A stretch of DNA of 64,000 nt, from contig NZ_NINW01000041.1 in the NCBI RefSeq assembly GCF_002188465.1, positions 124,001 to 188,000 on the forward strand, in the 5' to 3' direction. Source of the DNA: Pigmentiphaga sp. NML080357 (lineage in GTDB: Bacteria > Pseudomonadota > Gammaproteobacteria > Burkholderiales > Burkholderiaceae_B). The stretch's first letter is position 1. Each line of letters begins with the position of its first letter. The notes below the pieces were generated by a model. That model ran no database searches. It had not been told where the DNA came from and saw only the letters and a program-made list of their open reading frames with translations. The position numbers and the translations under genes were made by a program. Positions 1 through 64,000 of this stretch are shown here, in pieces.

Positions 1-329
1 CGACGCAGGACCCGCTGCGCCAGAAGGCGCTGGTCGTGCCGGACAAGGCCGAACGGGTCTACAACTTCCACCGCAATACGCTGCGGGCGCTGAGCGAGCT
101 GGTCTCGGCGGCGGGCCTCGACCATCCCTCCAAGCTGAGCGCCGAGCACATCGTCCGCCGCGTATCGGGCAACGAAGTGAAGCTGCTCGCCGGCCTGTTC
201 CCCTTTCTCAAGCGCGGCGAACTGCTGGCCGGTTCGTCCTCCTATGCGGTCTATCGGAAATACTGGCCGATGGCGCAGGCCGAGTCGTTCGAGGCCATGC
301 TGCCGCAGACCGAGGCCGCGACCGCCTGA
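1..329 (+). CDS. FMN-binding glutamate synthase-like protein (C-terminal fragment)
   Basis: This is the 3' end of a gene that begins before the window. The frame is open from base 3 and ends with TGA at 327-329. The visible tail of about 108 residues contains QKALVVPDKAERVYNFHRNT and a region with HIVRRVS, which I recognise as the C-terminus of the FMN-binding glutamate synthase family (the GltS-like FMN barrel found as a stand-alone protein). The FMN barrel and any Fe-S ligands lie outside the window, so activity cannot be judged. The stop is 5 bases from the stop of the convergent SDR gene, with no terminator between them. The family call is from recall of its C-terminal signature, not from an alignment. 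Confidence 0.72.
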   Translation, partial: TQDPLRQKALVVPDKAERVYNFHRNTLRALSELVSAAGLDHPSKLSAEHIVRRVSGNEVKLLAGLFPFLKRGELLAGSSSYAVYRKYWPMAQAESFEAMLPQTEAATA

Positions 330-334
330 ATCAT

Positions 335-1075
335 TCAGGCGAAGCCGCCGTTGGCCCGCAGCACCTGGGCATTGACCCAGCCGCCGTCCGGACCGGCGAG
401 GAACGACACCACGCCGGCGATGTCCTCCGGCGTGCCCAGACGCTCGAGCGGCGGCAGCTTGGCCATCTGCGCGATCTGCTCGGGACTCTTGCCGTGGAAG
501 AACAGCTCGGTGCCGACCGGCCCCGGCGCGACGGCATTGACGGTAATGCCGCGTCCGCGCAGCTCGTTGGCAAGCACGCGCACCAGGCCTTCCACGCCCG
601 CCTTCGACGCGATGTAGGGACCATAGGCCGGGAACGACCTGGCAATCACGCTGGTGGACAAGGCAATGATGCGGCCGCCCTCGCCCACGTGGGCCGCGGC
701 CTGGGCCAGCACCAGGAACGCGCCGCGCAGGTTGGTGGCGATCACCTTGTCGAAATCCGCCAGGCTGCTTTCGGCGATGCGCGCCATGGGCAGAATCCCG
801 GCGCTGTTGACCACCACGTCGATGCGGCCCAGCTCGCGCTTGGCGGCCGCGAACAGCTCGGCGACCTGCTCGGGCCGTCCGACGTCGCCCTGGATCGCGA
901 TGGCCTGGCCACCGGCGGATTCGATTGCGGCCACCGTCTGCTCGGCGGCAACCGTATTGCCGGCATAGTTGACGACGACGGCGAAGCCATCGGCGGCAAG
1001 GCGCTTGGAGATGGCTTGACCGATGCCGCGAGAACCGCCCGTGACCAGGGCGACGCGAGAAATATCCGTATTCAT
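335..1075 (-). CDS. SDR family NAD(P)-dependent oxidoreductase
   Basis: A 246-residue classical short-chain dehydrogenase/reductase, probably cytosolic. The cofactor glycine motif TGGSRGIG is at residues 12-19, NSAG at 90-93, the catalytic serine near 140-142, and the YxxxK pair is Tyr154/Lys158. The end PxGG/NGGFA is typical of the 3-oxoacyl-ACP-reductase-like group. The ATG at 1075 is chosen because GGAG lies 6 bases upstream; the frame stays open further upstream but that part runs into the divergent LysR gene. It is divergent from the LysR gene at 1190 across 114 bp, a common arrangement in which the regulator controls the oxidoreductase. The substrate cannot be inferred. Confidence 0.9.
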   Translation of the reverse strand: MNTDISRVALVTGGSRGIGQAISKRLAADGFAVVVNYAGNTVAAEQTVAAIESAGGQAIAIQGDVGRPEQVAELFAAAKRELGRIDVVVNSAGILPMARIAESSLADFDKVIATNLRGAFLVLAQAAAHVGEGGRIIALSTSVIARSFPAYGPYIASKAGVEGLVRVLANELRGRGITVNAVAPGPVGTELFFHGKSPEQIAQMAKLPPLERLGTPEDIAGVVSFLAGPDGGWVNAQVLRANGGFA

Positions 1076-1144
1076 GGAACGCTCCGTTGGAAGGTGGGAT
1101 ACCGTGGCACCCATTCTCCTTGTTAATTTCCATGAAATAAATAC

Positions 1145-1156
1145 GCCAAAATTGGC
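1145..1156. promoter_or_regulatory. Candidate LysR operator in the SDR/LysR divergent region
   Basis: The 114-bp divergent region is AT-rich against its surroundings and holds the inverted repeat GCCAA-AA-TTGGC at 1145-1156, followed by ATTGGCAAT and a further ATTGCC near 1181. An interrupted dyad between divergent LysR and target genes fits LysR-type binding, but this is inference from position and symmetry only. Confidence 0.35.
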
Positions 1157-1189
1157 AATAAAATTCAACACCACACAACAATTGCCGCC

Positions 1190-2110
1190 ATGGACCGATT
1201 CGACTCGCTGCAGCTCTTCACTCGCATCGTGGAACTGGGCAGCTTCAGCCGCGCCGCGGCCGCGCTCGACATTCCGCGCGCCACCGCCACGCATGCGATC
1301 AAGGAACTCGAGGGACGGCTGGGCACCCGGCTGCTGGACCGCACGACACGCCACGTGCGGCCGACTCCCGATGGCCAGGCGTTCTATGAACGGTGCGTGC
1401 ACGTCCTGAGCGAACTGGACGACGCCGAATCCTCGTTGCGGCACCTCGCCGCCAACCCGCGCGGCGTGCTGCGCGTGGACCTGCACGGCACACATGCGAC
1501 GCAGGTCATCCTGCCGCGCATCGACGAGTTCCGCGCTCGCTATCCCGGCCTCGACCTGGTCGTCAGCGGCGGCGACAGATTGGTCGATCTCGTGCGGGAA
1601 GGCGTGGACTGCGTGGTACGCGCGGGCAAGCCCCGGGACTCGACGCTCGCGGCAAGGCGCCTGGCGGTCATGCCTCAGATCGTCTGCGCCAGCCCCGCCT
1701 ACCTGGCCCGGTTCGGCACGCCCCGCCACCCTGACGAGCTCGCGGCGCACCAGGCGGTGAAATTCTTCTCGAGCAGCGGCGCCGTGGATTACCCGCTGGA
1801 ACTGATCGTCGACGGGCAGTTGCGCACGTTCGCACTGGACGGCTGGGTATCGGTCAACGATGCCGAGAACTACGTCATCTGCGGCCGGCGCGGCTGCGGC
1901 CTGGTCCAGTTGCCGCGCTTCCACGTGGAAGAGGACTTGCGCGCCGGGCGCCTGGTCGAAGTACTGGGGGCGTGGGCCAGCCCCGCCATGCCGCTGGCCG
2001 CGATGTATCCGTCCCAACGGCAGTTGTCGCCGCGCGTGCGGGTGTTCATCGACTGGCTGGTGCAGGTGTACGAAGAGAAGTTCGGTCCGCCGCCCGTGGG
2101 CCAGGCTTAG
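1190..2110 (+). CDS. LysR family transcriptional regulator
   Basis: A 306-residue LysR-type regulator. The N-terminal winged helix-turn-helix covers about residues 1-60 (FDSLQLFTRIVELGSFSRAA, then RATATHAIKELEGRLGTRLL). It is followed by a LysR substrate-binding domain with VDCVVRAG and a C-terminal FIDWLVQ segment. It resembles the subgroup often found beside and divergent from SDR oxidoreductases. Its length is normal. The ATG at 1190 starts the HTH at the expected distance. The likely target is the divergent SDR gene at 335-1075; the inducer is unknown. It ends convergently with the FAH-family gene, with a hairpin terminator between them. Confidence 0.92.
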   Translation: MDRFDSLQLFTRIVELGSFSRAAAALDIPRATATHAIKELEGRLGTRLLDRTTRHVRPTPDGQAFYERCVHVLSELDDAESSLRHLAANPRGVLRVDLHGTHATQVILPRIDEFRARYPGLDLVVSGGDRLVDLVREGVDCVVRAGKPRDSTLAARRLAVMPQIVCASPAYLARFGTPRHPDELAAHQAVKFFSSSGAVDYPLELIVDGQLRTFALDGWVSVNDAENYVICGRRGCGLVQLPRFHVEEDLRAGRLVEVLGAWASPAMPLAAMYPSQRQLSPRVRVFIDWLVQVYEEKFGPPPVGQA

Positions 2111-2188
2111 GCCGAACGGGGGTACGAGAGCCCTTGCCGCTGGATCTTCCAAGGGGCGTTCTCCCTCGGGGACGGCGGCAGGCAAAAA

Positions 2189-2210
2189 AAAGCGCGCCGA
2201 AGCGCGCTTT
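2189..2210. terminator. Bidirectional intrinsic terminator
   Basis: AAAGCGCGC (2189-2197), loop CGAA, GCGCGCTTT (2202-2210) form a perfect 9-bp stem. An A-run on the left and a T/C-rich run on the right let it work on both strands. It sits between the convergent LysR (ends 2110) and FAH-family (ends 2252) genes. Confidence 0.75.
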
Positions 2211-2251
2211 CTTCCCTCCGTACCGGCTGATGCCGGAACGCGGCCTCTTGG

Positions 2252-3115
2252 TCAGGCAGCCTCGGCCTGCACCGGGTTGCGCAACAGGCCGACCTTCTCG
2301 ATCTCGATCTCGACCACGTCGCCCGGCTTCATCCAGACTTGCGGATTGCGCGCCTGGCCCACGCCGGCGGGCGTGCCCATGACGATGACGTCGCCAGGCT
2401 CAAGCGTCAGGACTTCGGTAAGCAGTTCGATGGTCTCGGGCACGTCGAAGATCATGTCGCTGGTGTTGGCGTCCTGCATGACCTGGCCGTTCAGGCGGCA
2501 CTTGATGGACAGGCCGCGGGCCGCTTCGGGCAGTTCGTCGGCGGTGACCAGTTGCGGGCCGAAGCCGCCCGTGGCGTCGAAATTCTTGCCGATGGTCCAT
2601 TGCGGCGTGCGCTTCTGGTAGTCGCGCACCGAGATGTCGTTGAAGCACGCATAACCGAAGACGAGGTCGAGCGCCTTGTCGCGCTTGACGTGCCGGCCGG
2701 CCTTGCCGATCACCACGGCGAGCTCGGCCTCGTAGTCGAACTTGTCGGAGACGCGCGGACGCAGCGTGGGCTCGCCGTGCGCCAGCAGCGAAGTGGCGCC
2801 GCGGAAGAAGAACCACGGATATTCCGGCTTGTCGCGGCCGCCTTCCTTGGCATGATCGAAATAGTTCAAGCCCAGGCAGATGATCTTGCCAGGACGCGGC
2901 ACGACCGGCGCATAGGCGATCGAATCGAGCGACAGGCGCGGGGCGGACGAGGCGATCGCGGCCTTGGCGGCGGCCTGCAGGTCGACACCTGCCTGCAGCG
3001 CGGCGCCCAGGTCGGCCGGTACTTGGGGCTGGGCCTGGTTCAGGTCGATGACGCCATCGTCGGCCAGGACACCGAGGCGCACGGCGCCGTCTTTGCGGAA
3101 ACTCACGAATTTCAT
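2252..3115 (-). CDS. Fumarylacetoacetate hydrolase (FAH) family protein
   Basis: A 287-residue FAH-superfamily enzyme, probably a cytosolic divalent-metal enzyme that cleaves or hydrates 2-keto/acylpyruvate-type intermediates in degradation. The family core GKIICLGLNYFDHA is near residues 76-89. The acidic metal ligands are in DYEAELAVVIGK (Glu129, Glu131), and ND-S-RD-Q is at about 159-166. The C-terminal GDVIVMGTPAGVG is typical. The ATG at 3115 has GGAG 6 bases upstream; the longer in-frame extension has no homologous look. It is divergent from a GntR regulator at 3357, its probable controller. Fumarylpyruvate hydrolase, acylpyruvase, ureidoglycolate lyase-like or 2-keto-3-deoxy-sugar dehydratase activities are all possible. 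Confidence 0.9.
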   Translation of the reverse strand: MKFVSFRKDGAVRLGVLADDGVIDLNQAQPQVPADLGAALQAGVDLQAAAKAAIASSAPRLSLDSIAYAPVVPRPGKIICLGLNYFDHAKEGGRDKPEYPWFFFRGATSLLAHGEPTLRPRVSDKFDYEAELAVVIGKAGRHVKRDKALDLVFGYACFNDISVRDYQKRTPQWTIGKNFDATGGFGPQLVTADELPEAARGLSIKCRLNGQVMQDANTSDMIFDVPETIELLTEVLTLEPGDVIVMGTPAGVGQARNPQVWMKPGDVVEIEIEKVGLLRNPVQAEAA

Positions 3116-3216
3116 CTCAAACTCCGGTTGTGCAAGGTAAGAAACGCGCATGCGCGACGTGCCTGCCAGGGGACGGCGCTCCCCGACGGGGTCTATTCGC
3201 TCCTTTGGCTCCGCCA

Positions 3217-3284
3217 TTTTATATACATTTTTTGGAATGGCAATTTTTTATACATATTTTCCTCGGCAATCGCGGTTTATACAC
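3217..3284. promoter_or_regulatory. AT-rich divergent promoter with three TATACA repeats
   Basis: In the 241-bp region between the FAH gene and the GntR gene, TATACA occurs three times in the same orientation, at 3222-3227, 3249-3254 and 3278-3283. Each copy is flanked by T-runs, and the spacing is 27 and 29 bp. The block is strikingly AT-rich for this genome. It is a likely divergent promoter and GntR operator array. Confidence 0.45.
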
Positions 3285-3356
3285 TTTCGGATAAAATCCG
3301 ATCCCAGGGCGCAACCGCCCGGGCAGCCCCGGCATGCCGGGCATTCTGGAGTCTTC

Positions 3357-4064
3357 GTGGCAAAAACCCCCGCCCTTCCAGTCGATCAAGGCGCAGCCGC
3401 CCCGACCATGGCGACCTCGCTGTACGACCGCATGCGCGCCGATCTGCTGGCGGGCCGGCTGCTCGCCCCCGGTCGCAAGCTGCAAATCGAATTCCTGAGT
3501 CATCACTACGGCGCCGGGCAGACGCCCGTGCGCGAGGCCCTGAACCGGCTCACGGCGGACGGCCTGGTGGAACAGCGCGACCAGCGTGGCTTCGCCGTAG
3601 CCGCGGTCAGCCCGGCGGACCTGATCGAAATCACCAACACCCGTTGTTGGCTGGAGGAACTCGCGCTGCGCAAATCCATGGCGTCCGGCTCCTCGCAGTG
3701 GGAGGAAGAACTGGTACTGGCCTTCCATCGACTGTCGAAGACACCCCGCTCCTTGCACCCCGAGCGCTTCGAGGCCAATCCGGAATGGGAACAACGGCAC
3801 CGGGCCTTTCACCGGGCGCTGATAGGCGGCTGCGGCTCGCGCTGGCTGATCGGTTTCTGCGAGCAACTGGCCGACCAGCTCTATCGCTATCGCCAGTTGT
3901 CGGTGCAGAAAATCTTTCCGGACCGGCCGATCCAGGAAGAACACGAGGCGCTGATGGAAGCCATCACCGCCGGCAACGCCGACCTTGCCGTCTCGCTATT
4001 GACCGAGCACTATCAGAAGACCGCCCGGATCGTGCTCGAGGATCCTGAAGTATTCCCCCGATAG
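3357..4064 (+). CDS. GntR family transcriptional regulator (FCD-type)
   Basis: About 235 residues. The N-terminal winged HTH includes YDRMRADLLAGRLLAPGRKL and TPVREALNRLTADGLVEQ; the C-terminal part is a helical FCD-like effector domain (HRAFHRALIGGCGSRWL, then EHEALMEAITAG). I chose GTG at 3357 because GGAG lies 5 bases before it; ATG at 3408 is an alternative that keeps the whole HTH. It is divergent from the FAH-family hydrolase, which it probably regulates through the TATACA repeats. The effector is likely a carboxylate, given the FCD domain, but is unknown. Confidence 0.88.
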   Translation: MAKTPALPVDQGAAAPTMATSLYDRMRADLLAGRLLAPGRKLQIEFLSHHYGAGQTPVREALNRLTADGLVEQRDQRGFAVAAVSPADLIEITNTRCWLEELALRKSMASGSSQWEEELVLAFHRLSKTPRSLHPERFEANPEWEQRHRAFHRALIGGCGSRWLIGFCEQLADQLYRYRQLSVQKIFPDRPIQEEHEALMEAITAGNADLAVSLLTEHYQKTARIVLEDPEVFPR

Positions 4065-4070
4065 GGGGAC

Positions 4071-4322
4071 CCACCCCCTTGCGGCCTTCGGCCGCTCCCC
4101 CTCAAGGGGGCGGCGCTGGCGGACCGGCAAAGCCGGATCCGCGGCGCCCTGGGTCTAGTGCGAATTTCTCGGATTGCGGCACCGTAGCTACCGCTGGCAG
4201 CCAGCGAAGCACCGGCGCCACATTCCAAGAAAGCGGTACTAGATCCAGGATGCGGCGGATCCGGCTCCGCCGGTCCGCCCGCATCGCCCCCTGGGGGGCG
4301 CCCGTCAGGGCGTAGGGGGGGG
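4071..4322. repeat. Dispersed intergenic repeat, copy A, with ~85-bp inverted ends
   Basis: About 250 bp. The left arm (4071-4158) is two stacked hairpins (GCGGCC-TTC-GGCCGC and CCCCCTC-AAGGGGG) followed by CGGCGCTGGCGGACCGGC. The right arm (4238-4322) is its imperfect inverse, ending in a G-run. The inner right half (CGCTGGCAGCCAGC, then CCAAGAAAGCGGTACTAGA) is shared with the copy at 29568. The MnmA stop codon (4305-4307) lies inside the element. No ORF or transposase is present. It resembles a non-autonomous intergenic element. Confidence 0.75.
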
Positions 4323-5429
4323 CGTAATCACACCGCCACCCAGGCAGACTTCGCCGTCATACAGCACGGCCGATTGGCCCGGCGTCACCGCCCATTGCGC
4401 CTCGGGGAAGCTCAGCTCGAAGCCTTCGCCTTCGGCCCGTTCGAGCACGGACGCGGCGTCGGGTTGGCGGTAGCGCGTCTTGGCGCCGTAAGAACCGGGC
4501 GCGGGGGGCTCGCCGGCCACCCACGAGGCCTGCTGCGCATGCAGCGACTCGCTCAGCAGCCAGGGGTGGTCGTGGCCTTGCACCACGTACAGCGTATTCG
4601 ATTCGAGATCCTTCTTCGCCACGTACCAGGCGTCGGCCGTGCCGTCCTCCTGCTGGCGTCCCTTCACGCCGCCTATGCCCAGGCCCTTGCGCTGGCCCAG
4701 GGTGTAGAAGGACAACCCCACATGCCGGCCCAGGACCTGGCCTTCCGGAGTGCGTATCGGGCCGGGCTGGGTCGGCAGGTAGCGGTTCAGGAATTCGCGG
4801 AACGGCCGTTCGCCGATGAAGCAGATGCCGGTGGAGTCCTTCTTCGCGGCATTGGACAGTCCGAGTTCGTGGGCGATGCGGCGCACTTCGGTCTTGCGGA
4901 TCTCGCCCAGCGGGAACACGGTGCGCGACAGCTGGTCCTGGTTCAGGCGATGCAGGAAATAGCTCTGGTCCTTGGTGTCGTCCAGAGCCTTGAGCAGCTG
5001 GTAGCGCCCCGCCTGCGGCCCGGATTCCACACGGCGCACGCGCGCGTAGTGGCCGGTCGCGATGTGTTCGGCCCCCATGCGCATGGCGTGGTCCAGGAAA
5101 GCCTTGAACTTGATCTCGGCATTGCACAGCACGTCGGGGTTGGGCGTGCGGCCGGCCGAATATTCGCGCAGGAATTCCGCGAAGACGCGGTCCTTGTATT
5201 CGGCGGCGAAATTGACCGCCTCGATATCGATGCCGACGACGTCGGCCACGCTGGCCGCGTCCAGCCAATCCTGGCGGGTCGAGCAGTATTCGGAGTCGTC
5301 GTCGTCCTCCCAGTTCTTCATGAACAGGCCGACGACCTCGTAGCCCTGCTGCTTCAGCAGCCAGGCGCTGACCGACGAATCCACACCGCCGGACATGCCG
5401 ATGACGATGCGTCCCTTACTGCTTGCCAT
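4305..5429 (-). CDS. mnmA: tRNA-specific 2-thiouridylase MnmA
   Basis: A 374-residue cytosolic ATP-dependent thiolase that makes 2-thiouridine at the wobble position (U34) of tRNA-Lys, Glu and Gln, taking sulfur from the IscS/Tus relay. The PP-loop SGGVDSS is at residues 13-19. The catalytic nucleophile Cys102 lies in [14 protein letters not shown], and the persulfide cysteine Cys203 in STGICFIG; both are present. Length matches the family (about 365-375). The ATG overlaps the end of the upstream nudJ gene by 14 bases, so the two are co-translated, as in other proteobacteria. The last residues (TPPPTP) and the stop codon are supplied by the adjacent intergenic repeat. Confidence 0.97.
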
Positions 5430-5910
5430 GATGCGTATCCAAGATTGCTGAATGGGTATAGAGGGCGTCCAGGGCCAGCCATGCCCGCCCCGACGCCCGC
5501 GCGCGCAGATAGTCGTCCACGCAGCGCATCACCAGCGGACTGCGATGCTCGGCCTGCCGGGCACGCAATTCGTCGGCGGAAATCCAGAACGCGCGGCGTA
5601 TGCCTTCGTCCAGCGCGCGGCCGGGGATGGGCTCTCCCACGGCGCCGACGAATGCGAATCGCAGGAAGGTGGGCGCGGCCTCGCCGCCGGGACGCCACAG
5701 GTAGGTGCCCAGCAGCCCTTCCGGCCGGAAAGGATGCGCGGTTTCTTCCAGGGTTTCGCGGAGCACCGCCTGCTCGAGCGATTCGCCGGCTTCCAAGTGG
5801 CCGGCCGGCTGGTTCAGCCTGATGCCGTCGTCGGTGTCTTCTTCGATGACCAGAAACCTGCCGCCGCGCTCGATCACGGCGGCGACGGTCACGCGGGGCG
5901 TCCAGACCAT
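5416..5910 (-). CDS. nudJ: NUDIX hydrolase, NudJ-type phosphatase
   Basis: 164 residues. A canonical Nudix box runs from Gly37 through Glu43 to Arg51-Glu52 and Glu55-Glu56 (GHLEAGE, then RETLEETA). NudJ proteins hydrolyse nucleoside and thiamine-precursor pyrophosphates with Mg2+. The position directly upstream of and overlapping mnmA matches the nudJ-mnmA order of E. coli, which supports the name over other Nudix families. The ATG at 5910 gives an N-terminus ([13 protein letters not shown]) typical of the group. The precise physiological substrate is not determinable from sequence. Confidence 0.88.
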
Positions 5911-5970
5911 GGATGTTGCTCGTTCGGATCCATGGGCGATTTTACCCCGTCCCGCCGGATGCCTCCGAAG

Positions 5971-6063
5971 CGCCAGCGCCGCCTTGCCGAGGGGGCCGCG
6001 CGAAGGCGCGGAGAAGGTGGACTTCCGTTCCCTGGAGGGCGCCTGTCAAGGCGTAGAGGGGCA
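5971..6063. repeat. Degenerate intergenic repeat remnant, copy C
   Basis: Between nudJ and the DapA-like gene, GCCAGCGCCGCC and CCGCGCGAAGGCGCGG read as the inverse of the left arm of copy A. They are followed by CCTGGAGGGCGCCTGTCAAG and GCGTAGAGGGGC, which match the right end of copy A with several changes. Two right-type arms in tandem suggest a decayed or rearranged copy. Confidence 0.5.
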
Positions 6064-6080
6064 TCTACAGGAGGCCACCG

Positions 6081-7004
6081 TCACCTGATTCCGGGCATGT
6101 CGAAGCCCAGCTCCTCGAGCTTGCCGATCAGCTCGGCCTCTTGCTCGCCCGGCATGTCGGTCAGCGGCGGACGCACGGCGCGCCAGGCGGGATCCTGCGA
6201 GAAATACGCGATGACGGCCTTGAGCGCCGGGATCATCGGGTACTTCTGCACCAGCTCGCGGGTCTGGCTGACTTTCTGCTGCAAGGCCTCCGCGTCGGGC
6301 CCCTGCCAATTGTCGTAGAGCCGGCTGATGGGCCCCGGGTTGATGTTGCCGGTGGCCGTGATGCAGCCCTTGCCGCCGGCTCGCAGGCCGCGCAGCAGCA
6401 GCGTCTCGCTGGCGGGGAACACGTCGAAGCCGGTCGAGGCGAAGGCATCGATGACGGACTTGGAGTAGTTCCAGTCGCCGGACGAATCCTTCAGGCCCAC
6501 GACGGTGTCGGGATAGGCCTTGACCAGGCGCTCGATCAGCGGCAGCGAAATCGGCACCTGCGATACCGGCGGGATGTGATACAGGTAGACGCGCAGCGCG
6601 GAATCGCCGACGTTCTCGATGACCTGGCTGTAGTACCGGAACAGGCCTTCGTCGGACACGCCCTTGTAGAAGAACGGCGGCAGCATCAACACGCCGGCGG
6701 CCCCCAGCTTGACCGCCGCCGTCGTCAACTGCGCGGCCTCGGGCACCGAGCAGGCGCCCGTGCCGGGCATGAGCTTGGCGCCGGGAATGCCGTCCGCCAC
6801 CAGCTTGTTCATCAGTTCGATCTTCTCCGGCGCCGACAGCGAATTGGCTTCGCTGTTGGTACCGAAGATGGCCAGGCCCGCGCAGCCGCTGTCGAGCAGC
6901 CAGCGGCAATGACGGGCGAAGCGGCCGGCGTCGGGCAGCATGTCGTTCTGGAATGGCGTGACGACCGGAGCAAGCAGGCCTTGCAGGCGGGGTGGAGTGG
7001 ACAT
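6081..7004 (-). CDS. Dihydrodipicolinate synthase (DapA) family aldolase/lyase
   Basis: A 307-residue (beta/alpha)8-barrel class I aldolase of the DHDPS/NAL superfamily. The catalytic Tyr142 (YLYHIPP) and the Schiff-base Lys172 (VVGLKDSSG) are both present. The usual GTTGE motif is replaced by GTNSEAN, so it is unlikely to be the biosynthetic DapA; a catabolic aldolase or dehydratase acting on a 2-keto acid is more likely. It lies 17 bases downstream of a FadR/GntR regulator gene on the same strand, forming a two-gene operon. This fits substrate-controlled catabolism. The substrate is unknown. Confidence 0.9.
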   Translation of the reverse strand: MSTPPRLQGLLAPVVTPFQNDMLPDAGRFARHCRWLLDSGCAGLAIFGTNSEANSLSAPEKIELMNKLVADGIPGAKLMPGTGACSVPEAAQLTTAAVKLGAAGVLMLPPFFYKGVSDEGLFRYYSQVIENVGDSALRVYLYHIPPVSQVPISLPLIERLVKAYPDTVVGLKDSSGDWNYSKSVIDAFASTGFDVFPASETLLLRGLRAGGKGCITATGNINPGPISRLYDNWQGPDAEALQQKVSQTRELVQKYPMIPALKAVIAYFSQDPAWRAVRPPLTDMPGEQEAELIGKLEELGFDMPGIR

Positions 7005-7021
7005 GTCTCTCTCTTCCTCGA

Positions 7022-7726
7022 TCAGTGGGCTTGGATTCGTTGCAGGCGGGCCATCGCGTTGCTCATGTGCGCATGGGCGGCCTGCCTGGCGGCGGCGGGA
7101 TCGTGCGCGGCGATCGCCTCGTAGATGGCTTCGTGTTCCATCCTGATGTCGCTGAGCCAGCCGGCCAGCTCGCAGTTGCGCCGGCTGATGGAAAGCTGGC
7201 TACGGGTATAGCGTTCCAGGAATTCGAAGAAATCGTCGTAGACCGGGTTGTTGGCCGCGCGCGCGATGGCCCGGTGGAACAGGATGTCTTCCTCCACGCC
7301 GTCGCCGCCGCGCTGGCTTGCCTGGTTCAGGACCTTGAGCGCGCTGCGGATCTCCTTGACCTGCGCCGGCGTGGCACGGGCGGCCGCCAGCGCGGCGGCC
7401 TCGGTTTCGACGCCTATGCGCAGTTCGAATACCTGCTGCACGACGGCATGGGCCTCCTGGCGATCGCCGCCGATGCGGAAAGGCCGCCCCACGGGCGTGG
7501 CGGCGACGAACGCGCCGAGCCCCTGGCGCGTGGTGACCAGGCCGTCGGACTTCAGGCGGGCGATGGCTTCGCGTACCACGGTGCGGCTGACGCCGAACTC
7601 GGACGCCAGGCGTTCTTCAGTCGGCAATCGGCTGCCGGCCGCCCGCTCGCCCGACACGATCTGCGTGGAGAGCACTTCGCTGAGCTGTTCGGCAAGATTG
7701 CTGCTGCGCAACGGGTTCGACGACAT
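7022..7726 (-). CDS. FadR/GntR family transcriptional regulator
   Basis: A 234-residue regulator. The winged HTH is at about residues 10-75 (SGSRLPTEERLASEFGVSRT, then VVREAIARLKSDGLVTTRQG), followed by an FCD all-helical effector domain with the metal-ligand-like DILFHRAIARAANNP and HEAIYEAIAAHD. The ATG at 7726 is chosen; upstream in-frame codons belong to the intergenic region. It heads the operon with the DapA-like gene and is divergent from pntAA. A FadR-type operator-like site lies 42 bp upstream of the start, suggesting autoregulation. Confidence 0.9.
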   Translation of the reverse strand: MSSNPLRSSNLAEQLSEVLSTQIVSGERAAGSRLPTEERLASEFGVSRTVVREAIARLKSDGLVTTRQGLGAFVAATPVGRPFRIGGDRQEAHAVVQQVFELRIGVETEAAALAAARATPAQVKEIRSALKVLNQASQRGGDGVEEDILFHRAIARAANNPVYDDFFEFLERYTRSQLSISRRNCELAGWLSDIRMEHEAIYEAIAAHDPAAARQAAHAHMSNAMARLQRIQAH

Positions 7727-7767
7727 GCGGGCCAGGACGAGATGAAGTGGGTTCACATATTGCCCGG

Positions 7768-7778
7768 TTATCATACAA
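7768..7778 (-). promoter_or_regulatory. FadR-type operator-like site upstream of the GntR/DapA operon
   Basis: Read on the minus strand the site is TTGTATGATAA, one change from the TnGTnnnACnA pattern known for FadR-subfamily GntR regulators. It is nearly identical to the site at 43535-43545, which fits the pattern fully. It lies between the regulator start (7726) and pntAA (7954). Confidence 0.5.
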
Positions 7779-7953
7779 CCCGTCAACCAGGAGACCAGCA
7801 ACACCGGGGCGGCCGGACAGGGCGGCAAGAAAGCCACGGGAAAACAGAAGGCGCATGCTAGGATGCACCGGGGCGATACGGGGGGAACGCACAGGCCGCG
7901 CAAGACGGCAATGCCCTCGTGCCGATCCGCCACAACGCACAGAGGAGAGTCTC

Positions 7954-9081
7954 ATGAAGATTGGGGTCCCGACTGAAATACGGCCGGGGGAGACGCGTGT
8001 TGCCGCCACGCCGGAAACGGTGAAGAAGCTCACGGCCGGCGACGCCAACCAGGTGCTGGTGCAAGCCGGCGCCGGAGGACAAGCCAGCTTTACCGACGAG
8101 GCCTATGCCGCCGCGGGCGCCACGCTGGTGCCCGATGCCGCGCAAGTCTATGCGCAGGCCGACCTGGTCTTGAAAGTACAGGCGCCGCAGGAATCCGAGC
8201 TCGCGCAGCTGCGAGAGGGCCAGATCCTGCTCGGCATGCTCAATCCGTTCGATGCCGAGGGCCTTACGAAACTCGCCGCCACCGGCGTGACGGGATTCGC
8301 GCTCGAGGCGGCTCCCCGCATCACGCGGGCGCAGAGCCTGGACGTCCTGTCCTCGCAGGCGAACATCGCGGGCTACAAGGCAGTCATCGTGGCCGCCGAT
8401 CACTATGGCCGCTTCATGCCCATGCTGATGACCGCCGCCGGCACCGTCAAGGCGGCGCGCGTGGTGGTGCTGGGCGCCGGCGTGGCGGGCCTGCAGGCCA
8501 TTGCCACCGCCAAGCGGCTGGGCGCGGTGGTCGAGGCCTCCGACGTGCGCCCCGCCGCCAAGGAACAGATCGAATCGCTGGGGGCCAAGTTCATCGACGT
8601 GCCCTACGAGACCGACGAGGAACGCGAGATCGCCCAAGGAGTGGGCGGCTATGCGCGCCCCATGCCGGCCGCGTGGATGGCGCGCCAGGCGGCGCTCGTG
8701 GCCGAGCGGTGCAGACAGGCCGACATCGTCATCACGACGGCATTGATCCCGGGCCGCCCTGCGCCCGTCCTCGTCAGCGAAGAGACGGTCGCCGGCATGA
8801 AGCCGGGCTCGGTCATCGTCGACCTCGCCGTCGAACGCGGCGGCAACTGCCCGCTGTCCAAGCCCGATCAGGTGGTCGAAGCGCACGGCGTGAAGATCGT
8901 CGGCTACACCAACCTCGCCGCCCGCGTGGCGACCGACGCATCGGCCCTCTACGCCCGCAACCTGCTGGATTTCCTGAAGCTGGTCGTCGCCAAGGATGGC
9001 GCGCCGGCCATCCAGCGCGAAGACGAGATCGTCGCCGCCTGCATGGTGTGCGATGCCCATCGTGTGCTGAGGAACAAGTAA
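7954..9081 (+). CDS. pntAA: NAD(P) transhydrogenase subunit alpha, domain I (PntAA)
   Basis: 375 residues: the NAD(H)-binding domain I of the proton-translocating transhydrogenase. The start [20 protein letters not shown] and the Rossmann segment [20 protein letters not shown] are typical, and RQAD and [14 protein letters not shown] loops are present. There is no membrane segment, so this is the three-gene (alpha1, alpha2, beta) layout known from Rhodospirillum. The ATG at 7954 follows GAGGAGAG. The stop overlaps pntAB by one base (TAATG). The complex moves hydride from NADH to NADP+ driven by proton influx, supplying NADPH. Confidence 0.96.
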
Positions 9082-9410
9082 TGGAACTCATCGACCACAC
9101 CATCATCAACCTGATCATCTTCGTGCTGGCCATCTACGTGGGCTACCACGTCGTCTGGAACGTCACCCCCGCCCTGCATACGCCGCTGATGGCGGTGACC
9201 AACGCCATTTCGGCCATCATCATCGTCGGCGCCATGCTTGCCGCGGCCCTGACCGATACGGGCCTGGGCAAGGCCATGGGCGTGCTGGCCGTGGCGCTGG
9301 CCGCGGTCAACGTGTTCGGCGGCTTCCTCGTCACGCGGCGCATGCTGGAGATGTTCCGCAAGAAGCCCAAGGCTGCCCCGGCCGGCGCGTCCAAGCAGGA
9401 GGCCCGCTGA
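9081..9410 (+). CDS. pntAB: NAD(P) transhydrogenase subunit alpha 2, membrane part (PntAB)
   Basis: 109 residues with three hydrophobic segments (about 10-28, 38-57 and 62-82) forming part of the proton channel domain II. The small basic tail [12 protein letters not shown] is cytoplasmic. The start is inside the TAATG overlap with pntAA and the stop inside a TGATG overlap with pntB, so the three genes are translationally coupled. Size and order match the three-subunit transhydrogenases of alpha- and betaproteobacteria. Confidence 0.95.
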
Positions 9411-10843
9411 TGCTTTCGCTCAACGTCGTCACCCTGCTGTACCTCGTCGCCTCGGTATGTTTCATCCAGGCGCTCAAGGGACTCTCGCACCCCACGACTT
9501 CCCGCATGGGCAACACCTTCGGCATGATCGGCATGGCGATCGCCGTGCTGACCACCGCCGCGCTCATCGCCAAGCTGAGCGGCGAACCCATCGCCGGGCT
9601 GGGCTGGGTGGTGCTCGGGCTCCTGGTGGGCGGCACCGCCGGCACCATCATGGCCAAGCGCGTGGAAATGACCAAGATGCCCGAGCTGGTGGCCTTCATG
9701 CACAGCATGATCGGTCTGGCCGCGGTATTCATCGCCATTGCGGCGGTGGCCGAGCCGCACGCCTTCGGCATCGCCGGTCCGGGGCTTCCCATCCCCACCG
9801 GCAACCGCATCGAACTGTTTATCGGCACCTTCGTCGGCGCGATCACCTTCTCCGGTTCGGTCATCGCCTTCGGCAAGCTCTCGGGCCGCTACAAGTTGCG
9901 CGTGTTCCGTGGCGCGCCGGTGGTGTTCGCCGGCCAGCACATGCTGAACCTGCTCCTGGCGATCGTCATGGTGGCCTGCGGCATCTGGTTCGCCGTCACG
10001 CAGCAATGGACGCCCTACGTGATCATGACCGCCATCGCCTTCGTGCTGGGCGTGCTCATCATCATTCCCATCGGCGGCGCCGACATGCCGGTGGTGGTGT
10101 CGATGCTGAACAGCTACTCGGGCTGGGCGGCCGCGGGCATCGGGTTTTCGCTCAACAACCCCATGCTCATCATCGCCGGCTCGCTGGTGGGTTCGTCGGG
10201 CGCGATCCTGTCCTACATCATGTGCAAGGCGATGAACCGCTCGTTCTTCAACGTGATCCTGGGCGGTTTCGGCGGCGACGCCTCGGCCGGCGCGGCGGCC
10301 GGCGACCAGCAGCAGCGCAGCGTGAAATCGGGCAGCCCCGATGATGCGGCCTTCATGCTGACCAATGCCGAGACCGTGGTGATCGTGCCAGGCTACGGCC
10401 TGGCGGTGGCCCGCGCCCAGCATGCGCTCAAGGAACTCACCACCAAGCTGACCGAGAAAGGCGTGGACGTGAAATACGCCATCCATCCGGTGGCCGGCCG
10501 CATGCCCGGGCACATGAACGTGCTGCTGGCCGAGGCCGAGGTACCCTACGACCAGGTGTTCGAAATGGAGGACATCAACTCCGAGTTCGGACAGGTCGAC
10601 GTGGTGCTGGTGCTGGGCGCCAACGACGTGGTGAACCCCGCCGCGAAGAACGACCCCAAGTCGCCCATCGCGGGCATGCCCATTCTCGAGGCCTACAAGG
10701 CGCGCACCATCATCGTCAACAAGCGGTCGATGGCGGCGGGCTACGCGGGCCTGGACAACGAACTGTTCTACCTGGACAAGACCATGATGGTGTTCGGCGA
10801 CGCGAAGAAGGTCGTCGAGGACATGGTCAAGGCCGTGGAGTAA
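9410..10843 (+). CDS. pntB: NAD(P) transhydrogenase subunit beta (PntB)
   Basis: 477 residues. The N-terminal half carries the remaining membrane helices of domain II (about nine hydrophobic segments up to residue 265). The C-terminal half is the NADP(H)-binding domain III (VVIVPGYGLAVARAQHALKE, HPVAGRMPGHMNVLLAEAEV, GANDVVNPAA, then the KRSMAAGYAGLDN loop). It acts in the inner membrane with PntAA and PntAB. Its last 17 bases overlap the 3' end of the convergent alpha/beta hydrolase gene, so no terminator fits between them. Confidence 0.96.
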   Translation: MLSLNVVTLLYLVASVCFIQALKGLSHPTTSRMGNTFGMIGMAIAVLTTAALIAKLSGEPIAGLGWVVLGLLVGGTAGTIMAKRVEMTKMPELVAFMHSMIGLAAVFIAIAAVAEPHAFGIAGPGLPIPTGNRIELFIGTFVGAITFSGSVIAFGKLSGRYKLRVFRGAPVVFAGQHMLNLLLAIVMVACGIWFAVTQQWTPYVIMTAIAFVLGVLIIIPIGGADMPVVVSMLNSYSGWAAAGIGFSLNNPMLIIAGSLVGSSGAILSYIMCKAMNRSFFNVILGGFGGDASAGAAAGDQQQRSVKSGSPDDAAFMLTNAETVVIVPGYGLAVARAQHALKELTTKLTEKGVDVKYAIHPVAGRMPGHMNVLLAEAEVPYDQVFEMEDINSEFGQVDVVLVLGANDVVNPAAKNDPKSPIAGMPILEAYKARTIIVNKRSMAAGYAGLDNELFYLDKTMMVFGDAKKVVEDMVKAVE

Positions 10844-11708
10844 GCAGCGCCCGTAGCGTCGAGATCAGCGCCAGCGGTTGGTCCAGCATCACATAGTGAT
10901 AGGACTCCGGGACGACGATCGGCCCGCGTCCATGCCGCAGGCAGGCAACGGTGCGTTCCGCGTCCTGCTGGCGGACCACGGCGCTGAACTCGCCACGCAC
11001 GTAGTCCACGGGGACATCCAGCCCGCGCAGCAGTCCGCCCATGTCCGGCTCGTGCGGTCCGGGCGGCAGGAACGGATCGAATTTCCATAGCCAGCCCTGC
11101 CCTACCGGACGCAGCGAAAAGCGCGCCACGTGATCCAGCAGGAAATCGTTATCGCATGGCTGCCCGGGTGTCAGCCGATAGCGGGCCCTGGCACTGGCGA
11201 AATCGGGATAAGGCTCGGTGCGAGGCCGGCGGGGCGGCGATGCCGAGCTGGGCGGGCTATCGGCGAAACGGCAGATGCTGTCGACCGCCACCACGTGCCG
11301 GATCCTGCCGGGAAACTCCGCGGCGGCCCGCAATGCACGGGCGCCGCCGAAGCTGTGCCCGACCACCGCGGCTGGCCCGAGTCCGGCATCGTCGATGACC
11401 GCCGCGATATCCGCGGCGAAACCCAGGGCGCTGTAGGCCTGGCGATGACCGCTGTCGCCCATGCCTGAGAGGTCGATGGCCGCGACTCGGTAGCGGTCGG
11501 CGAAGTATGGTGCGATGAAATCCCAATAGCGCGCATGCGCCCGGTAGCCGTGGACGAACAGCAGGCCCGGCCGCGTCCGGTGCTCCAGCCCCCACCCCAG
11601 GTAGTGCAGGCGCACGCCGTCCGACGTAACGAACCGCGACTCGGCCGGCCATGCCAGCGCACGCTCGAACCAGGCCGGCACGCCGGTTCCGGGCTTGCCC
11701 TCGATCAT
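10827..11708 (-). CDS. Alpha/beta fold hydrolase
   Basis: A 293-residue alpha/beta hydrolase. The oxyanion region LLFVHGYRAHARYWDF, the nucleophile elbow VVGHSFGG, and a C-terminal histidine in PESYHYVMLDQP give a complete-looking triad. The start is the ATG inside an ATGA overlap with the enoyl-CoA hydratase stop; the open frame upstream is only that gene read out of frame. Co-translation with an enoyl-CoA hydratase, and a divergent acyl-CoA ligase, suggest it hydrolyses an ester, thioester or lactone within an acyl-CoA degradation route. The exact substrate is unknown. It shares 17 bases with convergent pntB. Confidence 0.88.
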   Translation of the reverse strand: MIEGKPGTGVPAWFERALAWPAESRFVTSDGVRLHYLGWGLEHRTRPGLLFVHGYRAHARYWDFIAPYFADRYRVAAIDLSGMGDSGHRQAYSALGFAADIAAVIDDAGLGPAAVVGHSFGGARALRAAAEFPGRIRHVVAVDSICRFADSPPSSASPPRRPRTEPYPDFASARARYRLTPGQPCDNDFLLDHVARFSLRPVGQGWLWKFDPFLPPGPHEPDMGGLLRGLDVPVDYVRGEFSAVVRQQDAERTVACLRHGRGPIVVPESYHYVMLDQPLALISTLRALLTPRP

Positions 11709-12466
11709 CCTCGGTCCACCCTGGCTCGAGGCTGGGCGCCTGCGCCATCCACCACCGAGGCATGGCGGCCGGACTGCGCAATGTCCATCCTCGCTTCGGC
11801 GACGAGCTGCAGGTGGCGTGCGATGGCTGCGCGCCGCTCGGCCAGCACCAGCCGCTTGGTCAGCCGCGTGGCTCGCATCGAATTGCCGGACAACGATCGC
11901 GCCAACGCAAGCGCCTCGGCATAGGGATCCGGCACGACGCGGTTGACCAGGCGGATCTCCCGGGCCTCCTCGGCCGTATAAGCGCGTCCCGTCAGCATGA
12001 TCTCCAGCGCGGCGGCTTCGCCCACGATGCCCGGCAAGGTGATGTCGCTGATGCCGGACAGCATGCCGTGCTCGACCTCGGGAAAGGCCAGGCGCGCGTC
12101 GGGACCGGCTATGCGCATGTCGCAATGGATGGCCAGCGTCAGCCCGAAGCCGATCACATAGCCATGCAACGCCGCCACGACCGGCTTGGTCAGTTCCACG
12201 CCCACCGACGGTATGGCATTGGCCAGGGTCTCGGTGTCGACCGTGCGTCCCGTGGCCTTCATTTCCTTGAAATCCGATCCCGCCGAGAACGCCTTGGGGC
12301 CCGCGCCGCGTACCACGATCGCCCTCACATCGTCGCGCGCCTCGGCCTTTCGCCAGATGTCTGCCAGGGCCGCCTTGTGAGCGGCATCCAACGCATTCAG
12401 GCGCTCGGGCCGGTTCAGGGTGACGACAAACACGCCGTCGCCCATGCCTTCGAATTCGATGCTCAT
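11705..12466 (-). CDS. Enoyl-CoA hydratase/isomerase family protein
   Basis: A 253-residue crotonase-fold protein. The CoA/oxyanion motifs are NRPERLNALD near residue 20, GPKAFSAGSDFKEM (first oxyanion glycine loop) and KPVVAALHGYVIGFGLTLAI. It hydrates or isomerises enoyl-CoA esters. The ATG at 12466 is set by GGAAGGAG, 5 bases upstream; an in-frame ATG 15 bases earlier overlaps that ribosome site. The stop overlaps the downstream hydrolase (ATGA). The divergent acyl-CoA synthetase at 12597 probably activates the pathway substrate. The 5' leader contains a long hairpin that includes the ribosome site. Confidence 0.9.
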   Translation of the reverse strand: MSIEFEGMGDGVFVVTLNRPERLNALDAAHKAALADIWRKAEARDDVRAIVVRGAGPKAFSAGSDFKEMKATGRTVDTETLANAIPSVGVELTKPVVAALHGYVIGFGLTLAIHCDMRIAGPDARLAFPEVEHGMLSGISDITLPGIVGEAAALEIMLTGRAYTAEEAREIRLVNRVVPDPYAEALALARSLSGNSMRATRLTKRLVLAERRAAIARHLQLVAEARMDIAQSGRHASVVDGAGAQPRARVDRG

Positions 12467-12472
12467 CGATGC

Positions 12473-12509
12473 TCCTTCCATGCCTGCGCGTCGAGACAGG
12501 CGTGGAAGG
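12473..12509 (-). promoter_or_regulatory. 5'-UTR hairpin overlapping the ribosome site of the enoyl-CoA hydratase gene
   Basis: On the plus strand CCTTCCATGCCTG (12474-12486) and CAGGCGTGGAAGG (12497-12509) form a 13-bp inverted repeat with one mismatch and a 10-base loop. In the minus-strand transcript the 3' arm contains GGAAGG of the Shine-Dalgarno GGAAGGAG. Folding would therefore partly hide the ribosome site. Confidence 0.45.
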
Positions 12510-12596
12510 GCATTCTAGGAATAGTTTGTATAGAGCACAACATGTGTTTATTATGAACATACCGCCCAGGGCCGACAGGCTGCCGCCCATCCATCC

Positions 12597-14129
12597 ATGA
12601 ACATCCCCACGCTTCTCGAACAGGCCGGCAGGACCTGGCCCGATCGTTGCGCATTGATCGACGCGGATAGCGGCCGGCGCTATGGCTTCCCGGAACTGGT
12701 CCGCGCGATATTCGGGTTCTCGCACCGGCTGCTCGCGGCATTCGACACCCGCCCGGGCGACCGCATCGCGCTGCTGGGAGACGCCACGCCCGACTTCCTG
12801 TTCGCCGACTACGGCGTCATGAGCGCGGGCCGCGTCAGGGTGTCGCTGGATCCTGCCCTCGATCCGGCCGAGCTGCTGGCCCAGTTGCGCGATTCCGAAG
12901 CTCGCGTGCTGCTGTATTGCCCGCCCTACTCCGCGCGGATAGAAGCGCTGGGCCCGGACCTGGAGGCTTGCGGCATCGATGCCCGCCCGCTCGAAAGCCT
13001 CGCCCCGGCGCCGGACCCGGCCGGGTCCGGCCCGCCCATCCCGTGCGAACCGGACTGGATCGCGGCGCTGAACTATACGGGCGGCACCACGGGCACGCCC
13101 AAGGCAGTCGTGCATACGCACGCCACCTACTGCGCCGCCCTACACAACATCGCCAAGGCGCGCCGCCCGTGGACGGGCGACCGGATGCTCAACGTACGGC
13201 CGCTCTGGCCGATCGCGGCAATTTCGCTGCTTGCGCACCTGCTGCAAGGCGGCACGCTGATTCTGGGATCCCATTTCGATCCTCGGCGCTTCCTCGAACT
13301 GGTGGAGCGATACCGGCCGACCTGCACGTCGCTGGTGCCCACGCACCTGGTCCGCATACTTCGGTTGTTGCCGGATGTCCGCGCCGATCTCGGCTCGCTG
13401 TCGTGCATAGAAATCGGCGCGGCGGCCATGCCGCCGGAATTGTTCGAACAGGCGGTCTCCGTCTTCGGTCCTGTCTTCTCCGTCATCTATGGCCTGACGG
13501 AAGCTCCTTGGACCTGCTATCGTCCCCCGCCCGCCGCCTCGGAACTGCTGGCCGATCCCGCCGGCACGCTCGGCCTGGTCGGGCCTGCCACCGACCTGGC
13601 AGAGGTCGCCATCGGCGATGGCCAAGCGCGCCTGCCACCCGGAACGACCGGCGAAGTGTTGATACGCGGCCCCCATGTCATGCGGGGTTACTGGAACCAG
13701 CCGGAGCTGACTGCGGCCGTGATCGAAGACGGCTGGTTCCATACAGGCGACCTGGGCTGCCTCGATGTCCAGGGGCGGCTGCGCATACAGGGCCGGGCCA
13801 AGGCCGTCATCCGGACCGGCGGCAAGTCGGTGCAGCCCGACGAAGTGGAGCAAGTGCTGTGCAGCCATCCGTGGGTGCTGGAGGCCGCGGTCGTCGGCGT
13901 CGCGGATCCCGAATGGGGCGAGATCGTCGCCGCGGCGGTCGTGGCGCGGCCTGGCGCCCGCCTGAACGGCGAGGAACTGGCTGCGCTCTGCCGGGAGCGC
14001 CTGTCCTCGCACAAGCGCCCCAAGCGAATGCTGTTCATGGACGCCCTGCCGCGCTCTCACTACGGTAAAGTGTTGACCCGGAAAGTCCAGGACGCGATAG
14101 CCGCCTACGGGGCCGTCCGCCGGGATTGA
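12597..14129 (+). CDS. AMP-dependent acyl-CoA synthetase/ligase
   Basis: A 510-residue ANL-superfamily adenylating enzyme that forms acyl-AMP and then acyl-CoA. The P-loop-like A3 motif YTGGTTGTPKAVVHTH is at about residue 160. The A5 motif YGLTEAP is present, and A7-A8 reads WFHTGDLGCLDVQGRLRIQG followed by IRTGGKSVQPDEVEQ. The A10 lysine lies in the C-terminal SHYGKVLTRK. Length is normal for medium-chain or aromatic acyl-CoA ligases. It is divergent from the enoyl-CoA hydratase/hydrolase operon, with 130 bp between. An IclR regulator follows 61 bases downstream. The acid substrate is not predictable. Confidence 0.92.
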   Translation: MNIPTLLEQAGRTWPDRCALIDADSGRRYGFPELVRAIFGFSHRLLAAFDTRPGDRIALLGDATPDFLFADYGVMSAGRVRVSLDPALDPAELLAQLRDSEARVLLYCPPYSARIEALGPDLEACGIDARPLESLAPAPDPAGSGPPIPCEPDWIAALNYTGGTTGTPKAVVHTHATYCAALHNIAKARRPWTGDRMLNVRPLWPIAAISLLAHLLQGGTLILGSHFDPRRFLELVERYRPTCTSLVPTHLVRILRLLPDVRADLGSLSCIEIGAAAMPPELFEQAVSVFGPVFSVIYGLTEAPWTCYRPPPAASELLADPAGTLGLVGPATDLAEVAIGDGQARLPPGTTGEVLIRGPHVMRGYWNQPELTAAVIEDGWFHTGDLGCLDVQGRLRIQGRAKAVIRTGGKSVQPDEVEQVLCSHPWVLEAAVVGVADPEWGEIVAAAVVARPGARLNGEELAALCRERLSSHKRPKRMLFMDALPRSHYGKVLTRKVQDAIAAYGAVRRD

Positions 14130-14190
14130 ACGCGGCGGCCGCCAGTCCCCCGCGGCGTTTTGCCACCCCTACCCTTATCGAGCGCTAGCC

Positions 14191-14967
14191 TTGCAGACGA
14201 CGCCAGAACAACGCCAGTCCGATGCCGACGGCACCGGGCGGGTCCAGTCCATAGACCGTGCCTTCGTGGTGCTGCGCGAACTGGCCACCACGCCCCAAGG
14301 CGCCACCGCGCTGGACCTGTCCCGCCGCACGGGCATAGAGCGGACCACGGTACATCGACTGCTCAAGACCCTCGTTCACTGGGGCATGGTCACCGCGGAC
14401 GACGGTGTCTACGCACTCGGGCCCGAGTGCCTGCTATTCGCCACGGCGCATGCCAGCCGGCTCAACGTGAGCCGGGCGGCGCTGCCGTATGCCGTCGAGT
14501 TGCAGGAAAAAGTGCTGCAGGGCCGCTCCGCTCTGGTTTCGATCTCCGTACCGGCGCGCGATCGGGTCATCATCGTCGAACGCATCTGGACACCGCACAC
14601 GCCGATGAACGTCATCATCGACATCGGCAACCAGTTTCTCATCGACGACTGCGCCAGCGGCAAATCCATTCTTTCGACCTATCCCGACGAGCTCTGCATC
14701 GCGACCCTCGGCCAGGCCCGTTTCGACAAGGTCCGCCCCGCGCTGCGCAAGATCCGGCAGGCGGGAGGGTTCTGCGCCACCGTGGGACGCTACAAGCGCG
14801 GCCTGGCCTCGCTGGCCTGTCCCTTCCGGGGACGGGGCTCGGCGGCGCAAGGTGCCATCGTCGTATCCGGCCTGGACCTCGACGACTGTCTGGACATGGA
14901 CTCGGCGCTGGCGCAGCACTTGCACCGCGCCTGCGAAAACGTCTCGGCGGCGCTGCAGCACGGCTGA
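14191..14967 (+). CDS. IclR family transcriptional regulator
   Basis: 258 residues: an N-terminal winged HTH (SIDRAFVVLRELATTPQGAT, LDLSRRTGIERTTVHRLLKT) and a C-terminal IclR effector domain (LPYAVELQEKVLQGRSALVS, DDCASGKSILSTY). The frame begins with TTG at 14191; no better start with a clear ribosome site is seen, and the HTH would be lost with the next ATG, so the exact start is uncertain. It lies downstream of the acyl-CoA ligase and convergent with the racemase gene. It may bind the direct repeats upstream of the Bug-racemase operon at 16778-16812. Confidence 0.88.
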   Translation: MQTTPEQRQSDADGTGRVQSIDRAFVVLRELATTPQGATALDLSRRTGIERTTVHRLLKTLVHWGMVTADDGVYALGPECLLFATAHASRLNVSRAALPYAVELQEKVLQGRSALVSISVPARDRVIIVERIWTPHTPMNVIIDIGNQFLIDDCASGKSILSTYPDELCIATLGQARFDKVRPALRKIRQAGGFCATVGRYKRGLASLACPFRGRGSAAQGAIVVSGLDLDDCLDMDSALAQHLHRACENVSAALQHG

Positions 14968-14979
14968 GGCCGCGTTGGC

Positions 14980-15696
14980 TCAAGCCGCGGGATAGCGGCG
15001 CGGACGCAGGCCGGCGTGGAACCAGTTGATCAGAGACACGCCATCGAACACGGGCACGCCGAAGCGTTCGACGATGTCGGCGCTAAACGGCGTCATGTTG
15101 GCGCACTCGGACACGATGGCGCCAACGTCGGGATGGCTGCGCAGCAGGCGATCCGCCGCCTCGAGCACCTCGGCGCGCATCTCGCCGTACCGGGAAGCGA
15201 CGTCGCCGGACTTGATCGCCGTCACGAACACGGAATCGGCAGGCATGCCCTCCACCGGCGTGCCGGCATCCACCCCCACGGCTTCGAGATGCGAAGCATG
15301 CAGGCTTTCCTGGCTGAAGGTCAGAATGCCCACCCGCTTGCCCGGCGCGATCAATCGCTCCACCATCGGTACCTGCAACAGGCTGCTGGAGGCCACCGGA
15401 ACGCCGCACGCGGCAGCCAGCTCCCGCTGGTACAAGGCCAGAAAACCGCAAGTCGTCGCAATGCCGTCCACGCCACCGTCAACCAGGTCCCGCGCCGCGG
15501 CCTTGAAATCGTCCAGCAGCCCCGACGATTCGAGGGCCATCATCTTGTCCGGCGTCGCGCCTTCGACGACCCGGTACTGAACAGGGAAGTCCCAGGTTCC
15601 CGCATGGCCGACATCGCCGGGCAGCCGGCAGAACCCGGTCTTCACCATCAGGATCCCGACGGTCACGCCGTGGAAAGTTTTCTTGCGCCTAACCAC
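14980..15696 (-). CDS. Aspartate/glutamate (hydantoin) racemase family protein
   Basis: About 238 residues of the Asp/Glu racemase superfamily. The two catalytic-type cysteines are in IATTCGFLALYQ and IVSECANMTPF. These cytosolic enzymes racemise amino acids or hydantoins, or act as maleate isomerases and decarboxylases. GTG at 15696 is chosen because AAGGAGGA lies 7 bases upstream, inside the longer frame that would start with ATG at 15714. It follows a Bug receptor gene by about 36 bases on the same strand, a recurrent pairing in Bordetella-like genomes. The actual reaction is not predictable. Confidence 0.85.
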   Translation of the reverse strand: MVRRKKTFHGVTVGILMVKTGFCRLPGDVGHAGTWDFPVQYRVVEGATPDKMMALESSGLLDDFKAAARDLVDGGVDGIATTCGFLALYQRELAAACGVPVASSSLLQVPMVERLIAPGKRVGILTFSQESLHASHLEAVGVDAGTPVEGMPADSVFVTAIKSGDVASRYGEMRAEVLEAADRLLRSHPDVGAIVSECANMTPFSADIVERFGVPVFDGVSLINWFHAGLRPRRYPAA

Positions 15697-15732
15697 CCTG
15701 CTTCCTCCTTCCATCCCGCTTTCCCCGCAGAC

Positions 15733-16710
15733 TCACTTCGGCTCGATCTTCGCATCCGCGACGGCCTGCGCGTATTTCTTGCTCTCCTGCTGGACATAGT
15801 TGCCGAATTGCTTGCCGGTGACGGTGCCGGCGACCATCCCTTGCTTGTCGAGCCAGGCCTTGAACTGCGGCGAGCCCAGCACCTTGGTCAAGGCCGCCTG
15901 GATGCGGCCGGACACCGGCTCCGGTATGCCGGCGGGCCCCCACATGCCGTACCACGAGACGAAGTCCATGTTCGGCACGCCGGCCTCGCTCAGGGTAGGC
16001 ACCGAGGGCAGCAACGCGCTACGACGCTCGCCGGTCACTGCAATTGCCTTCAGGCGGCCGGTGCTGACGAAAGGCAGGGTGGTCAGTACGGGATCCATGA
16101 TCGCACTGAGCTGGCCGCCCACGATGTCGGTCAGCGCCGGTGCGGATCCTTTGTAGATCACCATGGGAATCGACGTGCCGGCGCGGACGTTGAAGGTTTC
16201 CATGGCCAGGTGGCCGCCCGAGCCGAATCCCCCGACGCCGAAATTGATCTTGTCCGGATGCGCTTTCGCCTGCTTGATGAAATCGCCCACGGTGTTGATC
16301 CCGCTCTGGGGCGAGACGACGAAGACCAGGGGCGTGCTCGCCACCATGCCGATCGGGGTGAAATCCTTGTGCAGATCGAAGCGCTGCTTCTCTTTCATCA
16401 CCAGCGGATTGACGATGACCGTGCTGGCGGTCAGGAGCAGGACATGGCCATCGGGCTCCGAGCCGGCCACATATTCGGCGCCGATGTTGCCCGACGCCCC
16501 GGCGCGGTTCTCGACCACCACCTGCTGGCCGAACTCCTCGGACAACTGCGCGGCAAGCGCGCGGGACAAGGCATCCACGGTGCCGCCAGGCACATAGGGC
16601 GCAACGATGCGAACGGGCTTGGTGGGGAACCCCTGCGCCGATACCGCAGCTGCCGTAAAAGCGAATGCCGCGGCGACCGTGCGGACTGCCATTTTCTTCA
16701 TCACCATCAT
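15733..16710 (-). CDS. Bug/TctC family tripartite tricarboxylate receptor protein
   Basis: 325 residues. A signal peptide (MMVMKKMAVRT, hydrophobic run, AVSAQG) precedes the family start FPTKPVRIVAPYVPGGTVDA. VVENRAGASGNIGAEYVAGS and DGHVLLLTAST are the characteristic ligand-loop segments. It binds a carboxylate-type solute in the periplasm. No TctA/TctB membrane partner is nearby, so it is an orphan receptor. The ATG at 16710 is favoured by GGGGGAAG upstream. It heads an operon with the racemase; an IclR regulator is convergent nearby. Confidence 0.92.
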   Translation of the reverse strand: MMVMKKMAVRTVAAAFAFTAAAVSAQGFPTKPVRIVAPYVPGGTVDALSRALAAQLSEEFGQQVVVENRAGASGNIGAEYVAGSEPDGHVLLLTASTVIVNPLVMKEKQRFDLHKDFTPIGMVASTPLVFVVSPQSGINTVGDFIKQAKAHPDKINFGVGGFGSGGHLAMETFNVRAGTSIPMVIYKGSAPALTDIVGGQLSAIMDPVLTTLPFVSTGRLKAIAVTGERRSALLPSVPTLSEAGVPNMDFVSWYGMWGPAGIPEPVSGRIQAALTKVLGSPQFKAWLDKQGMVAGTVTGKQFGNYVQQESKKYAQAVADAKIEPK

Positions 16711-16777
16711 GAACACTTCCCCCTTGCCGATTGAAAGGGCCGGACATCTCCCGCAGATACTCCGGGCTTTTCGTCGA

Positions 16778-16812
16778 TTGTTCGCAATATGGACAAGTTG
16801 TGCGAATAATGG
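16778..16812 (-). promoter_or_regulatory. Direct repeats two helical turns apart upstream of the Bug-racemase operon
   Basis: TTGTTCGCAATATGG (16778-16792) and TTGTGCGAATAATGG (16798-16812) match at 11 of 15 positions and are exactly 20 bp apart. They lie 68-102 bp upstream of the Bug start, consistent with binding of a dimeric activator or repressor on one face of the helix. Confidence 0.4.
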
Positions 16813-16868
16813 GTAGGTTATGCGCGTGCCTTTATTCGGTCAACGAATTTCTGGGTAGATGCTTATGG

Positions 16869-18524
16869 TCACGCCTGCTCGGTCGCCGTGGGCAACAGCG
16901 CCGAGAGCGTCTCCAGCGTGTCGGCCTCTTCCACCGGTTTGTCCTGGCGCCAGCGCAGCATGCGCGGAAAGCGCACCGCGATGCCGCTCTTGTGGCGCGT
17001 GCTCCGGGCGATGCCTTCGAACCCCAGCTCGAACACCATGGTAGGCGTCACGCTTCGCACCGGGCCGAAGGTTTCCTGCGTGGTCTTGCGCACGATGGCG
17101 TCCACCTTGCGGATCTCTTCGTCCGTCAGGCCCGAATACGCCTTGGCGAACGGAATCAGCCGGCGGCCGGCGACTCCCGGGGGCGCATCCCATACCGCGA
17201 AAGTGTAGTCGGTATACAGGCTCGCCCGGCGGCCATGTCCCTTCTGCGCGTAGATGAGCACGGCATCCACCGAGTACGGATCGACCTTCCACTTCCACCA
17301 CAGGCCCACGTCCTTGCTGCGCCCCACGCCGTAGCTGCCGCCCGCCTGCTTGAGCATCATGCCTTCCACGCCGCGTTCGCGGGATCCCTCCCGCAAGCGC
17401 GCGTAGTCCTCCCAGCCCGGCTCCTCCAGCAGTGGACTGGACCGCAGCGCATCGACCGCGGTCCGGGCCAGCAGCGCATCCAGCGCCGCGCGCCGCTCGC
17501 GCTGGGGACGCGGCCGCCAGTCTTCGCCTTCCCACTCGAGGAGGTCGTAGGCCAGCAGCGCCACGGGTACGTCGCGCAGGATCCGCGGCGTCAGCGTCTT
17601 GCGGCCGATGCGCTGCTGCAACTGCGCGAAGGGCTGGACGCGACCTTCCCTGCAGACGACGATCTCGCCGTCAATGACAGTTCCGTCCGGCAATGCCGCG
17701 CCCGCCTCCACCAGTTCCGGAAAGCGATCGCTGACCAGCTCTTCGCCGCGCGACCAGAGCCAGGTATCGCCAGCGCGCCGGACCAGCTGGGCCCGGATCC
17801 CGTCCCATTTCCATTCCACCAGCCAGTTCGATGGAGGTCCGAGCAGGCGGTCGAAATCCGCGATATCGGCCTGCAGGGCATGGGCGAGGAAAAAGGGATA
17901 GGGCATGCCGCCCTGCTGGAGGCCGGAGGGCGCCTCGGCGGCAATCAGGGATTGATAGGCTTGCGCGGAAGGACGAGCGTTGAGATCGGTGTAGCCCACC
18001 ATGCGCTGGGCGATTTCCTTGGCGTCCACGCCTGCCAGCTCGGCCAGGACGCGTGTCACGAGCAGCCGGGACACCCCCACGCGGAAGCTGCCGGTAATGA
18101 GCTTGGTGAAAACCAGCCGGCCGCGCGCATCGAGCCGCCCCCACGCCTCGAGGAGCCTGGGTTTCAACTGTTCGGGCGCCATGCCGCGCAGCGGCAGCAG
18201 GCTGTGCTCCATCCAGGCCGCCAGGCTCGCGTCGTCGGCATGCGGCTGCTCGGGCAGCAACAAGGCGATGGTCTCGGCCAGGTCGCCGACAGCCTGGTAG
18301 CTCTCGTCGAACAGCCACTCGGGAACGCCGGCGGCCTCGCGTGCGTATTCCTTCAGCAACTTGCCCGGCACCAATTGCCGGGGCTTGCCGCCCGCCAGGA
18401 AATACACCGCCCAGGCAGCGTCGGCGGCGCTGGCGCGGCGCAGGTAATCCAGCATGGCGGCCCGTTTGCCCAGGCTGGACGTGGTCGATTCGAGCGCGAC
18501 ATACAGGTCGACGAAGGCTTTCAT
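16869..18524 (-). CDS. ATP-dependent DNA ligase
   Basis: 551 residues. An N-terminal helical domain (1-200) is followed by the adenylation domain with the active-site lysine Lys239 in VEWKWDGIRAQL. Motif III/IIIa (YDLLEWEGEDWR), motif IV (GVEGMMLKQAGG) and motif V (WWKWKVDPYSVDAVL) follow, then an OB-fold. This is the bacterial ligase type associated with a metallo-beta-lactamase exonuclease, thought to act in DNA repair. It overlaps that exonuclease gene by an ATGA. Unlike the usual four-gene set, no Lhr-core helicase or PdeM phosphoesterase gene is next to it here. Confidence 0.93.
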   Translation of the reverse strand: MKAFVDLYVALESTTSSLGKRAAMLDYLRRASAADAAWAVYFLAGGKPRQLVPGKLLKEYAREAAGVPEWLFDESYQAVGDLAETIALLLPEQPHADDASLAAWMEHSLLPLRGMAPEQLKPRLLEAWGRLDARGRLVFTKLITGSFRVGVSRLLVTRVLAELAGVDAKEIAQRMVGYTDLNARPSAQAYQSLIAAEAPSGLQQGGMPYPFFLAHALQADIADFDRLLGPPSNWLVEWKWDGIRAQLVRRAGDTWLWSRGEELVSDRFPELVEAGAALPDGTVIDGEIVVCREGRVQPFAQLQQRIGRKTLTPRILRDVPVALLAYDLLEWEGEDWRPRPQRERRAALDALLARTAVDALRSSPLLEEPGWEDYARLREGSRERGVEGMMLKQAGGSYGVGRSKDVGLWWKWKVDPYSVDAVLIYAQKGHGRRASLYTDYTFAVWDAPPGVAGRRLIPFAKAYSGLTDEEIRKVDAIVRKTTQETFGPVRSVTPTMVFELGFEGIARSTRHKSGIAVRFPRMLRWRQDKPVEEADTLETLSALLPTATEQA

Positions 18525-19546
18525 GCGTCGTCCGCTGCAAGAAGGGTTTCGCCGCTGTCCACGTCTTCCTCGTCGCCGTATTCCGTGGCGAATGCCTGCG
18601 CCTGCAATCCGCGTTCATTCAGCCAGCGCACCATGGCATGGACGCTGCCATGGGTCACGAAGACCCTTTCGGCGCCGGAGGCCGCGATCGCCCGCTGCAG
18701 GCCGGGCCAATCGGCATGGTCGGACAGGACGAATCCCCTGTCGACGCCGCGCCGGCGCCGGTTGCCCCGCACCCGCATCCAGCCGCTGGCGAAACCGTCC
18801 GAATAATTCCCGAAGCGCCGCAACCAGGGCGAGCCCTGCGCCGACGGCGGCGCCAATACGAGCGCACGGCGGAGCACGGACTTGTCGCCGATCTCCGCCA
18901 TTCGCATCGCGGCGGGCAGCTCGACGCCGCCGCGGCGATAGGCGTCATTGAGGGCGGCGACCGCGCCATGCGCGACGATGGGCCCGATGGACGGATCCAC
19001 GCTTGCCAGGATGCGCTGCGCCTTGCCGAAGGCATAGCAGAACAGCACCGAGGCGCGGTCCTCCCGCCGGTTTCGCTCCCACCAGGCATTCACATCGGCG
19101 AACAGCGTCTCGTTGGCCTGCCATCGGTAGATCGGCAGGCCGAAGGTCGATTCGGTAATGAAAGTGTGGCAGCGCACGGGCTCGAACGGCGCGCAAGTGG
19201 GGTCGGCCTCGAGCTTGTAGTCGCCGGAAGCGACCCAGACCTCTCCCCGGTACTCGACGCGGACCTGGGCGGACCCCAGCACGTGGCCGGCCGGGTGCAG
19301 CGAGACCCGGACGCCGTCCAGCACCACCTCCTGGCCATAGTCGAGCGGTTGCAGGCGGATGTCGCCCAGCCGGGCCCGAAGCACCGGTTCGCCGGCGGCG
19401 GCAGCCAGGTATGCGCCGTGCCCGGCCCGCGCATGATCCGCATGGGCATGCGTGATCACCGCGCGATCGACGGTTCGCCAGGGATCGATATGGAAACGCC
19501 CCGGCGGGCAGTACAGCCCCTCTCGGGTGGCGACGATAAGGTCCAT
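18521..19546 (-). CDS. Ligase-associated DNA exonuclease (metallo-beta-lactamase fold)
   Basis: 341 residues of the MBL-fold/beta-CASP-like nuclease family. The zinc motif HAHADHARAGHG (HxHxDH) is at about residues 36-47, with further ligands in HPAGHVLGSAQ and ASGDYKLEADP. The start IVATREGLYCPPGRFHIDPW is a hallmark of the ligase-associated exonuclease group. The ATG at 19546 lacks a strong ribosome site but matches the expected N-terminus. The stop overlaps the ligase start (ATGA), so nuclease and ligase are made together and probably repair DNA together. Confidence 0.92.
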   Translation of the reverse strand: MDLIVATREGLYCPPGRFHIDPWRTVDRAVITHAHADHARAGHGAYLAAAAGEPVLRARLGDIRLQPLDYGQEVVLDGVRVSLHPAGHVLGSAQVRVEYRGEVWVASGDYKLEADPTCAPFEPVRCHTFITESTFGLPIYRWQANETLFADVNAWWERNRREDRASVLFCYAFGKAQRILASVDPSIGPIVAHGAVAALNDAYRRGGVELPAAMRMAEIGDKSVLRRALVLAPPSAQGSPWLRRFGNYSDGFASGWMRVRGNRRRRGVDRGFVLSDHADWPGLQRAIAASGAERVFVTHGSVHAMVRWLNERGLQAQAFATEYGDEEDVDSGETLLAADDA

Positions 19547-19758
19547 CCGCGGGTTCCGGAACCAGATACCTGGAAGATATGAGCGCGCGGCGCCAAAAGA
19601 CAAGGAGGGCTTGGCAAGAGGACGAGTCGGTTGGTGAGCAGATGTGAACGAAGGCCCGCGCCCCTTGCTCAGGGAGCGTCTGAGCAAATGCGAAATTCTT
19701 GGTTGGGATTCCGGCCGCCGGGCATTATGTTGTCGCCTTCCGTACCGAAAACCTCGCC

Positions 19759-20343
19759 ATGTACACAGTCCTGACCATTACCGGCAGCCCTTCGGCGGCG
19801 TCCCGGTCTACCCTGCTCGCGCACACGCTGGAGAAACAATTGGAGCAGGCGGGATACACCGTCCGCTCGCTGCGCGTGCGAGACCTGCCCGCCCAGGCGC
19901 TGCTGACGGCCAATACGCAGGATCCCGCCGTCGCGGCCGCCGCGCGCTCGCTGGCCTCGGCCGATGCCGTGGTCGTCGCCACCCCCATCTACAAGGCGGC
20001 CTACAGCGGCATCCTCAAGGCGTTCCTCGACGTCCTTCCGCAGACGGCGCTGCAAGGCAAGGTCGTCCTGCCGCTGGCAACGGGAGGTTCGCCGGCCCAT
20101 CTGCTGGCGGTCGACTATGCGCTCAAGCCCGTGCTTGCGGCGCTGGGAGCAAGACACATACTGAGCACGGTCTATGCGACCGACGCCCAGATAGGCGGCG
20201 ATTCGGTAACCGGGTATGTATTGTCGGCCGACATCTTCGACCGGCTGCAGGCTGGCGTCCGTGAACTGGAATCCAGCCTGTCCTGGACCCGGCGGCGGCA
20301 GGAAGCCGCCGCCGGGGAAGTGCGCGAACGGCTCTATGCGTGA
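19759..20343 (+). CDS. ssuE: NADPH-dependent FMN reductase, SsuE-type
   Basis: 194 residues of flavodoxin-like fold. TVLTITGSPSAASRSTLLAH at the start and ATPIYKAAYSGILKAFLDVL are the FMN-binding loops of SsuE/MsuE proteins. It would supply reduced FMN to a two-component monooxygenase such as alkanesulfonate monooxygenase. No ssuD, ssuA, ssuB or ssuC gene is in the window, so it is an orphan copy. The ATG at 19759 is chosen; the extra upstream frame has no family similarity. It is divergent from the exonuclease-ligase operon. Confidence 0.85.
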   Translation: MYTVLTITGSPSAASRSTLLAHTLEKQLEQAGYTVRSLRVRDLPAQALLTANTQDPAVAAAARSLASADAVVVATPIYKAAYSGILKAFLDVLPQTALQGKVVLPLATGGSPAHLLAVDYALKPVLAALGARHILSTVYATDAQIGGDSVTGYVLSADIFDRLQAGVRELESSLSWTRRRQEAAAGEVRERLYA

Positions 20344-20382
20344 AGGGGGAGCCGGCTCGGCCGCTCCGCCGCAGGACATGGG

Positions 20383-21369
20383 TCAATCACCGACGATCTT
20401 GCGTTCGCGGATGATGGCGCCGAAGCGCTTGGCGTCGTCCTCGGCACGGGCATGGAACTGCTCAGGCGTCATCGGCGCCGGGTCGCCGCCCATGGACACC
20501 AGACGCTCGCGGAACGCCGGCGTACTGATGATCTTGTTGATCTCCGTATTCAGCCGGGTGACGATTTCCTTGGGCGTGCCGGCCGGTGCATAGAAGCCGA
20601 ATACGGTATCGGCATCGAAACCCTTCAGCCCCGCTTCGTCGAGCGTCGGCACGTTGGGGAACAGCGGCGAACGCGTCAGGCTGCCCACGGCCAGCATGTT
20701 GAGCTTGCCCGACTGCACGTGCTGCATCGCGATGCCGGGGTCGAACGAGAAGTCGATCTGGCCCGCCAGGAGGTCGACCAGAGCGGGCGCGGCCCCGCGA
20801 TAGGGAACGTGCACGGCGCTCACGCCCGCCTGGCTCTGGAACATCTCGGCCGCCAGGTGCGGCGAGCTGCCGTTGCCGGGGGTACCGTAGGTCAGCTTGC
20901 CGGGATTGGCCTTCAGGTAGGCAATGAAGGACTTGATGTCGGAGGGCAGCTTGCCCGGCTTGGTCACCAGGAACACCTTGACCTTGGCGGCCGCGGCGAC
21001 CGGATCCAGGTCCTTGATGGGGTCGAACGACATCTTGGGATAGATGAAGGGATTGACCGACACCATGCCGCCGGAGCTCATCAGCAGCGTATAGCCGTCG
21101 GGCGCGGCACGGGCCACGGCCTCGCCGCCGATGTTGCCGCCCGCCCCGCCTTTGTTCTCCACCACCACGGGCTGGCCCAGCGCTTCCTGCAACGGCCCGG
21201 TGATGGCGCGGGCGATCTGGTCCGCCGCGCCGCCCGGCGGGAAATTGACCACTACCTTCACCGGCTTGGTGGGCCACGACTGGGCCGCGGCGCCGAACGC
21301 CATGGCGCATCCCAGCGCGAGCACGCCCAGTTTGGCCGCGAAGGCCCGCTTGCCTGCTTGACGGTTCAT
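20383..21369 (-). CDS. Bug/TctC family receptor protein of the benzoylformate decarboxylase operon
   Basis: 328 residues. Signal peptide to FGAAAQS, then WPTKPVKVVVNFPPGGAADQ, VVVENKGGAGGNIGGEAVAR and DGYTLLMSSGGMVSV. ATG at 21369 has AGGAG 6 bases upstream, preferred over the ATG 21 bases earlier. It is the third gene after benzoylformate decarboxylase and aldehyde dehydrogenase on the same strand, so it probably captures the substrate of that pathway (an aromatic 2-oxo or 2-hydroxy acid). No membrane components are encoded nearby. Confidence 0.92.
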   Translation of the reverse strand: MNRQAGKRAFAAKLGVLALGCAMAFGAAAQSWPTKPVKVVVNFPPGGAADQIARAITGPLQEALGQPVVVENKGGAGGNIGGEAVARAAPDGYTLLMSSGGMVSVNPFIYPKMSFDPIKDLDPVAAAAKVKVFLVTKPGKLPSDIKSFIAYLKANPGKLTYGTPGNGSSPHLAAEMFQSQAGVSAVHVPYRGAAPALVDLLAGQIDFSFDPGIAMQHVQSGKLNMLAVGSLTRSPLFPNVPTLDEAGLKGFDADTVFGFYAPAGTPKEIVTRLNTEINKIISTPAFRERLVSMGGDPAPMTPEQFHARAEDDAKRFGAIIRERKIVGD

Positions 21370-21450
21370 GTTTGTCTCCTGTCTTGTCATGAACGAACAC
21401 GGACCCCCTTCGTCCGTGCCGGCCGCCGCGGCGGCCGGCGCACCGGGGGG

Positions 21451-22902
21451 TCAGAACGGATAGTGCCGAGGCGTGGTCTGCACGGTGATCCAGCGCAGCT
21501 CGGTGAACTCGTGGATGCCGGCGTTGCCGCCGAAACGGCCGATGCCGCTGGCCTTGACGCCGCCGAACGGCATCTGCGCCTCGTCATGGACCGTGGGACC
21601 GTTGATGTGGCAGATGCCGGACTCGATGCGCTTGGCCACTTGCATCGCGCGCGCGATGTCGCGTCCGAACACCGCGGAGGACAGCCCGTATTCGGTATCG
21701 TTGGCGCTCTCGATGGCGGCGTCGACGCCGCTGACCCGCACGACGGCCTTGACCGGGCCGAAGGACTCCTCGCTGTAGATCTTCATCTCGGGCGTGACGC
21801 GATCGATGAGCGTGGCGGGCATCAGCGTGTTCTCGGCCTTGCCGCCGCACACCAGCACGGCGCCCTTGGCGAGCGCGTCGTCGATCATGGCGTTGCAGCG
21901 CTCGACCGTGCTCATGTCGACGACCGAGCCGAGCACCGCCGGGCCCTTGCGCGGATCCTGCAGCGGCAGCGACTTGGCCTTGGCCGCGAACTTGGCCACG
22001 AACTCGTCGGCGACCTTCTCGTCGACGATGATGCGTTCGGTGGACATGCAGATCTGGCCGGAATTGGCGAATGCGCCGAAGGCCGCGGCATTGACGGCGG
22101 CGTCCAGGTCGGCGTCGTCCAGGATGACCAGCGGCGCCTTGCCGCCGAGCTCCAGGACCACGGGCTTGAGATACTTGGCGCACGTCTGGGCGATGATCTT
22201 GCCCACCCGGGTCGAGCCGGTGAAGTTCACGCGCCGCACCGCGGGATGCGCGACGGCGGCCTCGACCACCGGGCCCGCGTCGGCCGGCGCATTGGTGATG
22301 AAGTTGACCACGCCCGGCGGAAAACCGGCCTCGTTGAGCGCCTCGACGATCAGGCCGTGCGTGGCGGGGCAGAGCTCCGAGCCCTTGAACACTACCGTAT
22401 TGCCACATGCCAGCGGCACGGCAAGCGAGCGCACGCCCAGGATGACGGGCGCGTTCCAGGGCGCGATCCCCAGCACTACGCCGGCGCCCTGGCGCACCGC
22501 CATGGCCAGGCTGCCCGGCACGTCGGACGGGATGACTTCGCCGCTGATCTGCGTGGTCAGCGCCGCGGCTTCCTGCAGCATGCCGGCGGCCAGGTGCACG
22601 TTGAAGCCGGCCCACATGGCCGATGCGCCGGTCTCGGCCGCCATCGCCTCGACAAACGCATCGTTCTTGGCCTCCAGGGCCTGCGCGGCCTTGAGCAGCA
22701 GCGCGCGGCGCTCGCCGGGGCCGGTATCGCGCCAGCTTTCGAAAGCGCGCGCCGCCGCATCGACGGCCTTGACCATGTCTTCGGGCGAAGCGGCCGGCGC
22801 CTTGGTAGCAACCGAGCCGTCCAGCGGGTTGCGACGCTCGAAGGTCGCGTCCCGGGAGGCCGCCGCAGATTTGCCGTCGATCAGCATGGCTATTGTTTTC
22901 AT
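21451..22902 (-). CDS. NAD(P)-dependent aldehyde dehydrogenase (aromatic aldehyde type)
   Basis: 483 residues of the ALDH superfamily. Asn150 (GIAPWNAP), Glu251 (VVLELGGKAP) and the nucleophile Cys285 (NSGQICMST) form the active site. FTGSTRVGK is the cofactor loop. Overall it resembles benzaldehyde, vanillin or salicylaldehyde dehydrogenases. It lies 39 bases after the benzoylformate decarboxylase gene and would oxidise the aromatic aldehyde made by that enzyme to the acid, as XylC/MdlD-type enzymes do in mandelate degradation. Membership in one operon with mdlC and a Bug receptor supports this; cofactor preference is unknown. Confidence 0.92.
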   Translation of the reverse strand: MKTIAMLIDGKSAAASRDATFERRNPLDGSVATKAPAASPEDMVKAVDAAARAFESWRDTGPGERRALLLKAAQALEAKNDAFVEAMAAETGASAMWAGFNVHLAAGMLQEAAALTTQISGEVIPSDVPGSLAMAVRQGAGVVLGIAPWNAPVILGVRSLAVPLACGNTVVFKGSELCPATHGLIVEALNEAGFPPGVVNFITNAPADAGPVVEAAVAHPAVRRVNFTGSTRVGKIIAQTCAKYLKPVVLELGGKAPLVILDDADLDAAVNAAAFGAFANSGQICMSTERIIVDEKVADEFVAKFAAKAKSLPLQDPRKGPAVLGSVVDMSTVERCNAMIDDALAKGAVLVCGGKAENTLMPATLIDRVTPEMKIYSEESFGPVKAVVRVSGVDAAIESANDTEYGLSSAVFGRDIARAMQVAKRIESGICHINGPTVHDEAQMPFGGVKASGIGRFGGNAGIHEFTELRWITVQTTPRHYPF

Positions 22903-22941
22903 ATCAGTCTCCTGCTCTGGGTAGGGATAGGCGAAGCGGAA

Positions 22942-24555
22942 TCAGGCGATTTCCACGTCCACCAGGATGGGAACCGGCGATGCCAGCGCTTGGCGCAGCA
23001 CATCCGGCAGCTTGGCGGGATCCGACACCCGTACGCCCTCGCAGGCGAGACCGCGCGCCAGCGACACGAAATCGAGATCCGGCAGGTCGGTGCCGGCGAG
23101 CGGGTCTTCGGGCTTGAAGCCGAACGTGGGCGCGAATTCCGTCAATGCAGCATAGCGCCGGTTGTTCAGGATGACGAAAGTAATGGGCAGCTTGAGCTGG
23201 GCAGCGGTCCAGAGCGCCTGGATGGAGTACATGCTGGAGCCGTCGCCGATCAGCCCGATCACCTTGCTCTGCGGCTTGGCGAGCGCCACGCCCACGGCCG
23301 CGGGCATGCTGTAGCCCAATCCGCCGCTGCACATGGTGTAGAAGGTCTCGCTCTGCAGCATGGGCAAGTACTTGTGCATGACCGGGCGGGCGCTGGGCGA
23401 TTCCTCCACCACGATAGAGGCCGGATCGCGCACCTCGGCCAGCGTCTGCAGCACATACGCCACGGACATGGGCGAGGAGGGCTCGGCGCGCGGCAGCGGC
23501 GCGCGCGGCGCCGGCAGTTCCCGCACCGGAGCCGCGGTACGTTGGAGCAATTCCCGCACGCCCAGGCTGATGCTGCCCACCGCCGCCGTGCCCACGGGCG
23601 CCCAGGCGGCGACGTTGGGGTCGTCGGTCAGCTGCAGCAGCGTCGCGCCAGGGGGCACGTGGGGGCCGAAGCCTTCGACGTGATAGGTGAAGGCCGGCGC
23701 GCCGATCACGAAGACGCAGTCGTAGCCGCCCAGCAGCGAGACGATCTTCTCGCGGATGGCCGGCAGGAATCCCATGAATTGCCGGTGGTCTTCGGGGAAC
23801 CCGCAGCGGCCCGACATGGGGGCCACCCATACGCCGGCCTTGTGGCGCTCGGCCAGTTCGACCACGTCGTCCCAGGCGCCGTCGCGGTCGACCGCCGCGC
23901 CGATCACGAATGCCGGACGGCGGGCCTTGTCCAGGGCCTGGGCGATCTCGGCCATGACGTCCGGGTCGGGCCGCAACAGCTTGCCGACGCGGCGCGCGGC
24001 GACGGGCTCGCACTGGCGCGACCAGTCGTCGGCCGGCACCGAGATCAGCACCGGACCGCAGGGCGGCTGCATGGCGATGTAGTAGCCGCGCGCGATGGCC
24101 AGCGGCACGTCTTCGGCGCGGGCCGGCTCGCAACTCCACTTGACGTAGGGCTTGGGCAGCTCGGTGGCCTGGGCCGAGTACAGGAAGGGATCGAACGGAA
24201 GGATGGAGCGGGCCTGCTGGCCCGCCGTGATGACCAGCGGCGTACGGTTCTTGTATGCCGTGAAGATGTTGCCCATGGCGTTGCCGACGCCGGCCGCCGA
24301 GTGCAGGTTGATGAACGAGGCGTTGCGGCGGGCCTGGGCGTAGCCGTCCGCCATGCCCACGACCACGCCCTCGTGCAGCCCCAGCACGTAGCGGAAATCG
24401 CTGGGGAAATCGAGGAACAGCGGCAGCTCGGTCGATCCCGGGTTGCCGAAGATGGTGGTCATGTCGAAAGCGCGCAGCAGGTCGAGCACCGCTTCGCGGA
24501 CAGTCGTGGTGGTTCCGGGATGGGCGCCGGCCTTGACCGGGCTGGATGGCGTCAT
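22942..24555 (-). CDS. mdlC: Benzoylformate decarboxylase (ThDP enzyme)
   Basis: 537 residues. The active-site set of benzoylformate decarboxylase is present: Ser41 (GNPGSTELPLF), Glu62 (GLHEGVVVGMADGYAQ), His85 (FINLHSAAGVGNAMG) and a His in GAPAFTYHVEGFG. The C-terminal ThDP/Mg2+ motif is GDGSSMYSIQALWTAAQ followed by NN. It decarboxylates phenylglyoxylate to benzaldehyde. An N-terminal extension of about 15 residues is longer than in the Pseudomonas enzyme. GGAG lies 7 bases before the ATG. It is first in the operon with the aldehyde dehydrogenase and Bug receptor and is divergent from a LysR gene. Related 2-oxoacid substrates are possible. Confidence 0.88.
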   Translation of the reverse strand: MTPSSPVKAGAHPGTTTTVREAVLDLLRAFDMTTIFGNPGSTELPLFLDFPSDFRYVLGLHEGVVVGMADGYAQARRNASFINLHSAAGVGNAMGNIFTAYKNRTPLVITAGQQARSILPFDPFLYSAQATELPKPYVKWSCEPARAEDVPLAIARGYYIAMQPPCGPVLISVPADDWSRQCEPVAARRVGKLLRPDPDVMAEIAQALDKARRPAFVIGAAVDRDGAWDDVVELAERHKAGVWVAPMSGRCGFPEDHRQFMGFLPAIREKIVSLLGGYDCVFVIGAPAFTYHVEGFGPHVPPGATLLQLTDDPNVAAWAPVGTAAVGSISLGVRELLQRTAAPVRELPAPRAPLPRAEPSSPMSVAYVLQTLAEVRDPASIVVEESPSARPVMHKYLPMLQSETFYTMCSGGLGYSMPAAVGVALAKPQSKVIGLIGDGSSMYSIQALWTAAQLKLPITFVILNNRRYAALTEFAPTFGFKPEDPLAGTDLPDLDFVSLARGLACEGVRVSDPAKLPDVLRQALASPVPILVDVEIA

Positions 24556-24637
24556 GAATCGTCTCCGGGGTTGGTATTCCGGGCATGGCCCGGCGAATCA
24601 CGCAAGTATGGCAAGCTCACCCCTTGCCTGAACATTG

Positions 24638-24653
24638 CTTTTTAGCGAAAAAG
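24638..24653. promoter_or_regulatory. Inverted repeat in the mdlC/LysR divergent promoter
   Basis: CTTTTT (24638-24643), AGCG, AAAAAG (24648-24653) is a perfect dyad 15 bp before the LysR start, in the 113-bp region between the divergent genes. It is a candidate LysR operator by position. Confidence 0.4.
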
Positions 24654-24668
24654 TCATTACCTTTTGGC

Positions 24669-25580
24669 ATGACCTTCGACATACGGCAGCTCAATGCTTT
24701 TCTCGCCGTCGTCCAGCATGGATCGCTGGGGCGCGCGGCGCAGACGCTCAACGTCACCCAGCCGGCCCTGAGCCGCACGATACGGCGCCTGGAGGACCAG
24801 ATCGGCGCTCCGCTGTTCGAGCGCTATTCCACCGGCATGATGCTGACCAGTTTCGGCCAGGCGCTGCTGCCGCATGCCACGCTACTGCAGCGCGAGGCCG
24901 AACAGGCGACCGAGGAACTCAACGCGTTGCGGGGACTGGCGCGCGGCACCATCCGGGTGGGCGCCGTGGCCAGCGCCGTCAGCCTCGTGCTGCCCATCGC
25001 CATAGGACGGGTGCTGGCGCAATGGCCCAATCTGCAGGTGCACGTCGTCGAAGGCGTCGGCGACCTGCTCACCGACGCCCTGCTCACCCACGATATCGAC
25101 CTCGCCATCGGGGTGTCCATGCCCGGCACCACCGAAATCAGCGTCGTACCCGACTGCGAATGGCACGACACCAGCCAGATCATCGCCGCGGCCTCGCACC
25201 CGCTGCGCAAGCGCGCCCGCCTGAAGCTGGAGGACACGGTGGACCACAAGTGGGTCCTGCCGCCGCGCGGGACGGCTCCATTCGAGGAGCTCACGCGGCT
25301 GTTCGCCTCGCGCGGCCTGCCGCTGCCGGACGTCGTCGTGGAAACGCGCTCCATCATTGCCATCAAGAGCATGGTCGCGCATGCGGGCTTCCTGAGCTGG
25401 ATGCCGCAGCCCATGTACGAGGCCGAGCGCGCGGCCGGCATGGCCGATACGCTGCACATTCCCGGCGTCGGCCTGCAGCGCAGGCTGATGGTATTCCGCC
25501 GCAGCAAGGGGATTCTTCCCCAACCCGCGGTCAAGCTGCTGGACGAGCTTCGCTTGATCGCCGGGAAAGGGCCGCTATAG
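24669..25580 (+). CDS. LysR family transcriptional regulator (divergent from mdlC)
   Basis: 303 residues. HTH in DIRQLNAFLAVVQHGSLGRA and TQPALSRTIRRLEDQIGAPL, then the LysR effector domain (TIRVGAVASAVSLVLPIAIG, DIDLAIGV). The ATG at 24669 is chosen because the frame upstream crosses the shared promoter. It probably controls the divergent mdlC-aldehyde dehydrogenase-Bug operon in response to an aromatic acid. It ends 5 bases before the convergent glcF stop. Confidence 0.9.
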   Translation: MTFDIRQLNAFLAVVQHGSLGRAAQTLNVTQPALSRTIRRLEDQIGAPLFERYSTGMMLTSFGQALLPHATLLQREAEQATEELNALRGLARGTIRVGAVASAVSLVLPIAIGRVLAQWPNLQVHVVEGVGDLLTDALLTHDIDLAIGVSMPGTTEISVVPDCEWHDTSQIIAAASHPLRKRARLKLEDTVDHKWVLPPRGTAPFEELTRLFASRGLPLPDVVVETRSIIAIKSMVAHAGFLSWMPQPMYEAERAAGMADTLHIPGVGLQRRLMVFRRSKGILPQPAVKLLDELRLIAGKGPL

Positions 25581-25585
25581 CTTCC

Positions 25586-26827
25586 TTACGTGCCATGGCC
25601 CTCGGCTTGCAGGGCGGCATCGACGGCTTCGATCCAGTGCAGGACCGGCGTATCGGTGCCGCCCTGCAAGTGGGCGAGGCAGCCGATATTGGCGGACAGA
25701 ATCACGTCCGGTTCGGTTTTACGGATCGCCTCGAGCTTGCGGTCGCGCAGTTCGCCGGCGATCTCGGGTTGCAGCACCGAGTATGTGCCGGCGGAACCGC
25801 AGCACAGGTGGCTGTCGGCGAAAGGCTGGAGCGCAAAGCCCAGCTTCGCCAGCAGGTTTTCGGTAAGCGGCCGCAGGCCCTGCCAATGCTGCAAGGTGCA
25901 CGGGGGATGAAAGGCAGGACGCGCGGGAAGGCGGCCGGCCAGCCTGGGCGCCAGCTCGCCGGCATGCGGCGCGAGGATTTCCGCCACGTCGCGCACCAGC
26001 GCGGACACGCGCTCCGCCTTGGCGGCGTAGGCCGGATCGTCCTGCAAATGGTGGCCATATTCGCGTACGGTGGCGCCGCAGCCCGAGGCGTTCATCACGA
26101 TGGCTTCGACACGGCCGGCCGCTATGTCGGGCCACCACGCGTCGATGTTGGCGCGCATTTGCGCCAGCGCCGCCGCCTGCTGGTTCAAATGGAAGCGCGC
26201 CGCGCCGCAGCAGCCCGAACGGGGCGCGACACGGGCCGAAATGCCGACCGCATCGAGCACGCGCAGCGTGGCGGCATCGATGGCCGGCATCATGGACGGC
26301 TGCACGCAGCCTGACAGCATGAAGACCTCGCGGGCGTGCGTGCGGCGCGGCAGGGCGCCGGGTGCCCGGCGCGGCGGCACCTTGGCGGCCATGGCGGCGG
26401 GTAGCATAGGACGCAGCGCCTGGCCCGCGCGCATCGCGGCCCCGAACAGCGGCGACGCCAGCGCCCTGCCGAGGACGGCGCGCTTGACCTGGTCTCCGGG
26501 TTCGCGCTCGACGCGAGTCTCGACCAGGCGGCGGCCGATGTCGATCAACTGGCCGTACTGCACGCCCGACGGGCACGTGGTCTCGCAATTGCGGCAGGTC
26601 AGGCAACGGTCCAGATGCAGCTGCGTGCTGGCCGTCACTTCGTTGCCTTCGAGCATCTGCTTGATCAGGTAGATGCGGCCGCGCGGGCTGTCGAGCTCGT
26701 CGCCCAGCACCTGATAGGTCGGACAGGTGGCGGTGCAGAAACCGCAATGCACGCACTTGCGCAGGATGGCCTCGGCACGCTTGCCGTCGGGCGTATCCTT
26801 CATTGATTCCATAAGCCGGGTTTGCAT
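25586..26827 (-). CDS. glcF: Glycolate oxidase iron-sulfur subunit GlcF
   Basis: 413 residues. Two 4Fe-4S motifs, CVHCGFCTATCPTY (about residue 25) and CLTCRNCETTCPSG (about 75), are followed by two cysteine-rich CCG domains (SGCCGAARFHLNQ, HLCCGSAGTYSVLQ) that bind a non-cubane cluster in this family. GlcF passes electrons from the GlcD/GlcE flavoproteins to the membrane quinone pool during glycolate oxidation to glyoxylate. It is third in glcD-glcE-glcF. The ATG at 26827 gives the expected start. It is convergent with the LysR gene. Confidence 0.95.
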   Translation of the reverse strand: MQTRLMESMKDTPDGKRAEAILRKCVHCGFCTATCPTYQVLGDELDSPRGRIYLIKQMLEGNEVTASTQLHLDRCLTCRNCETTCPSGVQYGQLIDIGRRLVETRVEREPGDQVKRAVLGRALASPLFGAAMRAGQALRPMLPAAMAAKVPPRRAPGALPRRTHAREVFMLSGCVQPSMMPAIDAATLRVLDAVGISARVAPRSGCCGAARFHLNQQAAALAQMRANIDAWWPDIAAGRVEAIVMNASGCGATVREYGHHLQDDPAYAAKAERVSALVRDVAEILAPHAGELAPRLAGRLPARPAFHPPCTLQHWQGLRPLTENLLAKLGFALQPFADSHLCCGSAGTYSVLQPEIAGELRDRKLEAIRKTEPDVILSANIGCLAHLQGGTDTPVLHWIEAVDAALQAEGHGT

Positions 26828-26850
26828 GAGGCGTTGCTCGCGTCTGGGAC

Positions 26851-27939
26851 CTAGAGGTCGGGGTACATGCGGCCGGGATTGAACACGCCGTCCGGATCGA
26901 ATTCGTTCTTCAGGCGCCGGTGGATGGTCGCGACGGCGGGCGGCAGCGGATGGAAGACGCCCGAAGCGCGGGCCTCTTCGGTGGACGAGGCGCGAAACAG
27001 GGTGGCGTGCCCGCCGGCCCGCACCGCGGCCTTGCGCACGGCGTCCACCGCCAGCGGGCCGCCCAGCCAGCGTTGCGCGCCGCCCCATTCGATCAGCGTC
27101 GAGCCCAGCCCAAGCGCCGGCGCGATGGAGGGAACGGACAGGCGCCACAGCGGCCGCCGCGTCAGAAAGGGATGGGTATGATCGCGCAGGGCCCGCCACC
27201 ATGCCGTCGCCACCGCGTCCGGCAATGGCTCGCCGCCGAGCCTTTTCGCCGCGGCGGCGACTGCCACGCCGGCGCCGGAAAGCCGCACCGTCAGGCGGCC
27301 CTTTCCGTCCGCATCGGTATCCCATGCGCTCGCGCTGATCGGCAGTGCCTGCCCGCCCCAGGCGTTCATCTGCCGCAGGGCGCCCTCCTCGTCCATCGCG
27401 AACCGCAGCGTGGTCTCGGCAGCCGGCCTGGGCAACACTTTCAAGGACGCCTCCAGTATCACACCCAGCGTGCCGAGCGAACCGGTTACCAGGCGCGTGA
27501 CATCGTAGCCCGCCACATTCTTCATGACCTCGCCACCGAACCGCAACACCCGGCCCTGGGCATCGAGCAGCCGGACCCCGAGCACGAAATCGCGGACCGA
27601 CCCCGCGCTGGCGCGGCGCGGGCCCGCCAGCGCCGCCGCCACGCAGCCGCCCAGCGTGGCGCAGCCGCCGAAATGCGGCGGTTCGAACGCCAGCATCTGG
27701 CCCTGGCTGGCCAGCATGGCCTCGATCTGCGTCAACGGCGTGCCGGCACGGGCGGTCACCACCAGTTCGGAGGGCTGGTAGTCGACTACGCCGGCGTAGG
27801 GCGACATGTCCAGCACCGCCTCATGCTCGACCGGCAAGCCGTAGAACGACTTGCTTCCTCCGCCACGGATATACAGCCCCTTGCCGGCCGCATTGGCCAG
27901 CAGCACGCGAGCGCGAAGATCGGACAACAGCACGTCCAT
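26851..27939 (-). CDS. glcE: Glycolate oxidase FAD-binding subunit GlcE
   Basis: 362 residues. A FAD_binding_4-type flavin domain (LYIRGGGSKSFYG, then HFGGCATLGGCVAAALAGPR, then GGEVMKNVAGYDVTRLVTGS and LGTLGVILEASLKVLP). It is shorter than GlcD and lacks the C-terminal HxxGDGN-type region, as expected for GlcE. GGAG lies 13-16 bases before the ATG at 27939, a rather long spacing. It is second in glcD-glcE-glcF. Confidence 0.95.
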   Translation of the reverse strand: MDVLLSDLRARVLLANAAGKGLYIRGGGSKSFYGLPVEHEAVLDMSPYAGVVDYQPSELVVTARAGTPLTQIEAMLASQGQMLAFEPPHFGGCATLGGCVAAALAGPRRASAGSVRDFVLGVRLLDAQGRVLRFGGEVMKNVAGYDVTRLVTGSLGTLGVILEASLKVLPRPAAETTLRFAMDEEGALRQMNAWGGQALPISASAWDTDADGKGRLTVRLSGAGVAVAAAAKRLGGEPLPDAVATAWWRALRDHTHPFLTRRPLWRLSVPSIAPALGLGSTLIEWGGAQRWLGGPLAVDAVRKAAVRAGGHATLFRASSTEEARASGVFHPLPPAVATIHRRLKNEFDPDGVFNPGRMYPDL

Positions 27940-27994
27940 GAATGGAATCGTCTCCGGAACGGGCGCGTGCCCCCGCGGGGCGGCACCCTGGCTT

Positions 27995-29491
27995 TCAAAA
28001 ACGGGGGATCTCGGGAAAGCGGACGGCGCCGCGATGGACGTGCCGCTGGCCATACTCGTTGCACCGGGCCAAGGTCGGAATGGCCTTGCCGGGATTGAGC
28101 AGGCCCGCGGCGTCGAACGCATGCTTGACGCCGAAGAAGACGTCCAGTTCCTCGCGCGCGAACTGGACGCACATCTGGTCGATCTTCTCGGTGCCCACGC
28201 CGTGCTCGCCGGTGATCGTGCCGCCCACCTCGACGCAAAGCTCGAGGATCTCCGCGCCGAAACGCTCGGCCCGCTCCACCTCGTCCAGGTCGTTGGCATC
28301 GAACAGGATGAGCGGGTGCAGGTTGCCGTCCCCGGCATGGAAGACATTGGCGCAGCGCAGGCCGTACTTGTGCTCCATCTCGGTGATCGCCGCCAGGACA
28401 CGGCCCAGGCAGCGCCGCGGGATGGTGCCGTCCATGCAATAGTAGTCGGGGGAAATCCGCCCCGCCGCCGGAAAGGCGTTCTTGCGCCCGGCCCAGAACA
28501 ACAGCCGCTCGGCCTCGGAGCACGACACCTGCAGCCGCGTGGCGCCGCATCGGGCGAACAACGCCTCGATGCGCGCGATCTCGTCGGCCACCTCCTCTTC
28601 CGTTCCGTCGGATTCGCACAGGAGAATGGCGGCAGCCTCGAGGTCGTAGCCCGCGCAGACGAATGGCTCGACCATGTGGACGGCGCGCTGGTCCATCATT
28701 TCGAGGCCGGCCGGGATGATGCCCTCGGCGATGACGCCCGCCACGGCCTCGCCGGCCGCTTCGATCGACGCGAAACTGGCCATCACGACGCGCGCCACCG
28801 CGGGCTTGGGAATGAGCTTGACGGTGACTTCGGTCACGATGCCCAGCATGCCTTCGGACCCGATGATGAGCGAGAGCAGGTCCAGTCCCGGCGCATCGAG
28901 CCCGGCGGCGCCCAGCTCGAGCACTTCCCCGTCCACGGTCACCACCCGCGCGGCCATGACGTTGTGCACCGTGAGCCCGTACTTCAGGCAATGCACCCCA
29001 CCCGAGTTCTCCGCCACGTTGCCGCCTATGGTGCAGGCGATCTGGCTGGAAGGATCGGGCGCATAGTAGAGCCCGTAAGGCGCGGCGGCCTCGGAAATGG
29101 CGAGGTTGCGCACTCCCGGCTGCACGACCGCCTGGCGCGCCTGCGGATCGATCCTCACGATGCGATTGAACTTCGCCATGCCCAGCAGCACCCCTTCGGC
29201 ATGCGGCATGGCTCCTCCTGACAGGCCCGTCCCCGCGCCGCGCGCAACCACCGGCACGCCCAGCCGCTTGCACAACCGCAAGACATCCCGGACCTGCTCC
29301 TCGGTCTCCGGCAAAACCACCACCATGGGCAGTTGGCGATACAGCGACAGTCCGTCGCACTCGTACGGACGCGTGTCTTCTTCCCGGAAAAGCACGCAGT
29401 GATGGGGAAGCACATCGCGCAACGCCTGCACCACCTCGACCTGGCGCTCGGCTGCGATCGGGTCCAGCCCGATTTCTGTTGGGGCGTTCAT
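27995..29491 (-). CDS. glcD: Glycolate oxidase FAD-linked subunit GlcD
   Basis: 498 residues of the VAO/PCMH flavoprotein family. FAD-binding signature GAGTGLSGGAMPHAEGVLLG, then CTIGGNVAENSGGVHCLKYG and SEGMLGIVTEVTVKL. The C-terminal catalytic domain has NVFHAGDGNLHPLILF and ITGEHGVGTEKI. It oxidises glycolate (or another 2-hydroxy acid) to the 2-oxo acid. ATG at 29491 has GGAG 7 bases upstream; the longer frame is not supported. It is first gene of glcDEF. Closeness to mdlC leaves open that a different 2-hydroxy acid, such as mandelate, is also used, but this is speculation. Confidence 0.95.
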   Translation of the reverse strand: MNAPTEIGLDPIAAERQVEVVQALRDVLPHHCVLFREEDTRPYECDGLSLYRQLPMVVVLPETEEQVRDVLRLCKRLGVPVVARGAGTGLSGGAMPHAEGVLLGMAKFNRIVRIDPQARQAVVQPGVRNLAISEAAAPYGLYYAPDPSSQIACTIGGNVAENSGGVHCLKYGLTVHNVMAARVVTVDGEVLELGAAGLDAPGLDLLSLIIGSEGMLGIVTEVTVKLIPKPAVARVVMASFASIEAAGEAVAGVIAEGIIPAGLEMMDQRAVHMVEPFVCAGYDLEAAAILLCESDGTEEEVADEIARIEALFARCGATRLQVSCSEAERLLFWAGRKNAFPAAGRISPDYYCMDGTIPRRCLGRVLAAITEMEHKYGLRCANVFHAGDGNLHPLILFDANDLDEVERAERFGAEILELCVEVGGTITGEHGVGTEKIDQMCVQFAREELDVFFGVKHAFDAAGLLNPGKAIPTLARCNEYGQRHVHRGAVRFPEIPRF

Positions 29492-29567
29492 GCACCGTCT
29501 CCAGTAATCCATGAAGATAGCGTGCACCCACAGCGGCCAACAGCGTAGAAACCCCTATGAAGGGATG

Positions 29568-29858
29568 CCCACCCCCTCGCGCTTCGCGCTCCCCCTCCAA
29601 GGGGCGGCGCTGGCGGACCGGCAAAGCCGGATCCGCGGCGCCCTGGGGTACTCCAGGCTGGCGGGGAGTGGCGATTCTGCCCTCCGTCTTCGCGTAACCG
29701 CGGAGCACTTGTGCCTGCCTTCTACGCTGGCAGCCAGCAAAGCACGGACGTCCCACCCCAAGAAAGCGGTACTAGACCCAGGATGCGGTGGATCCGGCTC
29801 CGCCGGTCCACCCGCATCGCCCTCTTGAGGGGGGCGCGCGTCAGCGCGGAGGGGGGGG
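29568..29858. repeat. Dispersed intergenic repeat, copy B
   Basis: This fills the 349-bp gap between glcD and the next gene, where I see no ORF or RNA gene. The left arm (hairpin GCGC-TTC-GCGC, then CCCCCTCCAAGGGG and CGGCGCTGGCGGACCGGC) and the right arm (ACTAGACCCAGGATGCGG to a terminal G-run) match copy A at 4071. The middle is about 40 bp longer and differs. The stop codon of the downstream gene (29841-29843) lies inside the right end, as in mnmA. Confidence 0.75.
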
Positions 29859-31259
29859 TAATACCTTCCCGGGGTTGAGAATATTCAGCGGATCGAAAGC
29901 CTGCTTGATCTGGCGCATCAGCGCGAGCGCGTCTTCGCCGTGCTCTTCGCCCATGAACTGCATCTTGTGCAGGCCCACGCCGTGCTCGCCCGTGCAGGTG
30001 CCGTCCATGTCGAGCGCGCGCCGGACCATGCGTCGGTTGATGGCCTCGGCTTCGGCCCATTCGGCTTCGCTGTCGGGATCGAGCAGCATCTGCACGTGGA
30101 AGTTGCCGTCCCCCACGTGCCCGACCACGCAAGTGGGAAAGCTGGCGCGGGCCAGGTCTTCGTTGGTTTCGCGGATGCAATCGGCCAGGCGGGAGATGGG
30201 CACGCATACGTCGGTGCTGGAGGCGCGCGCGCCGGGGCGCAGCTGCAGCGTGGCGAAATATGCATTGTGGCGCGCCGCCCAGAGCCGATTGCGGTCTTCC
30301 GGGTGCACGGCCCATTCGAAATCCATGCCGCCATGCTCGCGCGTGATTTCCTGGACCAGCGTGGCCTGCTCCTCGACCCCGACCGGGCTGCCGTGGAATT
30401 CGAACAGCAGCAAGGGGGTCTCGCGCAGGGTCAGCTTGCTGTAGAGGTTGAGCGCACGCACGGTGGCCGTGTCCAGCAGTTCCACCCGGGCCACGGGGAT
30501 GCCCATCTGTATGGTCTGGATCACTGCGGCGACGGCCGCGTCCACGCTGGGAAAATTGCAGACGGCCGCGGACACCGCCTCGGGCTGGGGATACAGGCGC
30601 ACGGTGACTTCGGTGATGATCCCCAGCGTCCCCTCGCTGCCGATGAAAAGGCGGGTCAGGTCGTAGCCCGCCGAAGACTTCTTCGCCCGGCGCGCAGTGC
30701 GGATGACCTTACCCTGCGCGGTGACTACCGTCAGCGACAGGATGTTGTCGCGCATCGTGCCGTAGCGCACCGCGTTGGTGCCGGAGGCCCGTGTGGCCGC
30801 CATGCCGCCGAACGACGCGTCGGCGCCCGGATCGATGGGGAAGAACAATCCGGTATCGCGGATTTCGTTATTGAGTTGCTTGCGGGTGACGCCCGCTTGT
30901 ACCGTGACGGTGAGGTCGTCGGGCCTGACCGACAGCACGCGGTTCATGCGCGATACGTCGAGCGTGATGCCGCCCTCGACCGCCAGCAGGTGTCCCTCGA
31001 GCGAAGACCCGGAACCATAGGCGATCAGCGGGACGCCATGCGCCGCGCAGGCATTGACGGCGGCCACGACGTCCTCGGTGCTTTCGGCGAAGACGACCGC
31101 GTCGGGCGGCACCGCCGGGTAGGGGGACTCGTCCCGGCCATGGTGCTCCCTGACCGCCTGGCCGAGCGACAGGCGGTCGCCGAAATGGACGGCAAGCGCG
31201 TCGAGACAGGCCTGGGGCACGGCGCGACGCAAGGAAGGCGGCAAAGCGGGGGCGTTCAT
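29841..31259 (-). CDS. FAD-binding oxidoreductase, D-lactate dehydrogenase (cytochrome)-like
   Basis: 472 residues of the FAD_binding_4/FAD-oxidase_C family. YGSGSSLEGHLLAVEGGITL is the flavin loop, followed by FGGMAATRASGTNAVRYGTM and the C-terminal VVGHVGDGNFHVQMLLD and CTGEHGVGLHKMQFM. It resembles eukaryotic-type D-2-hydroxyacid (D-lactate) dehydrogenases, which oxidise D-2-hydroxy acids to 2-oxo acids. The ATG at 31259 is chosen; the longer frame overlaps the divergent gene. The last residues (LPPPPR) and the stop are contributed by repeat copy B. It follows glcDEF on the same strand but is separated by the repeat. Confidence 0.9.
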   Translation of the reverse strand: MNAPALPPSLRRAVPQACLDALAVHFGDRLSLGQAVREHHGRDESPYPAVPPDAVVFAESTEDVVAAVNACAAHGVPLIAYGSGSSLEGHLLAVEGGITLDVSRMNRVLSVRPDDLTVTVQAGVTRKQLNNEIRDTGLFFPIDPGADASFGGMAATRASGTNAVRYGTMRDNILSLTVVTAQGKVIRTARRAKKSSAGYDLTRLFIGSEGTLGIITEVTVRLYPQPEAVSAAVCNFPSVDAAVAAVIQTIQMGIPVARVELLDTATVRALNLYSKLTLRETPLLLFEFHGSPVGVEEQATLVQEITREHGGMDFEWAVHPEDRNRLWAARHNAYFATLQLRPGARASSTDVCVPISRLADCIRETNEDLARASFPTCVVGHVGDGNFHVQMLLDPDSEAEWAEAEAINRRMVRRALDMDGTCTGEHGVGLHKMQFMGEEHGEDALALMRQIKQAFDPLNILNPGKVLPPPPR

Positions 31260-31377
31260 GGCAATCCGGCAAATGAATGAATGATGGGATTTTACGCCCG
31301 CCCGACGGACCGGCCGCTGACTACAATGCCGACACGGCATGCAGCCGCGGGTGCGCGCCGGCAATACGGGAGCAATC

Positions 31378-31935
31378 ATGGGGAATCGACTCAGTGTCAT
31401 CGCCACGCGCACGGGCGACGACGGCACCACGGGGCTGGCCGATGGCGAGCGCCTCGCCAAGGACGCGCCGCGCATCGTCGCCATCGGCGACGTGGACGAG
31501 CTCAACAGCGCGCTCGGCCTGCTGGCGACAGAAGCCTTGCCTCCGGAAATGGCCGGTGACCTGCTGGACGTCCAGCACGACCTGTTCGACCTGGGCGGCG
31601 AGCTCAGCATGCCGGGGCAAACCCTGTTGCAGCCGGCACGGGTCGCGCACCTGGACCGACTGCTGGCCGACTACAACGCGCGGCTCGCGCCGCTGCGCGA
31701 GTTCGTCCTGCCCGGCGGCAGCCGGGCCGCAGCACTGGCCCACATGGCGCGAACCGTCTGCCGCCGCGCCGAGCGCAGCGTCGTCGCACTGGCCCGGACC
31801 GGAATCGTCCAGCCGCCGGTGCGCCAATACCTGAACCGGCTGTCGGACCTGTTGTTCGTGCTTGCCCGGGTCATCAACCAGGATGCCGGCGTGCCCGAGG
31901 TCCTGTGGCGTTCGGAGAGGACGCGGGGCAAGTAG
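31378..31935 (+). CDS. Cob(I)alamin adenosyltransferase, PduO-type
   Basis: 185 residues of the ATP:cob(I)alamin adenosyltransferase family. The ATP-binding start TRTGDDGTTGLADGERLAKD is followed by VDELNSALGLL and DLGGELSMPG. The C-terminal CRRAERSVVALA and NRLSDLLFVLAR motifs carry conserved Arg/Asp residues. It makes adenosylcobalamin from corrinoid and ATP. GGGAG lies 6 bases before the ATG at 31378. It stands alone, divergent from the FAD oxidase and convergent with aroG; no B12-dependent enzyme is in the window. Confidence 0.92.
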   Translation: MGNRLSVIATRTGDDGTTGLADGERLAKDAPRIVAIGDVDELNSALGLLATEALPPEMAGDLLDVQHDLFDLGGELSMPGQTLLQPARVAHLDRLLADYNARLAPLREFVLPGGSRAAALAHMARTVCRRAERSVVALARTGIVQPPVRQYLNRLSDLLFVLARVINQDAGVPEVLWRSERTRGK

Positions 31936-31986
31936 GCCATGCCCCGGGGCGCGGCCGCCGGCCTGTCCCGCTATCCGGGCAAAGTC

Positions 31987-33060
31987 CTACTTCCCGCTGC
32001 TCGTCGCCACCAGGCGCCGGGCCTGCACCGCCTGCGCCAGGCGCTCGAGCACGCGCACCGAGGTGTCCCAGTCGATGCAGCCGTCGGTGATGCTCTGGCC
32101 GTACACCAGCGGCTTGCCGGGGACGAGATCCTGCCGGCCGGCGACCAGGTGGCTTTCCACCATCACGCCGATGATGCGGTTGTCGCCCGATTCGATCTGG
32201 CCCGCGACATCGTCGATCACCTGCGGCTGGTTCTCCGGCTTCTTGCTGCTGTTGGCGTGGCTGGCATCGATCATCACCCGCTGCGCCAGCCCGGCCTTGG
32301 CCATGTCCTGGGCGGCGGCCTCCACGCTGGCGGCGTCGTAGTTCGGAGCCTTGCCGCCGCGAAGGATGACGTGGCAATCCTCGTTGCCGTTGGTCGAAAC
32401 GATGGCCGACACGCCGCCCTTGGTCACGGACAGGAAATGGTGCGGCTGCGAGGCCGCCTTGATGGCGTCGACCGCGATGCGGATGTTGCCGTCGGTGCCG
32501 TTCTTGAAACCCACCGGACACGACAGGCCGGACGCCAGTTCGCGATGGACCTGGCTTTCGGTGGTGCGGGCGCCGATGGCTCCCCAGGAGACGAGGTCGG
32601 CGATGTACTGGGGTGTGATCATGTCCAGATATTCACACCCCGCAGGCAGCCCGCGGGCGTTGATCTCCAGCAGCAACTGGCGCGCGGTGCGCAGGCCCTT
32701 GTTGATGTTGAAGCTGCCGTCCAGGTCGGGATCGTTGATCAGCCCTTTCCAGCCCACCGTGGTGCGGGGCTTTTCGAAGTACACCCGCATGATGATTTCC
32801 AGCTCGCCGGCGAAGCGGTCGCGCTCGGCCTTCAGGCGGGAGGCGTATTCCAGCGCGGCCTCGGTGTCGTGAATGGAACACGGCCCGATCACCACCGCCA
32901 GCCGGTCGTCCATGCCGTGCAGGATGCGGTGCAAGGCTTCCCGGGCGTTGTAGACCGTGTCGGAAACGTCGGTGGTGCAGGGAAACTCGCGCATCAGGTG
33001 CGAAGGCGGAGCCAGCTCCTTGATTTCTCGAATGCGCAAGTCGTCGGTGTTGTGGGACAC
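31987..33060 (-). CDS. aroG: 3-deoxy-7-phosphoheptulonate (DAHP) synthase, class I
   Basis: 357 residues; first step of aromatic amino acid biosynthesis (PEP + erythrose-4-phosphate to DAHP). Family motifs: VVIGPCSIHDTEAALEYA, MRVYFEKPRTTVGWKGLIND, GARTTESQVHRELASGLSCP and GFKNGTDGNIRIAVDA, and the metal ligands in MIDASHANSSKKP. It matches the AroF/AroG/AroH family. The start is GTG at 33060 (VSHNTDDLRIREIKEL) preceded by AGGAGAGG. Upstream on the same strand are an intrinsic terminator and a Tyr/Phe-rich leader ORF, so expression is probably controlled by attenuation. Which amino acid inhibits the enzyme allosterically cannot be told here. Confidence 0.95.
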   Translation of the reverse strand: MSHNTDDLRIREIKELAPPSHLMREFPCTTDVSDTVYNAREALHRILHGMDDRLAVVIGPCSIHDTEAALEYASRLKAERDRFAGELEIIMRVYFEKPRTTVGWKGLINDPDLDGSFNINKGLRTARQLLLEINARGLPAGCEYLDMITPQYIADLVSWGAIGARTTESQVHRELASGLSCPVGFKNGTDGNIRIAVDAIKAASQPHHFLSVTKGGVSAIVSTNGNEDCHVILRGGKAPNYDAASVEAAAQDMAKAGLAQRVMIDASHANSSKKPENQPQVIDDVAGQIESGDNRIIGVMVESHLVAGRQDLVPGKPLVYGQSITDGCIDWDTSVRVLERLAQAVQARRLVATSSGK

Positions 33061-33144
33061 GATCCTCTCCTGGATTTCAGTGATGTCTGTTCGGCATGTT
33101 TGTCGATGGTTCGCCCCTTGCTGCATCGTCCAGGCACAAAAAAA

Positions 33145-33164
33145 GCCGCCAGGACGCTGGCGGC
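33145..33164 (-). terminator. Intrinsic terminator in the aroG leader (attenuator)
   Basis: On the plus strand GCCGCCAG (33145-33152), loop GACG, CTGGCGGC (33157-33164) is a perfect 8-bp stem with seven A on one side and six T on the other. For the minus-strand aroG transcript it ends in a U-run and lies between the leader stop codon (33185) and the aroG start (33060). Its 5' arm CCGCCAGCG is also complementary over 9 bases to a segment inside the leader ORF (33208-33216). Confidence 0.82.
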
Positions 33165-33184
33165 TTTTTTGGGGCAGGAATCCG

Positions 33185-33262
33185 TTAGATACGACGCTTC
33201 CTTTCCTCCGCCAGCGGCTTCGGAAAACCAAAAAAGTAAAAGTAGTAGGAAGCGTAGTTCAT
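33185..33262 (-). CDS. Tyr/Phe-rich leader peptide upstream of aroG
   Basis: A 25-codon ORF, beginning MNYASYYFYFFGF and then PKPLAEERKRRI. Eight of the first 13 residues are Tyr or Phe (four each). It lies directly upstream of an intrinsic terminator and then aroG on the same strand. The segment CGCTGGCGG (codons 16-19 region, 33216-33208) can pair with the terminator 5' arm, forming an antiterminator. ACGCTTCC in codons 3-5 can pair with GGAAGCGT near its end. This is the layout of a classical attenuation leader that senses Tyr/Phe-tRNA charging. No strong ribosome site precedes the ATG. It is recognised by structure and context, not by homology. Confidence 0.8.
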   Translation of the reverse strand: MNYASYYFYFFGFPKPLAEERKRRI

Positions 33263-33298
33263 GAAATATATCGTAGCAGGGGTCGGCCGCTTGGGCAA
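33263..33298 (-). promoter_or_regulatory. Candidate sigma-70 promoter of the aroG leader
   Basis: Read on the minus strand, TTGCCC (33298-33293), 17 bases, then TACGAT (33275-33270), then 7 bases to the leader ATG. If used, transcription would begin at or next to the A of the ATG, giving a leaderless leader-peptide mRNA. This would explain the missing ribosome site. Confidence 0.45.
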
Positions 33299-33377
33299 GT
33301 GGCAGGCACCTTTCTTGCGGACGCCCCCCGCGCGACGCGGCAGCCCCCCCGAGGCGCCGCCCCCGCGAGGAGCCCCC

Positions 33378-33938
33378 ATGGCCACGCATGTTTCTTCCTG
33401 GGCGCCGCCCCGCCGGCGGCGCTCCCGGCTCGTGTTCTATGCCCTGGCGGCCGCCGTCCTGTGGTTCGGCTGGCCCATCGTCCGGCCGGCGCTGGAGATC
33501 CCGCTTTACGGCCTGCGGCTGGCCGCGATGCCGGCGCCGGAGCGCCTGCCCGTGCCCGTCCAGGGCATCCGGCCGCGGGACCTGCGCGATACCTGGAACG
33601 CCCCGCGCGCCGACGGCCGGCGCCACGAAGGCATCGACATCTTCGCCCGCCGCCATACCGCCGTGCTGTCCGCGACCGAAGGCATCGTGACGCGGGTCGG
33701 CCAGAATTCGCTCGGCGGCAACACCGTATGGGTAATGGGCCCGGGCCGGCAAATGCACTACTACGCGCACCTGGAGCGCTATGCCGACGTGCGGCCGGGC
33801 CAGCGCATCCAGGCGGGGATGCCGCTGGGCTACGTGGGCAACAGCGGCAACGCCCGCGGCACGCCCCCGCACCTGCACTACGGCATCTATGCGCCAGGGG
33901 GCGCCATCAATCCCTATCCGCTCCTGGCTGGCCGTTGA
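33378..33938 (+). CDS. M23 family metallopeptidase (LytM-type), membrane-anchored
   Basis: 186 residues. A basic N-terminus and one hydrophobic segment (about 18-35) act as a membrane anchor or uncleaved signal. The peptidase domain has zinc ligands His83 and Asp87 (RHEGIDIFA) and the HxH pair His165/His167 (PPHLHYGIYAP), with GYVGNSGNARG between. All M23 zinc ligands are present, so it is probably an active peptidoglycan endopeptidase in the periplasm. GAGGAG precedes the ATG at 33378. Its 3' end overlaps the convergent PepSY gene by 32 bases. The upstream region holds GC-rich hairpins resembling the dispersed repeat. Confidence 0.9.
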   Translation: MATHVSSWAPPRRRRSRLVFYALAAAVLWFGWPIVRPALEIPLYGLRLAAMPAPERLPVPVQGIRPRDLRDTWNAPRADGRRHEGIDIFARRHTAVLSATEGIVTRVGQNSLGGNTVWVMGPGRQMHYYAHLERYADVRPGQRIQAGMPLGYVGNSGNARGTPPHLHYGIYAPGGAINPYPLLAGR

Positions 33939-35055
33939 CGCCCGGTCTCGGGCGCCGCAGCCAGAGATAGACGCCGCTTCCCAGCACCACGATGGTCGCC
34001 AGGGTGAACGCCGCCCAGGCCAGCTTGAGCCCCAGCCCCGCAAAATCCCCGTAGTGCAAGGGGCCCGATATGCGCAGCGCGGCCACGTAGGCCGGCATGT
34101 CCCGCTTGGCCGCGAACGCGCCCGTTTCGGCGTCCACCAGCACGGGCGTGATCAGCCGGGAGACGAACATGCCCTCGCCGCGCATGAAAACGGCATAGTG
34201 GCGCGGCCCCGCGAGCGGCGTTCCGGGAAAGGCGACGAAGGCCAGCTCCTTGCCCGGCGCCTCGGCCCGGGCGAGCGCCACGGCCTGGTCCACCGAAGCC
34301 AGGACGCGGGCCGGCCCCTGGCCGCTCCAGGGCTGCGTCATCGCGGCCAGTTCCGTCGCCTGCCACAGGCCGTAGACAGGCTTGGACAAGGCCAGCAGCA
34401 CGCCGGTCAGGCCGACCAGCAGCATCCAGACCAGGGCCAGCATGCCGAGCAGGTTATGCAGGTCCAGCCACTTGATGCGCGCCGAGCGGCCCAGGCGCAC
34501 CTTGCCGAAAGGAACCTTGGCGAGGATGGGTGCGTAGACGACCACGCCCGACACGATGGACACGGCGAACAGCACGCCCATCGCGGCAAGAATCAGCGAA
34601 CCGGGCAAGCCCGCGAACATGTCGGTATGCAGCTTGGCCAGCAGCCGCATCAGGTTGCTGCGCAGCGAACCTTCGTGCACCAGCTCGCCCGTGCGCGCGT
34701 CGTAGGTGAACAAGGCGCCGCCCGCCGCCGTGCCGGGCGGGCTGACCGACACGAACAGCGCGGGCTCTTCGTCGTCGGCGGTCAGGAAGCGCACCTGGGC
34801 GCCGGGACGCCGCGACAGCGCATCGGCCAGGATGCCGTCGAGCGGCGCCCGGGGCGCGGGTTCGGCCATCGCGGGCAGGTCCAGGTCGGCGCCCAGGGCA
34901 TGGTCGATCTCATGGCCGAAGATGAGCGGCAGCCCCGTCAGGCACAGCATCAACAGGAACAGCGTGCAGATGAGGCTGCTCCACCGGTGCACGCCGTACC
35001 ACGCGGCCAGCCGGCGCGCCGGCCGGACCGGCGCCGGGGAGGAAAGAACCCTCAT
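33907..35055 (-). CDS. PepSY-associated TM helix protein (iron-uptake associated)
   Basis: 382 residues with four strong membrane segments (about 28-48, 140-165, 190-215 and 345-365). The first includes WYGVHRWSSLICTLFLLMLCLTGLPLIF, and conserved histidines are in HTDMF and LDLHNLLGM. PepSY_TM proteins are inner-membrane proteins commonly encoded after TonB-dependent siderophore receptors and are thought to help reductive iron release. It is 10 bases after the TonB receptor gene and completes the fecI-fecR-receptor operon. Overlaps M23 at its 3' end. Confidence 0.9.
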   Translation of the reverse strand: MRVLSSPAPVRPARRLAAWYGVHRWSSLICTLFLLMLCLTGLPLIFGHEIDHALGADLDLPAMAEPAPRAPLDGILADALSRRPGAQVRFLTADDEEPALFVSVSPPGTAAGGALFTYDARTGELVHEGSLRSNLMRLLAKLHTDMFAGLPGSLILAAMGVLFAVSIVSGVVVYAPILAKVPFGKVRLGRSARIKWLDLHNLLGMLALVWMLLVGLTGVLLALSKPVYGLWQATELAAMTQPWSGQGPARVLASVDQAVALARAEAPGKELAFVAFPGTPLAGPRHYAVFMRGEGMFVSRLITPVLVDAETGAFAAKRDMPAYVAALRISGPLHYGDFAGLGLKLAWAAFTLATIVVLGSGVYLWLRRPRPGVNGQPGADRD

Positions 35056-35065
35056 TGGCCGGGCC

Positions 35066-37555
35066 TCACCAGCGATAGGTGGCGGTGGCGAGCACCGTGC
35101 GCCGGTAGCCGTAGTAGCACGTCGTCGCGCTGCCGCAGGAGCCGATGTACGACTTGTCGAACAGGTTGCTGGCGTTCAGGCTGAAGCGCCAGTGCCTGTC
35201 GAGCTGGTAATGCAGGGCCGCATCGAACAAGGCCACGGCCCCGACCTTGAAGGTATTGCCGGCGTCGCCCCAGGTCGACCCCATGTAGCGCACGCCCGCG
35301 CCGAACCCCAGCCCCTGCAGCGGTCCGCCGCGCAAGGTGTAGTCCGCCCACAGGGATGCCATGTGGCGCGGGCGGTTGGTCGGCGTCTTGTGCAGATCGG
35401 CCGCGTTGCTGCGGGTGACCTCCATGTCCATGTAGGTATAGGCGCCCAGCAGCTTGAGCCCGTTGTCGAACTCGAACGCGCCTTCGAGCTCCAGCCCCCG
35501 CGAGCGGATTTCGCCGGTCTGCACGCGCGCGCTGGGGCCGTGCGAAAGATCCGGATCCGCCGTCAGGACATTCTGCTGCCGCAAATCGTAGACCGATGCG
35601 ATCACGTAGCTTTCCGAGCCTGCCGGCTGGTACTTGACCCCGATCTCGGTCTGCTTGCCGGTGGTGGGCTTGAACGGCGTGCCCGCGTAGTCGGTGCCGG
35701 CCTGCGGCTGGAACGAGGTGGAATGGCTCACATACGGAGCCAGGCCGCTGGGGCTGCGATAGACCATGCCCAGGCGATAGGTGAAGTCGCTCTGGTCCAC
35801 GGGCGTATTGGTGCCCGTGGCGGCGCCGGTCGCGGCCACGACCCGCTCGGACAGCGTGTCGGAACGTGCCCAGTCCTTGCGGGCGCTCGCCACCAGTATC
35901 CAGCGCTCGCCGAACTTCATCTGGTCCTGCGCATAGATGCCGAGCTGGCGCTGGTTCTGGTCCGCGCGGGTGAACGAAGGAATGGGATTGATGCTCTGCC
36001 CGTATTCGGGCGAGAACGGATCGAGCAGCCCCAGCCCGGCGCCGACCGTGCCGTAGCCCTGGGATTCCTTGAATTTCGCCCGCTGGTAGTCCAGCCCGAC
36101 CAAGGCCGTATGCCTGACCGGCCCGGTGCCGAAGTCGGCCTGCAGCTGGTTGTCGAGCACCACACTGTCGAGCTTGCCTTCGTCCCGCAGAGAGGCCCGG
36201 CGCAGATGGGTCTGCGCGGCCGAGGACCAGCCCACGGCGTAGACGCCGGTGTAGTCGAGATCGCTGCGCATGTAGCGGGCGTTCTGCCTGAACACGAGCG
36301 CATCGCTGAAACGATGCTCGAACTGGTAGCCCAGCGAGTACTGCTTGCGATCAAAGGTGTTGTAGCCCGGTTCGCCGGAAAAGAACGACGACGGAATGGT
36401 GCGGCCGTCCACGGTGGGTATGAGCGTCCCTTCGCGCGGCAGGAAGTTGATCAGGGTTCCCTGCTTGTCGTGCTGGTAGCTGGCCAGCAGCGTGAGGCGG
36501 CTGCGCTCGGACAGCTTCAGGTCCAGCGAGGGCGCGAGGAACACCCGGTTGTCGCGCGCGTGATCGGTCTGCGTATCGCTGTCGCGCACCAGGCCGGTCA
36601 GGCGGAAGCGGGCCACGCCATTGGCGTCGACGGCGTCCGAGAAATCGAAGCTGCCTTGCAGCCTGCTGTTCGTGCCGGCCTGCAGGTTGATCTCGCGCAG
36701 AGGCGTATCGGTCGGCCGCTTGCTGACGAGGTTCAGCAGGCCGCCGGGAGAATTGGCGCCATAGAGCACCGAACTGGGGCCGCGCAGGATTTCCACGCGT
36801 TCCAGTCCGTAAGGCTCGATCAGCGGCATGTTGTAGCCGCTGCTGTAGTAGTTCACGTAGAGGCCGTCGAGAAACTGGCGCGCGGCAAAGCCCCGGATCA
36901 CCGGCTTGTCGTAGCGGACGTCGGCGGCGTTGTCGCCGATGATGCCGGCCGAGTACAGGATGGCCTCGGTGACGCTCTGCACTTCCCGGTCCCGCATCTG
37001 CTCGCGCGAGACGACGGAAATGGACTGCGGGGTCTCGATCAGCGGCGTATCGGTCTTGGTCGCCGTCGCGCTGCGCCGCGCGACGTATCCTTCGACCGGC
37101 CCGGTCGCGGTCTCGGCGCGGCCCACGACCCGCACGGGTGCCAGCGTGCCGCCGTCCGCAGCCGGCTGCGGCGCCGGGCGCACGGTGTAGCTGCCGAGGT
37201 CGGTGCGCACCAGTTCGAGGCCGGTTCCCGCCAGCGCGCGGCGCAGCGCCTCCGGCCCGTCGAAGCGGCCGCGCACCGGCGCGCCGACCTTGCCTTCCAG
37301 CAGGGACGACTCCACGGTGACGGCCAGCCCGGCGTCGCGGGCGATGCGGTTGACCGTTGCGGACAACGGCGCGGCCGGCAGGTCGTAGTCCCGCGCCGCA
37401 TCCGCCGCCTGCGCCCAGCCGCTTGCCCCGGTCAGCGCGCCGCAGGCCAGCAGGGCGGCCAGGAGCCGCTTGGTCCGGTGAGCGCCGGGTGCGTGTCGAA
37501 CAGGGGAAGACCCGGCGCTGCGCCGGGTTCCGGGAGAATGGTCGGGAGGGATCAC
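35066..37555 (-). CDS. TonB-dependent siderophore receptor with N-terminal signalling domain
   Basis: 829 residues. Signal region (RLLAALLACGALTGASGWAQ) is followed by a Secretin/TonB N-terminal (STN) signalling domain (RDYDLPAAPLSATVNRIARD to about residue 125). The plug has RGFAARQFLDG and VEILRGPSSVLYGANSPGGL, and a 22-strand barrel ends in aromatic Trp (ATATYRW). The STN domain fits surface signalling to the neighbouring FecR/FecI pair. The GTG start at 37555 has GGAG 8 bases upstream; the N-terminal extension before the signal peptide is long, so the true start may be internal. It is likely a ferric-siderophore receptor; the ligand is unknown. Confidence 0.93.
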   Translation of the reverse strand: MIPPDHSPGTRRSAGSSPVRHAPGAHRTKRLLAALLACGALTGASGWAQAADAARDYDLPAAPLSATVNRIARDAGLAVTVESSLLEGKVGAPVRGRFDGPEALRRALAGTGLELVRTDLGSYTVRPAPQPAADGGTLAPVRVVGRAETATGPVEGYVARRSATATKTDTPLIETPQSISVVSREQMRDREVQSVTEAILYSAGIIGDNAADVRYDKPVIRGFAARQFLDGLYVNYYSSGYNMPLIEPYGLERVEILRGPSSVLYGANSPGGLLNLVSKRPTDTPLREINLQAGTNSRLQGSFDFSDAVDANGVARFRLTGLVRDSDTQTDHARDNRVFLAPSLDLKLSERSRLTLLASYQHDKQGTLINFLPREGTLIPTVDGRTIPSSFFSGEPGYNTFDRKQYSLGYQFEHRFSDALVFRQNARYMRSDLDYTGVYAVGWSSAAQTHLRRASLRDEGKLDSVVLDNQLQADFGTGPVRHTALVGLDYQRAKFKESQGYGTVGAGLGLLDPFSPEYGQSINPIPSFTRADQNQRQLGIYAQDQMKFGERWILVASARKDWARSDTLSERVVAATGAATGTNTPVDQSDFTYRLGMVYRSPSGLAPYVSHSTSFQPQAGTDYAGTPFKPTTGKQTEIGVKYQPAGSESYVIASVYDLRQQNVLTADPDLSHGPSARVQTGEIRSRGLELEGAFEFDNGLKLLGAYTYMDMEVTRSNAADLHKTPTNRPRHMASLWADYTLRGGPLQGLGFGAGVRYMGSTWGDAGNTFKVGAVALFDAALHYQLDRHWRFSLNASNLFDKSYIGSCGSATTCYYGYRRTVLATATYRW

Positions 37556-37649
37556 AATGCGGCTCCGTACGTCACGGGATAAGGGGTTCTTTTCCCGTTT
37601 GCCGGACGAGACCGGAAAAGTGACAGGGCCAGGGAGAAAAAAATTTGTA

Positions 37650-38648
37650 TCAGTTGCCGGACGCGGCGCCGACCTCCAGCCAGAGCCCGGCGTAGTTGCG
37701 GATGCGCACCGGCAATCCGCGCGTGAGCATGGCGAGGGAACGGTCGATGTCGTCCAGTGGCACGGTGCCGGTCAACCGCACGCCGGCGGCTTCCGGCTTC
37801 AGCGTGATGGGCCCGAAGCGGTAGCGCGCGAGTTCCGCGACCACCTCGGCCAGCGGGCGGTTCTGCACGACCAGCATGCCGTCCCGCCAGGCATCGGCGT
37901 CGGGATCGGCGGCGGCGGCATCGCTCACCCCATCCGGACGCATGGAAACCGCCCCGCCCTGCCCGACCCGGCGCGCGAGGGCGCAGGCGGCGGGCGCGGG
38001 AGCGCAGTATCCGGGACGCGCCTCCACGGCCGACTCGTATACCGCCAGGCGGGTGGCGTCGTCGTCGCGGCGGACGGTGAAGCGCGTGCCCTGCGGCAGC
38101 AGGACGCCGTCGGCGGTACGCACGGCGAAGGGGCGGAGTTCGCCGGGCGGATGGGCCGTCCGGACATGGATTTCGCCCCGCCGCAGGACCAGCAGCCGCT
38201 GGCGATCGTCGAAGCGCACATCTACCGCGGTGCGGGTATTGAGATCGAGCACCGTGCCGTCGGGCAGGATCACCTGCTGGCGCTGGCCGACCGCGGTGAG
38301 ATAGTCCGCGCCCAGGTCAGCCAGCGGCCATTCCCGGTTCACCAGCGCAAGCGCCGCGCCGGCGAGCATCAGCACGCCCAGCAGCGGCCCCAGTTTCTTG
38401 AGCCGGCGCGCCGGACGCGGCCGGGCAAGCACGCCTCGCACGGCCGCGCCCCGGGCCGCCTCGAACTGCGCATCCAGTTCGCCCAGTTGCCGCCACGCGC
38501 GACGGTGGTCGGGATGCATGGACAGCCAGCGGTTCAGCGCGGCGCCGTCCGCCTGGGTCGCATCGCCCGAGCCCATGCGCAATTGCCACGCGATGGCAGC
38601 TTCGAGTACGGGATCGGGCACCGGCATCTGCTCCGCGGGACGGGACAC
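37650..38648 (-). CDS. FecR family anti-sigma/sigma regulator
   Basis: About 332 residues. The N-terminal cytoplasmic part has the FecR/DUF4880 pattern (AIAWQLRMGSGDA, LNRWLSMHPDHRRAWRQLGE). A single membrane segment (about 90-107) and a periplasmic FecR domain (LPDGTVLDLNTRTAVDVRFD) follow. The C-terminal part resembles an STN-contact region. It relays the signal from the TonB receptor to the sigma factor. GTG at 38648 is chosen since GGAG lies 7 bases before it, just after the fecI stop; a GTG 12 bases earlier is possible. Order fecI-fecR-receptor is typical. Confidence 0.9.
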   Translation of the reverse strand: MSRPAEQMPVPDPVLEAAIAWQLRMGSGDATQADGAALNRWLSMHPDHRRAWRQLGELDAQFEAARGAAVRGVLARPRPARRLKKLGPLLGVLMLAGAALALVNREWPLADLGADYLTAVGQRQQVILPDGTVLDLNTRTAVDVRFDDRQRLLVLRRGEIHVRTAHPPGELRPFAVRTADGVLLPQGTRFTVRRDDDATRLAVYESAVEARPGYCAPAPAACALARRVGQGGAVSMRPDGVSDAAAADPDADAWRDGMLVVQNRPLAEVVAELARYRFGPITLKPEAAGVRLTGTVPLDDIDRSLAMLTRGLPVRIRNYAGLWLEVGAASGN

Positions 38649-38661
38649 GGCTCGCTCCACG

Positions 38662-39207
38662 TCAGGCCGCCTCGCCGGCGCCATCGGCCGCGCCGAAACG
38701 CAACCGGTAGCAGTGCCTGGCCGCCGTGGCCAGGTACTGGCGCACCCGCGAGACCGAAACGCCGAGCTGGGCGGCGATGTCGGCATGCGGCAGGCCGTCG
38801 AGGCGGTTCAGCATCCAGGCGGCGCGGGCCTTGGGCGAAAGGCCGTCGAGCATCCTGTCGATGGCGAGCAGGGTTTCGAGGGCCAGCAGCCGGGTCTCGG
38901 GCGACGCCTCCACCGGCTGGGGCGCGGCCGCCAGATCGGCCAGCCAGGCGCGCTCGAGGTCGGCGCGGCGGAAAAAGTCCACCAGCAGGCCGTGGGCGAC
39001 GGCGGTCAGGTAGGCACGCGGTTCGTTCAGCCGCGGCAGGCCGAGCTGCGTGCGGGTGGCCAGCAACCGCACGAAGGTGTCCTGGGTCAGGTCGGCGGCC
39101 GTCTCGGTGCACCCCAACCGGCGCCGCAGCCATTGGTGCAGCCACGATCGATGATCGCTATAGAGGGTTTGCACCACATCGGGGGTGATCGGGGTGGGAG
39201 CGGACAC
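38662..39207 (-). CDS. ECF sigma factor, FecI-like
   Basis: About 181 residues. Region 2 (LYSDHRSWLHQWLRRRLGCT, AADLTQDTFVRLLA, EPRAYLTAVAHGLLVDFFRR) and region 4 (LSPKARAAWMLNRLDGLPHA, DIAAQLGVSVSRVRQYLATA) are those of FecI-type iron-starvation sigma factors. GTG at 39207 is chosen because the longer frame (TTG at 39243) overlaps the Fur-box-like site, where the promoter should be. It directs RNA polymerase to the TonB receptor gene under control of FecR. Confidence 0.88.
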   Translation of the reverse strand: MSAPTPITPDVVQTLYSDHRSWLHQWLRRRLGCTETAADLTQDTFVRLLATRTQLGLPRLNEPRAYLTAVAHGLLVDFFRRADLERAWLADLAAAPQPVEASPETRLLALETLLAIDRMLDGLSPKARAAWMLNRLDGLPHADIAAQLGVSVSRVRQYLATAARHCYRLRFGAADGAGEAA

Positions 39208-39231
39208 GATGGCACCGGCGCGCGCGGAAAC

Positions 39232-39257
39232 AAATGAGAACAACTCTCATTATTATC
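39232..39257 (-). promoter_or_regulatory. Fur-box-like site upstream of fecI
   Basis: AAATGAGAACAACTCTCATT plus ATTATC (39232-39257) is an imperfect dyad of the AATGAtAAtnATTaTcATT type bound by Fur. It lies 25-50 bp before the fecI start, the expected place for iron repression of the fecI-fecR-receptor-PepSY operon. Confidence 0.65.
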
Positions 39258-39295
39258 CCAAGCCCGGATTACCGCAACGCGTCCGGCGCAACAGT

Positions 39296-40156
39296 TCAGC
39301 CGAAAAAGTCCGCCAGCAGCCGGTTGGTCGCCTCCGCCTGCTCGTACTGCACCCAATGCCCGGCATCGGCGACACTCCGCCACGCGCGTTCGGGACGGCC
39401 GTCGACCCACATGGGCCCCACTCGCCCGGGATCGGCCGTCACGTCGTGCTCTCCCCACAGGAACAGGATGGGCATGGCGAATCCGTCCAAGATCGCCTTC
39501 ATCGGACCGCCCAGCGACAAGGCCTTGCTGCGGAAGCGGGTGGCCTCGCATGCCTGCCGGTGCACGGCCATGGCCAGGGCATCGATACGGCGTTCGTCGT
39601 GCAGCATGAGCGCGCGCAGATTGTGGCGCAGGTCTTCCAGGAGCGCCTGCTCGCCGCTCGCCAGCCGCCAGTTGACCATGGCGGCCTGCTGCCGCCTGGG
39701 CGTGCCATGGCCCGCGGCACCCACCAGCGCGAGCCGCGCGACGTGCCCCCGATGCGCCGCCATGCGGGCGGCGCAGAGCCCCCCGAAAGAAAAGCCCGCC
39801 AATCCGATGGGCGTCTGCGCGCCCACGAGCCGGTCCAGCGTGGCGGCCGTGGTGGCGACCAGGTGGCCCAGGTCGGCGGGCGCCGACAAGGTTCCCGACT
39901 CGCCGAACGACGGCAGGTCGGGCATCCATAGCGTGTACCGGCTTGCCAGCGCGTCGACGTTGCGGATCCAGTGCCGCCAGCTTCCATGCCCGCCATGCAG
40001 CAGCACCAACGGCCGGCCCTGGCCGGCCGAGCGCCAGCGCACGCGCGTGCCGGCATGTTCCACGTCGTGCCGCGTGGTCATGGCCTCCACGGCGGCAATG
40101 GTCCGGACGGCGTCGGCCATCTCGTCCGGGCGGAAAATCGGCTGGGTATCGTTCAT
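39296..40156 (-). CDS. Alpha/beta hydrolase (MhpC-like fold)
   Basis: 286 residues. PLVLLHGGHGSWRHWIRNVD is the oxyanion strand, LAGFSFGGLCAAR the nucleophile elbow, FLWGEHDVTADP carries the acid and VADAGHWVQYEQ the histidine. It resembles C-C bond hydrolases and esterases of aromatic degradation, but no such cluster surrounds it. The ATG at 40156 is the first start. It lies upstream of fecI on the same strand yet is separated by the Fur-box-like promoter, so it is a separate unit. Substrate unknown. Confidence 0.88.
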   Translation of the reverse strand: MNDTQPIFRPDEMADAVRTIAAVEAMTTRHDVEHAGTRVRWRSAGQGRPLVLLHGGHGSWRHWIRNVDALASRYTLWMPDLPSFGESGTLSAPADLGHLVATTAATLDRLVGAQTPIGLAGFSFGGLCAARMAAHRGHVARLALVGAAGHGTPRRQQAAMVNWRLASGEQALLEDLRHNLRALMLHDERRIDALAMAVHRQACEATRFRSKALSLGGPMKAILDGFAMPILFLWGEHDVTADPGRVGPMWVDGRPERAWRSVADAGHWVQYEQAEATNRLLADFFG

Positions 40157-40245
40157 GGGATCGAAGCTTAACCCGGCGCTCCGCCGGGGGGCTTCGCGCC
40201 ATCCTCTAAACTAGCGCCTGCACCCATTCTCCCTGAAGCCGCCGC

Positions 40246-40992
40246 ATGTCCGAACCCGTCCGCTTGTCCAAACGCATGTCCGAACTGGGGCTTTGCTCCC
40301 GCCGGGAGGCCGACGAATGGATCAGCCGTGGCTGGGTGCGCGTCGACGGCGTGGTGGTCTCGGTGCTGGGCAGCAAGGTGCTGCCGCACCAGAAGATCAG
40401 CGTCGAACGCGAGGCCAGCGCCGAACAGGCGAGGCGCGTCACCATCCTCCTCAACAAGCCGGTGGGCTATGTCAGCGGACAGGCCGAGGACGGCTACCAG
40501 CCTGCCGTGACCCTGATCAAGGCCAGCACCCGCTGGAGCGGCGACCGCTCACCCACCCGTTTCCAGCCCAGCCAGCTGCGCAGCCTGGTACCCGCGGGCC
40601 GGCTGGACATCGATTCGGTCGGCCTCCTGGTCCTGACCCAGGACGGCCGCATCGCCAAGCACCTGATCGGCGAGGACTCCACCGTCGACAAGGAGTACCT
40701 GGTGCGCGTGCAGTACACGCGGCCGGGGCGCCTGCCCGACAGCGGCCTGAAACTCCTCAATCACGGCCTGTCGCTGGACGGCAAGCCGCTGCGGCCGGCC
40801 AGGGTCCGCTGGCAGAACGAAGACCAGCTGTCGTTCGTGCTGCGCGAGGGCAAAAAGCGGCAGATTCGCCGCATGTGCGAGATGGTCGGCCTGAAGGTGG
40901 TGGGACTGAAGCGGATCCGCATCGGCGGCGTCGTGCTGGGCGACCTGCCGCCGGGGCAATGGCGGTACCTGCGGGCGGACGAACGCTTCTGA
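40246..40992 (+). CDS. rluF: RNA pseudouridine synthase, RluF/RsuA family
   Basis: 248 residues. An N-terminal S4 RNA-binding domain ([20 protein letters not shown]) precedes the catalytic domain with the signature [14 protein letters not shown] (catalytic Asp) and [20 protein letters not shown]. RsuA-family enzymes modify single uridines in rRNA. The SRREADEWI start and the [19 protein letters not shown] end are closest to the RluF group (23S rRNA U2604); RluB/RluE/RsuA activities are alternatives. It stands alone, divergent from the hydrolase. Confidence 0.88.
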
Positions 40993-41010
40993 ACGTTCGC
41001 CCCCGCGCGC

Positions 41011-42036
41011 TCAATCGAGCGACGCCCCCGACTCCTTGACCGCCGCCGACCAGATCTTGTTGTCCTGGACCAGCTTCTTGGCGAACTGCTCCGGCGTATT
41101 GCACAGCACCGAGACGCCGATGTTGGCCAGCTTGGCCGCGAAGCCCGCGTCCTTGCCCGCCTCGGCCAGCGAAGACGCGATGCGGTCGACCACCTCCTTG
41201 GGCGTGCCGGCGGGCGCCGCGATGCCGTTCCACGTCTCGGTGGAGAATCCCGGATACCCTTGCTCGGCCACCGTTTTCACGGAAGGCAGGTCGGCCGAGC
41301 GCTGATCGCCCGACACCGCGACCACGTGCAGGCGGTTGCTCTTGACGTATGGCAGGACCTCGGCAACGTTGGCGAAGTACATGGGCACCTGCCCGCCCAC
41401 GACGTCGGCGATGGCCGGCGCGCCGCCGCGATAGGGAGCATGGATCATGGAAAGCCCCGCGCGCTTGACGAACATCGCCATCGTCAGGTGGCTGACCGAG
41501 CCGCTGCCCGCCGAGGCGTAGGCGACCTGGCCGGGCCGCGCCTTGATGTAGTCCACGAGTTCGGGCAGCGTCTTGCCGGGAAAGCCGGGGCCGACGGCGA
41601 GCGCGAATTCGTTGGTGGCGACGATGGACACCGGCGCGAAATCCTTGATGGGGTCGTACCGGACTTTCTGCAGATAGGGAACGATGGCCATCTGCGGCAA
41701 GGTGGCCATGAAGAGGGTATAGCCGTCGGGCTTGGCGCGGGCGACGTAGTCGGCAGCGATGGCGCCGTTGGCGCCCGGGCGGTTGTCGACCACCACGGTC
41801 TGCTTGAGCTGCGTGGTCAGCCATTCCGCCGTGATGCGCGCAATGCTGTCGGTATTGCCGCCCGCGGCGAACGGCACGACCAGCGTGATCGGGCGCTCAG
41901 GCCATGCGGCTTGCGCGCCGCCCGCCATGGCCGACATGGCGACAACCGAGAACAGGGCTCCGAGGCCGGCCGCCATGCGGCCCCGAAGCCCTCCGTGGAG
42001 CCGCGCGATGCGCGCGGGGGTAATTCGCCAATTCAT
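41011..42036 (-). CDS. Bug/TctC family receptor protein of the enamidase-like cluster
   Basis: 341 residues. A long signal peptide ends near MAGGAQAA and is followed by WPERPITLVVPFAAGGNTDS, VVVDNRPGANGAIAADYVAR and DGYTLFMATLPQMAI. ATG at 42036 has GGGAG 7 bases upstream; an ATG 6 bases earlier is possible. It lies downstream of the GntR regulator on the same strand, separated by a hairpin repeat, and probably captures the substrate of the enamidase-like cluster (41-46.6 kb). No transporter membrane genes adjoin. Confidence 0.92.
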   Translation of the reverse strand: MNWRITPARIARLHGGLRGRMAAGLGALFSVVAMSAMAGGAQAAWPERPITLVVPFAAGGNTDSIARITAEWLTTQLKQTVVVDNRPGANGAIAADYVARAKPDGYTLFMATLPQMAIVPYLQKVRYDPIKDFAPVSIVATNEFALAVGPGFPGKTLPELVDYIKARPGQVAYASAGSGSVSHLTMAMFVKRAGLSMIHAPYRGGAPAIADVVGGQVPMYFANVAEVLPYVKSNRLHVVAVSGDQRSADLPSVKTVAEQGYPGFSTETWNGIAAPAGTPKEVVDRIASSLAEAGKDAGFAAKLANIGVSVLCNTPEQFAKKLVQDNKIWSAAVKESGASLD

Positions 42037-42073
42037 CTTCATCTCCCATCCTTGCGGTACGTGGTTGAAAAAA

Positions 42074-42120
42074 CCCCCGCGCTTGCCGCTTTGCGGCAGC
42101 GCTGCCCCCGCCAAGGGGGC
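42074..42120. repeat. Repeat arm remnant, copy D (two tandem hairpins)
   Basis: CCCCCGCGCT is followed by the hairpin TGCCGC-TTT-GCGGCA (42084-42098) and GCCCCC-GCCAA-GGGGGC (42104-42120). This is the same two-hairpin architecture as the left arm of copies A and B. It sits between the GntR gene and the Bug gene and could weaken read-through between them. Confidence 0.55.
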
Positions 42121-42153
42121 GTTTTCATCTTGGGGCGGCCCGACGATGAAAAA

Positions 42154-42822
42154 TCAGGCAGCCTGGTTCATCGCTCGATATACCTCGCGCGCTTCGGCCT
42201 CGGCGGCCTTCACGTGCGCCACCGCGGCCGCGCGCGCGGCGCGGGCGTCGCCCTTCTCCAGCGCGGCATAAATGTTCTCGAGTTCGCGCACGCTGTGCTT
42301 GGCGCGTCCGGGACTGGCCATGGTCCTGGCTCGCAGGAAGTTGATGCGCGTCAACAGGCCATGCAGCACCTCGCCCATGATCGCGTTGCCGCAGCACTGG
42401 ATGACGACCTCGTAGAAATCGGCGGTGGCCGAAATGCGCGCCTTCCAGTCCTGCTGCTCGACGGCATCGGCGAAGGCATCGAGCGCGGCGCGCATGCGGG
42501 CCAGGTCCTCGGGCTGCACGCGGGCGGCCGCCAGGGCAGCCGCCTCCCCTTCGAGCAGAGCCCGCAGGTGGTAGATGTTCTCGGCCTCTTGCCAGCTCAG
42601 CTCTGCTACCGAAGGCCCCTTGTTCGGGACAATGGTGATGAGCTTTTCGGTCGCCAGCACCCGCAGCGCCTCGCGCACGGAAGTCCGGCTGACGCCCAGC
42701 AGGCTGCACAGCTTGGCTTCGACCAGCCTTTCGCCGGGCTTGAAGTACCCGCTGGTGATGGCCTCGCGTACCAGGCGCACCGTTTCCTGCTGCACCGATC
42801 GCGGGGAAATTTTCAGTTCCAT
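42154..42822 (-). CDS. GntR family transcriptional regulator (FadR/FCD type)
   Basis: 222 residues: winged HTH (LVREAITSGYFKPGERLVEA, LGVSRTSVREALRVLATEKL) and a helical FCD domain (RALLEGEAAALAAARVQ, FYEVVIQCCGN, ARAAAVAHVKAAEAEAREVY). It lies between the EthD-like gene and the Bug gene. A full FadR-type operator (43534-43546) in the divergent promoter 700 bp upstream makes it the probable regulator of both arms of the enamidase-like cluster. Confidence 0.92.
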   Translation of the reverse strand: MELKISPRSVQQETVRLVREAITSGYFKPGERLVEAKLCSLLGVSRTSVREALRVLATEKLITIVPNKGPSVAELSWQEAENIYHLRALLEGEAAALAAARVQPEDLARMRAALDAFADAVEQQDWKARISATADFYEVVIQCCGNAIMGEVLHGLLTRINFLRARTMASPGRAKHSVRELENIYAALEKGDARAARAAAVAHVKAAEAEAREVYRAMNQAA

Positions 42823-42841
42823 GCTTGTCGTGTCTCCACAG

Positions 42842-43498
42842 TTACAGCGCCGGCATCTGCCTGGCCCCATGGCGATCGAAGAGGTCGTACACGCCCTTGA
42901 ACCAAGGCTGCACCGCCAGGCGCTCGCGCCAAGGTGTAGCACGAGCGCGCGCCCGCGCCGGCGACTCCAGCGCCGCGGCATCGTCCAGGTAGTGCAACGC
43001 GAGGCGGTTGTAGTGGCCCGGCTCGCCGTCGCGGACATGGAAACGGCGCACCGCGCGCCATTGCGGGCACTCCAGCAGGAGCGGGACATGGTCTTGCTCG
43101 TACCAGGCGTCGAAATCGGCCAGGTTTTCCTGCGGCACGTTGAACCAGACCGGATAGAGCACCGGCGCGTCGATGGCCTGCGGCGAAGGATCCCCGGCGC
43201 TGCCGATTTCCTCGCACAGGTAGCGCGTGAACCCCGATACGTTGCGCAGCATCCAGGCGGTTTCTTCCGACGGATGCTGCTTGATGGCCTGGTAGGCGAC
43301 GGTGCGCAGCGCGGCCAGGTCGTCCATCTCGTATACGGCCAGGTAGTTGCGCTCGGCGCCCGTGTAACGCTGGGCGCTGACGAACCCGCGCAAGCCCATG
43401 CGAATGGGGATGTGTTCGCCGTCGTACCAGCGGTTGAACTTTTCCTCCCAATCCGGGGCAGGCGTCATTTCGGAAAAAAGGATGGCGCGTCCGCGCAT
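42842..43498 (-). CDS. EthD-like/dimeric alpha-beta barrel protein, two repeats
   Basis: 218 residues with two similar ferredoxin-like halves: FNRWYDGEHIPIRMGLRGFV near residue 20 and FDAWYEQDHVPLLLECPQWR near 125. The WY(E/D)xxHxP motif is that of EthD/DUF4286-like dimeric alpha-beta barrels, which bind or process small aromatic or ring compounds. No signal peptide is present. It is the first gene on the minus arm, followed after 19 bases by the GntR gene. The function in this cluster is unknown; a role as monooxygenase, isomerase or accessory protein is possible. Confidence 0.75.
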   Translation of the reverse strand: MRGRAILFSEMTPAPDWEEKFNRWYDGEHIPIRMGLRGFVSAQRYTGAERNYLAVYEMDDLAALRTVAYQAIKQHPSEETAWMLRNVSGFTRYLCEEIGSAGDPSPQAIDAPVLYPVWFNVPQENLADFDAWYEQDHVPLLLECPQWRAVRRFHVRDGEPGHYNRLALHYLDDAAALESPARARARATPWRERLAVQPWFKGVYDLFDRHGARQMPAL

Positions 43499-43533
43499 GA
43501 AAGTTCTCCGTCCGGCTTCGATTGACTTTATGA

Positions 43534-43546
43534 TTGTATGACAATA
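43534..43546. promoter_or_regulatory. FadR-type GntR operator in the divergent promoter
   Basis: ATTGT-ATG-ACAAT is a perfect dyad and fits the TnGTnnnACnA pattern exactly. It is located between the divergent EthD-like (start 43498) and AA_synth (start 43623) genes, so one site can control both arms. Confidence 0.65.
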
Positions 43547-43622
43547 ACATCGTCAAACATTCTGTACAACAAGAATTTGGCCTTACCCATCCCCGGGAAA
43601 TGGCAGACCTCAGGAGCGATGC

Positions 43623-44201
43623 ATGCAATTGAAAGTACGCAGGTGGCAGGCGGTGCTGGAAGAAAAACTGGAAGAGGCCGGCCGGATCGCGGACGGGCCC
43701 CTACGCAAGGCGGCCATCATCGCCTTTGTGGAAAACCCTTATGCGGGCAGGTACGTGGAAGACCTGTCGCCCATGATCGAGGCCAGCCCCGAGCTGGGCG
43801 CCCGCATGGCGGCCAAGCTGCGGGAGGCCTATGGCGACCATCCCGTGCTCTCGTACGGCAAGGCGGGCGTGGTGGGCCTGGGCGGTGAACAGGAGCATGC
43901 CAATGCCCTCCTGACGACGCCGGCCGCCGAGCCGCTGCGGCGCGAGATCGGCGGCGGCAAGGCATGGATTTCCTCCGTGACCAAAGTGGGCGGACCGGGT
44001 ACCGTGCTGGACGTGCCGCTCGCCTCCAAGGACGCGCTGTACGTGCGCGCGCTCTACAACGCAATGACGCTGTACTTCCCCGACGGCCCTCTGCCCGACG
44101 AGATTGCGCTGGTGTTCGCGGTCTCCAACCGGGAGCGGCTCAACGCCCGGGTCGGCGGCCTGCAGCTCAAGGATGTGCAAGGCAAGGACGGACTCATCTG
44201 A
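43623..44201 (+). CDS. Amino acid synthesis (AA_synth/DUF1185) family protein
   Basis: 192 residues. LRKAAIIAFVENPYAGRYVE, LSYGKAGVVGLGGEQEHANA and KAWISSVTKVGGPGTVLDVP are characteristic of the AA_synth family, whose name derives from an old guess and whose reaction is not established. No signal peptide. It is first gene of the plus-strand operon with the enamidase-like protein and the FAD monooxygenase (11-base gap, then adjacent). Context suggests a step in the breakdown of an N-heterocycle or amide, but this is inference. Confidence 0.85.
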   Translation: MQLKVRRWQAVLEEKLEEAGRIADGPLRKAAIIAFVENPYAGRYVEDLSPMIEASPELGARMAAKLREAYGDHPVLSYGKAGVVGLGGEQEHANALLTTPAAEPLRREIGGGKAWISSVTKVGGPGTVLDVPLASKDALYVRALYNAMTLYFPDGPLPDEIALVFAVSNRERLNARVGGLQLKDVQGKDGLI

Positions 44202-44211
44202 GGAGAACGCG

Positions 44212-45408
44212 ATGAAACTGGCTATCGTCAACCTGGGTCGGATCCTGACCGGCGAATGGCGCGAACCCCATGCGCCGGGGGACGCCATCCTGATGCAGGA
44301 CGGCCTGATCTCCAAGGTCGGCACACTCTCTTCCAGCGAGGTCGAGAGCGCCGACGTGGTCATCGACGCGGCAGGCACCACGGCCATCCCCGGCCTGATC
44401 GACTCGCAGGTCCACAATACATTCGGCGACTACACGCCCCGCCAGAAAACGGTGGGATTCCTGGAAAGCTACGTGCACGGCGGCGTCACGACCGCCATCA
44501 GCGCATCGGAAGTCCACGTGCCCGGACGTCCGAAAGACCCCGCGGGCGTCAAGGCGCTGGCGGTCGCCGCCCTCAAGTGCTTCGAACATTTCCGGCCGGG
44601 CGGCATGCGCGTCTACGCAGGCTCGATCATTCTCGAGCCGGGCCTGAAGGAGCAGGATTTCGCCGACGTGGCCGCACAGGGCGTGTGGCTGGCCAAGGCC
44701 GGTTTCGGCGCCGTCAAGTCGCCGTTCGAATATGCGGAGATGGTGGGCTGGGCCAAGAAGCACGGCATGATCACCACCGTGCATACGGGCGGCTCGTCCA
44801 TCCCCGGCTCTTCGGGCATCTGGGCCGATCACCTGATCGCGATGCAGCCCCACGTATCGTTCCACGTCAACGGCGGCCCGGTGGCCATGCCCGACGAAGA
44901 CTTCCCCAAGCTGGTCCACGAGTCCCAGATCGCCTTGCAGGTCTGCACTGCGGGCAATCTTCGCACCACGCTCATGCTGGGCGACATGGTCCGGGCCGCC
45001 GACCAGTTCGATCGCTTCCTGATCGCCACCGACACGCCCACCGGCAGCGGCATCATGCCGCTCGGCATGATGTACACCATCACGCACCTGGCCAGCCTCA
45101 CCGACATGCCGGTGGAATGGGCCATCGCCGCGGCCACCGGCAACAACGCGCGGGTCTACGGCATCAACAGCGGTTTCATCCAGCCGGGCAAGGACGCCGA
45201 CGTCATCCTGCTCGATGCCTGCGTGGGCGGTTCCAAGAGCGATCCGCTCGATGCCTTGCGCAACGGCGACATCGCCGCCGTGTCGGCGGTGGTGACCGAC
45301 GGCGTGCCGCGCTTCGTCGGCAAGAGCCGCAACACGCCGGCCGGCAACCGGCCGGTCCGCGTGGCCCGCTGCAACATCCCGCAAGACTATTCCGCGGGAG
45401 GCCATTGA
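44212..45408 (+). CDS. Amidohydrolase superfamily protein, enamidase-like
   Basis: 398 residues, closely similar in recall to the Eubacterium barkeri enamidase of nicotinate fermentation (6-oxo-tetrahydronicotinate to 2-formylglutarate). Shared blocks include GDYTPRQKTVGFL, HVPGRPKDPAG, VHTGGSSIPGSSGI, FHVNGGPVAMP and KSRNTPAGNR. Metal-site residues kept are His68, Lys169, His191, His218 and Asp274. The first histidine of the usual HxH pair is replaced by Gln66 (GLIDSQVHN). It is co-transcribed with an FAD monooxygenase whose start follows directly. It may hydrolyse a cyclic enamide or lactam; whether it still binds two metals is open. Confidence 0.85.
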   Translation: MKLAIVNLGRILTGEWREPHAPGDAILMQDGLISKVGTLSSSEVESADVVIDAAGTTAIPGLIDSQVHNTFGDYTPRQKTVGFLESYVHGGVTTAISASEVHVPGRPKDPAGVKALAVAALKCFEHFRPGGMRVYAGSIILEPGLKEQDFADVAAQGVWLAKAGFGAVKSPFEYAEMVGWAKKHGMITTVHTGGSSIPGSSGIWADHLIAMQPHVSFHVNGGPVAMPDEDFPKLVHESQIALQVCTAGNLRTTLMLGDMVRAADQFDRFLIATDTPTGSGIMPLGMMYTITHLASLTDMPVEWAIAAATGNNARVYGINSGFIQPGKDADVILLDACVGGSKSDPLDALRNGDIAAVSAVVTDGVPRFVGKSRNTPAGNRPVRVARCNIPQDYSAGGH

Positions 45409-46617
45409 ATGAGCAAGCACATTGCGATCGTCGGCGCCGGGCCGGTCGGCGTCGTCGCGGCGCTGGCCGCCGTGCAGCAGGGATTCCGGGTATCGCTGTA
45501 CGAGGCCGAAGCCCAGGTGGACGACAGCCCCCGGGCGGCCACCACGCATTGCTCGACGCTGGAAATGATCGCGCGCGTAGGCCTGATCGACCGCTTCATC
45601 GCCGAAGGGCTGACTGCGCGCTACTTCCAGTTCTGGGACCAGACCACGCAGAGCATGGTGGCGCAGTTCGACCATGAGATCCTGAAGGACGATACGCCCT
45701 ATCCGTTCGTCGTGCAGACCGAGCAGCACAAGCTCGGGAATATGGGAATCGAAAAGCTGCGCAGCTACGCCGACGCCGGCGTGCATTTCCGGCACCGCAT
45801 CACCGCCGTGTCGCAAGACGCGGACGGCGTGACGCTCACGGCCGCGACGCCCGACGGCGAGATCCGCATCCAGGCCGACTACGTCATCGCCGCAGACGGC
45901 GGACGCAGCGCCCTGCGCAAGGCGCTCGACATCCCGTTCGAGGGCATCACCTGGCCCGAACGCTTCATCGTCATCACGGTCAAGGACGATTTCGAGCGGC
46001 TGATGGGATGCTGCTATCGCAACTACCTCGCCCATCCCGACGCGTGGACCAATCTCTTCAAGATATCCGGCGACGACATGCAGGGCCGGTGGCGGGCCGT
46101 CTTTCCCTCGCAGGTCGACGAGACCGACGAGGAGGCGCTGGGCGATGCCGCCGTGGCGCGCCGGCTGGCCCACGTCTTCCCCAAGGCCGAGCCCTACGAG
46201 GTGCTGCACCGGAACATCTACCGCGTCCACCAGCGCGTCGCGGCGCGTTTCCGGCAGGGCCGGGTCTTCCTCGCGGGAGATGCCGCCCACGTCAACAACC
46301 CCATCGGCGGCCTCGGGTTGAACTGCGGTATCCATGACGCCATGGAACTGGTCGACACGCTGGCCGCCGTGGAACGCGGCGAGGCGGACGCCTCGGTGTT
46401 CGATCGCTACGAGCGCAGGCGGCGCCAGCTGAACATCGAGTTCGTGCAGCAGCAGACGGTCAACAACAAGAAGCGCCTGGAAGAAAAGGATCCGGTGGTG
46501 CGGGCCCAGGCCCTGGACGAGGTGCGCAGGATTTCGGAAGATCCGCAAAAGCACCGTCAATTCCTGCTGCGCAGCTCGCTCATCGACAGCGTGCGCAAGT
46601 CCAGGACGATCGACTAG
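45409..46617 (+). CDS. FAD-dependent aromatic monooxygenase (PheA/MhpA type)
   Basis: 402 residues of the class A flavoprotein monooxygenase family. The FAD motif HIAIVGAGPVGVVAALAAVQ starts at residue 4. The middle motif is ADYVIAADGGRSALRKALDI (DG motif), and GRVFLAGDAAHVNNPIGGLG is the GD motif. It lacks the C-terminal thioredoxin-like domain of MhpA/PheA. Probably hydroxylates an aromatic or heteroaromatic ring with NAD(P)H and O2. It directly follows the enamidase-like gene, so hydroxylation and hydrolytic ring cleavage may be successive steps. Confidence 0.9.
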   Translation: MSKHIAIVGAGPVGVVAALAAVQQGFRVSLYEAEAQVDDSPRAATTHCSTLEMIARVGLIDRFIAEGLTARYFQFWDQTTQSMVAQFDHEILKDDTPYPFVVQTEQHKLGNMGIEKLRSYADAGVHFRHRITAVSQDADGVTLTAATPDGEIRIQADYVIAADGGRSALRKALDIPFEGITWPERFIVITVKDDFERLMGCCYRNYLAHPDAWTNLFKISGDDMQGRWRAVFPSQVDETDEEALGDAAVARRLAHVFPKAEPYEVLHRNIYRVHQRVAARFRQGRVFLAGDAAHVNNPIGGLGLNCGIHDAMELVDTLAAVERGEADASVFDRYERRRRQLNIEFVQQQTVNNKKRLEEKDPVVRAQALDEVRRISEDPQKHRQFLLRSSLIDSVRKSRTID

Positions 46618-46664
46618 GAGGTGGTCTCGATTGCGGGGGGTGGGTTCTTGATCCGTCCTTGGCC

Positions 46665-46702
46665 GGTGGGGCGCAGCGGAGCCGGTCCCGCTGCGCCCCA
46701 CC
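46665..46702. other. Perfect 15-bp inverted repeat after the FAD monooxygenase gene
   Basis: GGTGGGGCGCAGCGG (46665-46679), an 8-base loop, CCGCTGCGCCCCACC (46688-46702). There is no T-run after either arm, so it is not a standard intrinsic terminator, but it could end transcription or block exonucleases between the convergent operons. The rest of the 196-bp gap shows nothing else. Confidence 0.55.
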
Positions 46703-46813
46703 GCCCGCCCGGCCCCGGCGCATCGCACAAGCCCGTGTGAAGAACTCAACAGCCGCGGACACGCCGTGGCTGGACCGGACCGCTGCCGGCCGCAGTGCGC
46801 GGACCTCGGCGGC

Positions 46814-47425
46814 TCAACCCGCCGAGCAATGCGCCACCCGGCCGCCGCCCGCCGCCGCGCGCACGCTGGCGGCAATGGCGTCTGCCACTTGCGCGACCAT
46901 GCCCTGGTGAGCCGCCACGACGTCGGGCACCGACGGCCCCACGGCGGCCTGCTCGAACCGGCCGAGGCACACCTGGCCGGGGCCCGCCGAGGCGCCCTTG
47001 ACCGACCACGCCACGTCCGCCTGCACCGGACCGCCGAGCCTCGCGTCCAGGCGGGAGAACTCGACGTTGATGCGATAGGCCGGCTTGCCCGCAACGCCGC
47101 CCTTGGCCACGTCCACCGCGTGAAGCCGGCTCTGGAGAGCCGACGACAAGGCATCCTGCAACTCGTCCCCCAGCGACGCCGACCACCGCTGCTGTTCGAG
47201 CATCTGCACCTGCGCAGCGTCTTCGCGCAGCACGATCTGCCGGCGTCGCAGGCGTTCGGGCAGGGCCACGGGCGCGAGGTCTATCACCATGTCGGGCGCG
47301 ACGGCCGGAGGCGCGGCCGGCGCCTCGCCCTGCAACGTGTAGATGCGCGGAGCGGGAGGCGCGGCGCATCCCTGCAATCCGCCTACCGCGGCCAGCGTCG
47401 CCATCGACAGTATGAAGCTCTTCAT
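46814..47425 (-). CDS. pqiC: Outer-membrane lipoprotein PqiC (ABC-type transport auxiliary)
   Basis: 203 residues. The signal peptide ends in the lipobox LQGC (Cys20 becomes lipidated). The mature protein follows the PqiC/DUF330 pattern (PPAPRIYTLQGEAP, then ERLRRRQIVLREDAAQV and QRWSASLGDELQDALSSALQ). It would sit at the outer membrane as the receiving end of the PqiB tunnel. Its start overlaps the pqiB stop (ATGA). It is the last gene of the pqi operon. Confidence 0.92.
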   Translation of the reverse strand: MKSFILSMATLAAVGGLQGCAAPPAPRIYTLQGEAPAAPPAVAPDMVIDLAPVALPERLRRRQIVLREDAAQVQMLEQQRWSASLGDELQDALSSALQSRLHAVDVAKGGVAGKPAYRINVEFSRLDARLGGPVQADVAWSVKGASAGPGQVCLGRFEQAAVGPSVPDVVAAHQGMVAQVADAIAASVRAAAGGGRVAHCSAG

Positions 47426-49059
47426 CGTTCTTCCTTGGGCTTTCCGCGCAGCAGCGATTGCGGATTCTCTTCGAGATAGTCGGTCAACTGGCGCAGCGAA
47501 TTGGCGGTGCGCATCAATTCCTGCAAGGCCCGGCGCAGATCCTGCTGCAATGGCGCGTCGGCCGAGAAGGTGCCCTCGGCGGCCTTGAGCGTCTTGCGGG
47601 CATCCTGCATGGCGGCGACGATCTCCGGCGCCACCTGGCCGTCGAGCCGCTGCACCAGCTTGTCGGCGGACGCCATGGTGGCGCGCATGCCGGCCAGCGC
47701 CGACGACAGATCCTGGCCGATGGCATCGAAAGGCACCTTGCCGATCTTGTCCACGATCTCGGCCAGCTTGTTCTGCAGTTCGTCGAAGGTGCCCGGCACC
47801 GTCGGAAACTCCTGCAAGCCATGGCTGTGGCCGAGCCTGGGCGCCGCCGCGCCCTTGAAGAAGTCGATGGCGACGTAGAGCTGCCCGGTCAGGAGGTTGC
47901 CGTTGCGCAACTGGGCGCGCATGCCGCGCTGGACCAGCGCATCCATCAGGCGCTGCCTCCCCTCGGCGTCGAGCGCGCCCGGGTCGCCCGGCTGGCGCAG
48001 GCCCAGCCGCGAGGGATACAGATCCACGACGACCGGCAGCCTGAAGGAATTGGTCTCCTTGCGGAACTCGATTCCGATGGAACGGACCTCGCCGATCACC
48101 ACGCCGCGGAAATCCACCGGCGCCCCGGGCGACAGCCCGCGCACCGACTGCTCGAAATACATCACGACGCTGGTGGGCGCGCCGTCCTCGACCTTGAGCG
48201 CGTCCTCCTGATTGTCGGCCAGCTGGAACACCGCATCGTTCTGGGCGATCTGCCCAGGCGGCAGATTGGGCGAGTCGAGGAAAGAAACCCCGCCCAGCAG
48301 GACGGTGGCGATCGACTCGGTCTGCAGCTTGAGGCCGTCGGCGTTGAGCTTGAGGTTGACGCCGCTGGAGTGCCAGAACCGGGTGCTGGTGGTGACGAAG
48401 GAATCGTAGGGAGACTTGACGAACACCCTCACCGTCACGCCTTTGCCATCCTTGTCCAGGTCATACGCCACGACCTGCCCCACGCTGACGCGGCGGAAAT
48501 ACACCGGCGACCCGATGTCGAGCGAACCCAGGTCGTGGGCATGCAGCACGAACTGCTTGCCCGGCGTGTCGGCCGTGACGATGGGCGGCACCTCCAGTCC
48601 GACGAAGGACGTGGCGCGCTCTTCGGAGCGCCCGGCGTCCACGCCGATGTAGGCGCCCGAGAGCAGCGTTCCCAGTCCGCTCACGCCGCTGGCGGCGATG
48701 CGCGGCTTGACCACCCAGAAGCGGCTGTCCTCCACCGCGAAGCTACTGGCGTCGGAGGTCAGTTCGACTTCGACGATGACGTGGGAGCGGTCTTCGGCGA
48801 GCCGGATGGATTGCACCTGCCCGATATCGACCTCCTTGTACCGCACCTTGGTCTTGCCCGCCTCGATGCCTTCGGCGGAGCGGAAGCTGATCTCGATGGT
48901 CGGCCCGCGCCCATACCAGCTGTCGAGGGCGAAGGAGAGGCCGGCGATTGCGGCCACGATGGGGATCAGCCACACCAGCGACGGCAGCCAGCGGCTGGGC
49001 CGGCGGCGCACGGGATCGCCCGGCGCAGCGTTCGTGGGGGTTTCAGGCTTTTGTGTCAT
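47422..49059 (-). CDS. pqiB: Intermembrane transport protein PqiB (MCE/MlaD repeats)
   Basis: 545 residues. One N-terminal membrane helix (WLPSLVWLIPIVAAIAGLSF) is followed by three MCE domains (beginning near TIEISFRSAEGIEAGKTKVR, VLHAHDLGSLDIGSPVYFRR and VVMYFEQSVRGLSPGAPVDF). A long C-terminal helix (residues about 430-535) forms the needle-like tunnel. PqiB hexamers span the periplasm and move lipids between membranes. It overlaps pqiA2 by 17 bases and pqiC by ATGA. Length matches E. coli PqiB (546). Confidence 0.95.
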   Translation of the reverse strand: MTQKPETPTNAAPGDPVRRRPSRWLPSLVWLIPIVAAIAGLSFALDSWYGRGPTIEISFRSAEGIEAGKTKVRYKEVDIGQVQSIRLAEDRSHVIVEVELTSDASSFAVEDSRFWVVKPRIAASGVSGLGTLLSGAYIGVDAGRSEERATSFVGLEVPPIVTADTPGKQFVLHAHDLGSLDIGSPVYFRRVSVGQVVAYDLDKDGKGVTVRVFVKSPYDSFVTTSTRFWHSSGVNLKLNADGLKLQTESIATVLLGGVSFLDSPNLPPGQIAQNDAVFQLADNQEDALKVEDGAPTSVVMYFEQSVRGLSPGAPVDFRGVVIGEVRSIGIEFRKETNSFRLPVVVDLYPSRLGLRQPGDPGALDAEGRQRLMDALVQRGMRAQLRNGNLLTGQLYVAIDFFKGAAAPRLGHSHGLQEFPTVPGTFDELQNKLAEIVDKIGKVPFDAIGQDLSSALAGMRATMASADKLVQRLDGQVAPEIVAAMQDARKTLKAAEGTFSADAPLQQDLRRALQELMRTANSLRQLTDYLEENPQSLLRGKPKEER

Positions 49060-49672
49060 GGACGTCTACCGGGTCCCAGATAAGGCGAGGATCGAAGCTC
49101 ATGGAGGCGAGCATGGTAAGCACGACGACCGCGCCGAAGGCAATCGCGCCGGGTTCGGGCCGGACGGTGGCCAATGCGTCCAGGTGCACCAGCGAGGCCA
49201 ACAGCGCCACGACGAACACGTCCACCATGGACCAGCGGCCGACCGCCTCCACCATGCCATAGAGACGGGTCCGCTCGAGAGGCCGCCATGTCGAACGGGC
49301 CTGCGTCGTGACCACGAGCATGAGCAGTACGGCGAGCTTGAAAATCGGAATGACGATGCTGGCGCAAAAGACCACGGCGGCCACGAAATACGATTGGTCG
49401 TGCCACAGGTAGACCACGCCGCTCATGATGGTGTTGGATTGCGTACCGAACAGGGTGCCGGTCGTCATGATGGGCAACAGGTTGGCCGGCAGGTAAAGCA
49501 CCATGGCGGCCAGCAGAAACGCCCAGGTGCGGCGCAGGCTGTCGGGCTTGCGCAGGTTCAGGGCCGCGCCGCAGCGGGTGCACGCCGAGCCCGCGCGGGA
49601 GCGCGGGAAAATGGCGGTGCATTGCGGACACTCCACCACGCCGGCCTGCGCCGCCGTACGCACCGGCTTCAT
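49043..49672 (-). CDS. Paraquat-inducible protein A, second half (PqiA domain protein)
   Basis: 209 residues. A zinc ribbon (CPQCTAIFPRSRAGSACTRC) is followed by four membrane helices, with PANLLPIMTTGTLFGTQSNT in the first. This corresponds to the C-terminal repeat of the fused E. coli PqiA. The ATG overlaps the stop of the upstream pqiA1 gene (ATGA). It is an inner-membrane partner of PqiB. Here PqiA is made as two separate polypeptides rather than one. Confidence 0.92.
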   Translation of the reverse strand: MKPVRTAAQAGVVECPQCTAIFPRSRAGSACTRCGAALNLRKPDSLRRTWAFLLAAMVLYLPANLLPIMTTGTLFGTQSNTIMSGVVYLWHDQSYFVAAVVFCASIVIPIFKLAVLLMLVVTTQARSTWRPLERTRLYGMVEAVGRWSMVDVFVVALLASLVHLDALATVRPEPGAIAFGAVVVLTMLASMSFDPRLIWDPVDVHDTKA

Positions 49673-50331
49673 CGAGCCTCCTCCGCCATGCGCACGCGAT
49701 CGGCCTTCTCGACCGATTCGGCGTACTCCCACAGATCCGCCGGGTCGAAACTGACCACGATCGCCAGCAGCACCGTCAACACCCCGAACGCCCATAGCGC
49801 GGGCCCTGGAATCACGGTGGCCATGGCGGACAGCTTCACCAGCGAAGCCACGATGCCGAGCATGAAGACTTCGATCATGCCCCAAGGCCGGCCCAGGCGC
49901 ACGACGCGCACGACGGCGCCGAAACCGGCGGGGACGCGACCGCCCGACAGCGGCACCAGGAGGTAGGCCAGCAAGCCGAGTTCGAGCAGCGGGAACAGCA
50001 TGGTGGTGGCAAGGACCAGCAGCGCGACCGAGAACATGTCCTCCTGCGCCAGGGCCCTGACGGCGCCCCATACGGTGGTTTGCGTGCTCACGCCCTGGAT
50101 TTCCATCGTGACGATGGGAAAGGCGTTGCAGATGACGTATACGATCAGGCTGGCCAGCACGATGGGCAGCAAGATGGGATAGCGCCGGTCGTTGTTGCGA
50201 TAGAGCTCCGTACCGCAGCGCTGGCAATAGGCGCGTTCGCCGGGGACGAGCGCGAGCCTGCGGTAGGCGGCGTCGCAATGCGGGCACAGCTTCAGGGCCG
50301 TATCGGCGCGGCAACTCGAAGGCAGCGGCAT
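49669..50331 (-). CDS. pqiA: Paraquat-inducible protein A, first half
   Basis: 220 residues. A zinc ribbon (CPHCDAAYRRLALVPGERAY, then CQRC) precedes four membrane helices, with VICNAFPIVTMEIQGVSTQT matching the other half. The ATG at 50331 starts just before the zinc ribbon as in other PqiA proteins; no strong ribosome site is seen, and an ATG at 50379 is an alternative that would overlap the ATACAA/TTGTAT dyad. It is the first gene of pqiA1-pqiA2-pqiB-pqiC. Confidence 0.9.
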   Translation of the reverse strand: MPLPSSCRADTALKLCPHCDAAYRRLALVPGERAYCQRCGTELYRNNDRRYPILLPIVLASLIVYVICNAFPIVTMEIQGVSTQTTVWGAVRALAQEDMFSVALLVLATTMLFPLLELGLLAYLLVPLSGGRVPAGFGAVVRVVRLGRPWGMIEVFMLGIVASLVKLSAMATVIPGPALWAFGVLTVLLAIVVSFDPADLWEYAESVEKADRVRMAEEAR

Positions 50332-50379
50332 GGGGATGGGGCCTGGATGCGGGACGGCGCCTGCCGGCCGCAAAGGCAT

Positions 50380-50397
50380 ATACAAACACCGTTGTAT
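50380..50397. promoter_or_regulatory. Dyad upstream of the pqi operon
   Basis: ATACAA (50380-50385), ACACCG, TTGTAT (50392-50397) is a perfect 6-6-6 inverted repeat 49-66 bp before the pqiA1 start. It is a candidate operator for a stress regulator; no regulator can be assigned. Confidence 0.4.
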
Positions 50398-50509
50398 GTA
50401 AACACTCCGTGCATGATATAGCAGAACCGGCCGGCCGCCCCACTCGGGGAGAGGCGGTGGCGACGCATCCGCCTGTTGACGGGCGCCGTCCATTTACTTA
50501 TCCTGCATC

Positions 50510-50530
50510 ACATACTTGAGTATTGATACT
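50510..50530 (+). promoter_or_regulatory. Candidate MarR-type site upstream of the enoyl-CoA hydratase gene
   Basis: ACATACTTGA (50510-50519) is identical to a 10-mer at 62686-62695. It overlaps the dyad AGTAT-TG-ATACT (50519-50530). It lies 46-66 bp before the start at 50576. Confidence 0.45.
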
Positions 50531-50575
50531 ACCTTCCACCGTTCACGGCGGACACGCCGCCATACAGGACTTTCC

Positions 50576-51301
50576 ATGTCGAATGCGCACGCCAATGCCG
50601 CCGGCTCCGGCTTTACGTACTCCACCGAAGACGGATGGGGACATCTGCGACTGGACAGGCCGCAGGCGGGCAACCGGGTCGCGCTGGAAGCGCTGGCTGC
50701 CATGACGGCCCTGCTCGACAGCGAACGCGGACGCGCGGGCGTCCTCCTCCTGTCGGCGGCGGGACCGGATTTCTGCCTGGGCCGGGAACGGGCCGAGCAG
50801 GCCGCCCCGATCCCCCCTTTCGACGCGTTCAGGCCGGTCGCCGCCTTCTACCGCGCCTTGTCGGAGTTTCCCGGCCTCACGATCTCCGCCGTGCAGGGAC
50901 GGGCGGCGGGATTCGGCGTGGGCATGGCCCTGCGCACGGACGTATGCCTGGCATCCGACGACGCGAGTTTCACGCTCGACGAAATCCCGCACGGCATCCC
51001 GCCCATGTTCGTGCTGAGCGAACTGGTCGACCACATGCATCCCAAGCATCTGATGGAAATGGTGCTGACCGGCCGCACGGTGGCGGCCCCGGAGGCGCTC
51101 GCCATGGGCATCGCCTCGCGGACCCTGCCCGCCGGCCAATTGCTGTCCACGGCCAGGGAAATGGCCGGACGGCTGTCGGGATCCAAGGCGGACCTGGTGG
51201 CAGTGTGCAAGCGCTATACGCGGCAGATCCGCGCCGTGCCTCATGCCAGCCGCCTCGATGCGGCGCTGAGCGCGCAGACGCGCTATGCCGTGGGCGGCTG
51301 A
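50576..51301 (+). CDS. Enoyl-CoA hydratase/isomerase family protein
   Basis: 241 residues of the crotonase fold. LRLDRPQAGNRVALEALAAM, GPDFCLGRERAEQ (first oxyanion loop) and ISAVQGRAAGFGVGMALRTD (second) are present. FTLDEIPHGIPPMFVLSELV holds the usual catalytic-Glu segment (DEIPHG). ATG at 50576 is chosen from the family start; ATG/TTG codons upstream lie in the promoter. It is convergent with a MarR gene (9-base gap) and shares a sequence motif with promoters further right, suggesting one regulon. Confidence 0.88.
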   Translation: MSNAHANAAGSGFTYSTEDGWGHLRLDRPQAGNRVALEALAAMTALLDSERGRAGVLLLSAAGPDFCLGRERAEQAAPIPPFDAFRPVAAFYRALSEFPGLTISAVQGRAAGFGVGMALRTDVCLASDDASFTLDEIPHGIPPMFVLSELVDHMHPKHLMEMVLTGRTVAAPEALAMGIASRTLPAGQLLSTAREMAGRLSGSKADLVAVCKRYTRQIRAVPHASRLDAALSAQTRYAVGG

Positions 51302-52985
51302 AACGGCCGTTCAGTTCAGCGCCAGCCCGAACCCGGCGTAGAAGGCGAAGATTTCCATGGCCGCGCGCTGGTCCGTTTCCGACAGCTTGCCGTGGAAGTA
51401 CTGCACTTCCCTGTGCAAGTCTTCGACGATGGCGTGCAGGATCTCCACACCCGCCGGCGTCACGCAAGCCCAGGTGGCGCGACGGTCTTCTTCCGACGGC
51501 ACGCGGCGGACGTAGCCGCTGTCCTCGAGCTTGGTGACGAGCCTGGACGCCAGCGCGGACGACGAAATGTCGAGGCGTTCGGCCACCTGCCCGATGGGCA
51601 GGCGCTGGTCGGGCGAGCCATAGATCTGCACTAGCGCCTGCTGTTCCAGCGGCTCGAGCCCGTGCTTGCGCACGCAGTCGTCGATGATGCGCTGGACCCG
51701 CCGTATGACGTACCTGGCGGACGCCACGTTCTGCATGTAATCGTGGAACTCGTAAGAGTGGAAACCGTGGTTCGTGTCGACCCACTTGACGAATCGCAAA
51801 CCGCTTTTTTCCGGGCTGACGCGCTTTCCGGCCATGTGTCGTCCTCTTGATTCTTTCCTGCCGCGCGCATGGCGGGATGCGGCAGCCGGGCAAGAAATTT
51901 GCCTTTAGTAGTGTATCAAAAACACTTACTTGGAACGGACACTGCGCCGTCGGCGGCGGTCGTTCGGGGAAGATGCCGGCGGTCTCGGCAATTCGCCGCC
52001 AGCTGCTCACGGCCCCCTTCAGCATGCCGGCGAACTCCTCCGGACTGGTGCCGACCGGCTCGGCGCCTTCGGCTACGAGGAGCCTGGCCACCTCTTCGTC
52101 GCGCAATAGCGCACGCACCTCGCCATTCAAGCGCGCCACCACCTCGGCCGGCGTTCCCTTGGGCGCGGCCAGGCCATGCCACAGTCCGCTCTCCAGATCC
52201 ACCCCCTGCTCCCTGAAGGTCGGCACGTCGGGAAGCAGGGGCGAACGGCGGCTTGCCGCGATGCCGATCGCGCGCAGCCGCCCTTCCCGGACGTGGGGCA
52301 GGACCGGAACGACACTGGCCACGCTCATTTGCGTCTCGTTCGAAATCGTGGACAGCATGGCCGGCGCACCGCCACCATAAGGAACGTGGACCAGCTTCAA
52401 TCCCATGGTGGTCTGCACCAGCTCGGCGAACAGGTGATTGACGGTTCCCTGGCCCACCGACGAATAGTTCAGGCTTCCCGGAGGCCGGCTCTTCGCATAA
52501 GCCTTGAACGCCGCGAGCGAATCGGCAGGCACGCCGGGATGCACCACCATGACGAAAGGCGCCTTGGCGATGAGCGAAATCGGCGCGAAATCGTTCATCG
52601 GATCGAAGGGCACGGTCTTGAAGATGCTGGGGTACACCGGCAGCGCGGTCCCTGCCCACAAGAGGGTATAGCCGTCCGGCTTGGCACGCGCGACCTGGCT
52701 GGAGCCGATCATGCCCGCCGCCCCGGCGCGATTCAGCACGACGACCGGCTGTTTCAACCGTTCCTCCAGCTTGCGCGCGACGAGCCGCGCGACCGGATCG
52801 ACCCCGCCACCCGCCGCATAGGGAACCACGATGGTGACGGGACGCGATGGATAGCGCTCCTGGGCGGCGCCTGGCATGCCCGCGGCCATCAAGACGAGGC
52901 CGGCGCCCACGCAGCCGGCGACGGCGGAAGCGCCGGGGCTGGAACGAACGGCATGAGGCACTCCCGTATCGCGATGCATGGGCAT
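50970..52985 (-). CDS. Bug/TctC family receptor whose reading frame has no stop at the expected end
   Basis: Residues 1-341 (52985 to 51963) are a complete Bug receptor: signal peptide to GAAQE, RYPSRPVTIVVPYAAGGGVD, VVVLNRAGAAGMIGSSQVAR, DGYTLLWAGTALPVYPS, and the usual C-terminal end SWRRIAETAGIFPE. A stop is expected there but none occurs. The frame stays open for another 330 codons, through the MarR promoter and the MarR gene out of frame, to 50970. The extra part is Arg/Pro-rich shadow sequence. Both other frames stop within about 50 bases (TAA near 51928, TGA at 51916-51918). GGAG lies 7 bases before the ATG. Either the stop was lost or one base is wrong near 51960. Confidence 0.7.
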   Translation of the reverse strand: MPMHRDTGVPHAVRSSPGASAVAGCVGAGLVLMAAGMPGAAQERYPSRPVTIVVPYAAGGGVDPVARLVARKLEERLKQPVVVLNRAGAAGMIGSSQVARAKPDGYTLLWAGTALPVYPSIFKTVPFDPMNDFAPISLIAKAPFVMVVHPGVPADSLAAFKAYAKSRPPGSLNYSSVGQGTVNHLFAELVQTTMGLKLVHVPYGGGAPAMLSTISNETQMSVASVVPVLPHVREGRLRAIGIAASRRSPLLPDVPTFREQGVDLESGLWHGLAAPKGTPAEVVARLNGEVRALLRDEEVARLLVAEGAEPVGTSPEEFAGMLKGAVSSWRRIAETAGIFPERPPPTAQCPFQVSVFDTLLKANFLPGCRIPPCARQERIKRTTHGRKARQPGKKRFAIRQVGRHEPRFPLLRVPRLHAERGVRQVRHTAGPAHHRRLRAQARARAAGTAGASADLWLARPAPAHRAGGRTPRHFVVRAGVQARHQARGQRLRPPRAVGRRPSRHLGLRDAGGCGDPARHRRRLAQGSAVLPRQAVGNGPARGHGNLRLLRRVRAGAELNGRFSRPRHSASARSAPHRGGWHEARRGSAAYSACTLPPGPPWIPTAVRPFPWPWTAIGRRAGSARRCPWRAPPGPPPCGRSAPFPSDAWDACGRPVRSARTWAGCRAGFRRA
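51311..51835 (-). CDS. MarR family transcriptional regulator
   Basis: 174 residues. The winged HTH is central: LPIGQVAERLDISSSALASR, LVTKLEDSGYVRRVPSEEDR and RATWACVTPAG (the wing with DRR). Helices at both ends form the dimer (YVIRRVQRIIDDCVRKHGLE). It is convergent with the enoyl-CoA hydratase and downstream of the stop-less Bug frame. It is the only intact regulator within 50.5-62.7 kb, so it is the best candidate for the protein that binds the shared TCAAGTA...TTGA sites at the catabolic promoters here. Confidence 0.92.
   Translation of the reverse strand: MAGKRVSPEKSGLRFVKWVDTNHGFHSYEFHDYMQNVASARYVIRRVQRIIDDCVRKHGLEPLEQQALVQIYGSPDQRLPIGQVAERLDISSSALASRLVTKLEDSGYVRRVPSEEDRRATWACVTPAGVEILHAIVEDLHREVQYFHGKLSETDQRAAMEIFAFYAGFGLALN
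51916..51933 (-). promoter_or_regulatory. Degenerate TCAAGTA-type site upstream of the MarR gene
   Basis: Read on the minus strand, CCAAGTAAGTGTTTTTGA (51933-51916) resembles the 17-bp motif at 53083 but with one extra spacer base and one changed base. It is 80-100 bp before the MarR start, so it could mediate autoregulation. It also overlaps the 3' end of the Bug frame. Confidence 0.35.
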
Positions 52986-53064
52986 TTCCCCTCTCCTGGC
53001 CGGCGGCCAAAGCTACTTATCTAAATATATGACTCAAGTTATTTTTTATTCATTGGCATAGTCG

Positions 53065-53099
53065 ATGATTGACAATCATGGTTCAAGTAAATATCTTGA
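53065..53099. promoter_or_regulatory. Two dyads in the Bug/cupin divergent promoter
   Basis: ATGATTG-A-CAATCAT (53065-53079) is a perfect 15-bp palindrome. Directly after it, TCAAGTAAATATCTTGA (53083-53099) is a 17-bp site with TCAA/TTGA ends; the core dyad is TTCAAG-N7-CTTGAA. A further ACTCAAGT is at 53032-53039. The 166-bp region is AT-rich and must hold both divergent promoters. Confidence 0.55.
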
Positions 53100-53151
53100 A
53101 TAACTCACTTCAGTAAATCAATACGGCCCATTCCCCCGGGAGCTCGACACG

Positions 53152-53916
53152 ATGATCATCGCCATATCGGACACCGCTGCCAGGCAGCGATCGGCGGTAC
53201 TGGCCGCGGACGGCATCATTCCCCCGAGCCGCATCGAGTACATCGGAAGCCGGCCAGGCCGCGGCGGCGCCGGGCAGCCCCAGGCGTTCACCATCGAGAT
53301 GACGCCGGGGCAGGAATTTGGCGCCCACTACCACACCGTGGACCAGTACCAGGTGATTCTTCATGGCGAGGGGCGCATAGGCCGGCGGGAAGTCTCGACC
53401 TACTCGGTGCACTACACCGACCGCTACACCGGCTATGGTCCCCTGGTCGCCGGCGAGAGCGCCATGCACTACATGACGCTGCGCGCCGAGGCCGACCCGG
53501 GCCCGCAATACATGGGCCAGCCGGGGGCCAGGGAGCGGATGCGGCCGTCCAAGCGCCGGTTCCTGCTGAAATGCGACATTCCCACGCTGGGCGCCGAGGA
53601 GCTGGCGCGGCTGGAGCAGCCCCGGATCGATACGCTGTTTCCCGCGCACGACGATGGCGTCCTGGCCCTCGCGTGGCGGCTCGGTCCGTCCATGACGGCC
53701 TTGGCCCCCGACCCTGCGCAGGGCGGCGGCCAGTTCCTGCTGGTCATGGACGGTGAACTTCTGCTCGATGAACCCCTGGGACGCCACTCGACGATCTTCG
53801 TCCATCCCGGCGATGAAAGCGTCGCCATGCGGGCCGGCGCCGCCGGGGCCCAGGTCCTGCTGATGCAGTTCCCGCGCGGCGGTCAGGCGGAGACAGCGCC
53901 CTCCTCCCCGCAGTAA
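53152..53916 (+). CDS. Cupin domain-containing protein
   Basis: 254 residues. FTIEMTPGQEFGAHYHTVDQ continuing YQVILHGEGRIG is cupin motif 1 (HxH present; the usual Glu is replaced by Gln in DQYQV). A second, weaker cupin-like half is near FLLVMDGELLLDEPLGRHST. No signal peptide is seen. GGGAG lies 9 bases before the ATG. It is divergent from the Bug gene across the double-dyad promoter and convergent with the TauD-like gene. It may be a metal-dependent dioxygenase or isomerase of the catabolic region, or a sensory or binding protein. Confidence 0.8.
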   Translation: MIIAISDTAARQRSAVLAADGIIPPSRIEYIGSRPGRGGAGQPQAFTIEMTPGQEFGAHYHTVDQYQVILHGEGRIGRREVSTYSVHYTDRYTGYGPLVAGESAMHYMTLRAEADPGPQYMGQPGARERMRPSKRRFLLKCDIPTLGAEELARLEQPRIDTLFPAHDDGVLALAWRLGPSMTALAPDPAQGGGQFLLVMDGELLLDEPLGRHSTIFVHPGDESVAMRAGAAGAQVLLMQFPRGGQAETAPSSPQ

Positions 53917-53937
53917 TGCGCGGGCCCGGCGCCGGAT

Positions 53938-54942
53938 TCAACTCGGCAGGCGCGCCAGCCCATAGCCGTTGAGCTGGGGAAAGTCGGGCGGCAGACGCCG
54001 GCGCTCGCGGCACGTGAGCCAAAGCCGCAGCATGTGGCGCTCGCGCCCCGGCTCGGGCCAATCCTCGAAGTCCGTGCGCGAATGCAGCATCGTGTAGTTG
54101 TTGCACAGCTGGATATCGCCCGGGTTCAGGTCCATGTCGAGATGCAGCCGCGGATCGCGCGCCAGCTCGTCCAGGCAATCCAGCGCTTCCACCTCGAGCG
54201 CGGCGAGGGGCTGCCCGAGTTTCGCGGCGCCCGCTTCGATCTGGGCACGCACATACCGGCAGCTGACCAGGCCGTCCACCTGTCCGAATACCGGCACGCG
54301 ATGCGGCGTGACGGGCGCATCGCTCAGGGCGGCCTCGCGCCGGATGTAATGGAACCCCCGGTACAACGGCGCCAGGTACTCGGGATGGCGGCGCCGGATC
54401 TCGTTGTGCAGCGTCAGCGCGCTGACGATGCTGCTTGCGCCGCCGGACTTGGCGCGCCGCAGGCACATGAGCCCGACCTCGTCGCAGCCGTCGGAATGGA
54501 AGGGCAAGTGCGCGTTGGTTTCGTAGCCGCGCACGTCGATCTTGCCGAACTGGCGCCCGTAGTCCTTGACGTGGCCCAGCAGTTCGCCGCGCGGGTTCTG
54601 CATGACGGCCATGCCCAGATACGCCCCGAGTCCCCAGAAGACCATGCCCGCCTCTTCATCGGTATAGCGCTCGGCGGGAAACCCGGTCAGCACCGCAAAG
54701 CCCCGGCCGCGTTCGATCTCGCGGGCGCAGCGTTCGAGCTTGGCCGCCACGCGCGGCAACGGGAAAGTCTCGCGGTCGACCTGCGGCAGTTCCAGCCCGC
54801 GCGCCTGCGCAGCGCGCAATGCGCGCTCGATCTCCTCCAGCTCGTCGTCGGTGAAGGCCTCCATCCAATCCCGCCGCGCGCCGAGTTCGGCGCCGATCCA
54901 GGCATCCGGCGATGTGATGGCATCCATGTAGACCGCAGACAT
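53938..54942 (-). CDS. TauD/TfdA family 2-oxoglutarate-dependent dioxygenase (copy 1)
   Basis: 334 residues. The Fe(II) facial triad is His149-x-Asp151 (HLPFHSDGCDEVGLMC) and His287 (NNYTMLHSRTDFED), with the 2-oxoglutarate Arg likely in RERHMLRLWLT. It is closely similar and gapless over at least 310 residues to the paralogue at 60556-61575. It hydroxylates an unknown small organic substrate. It is third in the operon Bug (56760) - HpaI-type aldolase - TauD on the minus strand. Confidence 0.9.
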   Translation of the reverse strand: MSAVYMDAITSPDAWIGAELGARRDWMEAFTDDELEEIERALRAAQARGLELPQVDRETFPLPRVAAKLERCAREIERGRGFAVLTGFPAERYTDEEAGMVFWGLGAYLGMAVMQNPRGELLGHVKDYGRQFGKIDVRGYETNAHLPFHSDGCDEVGLMCLRRAKSGGASSIVSALTLHNEIRRRHPEYLAPLYRGFHYIRREAALSDAPVTPHRVPVFGQVDGLVSCRYVRAQIEAGAAKLGQPLAALEVEALDCLDELARDPRLHLDMDLNPGDIQLCNNYTMLHSRTDFEDWPEPGRERHMLRLWLTCRERRRLPPDFPQLNGYGLARLPS

Positions 54943-54995
54943 ATGCGTCGTTCTCCTCGTTCTCCAGCTGTTCGCCGGACGGTACGCCACCGGTC

Positions 54996-55763
54996 CTAGC
55001 CGGCGGCGGCCGTCCGCATGGAAGCAAGGCCGCCGCGCAATGCGGCGCCAAGCAGAAAGGTGAGCATCATCGTGTGATAGGTCATGCCCATGGCCACATG
55101 TTCCCGGCAATCGTCGCCGGAAAACGCGTTGGCCCCGACTGCCACGCCGGCGCGCTTGCAGGCGGCCACGCATTCGGCAACCGCCGCGCGCACCGCCGGG
55201 TGCTTGCCTTCGCCGGACAAGCCCAGCGAATAGGACAGGTCGGTTGGCCCCACGCACACCGCGTCCACGCCAGGCACGGCGAGGATGTCGTCTAGATTGG
55301 CCATCGCGGCGGCGGTCTCGATCATCAGGATGACGGCGATCGCCCGATCCGATGCCTCGACGTGCGCGGGGCCGCCGGCGAATCCATAGCGGGCCGCGGG
55401 CGTCGAAAACGCCACCGAGCGCGACCCGGCCGGAGGATAGCGGCAGGCCTGCACGATGCGCCGCGCCTGGTCGGCGGTTTCGACGAGCGGCACCTGGATG
55501 CCGCAGGCCCCGGCGTCCAGCAGGCGGGGAATGTCCCGTTCGAACGTGCGGACGATCGGCGCGAGGCCGACGCCATGCGCGGCGCGGATCGCCTCGCCGA
55601 CGGTTTCCACGCTGGCGGGGCCATGCTCGTTGTCGATGACGACGAAATCGTAGCCGGCATAGCCGCACATCTGGATCAGCGCGGGCTGCGGCGTGCCCAC
55701 GGATATGCCGTGTACGTGCCGGCCCTCGCGCAACCGCGGGGCGATGCTGTTCTCCAGGTTCAT
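54996..55763 (-). CDS. HpcH/HpaI family aldolase
   Basis: 255 residues of the class II HpcH/HpaI aldolase family. VVIDNEHGPASVETV (conserved His), GIQVPLVETADQARRIVQAC, RSVAFSTPAARYGF, ILMIETAAAMANLDDI (metal Glu) and VCVGPTDLSYSLGL (metal Asp) are present. These enzymes cleave 4-hydroxy-2-oxo acids to pyruvate and an aldehyde. Here it sits between a Bug receptor and a TauD-type hydroxylase, consistent with hydroxylation followed by aldol cleavage. Confidence 0.92.
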   Translation of the reverse strand: MNLENSIAPRLREGRHVHGISVGTPQPALIQMCGYAGYDFVVIDNEHGPASVETVGEAIRAAHGVGLAPIVRTFERDIPRLLDAGACGIQVPLVETADQARRIVQACRYPPAGSRSVAFSTPAARYGFAGGPAHVEASDRAIAVILMIETAAAMANLDDILAVPGVDAVCVGPTDLSYSLGLSGEGKHPAVRAAVAECVAACKRAGVAVGANAFSGDDCREHVAMGMTYHTMMLTFLLGAALRGGLASMRTAAAG

Positions 55764-55791
55764 GCCAGGGCTCCCAAGCGGCCGACGGTCG

Positions 55792-56760
55792 TCATTGAGG
55801 CTTCAGATCCATGGCGCCGGCCAGGGTCCTGAATTTGGCGTTCTCCTTGCGTACGTTGCGCACCGCCGCTTCGCCCACGCTCCACGAAGGCGCCAGCCCC
55901 AGCTGTTGCAACTGCGCATTGGTATCCGCGTCGCGCGCGACCTTCTCCAGCGCCGCCTGCAAGCGCGCATACACGTTCGCGGGCACGCCCTTGGGCACGA
56001 ATACCCCGAACCAGCCGCCAGCCTCGAAGCCCGGCAGCCCCTGCTCGGCGATGGTGGGAACCTCGGGCGCCAACGGGCTGCGTTGCAGCGAGGAAATGCC
56101 CAGTGCCTTGACCTGTCCGGCCTTGAGCAGCGGCAGCACGGCCGAGGTATCCGCGACCGTGAACTCGACATGCCCGGCCGCGACGTCGGCCAGGCTGGGG
56201 CCGGTCCCCTTGTAGGGTACGTGCAGGAATCGGATGCCGGCCTCGCGTTCGAACATGGCGATGAAGAAAGGATTGGCGCTGCCGCCGGTGGCGGCGGTGA
56301 CGGGCTCCTTCTTCCGGCGCGCATAGGCGATCAGCTCCGGGATATTGGACGCGGGCACCTTCGTGTTCACGACGAATATCTGCACGCCCGTCGCGGCGAT
56401 TGCGACCGGCGTGAAGTCGCCGTCGGCATCGTAGCGGACGCTGGCATTGATCAGCGGCAGGATGGAAATGGTCGCGGTGGACCCCAGCAGCAAGGTGTAG
56501 CCGTTGGGCGCGGAAGACGCCACGGCTTGCGCCCCGATAGCGCCTCCCGCTCCTCCCTTGTTGTCGACGTAGACCGGCTGCCCCAGTTCGCTGCCCAGCT
56601 TGTTCGCCAACAGCCGCCCTACCGAATCGACCGGCCCGCCGGGCGGGAACGGCACCACCAGTTTGACGGGCGCCGCCGGATACGCCGGTTCGGCAGCGAG
56701 CGAGACCGGCGTCAGGGCCGCCATAAAGATCGTGGAAAGAACGAGGCGCCAAGCTTTCAT
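55792..56760 (-). CDS. Bug/TctC family receptor (GSTATISILP subgroup, copy 1)
   Basis: 322 residues. Signal peptide to SLAAEP, YPAAPVKLVVPFPPGGPVDS, VYVDNKGGAGGAIGAQAVAS and GYTLLLGSTATISILPLINA, with the subgroup marker GGWFGVFVPKG near residue 250. It shares these markers with the receptors at 59520 and 61611, so the three are local paralogues. It heads the minus operon with the HpaI-type aldolase and TauD copy 1. A TCAAGTA-type site lies 53-69 bp upstream. Confidence 0.93.
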   Translation of the reverse strand: MKAWRLVLSTIFMAALTPVSLAAEPAYPAAPVKLVVPFPPGGPVDSVGRLLANKLGSELGQPVYVDNKGGAGGAIGAQAVASSAPNGYTLLLGSTATISILPLINASVRYDADGDFTPVAIAATGVQIFVVNTKVPASNIPELIAYARRKKEPVTAATGGSANPFFIAMFEREAGIRFLHVPYKGTGPSLADVAAGHVEFTVADTSAVLPLLKAGQVKALGISSLQRSPLAPEVPTIAEQGLPGFEAGGWFGVFVPKGVPANVYARLQAALEKVARDADTNAQLQQLGLAPSWSVGEAAVRNVRKENAKFRTLAGAMDLKPQ

Positions 56761-56812
56761 GATACGTCCGCGTGGAAGTTTCGATCTAGATTAATGCACA
56801 AAAATAATTTAT

Positions 56813-56829
56813 TCAAGTACGATATTTTA
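56813..56829. promoter_or_regulatory. Candidate MarR-type site upstream of the Bug-aldolase-TauD operon
   Basis: TCAAGTACGATATTTTA matches the 17-bp pattern TCAAGTA-N6-TTGA except for one base in the last four. The preceding T gives TTCAAGTA, identical to 53082-53089. Located in the divergent region before the Bug start at 56760. Confidence 0.5.
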
Positions 56830-56928
56830 GTTATCGAATCATAAATTGGAGGGCGGCGGATGTCAACGCCGCTCGTTCGCGCTCCTTCAAACGGATATCG
56901 CCGGCCCAGAAAAAATAGTGCACAAAAG

Positions 56929-56948
56929 TATGGTTTTAAAGTACCATA
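56929..56948. promoter_or_regulatory. Inverted repeat upstream of the Bug gene at 57005
   Basis: TATGGT (56929-56934), 8 bases, ACCATA (56943-56948). GTACCATA (56941-56948) is the inverse of TATGGTAC at 62671-62678, next to another catabolic promoter. It is 57-76 bp before the start, in the expected operator position. Confidence 0.45.
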
Positions 56949-57004
56949 AAAAGAATAGCAAGCGGCTGCCCATCAGGCGAACAGGTTTTCAGAAGGATGG
57001 ATCC

Positions 57005-57982
57005 ATGGTCTCGATTGTCCGCGCGGGATGCTTTCTGCTGGCCACGGCCGGCATGCTGCCTGGATGGGCGCCGGCGCAGGCCTCTTATCCCGCCCGGCCC
57101 TTGACCCTGGTCGTGCCCTTTCCCGCCGGCGGCCCTACCGACCTCATCGCCCGCGTGCTGAGCACGAAGCTGTCCGAGTCGCTCGGCCAGCCGGTGGCGG
57201 TGGAGAATCGCCCCGGTGCGACGGGCAACATCGGCGCGGCCCACGTCGCCCGCGCCCGGCCCGACGGCTATACGCTGCTGCTCGGCACCAACAACACGCA
57301 CGGCGGCAATCCCGCGCTCTACAAGTCGACCGGCTACGACGCCATCAAGGATTTCCGCCCCATCGGCCAGATCGCCTACCAGCGGAACAGCCTCGTGGCA
57401 TCGCCCGATGCGCCCTTTGCCACGGTTGCACAATTGGTGGAACGCGCGCGCACCCGGCCCGAGGCAATACGGTTCGCCTCGCTGGGCAACGGCAGCGGAG
57501 CCCACGTCGCCGGCGAATTGCTGCAGCTCGCCTCGCATACCCGCATGACGCACGTCCCCTACAAGGGCGTCGCGCCGGCGCTGCTGGACTTGATGCGCGG
57601 CGAAGTGGACATCATGTACGTCGGGCTGCCGAGCTCGCTGCCCTTGCTGCGCGCGGGCAAGCTCAAGGCCTTGGCCGTGGACGGCGGGCAGCGGTCGGAA
57701 GACCTCCCCGACGTGCCGACCTTGGCGGAGTCGGGATTTCCCGGCATAGAGATCGAACCGTGGTACGGGCTGCTGGCACCTGCCGGCACGCCCGACGCGG
57801 TCGTCCGGCGCTTGAGCCGTGAAACCCTCAAGGCCTTGGACGACCCCGCCCTGCGCAAGCAATTCCTCGATGCCGGCTTCCACATCCGCGGCTCGACGCC
57901 TGAGGAATTCGAACGATTCATCCGCGGCGAACTGGCGCAATGGGCGCAGCGAATCCGGCTGTCCGGCGCCCGGGCGGACTAG
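57005..57982 (+). CDS. Bug/TctC family receptor protein
   Basis: 325 residues. Signal peptide (VSIVRAGCFLLATAGMLPGW to AQAS), YPARPLTLVVPFPAGGPTDL, VAVENRPGATGNIGAAHVAR, DGYTLLLGTNNTHGGNPALY and EPWYGLLAPAGTPDAVV. It belongs to a different Bug subgroup from its divergent neighbour at 55792. AGAAGGATGG precedes the ATG at 57005. It is first gene of the plus operon with the isopenicillin N synthase-like oxygenase and a DUF1330 protein, whose substrate it probably binds. Confidence 0.93.
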   Translation: MVSIVRAGCFLLATAGMLPGWAPAQASYPARPLTLVVPFPAGGPTDLIARVLSTKLSESLGQPVAVENRPGATGNIGAAHVARARPDGYTLLLGTNNTHGGNPALYKSTGYDAIKDFRPIGQIAYQRNSLVASPDAPFATVAQLVERARTRPEAIRFASLGNGSGAHVAGELLQLASHTRMTHVPYKGVAPALLDLMRGEVDIMYVGLPSSLPLLRAGKLKALAVDGGQRSEDLPDVPTLAESGFPGIEIEPWYGLLAPAGTPDAVVRRLSRETLKALDDPALRKQFLDAGFHIRGSTPEEFERFIRGELAQWAQRIRLSGARAD

Positions 57983-58034
57983 GACTCCGCGCATCCTCAT
58001 TGCCCAAGCGGCTTCACTCCACTGGGAGACATCC

Positions 58035-59054
58035 ATGGCCTTACCTCTATCCAAGCAGATATCCACGGCGGAAGTGCCCGTGGTCGACCTGGCCCCCATG
58101 CACGACGGCACGCCGCAGGAAAAGGCCCGCCTGGCCGCGCACATGGCCGAGGTCTGCCGGGACATCGGCTTCTTCTATGTCGTCAACCATGGCTTGACGC
58201 CGTCCGACATGCAGGCGCCGTTCGAGGCCGCCCGGCGCTTCTTCGCGCAGCCTGCCGAGCGCAAACAGGCGATCGCCATGGCGAACTCGCGCGACTACCG
58301 CGGCTACCTGCCGATGAAGACGCTCGGCGACGACCCCTCGCTGAAAGGCAATATCCACGAAGCCTTCCATTTCTATCTCGAACGCGATGCGGCCCATCCT
58401 TCCGTCGCCGATGCCAAGCCGCTGCGCGGACCGAACCAGTGGCCCGGCGATCTGCCGGGCTTTCGCGATGCGCTGTTGCGCTACTACGAGCAGGTCGACG
58501 CACTGGCCTACCGCATGCTGGGACTGTTCGAGCAAGGGCTGGGCCTGCCGGAAGGCGGGCTGCGCCGCTACTTCAACGACCCCATGACCATGATCCGCCT
58601 GCTGCACTATCCCCCCCAGCAGCCGACGGACTCGGGCGAACACATCGGCGTTCGCCCTCACACCGACAACGGCGCTTTCACCATTCTTTCGCAGGACGAT
58701 GTGGGCGGACTGGAGATCCTCGGCCGCAGCGGCGACTGGATCGCCGTCCCGCCCATCCCCGGCAGCTTCGTGATCAACCTGGGGGAAATGATGAAGCTGT
58801 GGAGCGACGGCATTTTCCTGGCGACCCCGCACCGCGTGGTCAACCGGTCGGGACTGGAGCGCTATTCCGTGCCGTACTTCCTGATGCCCGACTACGACAC
58901 GCGCATCGAGCCGCTGGTGAAGAACTCCGGCGAATTCAATGAACCCGTGCTCCACAACACCATCGCCCGTGGCCAGCAATTGAGCTGCGGCGAGATACTC
59001 GGCGCGGTCTGGCAGCGCATCTGGCCCAGCCTGGATCGCCAGCGCGTCGACTAG
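58035..59054 (+). CDS. Isopenicillin N synthase family 2-oxoglutarate/Fe(II) oxygenase
   Basis: 339 residues. DIOX_N domain (AEVPVVDLAPMHDGTPQEKA, CRDIGFFYVVNHGL) and the double-stranded beta-helix core with the triad His209, Asp211 (VRPHTDNGAF) and His266 (ATPHRVVN). The 2-oxoglutarate Arg/Ser pair is RYSVPYF. It is the third type of oxygenase in this region. It follows the Bug receptor by 52 bases and is probably an oxidative step on an imported compound. GGGAG lies upstream of the ATG, at a spacing of about 8 bases. Confidence 0.92.
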   Translation: MALPLSKQISTAEVPVVDLAPMHDGTPQEKARLAAHMAEVCRDIGFFYVVNHGLTPSDMQAPFEAARRFFAQPAERKQAIAMANSRDYRGYLPMKTLGDDPSLKGNIHEAFHFYLERDAAHPSVADAKPLRGPNQWPGDLPGFRDALLRYYEQVDALAYRMLGLFEQGLGLPEGGLRRYFNDPMTMIRLLHYPPQQPTDSGEHIGVRPHTDNGAFTILSQDDVGGLEILGRSGDWIAVPPIPGSFVINLGEMMKLWSDGIFLATPHRVVNRSGLERYSVPYFLMPDYDTRIEPLVKNSGEFNEPVLHNTIARGQQLSCGEILGAVWQRIWPSLDRQRVD

Positions 59055-59145
59055 GCATGGTGCATTCCCCAACCGCATTCCCCGGCGCCGGCCTGCGTCC
59101 GCACCACGGCCGCGCCGGACCACACCCATTTATCGCGAGGTATTG

Positions 59146-59457
59146 ATGAGCTGCTATCTGATCAGTGAAATCGAATGGCTGGACACCGAACCCATGAAGC
59201 GCTACCTGCCGCTGGTGGAACTGTCCAAGCAGAAATACGGCGGACGCTATCTGGTGCGCGGCGGCAATCCCCGGCTGTTGGAAGGCGAAGGCAACGTCAG
59301 GCGCATGGTGGTCACCGAGTTCGATTCGGTCGAACAGGCCATGCGGTGGTGGAACTCTCCGGAATACGCGGAGGCCAAGGCCATACGCCAGCCTGTGACC
59401 AGATGCCGCGTCGTGCTCGTCGACGGGGACATCGAACGCGAGCTGCCTGCGGCGTGA
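59146..59457 (+). CDS. DUF1330 family protein
   Basis: 103 residues with the DUF1330 ferredoxin-like pattern (SCYLISEIEWLDTEPMKRYL, GGRYLVRGGN, VVTEFDSVEQAMRWWNSPEY). GAGG lies 6 bases before the ATG at 59146. It is the last gene of the plus operon after the oxygenase, 91 bases downstream, and convergent with the Bug gene at 59520. DUF1330 proteins are small dimeric barrels; no reaction is established. Confidence 0.9.
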   Translation: MSCYLISEIEWLDTEPMKRYLPLVELSKQKYGGRYLVRGGNPRLLEGEGNVRRMVVTEFDSVEQAMRWWNSPEYAEAKAIRQPVTRCRVVLVDGDIERELPAA

Positions 59458-59519
59458 TGGCCGCGGCCCGCCGGGCGGATCGGGACCCGGCGGCGCCCTC
59501 GTGGACGGACCTCAATGAT

Positions 59520-60509
59520 TCAATCGATGCGCAGGTTGCCGCTGCGGATGAGGTTGCGCCACTTTTCCGTTTCCTTGCGCACTCGCTCCCGCGCCGAGGA
59601 AGCATCGGTGGATACGGGCAGCACGCCGGCCGCGCGCATGCGCTCCTGGACTTCGGGCTGCGACATCTTGGCGGCGAGCTTGCTGGAGAGCGCCTCGACG
59701 ATGGCGGCGGGCGTACCCGCCGGCGCGAATACCCCGAACCAGCCGCCGCTTTCCACGCCCTTCAATCCCTGTTCGTCCAGCGTGGGCACCGCCGGCACGA
59801 GGGGATTGCGCTGCAAGGCGGCGATGCCGAGCGGCTTGAGCCGGCCGGCCTCCAGGAACGGCAGGATGGCCGAGACGTCGGCCGCCACGACCGGGACGTG
59901 GCCGGCCACCACGTCCGCGATGGCCGGTCCCGTGCCCTTGTAGGGCACGTGGGCGAGGACAATGCCCGCCTCTTTTTCCAGCAGGTGCAGTGCCAGGTCG
60001 TCGGGCGTCCCCGCCCCGCCGGCAGCGGCCGCCAGCGGCACCCGCTGTTCCCGTGCATAGCGGATGAAGCCCGGCATGTCGCTCACCGGCACCTTGGGAT
60101 TGACGGCGAAGATGTGGACGCCGGTGGCCACCACACTGATGGGGACCAGATCGCGCTCCGGATCGTAACCTACGTCGGCCTTCATGGACGGCAGGATGGA
60201 AATCGTCGCAGTCGATCCGACCAATAGCGTGTAGCCGTCGGCCGCGGCATGGATGGCCGCCTGGGTCCCCACCGTTCCCGATCCGCCGGGGCGATTGTCC
60301 ACGTAGACGTTCTGGCCAACCGCTTCTCCCATCGACTTTGCCACCAGGCGCCCGATGACATCCACCGGGCCTCCGGGCGCATACGGCACGATCAGGCGTA
60401 TGGGACGGGCCGGGTAGGGTTCCGCGCCCGAGACGGGCCCGGCGGCAAGCGCTCCCGCCGAGGCCAGGACAGTGACGAACAGCCTTCTTGCCGCATCGAT
60501 CGAACGCAT
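59520..60509 (-). CDS. Bug/TctC family receptor (GSTATISILP subgroup, copy 2)
   Basis: 329 residues. Signal peptide to VSGAEP, YPARPIRLIVPYAPGGPVDV, VYVDNRPGGSGTVGTQAAIH, GYTLLVGSTATISILPSMKA and the subgroup marker GGWFGVFAPAGTP. It is the third gene of the minus operon Bug (62594) - TauD copy 2 - Bug, 46 bases after the TauD gene. Two receptors of one subgroup in a single operon suggests either two related ligands or a recent duplication. Confidence 0.93.
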   Translation of the reverse strand: MRSIDAARRLFVTVLASAGALAAGPVSGAEPYPARPIRLIVPYAPGGPVDVIGRLVAKSMGEAVGQNVYVDNRPGGSGTVGTQAAIHAAADGYTLLVGSTATISILPSMKADVGYDPERDLVPISVVATGVHIFAVNPKVPVSDMPGFIRYAREQRVPLAAAAGGAGTPDDLALHLLEKEAGIVLAHVPYKGTGPAIADVVAGHVPVVAADVSAILPFLEAGRLKPLGIAALQRNPLVPAVPTLDEQGLKGVESGGWFGVFAPAGTPAAIVEALSSKLAAKMSQPEVQERMRAAGVLPVSTDASSARERVRKETEKWRNLIRSGNLRID

Positions 60510-60555
60510 TTCACGCTCCGCATGGGGAATGTGGGGGAAAGACGGCCTGGGCGGT

Positions 60556-61575
60556 TCATCCGCCGAAAGCCACCTCGGTAAGCTGCCCCAGGCCGTAGCC
60601 GTTGTGCTGGGGAAAATCGGCCGCCAGCGGCCGCCTGCGCCGGCAGGTCAACCACAGGCGCAGCATGTGTCGCCGTCGGTCCGGTTCGGGCCAGTCTTCG
60701 AAATGCGTGCGGGAGTGGAGAATCGTGTAGTTATTGCATAGCTGCATGTCCCCGGGCTGCAGGTCCATGTCGATATGGAAACGGGGATCGGCGGCCAGGC
60801 GATCGAGGCAGTCCAGCGCCTCGCGCTCGAGGGCCGTCAGCGTCGTGCCGGTTCGAGTGCATGCCGCCTCGATCTGCGCCCGGACGTAGCGGCAGCTCAC
60901 GACGCCGTCCCGCTGGCCGAATACGGGAACGCGCGTGGCGGTGACCGGATCGTCGGTCATGGCGGCCTCGCGTTTGATGTAGTGAAAGCCGCGATACAGG
61001 ACAGGCAGGAATTCCGGATGACGCTCGCGGATCTCGTTGTGCAATGCCAGCGCGCTGACGATGCTGCTCCGGCCGCCGGCCTTGGCGCGGCGCAGGCACA
61101 TCAGCCCGACCAGGTCGCAGCCGTCGGTATGGAAAGGCAGGTGCGCGTTGGTTTCGTAGCCGCGCACGTCGAGGTTGCCGAATGTGCGTCCGTAGTCTTT
61201 CACGTGGCCCATCAATTCGCCCCTGGGATTCTGCGTGACGGGCAGGCCCAGGTAAGTGCCGATGCCCCAGAAGACCGCCTCGACGTCCTCGGGCGCGTAG
61301 TCCTGCGCCGGAAAACCCCGGACCACGACGAATCCGCGCCCGTTTTCGATCTCCTCGGACCACCGCGCGAGCCTGGCCGCCAGCCTGGGCAGCGGAAACG
61401 TCTCCCGTCCGATGCGCGGGAGGTCGAGCTCCAGGGCGCGGACGTTGCGCAAGGCCGCATCCAGTTCCTGGAGGTCCCGCTCATCCAGGTGGTGAATCCA
61501 ATCGTCTTCACGCTCGAGATCGGCGCCTTTCCACGCCGCGGGATGATCGATGGGCTGCAGGTAGACATCGGACAT
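60556..61575 (-). CDS. TauD/TfdA family 2-oxoglutarate-dependent dioxygenase (copy 2)
   Basis: 339 residues. The triad His149/Asp151 (HLPFHTDGCDLVGLMC) and His287 (NNYTILHSRTHFED) falls at exactly the same residue numbers as in copy 1 at 53938-54942. The ATG at 61575 gives the same N-terminal length as copy 1; the longer frame is not conserved. It lies between two Bug receptors of one subgroup. It probably hydroxylates a substrate related to that of copy 1. Confidence 0.92.
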   Translation of the reverse strand: MSDVYLQPIDHPAAWKGADLEREDDWIHHLDERDLQELDAALRNVRALELDLPRIGRETFPLPRLAARLARWSEEIENGRGFVVVRGFPAQDYAPEDVEAVFWGIGTYLGLPVTQNPRGELMGHVKDYGRTFGNLDVRGYETNAHLPFHTDGCDLVGLMCLRRAKAGGRSSIVSALALHNEIRERHPEFLPVLYRGFHYIKREAAMTDDPVTATRVPVFGQRDGVVSCRYVRAQIEAACTRTGTTLTALEREALDCLDRLAADPRFHIDMDLQPGDMQLCNNYTILHSRTHFEDWPEPDRRRHMLRLWLTCRRRRPLAADFPQHNGYGLGQLTEVAFGG

Positions 61576-61610
61576 GAAACAGGCTCCATAGATGGCGGAC
61601 AGCCGCCGGC

Positions 61611-62594
61611 TCACTCGGACGGCTTGATGCCGAACTCGGCCACCGCGCGCCGCCATTTCAGGCTTTCATCTTTGACGTGCGCGGCAAACTCGGCACGGCC
61701 GCTGCCGGTGGCCGTTACCCCTACGCCGGCGAGTTTGGCCTTCACTTCCGGGTCGGACACCGCGCGCCGCACCTCTTCGGCCAGGCGGTCGAGCACGGCC
61801 TCCGGCGTTCCGGCCTTGGCGAACACACCGAACCAGCCGCCGCTCTCGAACCCCGGCAACCCCTGCTCGGCCACGGTCGGCAGATCGGGCAGGACCGGGC
61901 TGCGCCGCGGCGAGGCGATGCCGATGGCGCGCAGATGGCCGCTTTCCAGAAACGGCAGCGCCGCGGCCAGCTCCACCACCATGAACTGGATCACGCCGCT
62001 TGCGAGATCGTTCAGGGCCGGTCCGCTCCCCCGATAGGACACCCGTTGCAATTGGAGGCCGGTATCGCGGGCGAAGATGTAGCCGGCCAGATCCTGCGGC
62101 GAACCGAGGAAGGTGCCGAAGCTGACCGGTGTGCGCTGCGCCTTGGCGAAGGCGACGAACTCGCGCACGTTGTTTGCCGGCGTCTTGCTGTTGATCACCA
62201 GCACGTGCGGACCGGTCGCCACCAGGCCGACCGGCGCGAGATCTCGCCCCACGTCGTACTGGATGGCGGGCGAGATATTCGGAAGGATGGAAATCGGCGT
62301 GGGCGATCCCATCAACAGCAGATAGCCGTCCGGGGCGGACTTGGCGACGACCTGGGTTCCGATCGCGCCCGACGCGCCGGACCGGTTCTCGACCACCACG
62401 GGCTGGCCCAGCCCGGCGCCCAGCTTCTGCGCCACCACCCGACCGATGATGTCGAGCGAGCCGCCGGGCGGATAAGGCACGACCAGGCGCACGGGCTTGT
62501 CGGGATAGGGTGCATCCCCCGCCGCCGCAAGCCCCGACACCGCCACGCAGGCCCAGGCGGCACACGCACCTACCCACCATCCGTACAGACGCAT
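61611..62594 (-). CDS. Bug/TctC family receptor (GS-x-TP/TISILP subgroup, copy 3)
   Basis: 327 residues. Signal peptide to SGLAAAGDA, YPDKPVRLVVPYPPGGSLDI, VVVENRSGASGAIGTQVVAK, GYLLLMGSPTPISILPNISP and GGWFGVFAKAGTP. It is the first gene of the minus operon with TauD copy 2 and the second Bug receptor. A 17-bp TCAAGTA-type site is 85-101 bp before its start. No membrane transport genes are associated. Confidence 0.93.
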   Translation of the reverse strand: MRLYGWWVGACAAWACVAVSGLAAAGDAPYPDKPVRLVVPYPPGGSLDIIGRVVAQKLGAGLGQPVVVENRSGASGAIGTQVVAKSAPDGYLLLMGSPTPISILPNISPAIQYDVGRDLAPVGLVATGPHVLVINSKTPANNVREFVAFAKAQRTPVSFGTFLGSPQDLAGYIFARDTGLQLQRVSYRGSGPALNDLASGVIQFMVVELAAALPFLESGHLRAIGIASPRRSPVLPDLPTVAEQGLPGFESGGWFGVFAKAGTPEAVLDRLAEEVRRAVSDPEVKAKLAGVGVTATGSGRAEFAAHVKDESLKWRRAVAEFGIKPSE

Positions 62595-62678
62595 AGGTTT
62601 CTCCCCGAAAGCGCAGGCACGGCGGTATCGCCGGCAGCCGGATATATCGCACAAAAGGCGATTATATGAATATGGTAC

Positions 62679-62695
62679 TCAAATTACATACTTGA
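62679..62695 (-). promoter_or_regulatory. Candidate MarR-type site upstream of the Bug-TauD-Bug operon
   Basis: Read on the minus strand, TCAAGTATGTAATTTGA has TCAA/TTGA ends 9 bases apart, like TCAAGTAAATATCTTGA at 53083. It shares the 10-mer ACATACTTGA (plus strand) with 50510-50519. TATGGTAC at 62671-62678 adjoins it. Confidence 0.55.
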
Positions 62696-62817
62696 TTGAA
62701 AGCAGTCAACCGTTTTCTGCGCACGTAACGGCGGCGCGCGTGCCGGAGGGCGGAGCACGGGAAGCGTTGGGGTGGCCTCGCGCCGTGGCCAGGCGCGAGG
62801 CGGAAGGGAAAGGCGGC

Positions 62818-63663
62818 TCAGCGCTGGCGCGACATCTCGGCCGCCTCGGCCTGCAGGCAGTCGATCAGCGCGAGCATGTTGGGAGAAGGGTCGAGGCTCG
62901 GGTGGCGAAGGATACCGATCGGCCCGAAGACCGGGGGCAGTTCCATTTCCAGGATGGAAAGCCGGTGGCGGCGAGCATGATAGGCAGCGACCGACCGCGG
63001 CACCACAGACAAGGCCTGGCTGCTGTCCATCAGGACCATGTTGTTGACGACCGAAGCCGACTCGATCCGCGACGATGGACGAATGCCCTGGCGCTGGAAC
63101 AGCATGTCCAGGCCGGCGCGCACCGGACTGCCCTGCGGCGGCATGATCCACGGATAAGCCGCGAGCGCCTTCCATGAAAGTTTTCGCCGCGCCGCCAGCG
63201 GATGATCGGCGGAACTGCAGACGCACATCGGCTCTTCGCACAGGATCTGCTGCACGAGTTCCTGTCCGCCGGCCCGTGCGCCCAGCCGTGCCACCACGAG
63301 GTCCAGCTTGCGGGTTTCGAGGTCGGGCAGGAGCGCCTCGATCGATCCTTCGCGTACCAGGACGTTCACGCCGGCGGCTCGCTGTTCGAACCGCAGCAGC
63401 GCATGCGGCACGAGATACGCGGCGGACGACGAGTTGATGCCGATGGCGATGGTCTCGATGCCCAGGCCGCCCGGCTCCGACCATTCCCGCCCCATGCGTT
63501 CGAGATCGCCCAGGACCCAGCGGGCATGCCTGATCATCGAGACGCCATGGTCAGTGGGAAAAGTTCCCTTGGACGTGCGGTCGAACAGCCGGACGCCAAG
63601 CATGTCCTCCAGTTCGGCCACCATCCGGGACACGGCCGGCTGAGTGGTGGCCAGGCGGCGCCC
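62818..63663 (-). pseudogene. LysR family regulator truncated at its N-terminus
   Basis: The frame carries a normal LysR effector domain (LGIETIAIGINSSSAAYLVP, KLDLVVARLGARAG, PWIMPPQGSPVRAGLD) and the second half of the HTH (RRLATTQPAVSRMVAELEDM, GVRLFDRTSKGTFPTDHG). The first 20-30 residues, which should contain the first HTH helices and the start codon, are missing. Upstream of RRLATTQ the DNA becomes the coding sequence of a Bug receptor on the other strand. The first in-frame ATG (63633) falls inside the recognition helix. A functional DNA-binding domain is unlikely. Confidence 0.75.
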
Positions 63664-64000
63664 GGCGCGCGAGCCGCCTATCCGGATCGTCCCGTAACCC
63701 TCGTCGTGCCCTCGGTGCCCGGCGGGGCCGCCGACATGGTGGGGCGGCTGGTCGCCGAAAGCCTGGGCAAGGCGTGGAACGTGCCCGTCATCGTCGAAAA
63801 CAAGCCGGGCGGCGCAACCATCATCGGCACCCAGGCGGTGATCAAGGCCCCGCCCGACGGCTACACCCTGCTGCTGGGCATCGACGCCTCGTTCATCGCC
63901 GTTCCCTATCTGATGGACCGGATGCCGTACCAGCCGCGCAAGGATCTGGAGCCCATCTCCACGGTATCCACGTTGCGCTACGTGCTCGTCGCCTCGCCCT
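63655..64000 (+). pseudogene. Bug/TctC family receptor lacking its signal peptide and start (continues past window)
   Basis: From about 63655 the plus strand reads APGARAAYPDRPVTLVVPSV, then VIVENKPGGATIIGTQAVIK and DGYTLLLGIDASFIAVPYLM: the mature start of a Bug receptor. The hydrophobic signal peptide and start codon that should precede YPDRP are absent; upstream bases are the antisense of the truncated LysR gene. The only in-frame ATG upstream (63547) gives a non-hydrophobic leader. The gene runs off the window end, so its 3' state is unknown. Confidence 0.72.

Follow-up and report, generated by a model that had tools for sequence, protein, structure and literature searches.

How is the entry step to the aromatic amino acids, 3-deoxy-7-phosphoheptulonate (DAHP) synthase, controlled at a locus where its gene, aroG, is preceded by a short open reading frame (ORF) rich in Tyr and Phe codons? 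A preliminary description of the 64,000-nt stretch of DNA analysed here (the window) had proposed that this ORF encodes the leader peptide of an attenuator. Our results make it highly probable that the aroG leader is a ribosome-mediated transcription attenuator responding to Phe/Tyr shortage, in an arrangement that most likely turns aroG on when Tyr or Phe runs short.

Layout of the aroG leader

The elements of the locus are collected in Table 1. The gene called aroG in the preliminary description deserves this name, since its product scored 582.9 bits against the NCBIfam AroG model (cut-off 568). The leader ORF, with 4 Tyr and 4 Phe in its first 13 codons, had been described correctly to the base. 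Between this ORF and the gene lies an intrinsic terminator, the perfect U-tailed hairpin that had been announced: its arms, AAAAAAGCCGCCAG (33170-33157) and CTGGCGGCTTTTTT (33152-33139), read off the sequence as a 14-bp stem with a 4-nt loop and one more T, and the stem is also present in the computed fold (constrained folding). The gap from the terminator to the GTG of aroG is 77 nt. Note that the promoter and terminator pattern scan of positions 32900-33700 listed neither a terminator nor a promoter; the terminator was missed because the scan wants a T run after the stem, whereas here the T run is inside it.

Both alternative pairings of the preliminary description were exact. Segment 2a, CGCTGGCGG, is the reverse complement of segment 3, CCGCCAGCG, over 9 nt, and the antiterminator formed in this way shares the 5' arm of the terminator. 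Similarly, segment 1 of the leader, ACGCTTCC, is the exact reverse complement of GGAAGCGT (33201-33194) at the leader end, and this 1:2 stem could free or hold the antiterminator arm. Attenuators of the pheA/pheST type work by a three-segment logic. Four sequence features expected of a leader-peptide attenuator were found here: an ORF rich in codons for the pathway products before the gene, an intrinsic terminator between the two (from sequence and conservation), an antiterminator that uses the terminator 5' arm, and a stem that competes for the antiterminator arm.

Table 1. Elements of the aroG leader region, in window coordinates
Feature	Position	Strand	Basis or remark
aroG leader ORF, MNYASYYFYFFGFPKPLAEERKRRI	33262 (ATG) to 33185 (TAA)	minus	25 codons
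Tyr/Phe stall block YYFYFFGF, codons 6-13	33224..33247	minus	sequence; predicted role
Segment 1, ACGCTTCC, leader codons 3-5	33248..33255	minus	pairs with segment 2b
Segment 2a, CGCTGGCGG, antiterminator arm	33208..33216	minus	pairs with segment 3
Segment 2b, AGGAAGCGT	33194..33202	minus	pairs with segment 1, or AGGAA (33202-33198) with 33180-33176
TTCCT, possible second antiterminator helix, 5' of terminator	33176..33180	minus	constrained folds
Segment 3, CCGCCAGCG, common to terminator and antiterminator	33155..33163	minus	sequence, alignment
Intrinsic terminator (segments 3:4), hairpin with U tract	33138..33170	minus	sequence, conservation; predicted
-35 like hexamer TTGCCC	33293..33298	minus	sequence; 17-nt spacer to -10
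Extended -10, TGCTACGAT, ends 7 nt before leader ATG	33270..33278	minus	sequence, family conservation
Predicted transcription start, at or next to A of leader ATG	33262	minus	inferred from promoter spacing, -1 pyrimidine, weak Shine-Dalgarno
aroG, DAHP synthase, GTG start	31987..33060	minus	NCBIfam NF006723

A divergent ORF (33261-33938, plus strand), peptidase-like by eye, faces the leader and in its longest form extends over the promoter of the latter; the next ATG of this ORF is at 33378. Within the leader ORF, GGAGGAA (33207-33198, and also in relatives) resembles a strong Shine-Dalgarno sequence. In the window no start codon lies at the usual distance after this block, which may be only pairing material.

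Conservation and pairing of the leader RNA

Since the fold energy of the leader is ordinary (z -1.03; 30 of 200 shuffles were as good), conservation was tested instead. A search for aroG gave a match in 242 of 250 genomes of the window's family, and the upstream DNA of the best-scoring match was taken for 90 of the 242, covering 31 of 43 genera (the family set). An ATG ORF rich in Tyr/Phe and a terminator-like hairpin were found before aroG in 82 of the 90 loci and in 29 of the 31 genera, and on the reverse strand in none of the 90. The 8 family loci in which they were missing are L051, of genus g15, and L061-L067, all seven of genus g27. GTG followed by VSHNTDD begins the AroG match in 68 of the 90 family loci.

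The same arrangement was present in 75 of 80 named close relatives (the best 80 of at least 583, six of them duplicates of family-set loci), among them Bordetella, Achromobacter, Collimonas, Massilia and Stenotrophomonas, and never on the reverse strand; two of the five misses (L230 and L274) have just 48 and 172 nt of upstream DNA. At the level of the order, 80 loci were hand-picked among at least 233 of 300 genomes with an aroG match, one of them (L137) shortened by a contig end. ORF and terminator were seen in 23 of these loci, with at least one leader in 8 of 24 family labels, and never on the reverse strand or in five rounds of shuffling; in 57 of the 80 loci the search gave no leader with terminator, and for 16 of the 24 labels it gave none at all. 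Conservation of this kind, with zero on the reverse strands, argues that the arrangement of leader and terminator is not due to chance. The preliminary description had made its reading depend on the ORF and its pairings being kept in relatives, and they are: the ORF and terminator in the genera counted above, and the alternative pairings as given below.

We also built a covariance model, R1, from the leaders of the window's own family. It matched 77 of 300 genomes of the order at E ≤0.01, a number that is not a count of true sites since most matches weaker than E 1.3e-5 are uninspected, and 8 of 321 genomes of the class at E ≤0.001: the window's own, two of its order, L127 and four believable ones beyond the order. 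The class matches include leaders with FPKPLAEEGLRSP (L122 and L123, family f63), a tail that is also found in Stenotrophomonas and Xanthomonas leaders. DAHP synthase was present in all 24 further R1 loci (tblastn) and in 36 of the 37 loci fetched through R1 and the own-genome search; the sole exception, L127 (E 9.4e-4), looks like a chance match. When the window's own genome was searched with R1 for other targets, just the one site and a weak opposite-strand match at the same place were obtained.

The pairings were scored in an alignment (A1) of 80 leaders, 72 of them distinct; L089 and L090 were dropped because the terminator pattern missed both. With structures taken from the window sequence, and with values that are counts over related sequences rather than probabilities, 94.4% of cells were paired over the 14 pairs of the terminator, 94.3% in the 9-bp antiterminator helix (2a:3) and 75.7% in the 1:2 stem. 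An antiterminator helix at least 8 long was found in 71 of the 80 leaders, compared to 9.4% with shuffled ORFs.

Covarying stems had been suggested as a check, and here the outcome was divided. The anti-antiterminator stem (1:2), which spans control codons of the leader, covaries on three of five measures and in a genus-swap test. Cells with a change on both sides number 39, where shuffles give 22.2 (sd 5.0), and the covariation score is 0.212, where shuffles give 0.131 (sd 0.010). The number of its pairs with a change on both sides (6) was reached by 103 of 500 shuffles and that of its further pair types (17) by 241 of 500, and slides of the stem by +2 and +3 exceed the unshifted stem in both counts. 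For the terminator and the antiterminator, pairs changed on both sides and further pair types were not above shuffles (reached by 109 and 114 shuffles in the former, and by 64 and 70 in the latter). When partners were swapped across 29 genera, the best duplex between segment 1 and the stretch from segment 2 to the terminator weakened from -13.8 to -10.9 kcal/mol, and none of 10000 permutations was as good. Helix 2:3 (-17.9 vs -17.1 kcal/mol) and the second antiterminator helix (-9.6 vs -8.6) pass this test by less than segment 1 does. Thus, of all the helices, the one to which the preliminary description came last covaries best. The second antiterminator helix, with just 30.2% of cells paired in the alignment, was placed by constrained folding and the genus-swap energy; like the promoter locked to the ATG and the reach beyond the family, it is absent from that description. 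A candidate covariation linking the Pro and Ala/Val codons of the tail was mixed (CCA with GTG in 10 genera, CCG with GCG in 4, CCA with GCG in 3, CCG with GTG in 4) and was rejected.

All 82 family leaders carry at least one Tyr, with a mean of 5.4 Phe and 2.5 Tyr per leader, and both Tyr codons (TAT/TAC) and both Phe codons (TTT/TTC) are used. In 30 loci, the leaders have 136 TTT and 20 TTC, and the aroG genes 19 TTT and 172 TTC. Since the two biases are opposite, the leader block has its own codon choice, for which a weakly structured stall region and slow decoding are both sufficient explanations. In addition, 8 of the 82 family leaders have a Trp codon (for example L013, L014 and L076-L078), and the leaders of Stenotrophomonas and Xanthomonas read FYFWYYF; because of these codons, such leaders may respond to Trp as well as to Phe and Tyr.

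Promoter, translation start and proposed switching

The promoter of the family leaders is locked to the ATG. The pattern TGNTRNNNT ends 6-9 nt before it in 79 of the 82 family loci (not in L042, L045 and L057), with 6, 29, 36 and 8 loci at 6, 7, 8 and 9 nt, respectively; with the measured background of 0.0016 per position, chance would account for about 0.5 cases at the four places together. In the window, the -10 hexamer within TGCTACGAT is TACGAT. Counted from the leader ATG, the commonest bases of the family at positions -37 to -33 are TTGGC, and a pyrimidine (C or T) immediately precedes the ATG in 81 of the 82 loci. Mean pairing energies with the 16S tail are -2.3 kcal/mol for the leaders, -6.5 for the aroG starts and -2.9 for random stretches of upstream DNA. 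A pairing of -6 kcal/mol or stronger is seen at 62% of the aroG starts, in 12% of the random stretches and in none of the 82 leaders. Since the -10 is locked to the ATG and there is no strong Shine-Dalgarno sequence, the leader peptide of the family is probably made from a leaderless RNA, with a start site that we infer to lie at or next to the ATG. Leaderless mRNAs are reported in number in Burkholderia cenocepacia (PMC4603805) and Cupriavidus metallidurans (PMC7563307).

Of 33 loci from the Oxalobacteraceae, 19 have TATAGT at 22-27 nt from the leader ATG, upstream of it, 3 have it at 35-36 nt and one at 6 nt, and 10 lack it (L287, where the wrong ORF was picked, is left out of this count); the base at -10 is G in 59%. 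Judged by this spacing, many Oxalobacteraceae leaders apparently carry a short 5' UTR, which suggests that the leaderless form is a lineage trait and that the design does not need it. One could argue from these loci, and from the 21 of 82 family leaders with some Shine-Dalgarno-like 4-mer within 18 nt, that translation of the leader takes place on an RNA with a longer 5' UTR, made from a promoter farther up, attenuation being otherwise as proposed. This would concern the leaderless part only, and we consider it improbable for the family, given the -10 spacing, the pyrimidine before the ATG and the lack of any strong pairing with the 16S tail described above. Natural leaders with and without a 5' UTR offer a way to test how a leaderless start serves attenuation.

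We propose that the switch works as follows. With transcription beginning at the leader ATG or right beside it, the leader would be translated while the RNA emerges. When charged tRNA-Phe or tRNA-Tyr is short, a ribosome should stall in codons 6-13 and mask segment 1, leaving segment 2 free; this could then pair with segment 3 before segment 4 is made, so that RNA polymerase would enter aroG. A ribosome that reaches the stop codon would instead mask segment 2b, allowing 3:4 to pair and ending transcription near 33138. With no ribosome loaded, the 1:2 hairpin would form first and then 3:4, with the same predicted end.

For the window's own nascent RNA, taken to the end of segment 3, constrained folding gave -26.9 kcal/mol when a ribosome occupied codon 7 and -19.4 when it stood at the stop codon. 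The naked leader already folds as the 1:2 hairpin (-22.8 kcal/mol) before segment 3 is reached, and the naked RNA up to segment 3 (-29.4 kcal/mol) is more stable than the stalled one. At equilibrium, the terminator is the favoured fold of the full-length RNA whatever the state (genus means 0.95-0.96). In the window's own RNA ending at segment 3 the antiterminator is at 0.99 naked, 1.0 with the ribosome at the stop and 1.0 stalled, and over the 80 leaders its means are 0.70 naked, 0.97 and 0.94 stalled, and 0.90 at the stop. Thus, equilibrium folding with ribosome positions did not separate the on and off states, either in the window's own sequence or in the 80 leaders, which implies that switching must be kinetic, set by the order of events.

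Two other readings of the locus have to be weighed. The leader could encode an arrest peptide that senses free Phe/Tyr in the ribosome tunnel, as TnaC is described to do with free Trp, with its FPKPLAEE tail as the arrest motif; the conservation of PL[AV]EEG in a large part of the family set would fit this. However, the residues of this tail encode the bases that pair with segment 3, and in other families they differ (YSKPQAVGRR, LRPLADREG). Moreover, an earlier stop cuts the tail off in L089 and L090, before segment 2, while the GCGGAG-AAAGGACG block is kept though uncoded, so that it is the RNA and not the peptide that is conserved. We therefore read the tail as RNA kept for pairing. Induction by excess would also presumably have the wrong sign for a biosynthetic gene, and the arrest peptide appears very improbable. 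In the other reading, promoter, ORF and terminator form a free-standing gene for a small RNA or small protein, and aroG is transcribed from a separate promoter within the 77 nt before its GTG. The strength of the terminator, which wins at equilibrium, is in line with this, as is the report that the attenuator RNA and peptide of Sinorhizobium meliloti trpL act in trans (PMC7298713). Against it, no sigma-70-like promoter was listed in 32900-33700, although the same scan also missed the leader promoter; DAHP synthase accompanies nearly all the R1-fetched loci, and the signal codons fit the pathway of aroG. We give a free-standing gene very little credence too, and retain attenuation of aroG.

Relation to known leaders and wider reach

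One of the closest systems described is the Corynebacterium glutamicum aroR leader before aroF, with Phe-Tyr-Phe, in which ribosome stalling at Phe limitation is reported to raise transcription (PMC11802643, PMC4046766) and Tyr availability to have no effect (PMC11802643). Both are aromatic leader peptides before a DAHP synthase gene, a likeness drawn by description; aroR, however, is actinobacterial and has three named aromatic residues, compared to a block of eight in the aroG leader. In Escherichia coli, pheA and pheST are described as attenuated by charged tRNA-Phe with a leader peptide, and the DAHP synthase genes as under repression by regulators with upstream binding sites (PMC11802643); pheA and pheST are different target genes, and the aroG leader mixes Tyr and Phe codons. 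For a proteobacterial DAHP synthase gene, attenuation is named for Shewanella aroF in a table row that reads 'attenuator sensing tyr-tRNA' (PMC2659441). Predicted attenuators of tyrA operons have also been tabulated, one of them in the gyrA-serC-pheA-tyrA cluster of Bordetella parapertussis (PMC1173090).

Near-zero 5' UTRs have parallels as well. The attenuator RNA of S. meliloti trpL (rnTrpL/peTrpL) has its 5' end at the leader ATG, as predicted for the aroG leader; there, the codons are for Trp, the gene is trpE(G) and trans roles have been demonstrated (PMC7298713), while the aroG leader is known from sequence. The C. glutamicum ilvBNC attenuator, with a start one nucleotide from the leader start codon and an anti-antiterminator hairpin, resembles what is predicted for aroG in both respects and differs in responding to branched-chain amino acids (PMC11857589).

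We found no paper on an aroG leader of the Alcaligenaceae type among open-licence full texts. aroG does not appear in the searched main texts of the transcript papers on B. cenocepacia, Burkholderia thailandensis and C. metallidurans, and the PMC5688073 supplement of 82 short 5' UTRs may list the leader RNA. In Rfam, the aroG leader scored 23.3 bits against Phe_leader (RF01859), below the gathering score of 55, and no Rfam family reached its cut-off in the window or in 20 relatives. Taken together, the aroG leader probably belongs to the known class of Phe/Tyr leader-peptide attenuators, and what sets it apart is its breadth and its locked, probably leaderless start. Control of the entry step appears to lie with ribosome stalling across a broad group, Bordetella, Achromobacter, Massilia and Stenotrophomonas included. 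If the model holds, small RNAs and small proteins are to be expected at a known location in many genomes.

A broader and more tentative reading, which we think rather unlikely to hold as a whole, is that the aroG attenuator of Alcaligenaceae and some other proteobacteria is leaderless, with the promoter locked to the ATG and a whole ribosome loading on the first codon; its terminated RNA of about 125 nt would be a stable mini-mRNA, and either this RNA or the aromatic peptide made from it may also act in trans, in the way demonstrated for S. meliloti trpL. The regulator would travel with the gene. Alphaproteobacterial relatives of this aroG have a different promoter and the same near-zero UTR geometry. 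In these five loci, from records titled Mycobacterium sp. KBS0706 (L246), Kaistia (L260 and L279), Inquilinus (L276) and Devosia (L282), AroG is 73-79% identical to that of the window and is preceded by an aromatic leader and a terminator; gene and attenuator may have moved together into the Alphaproteobacteria. In four of the five, the promoter region has GTGACA, then TATATG 6-7 nt before the ATG.
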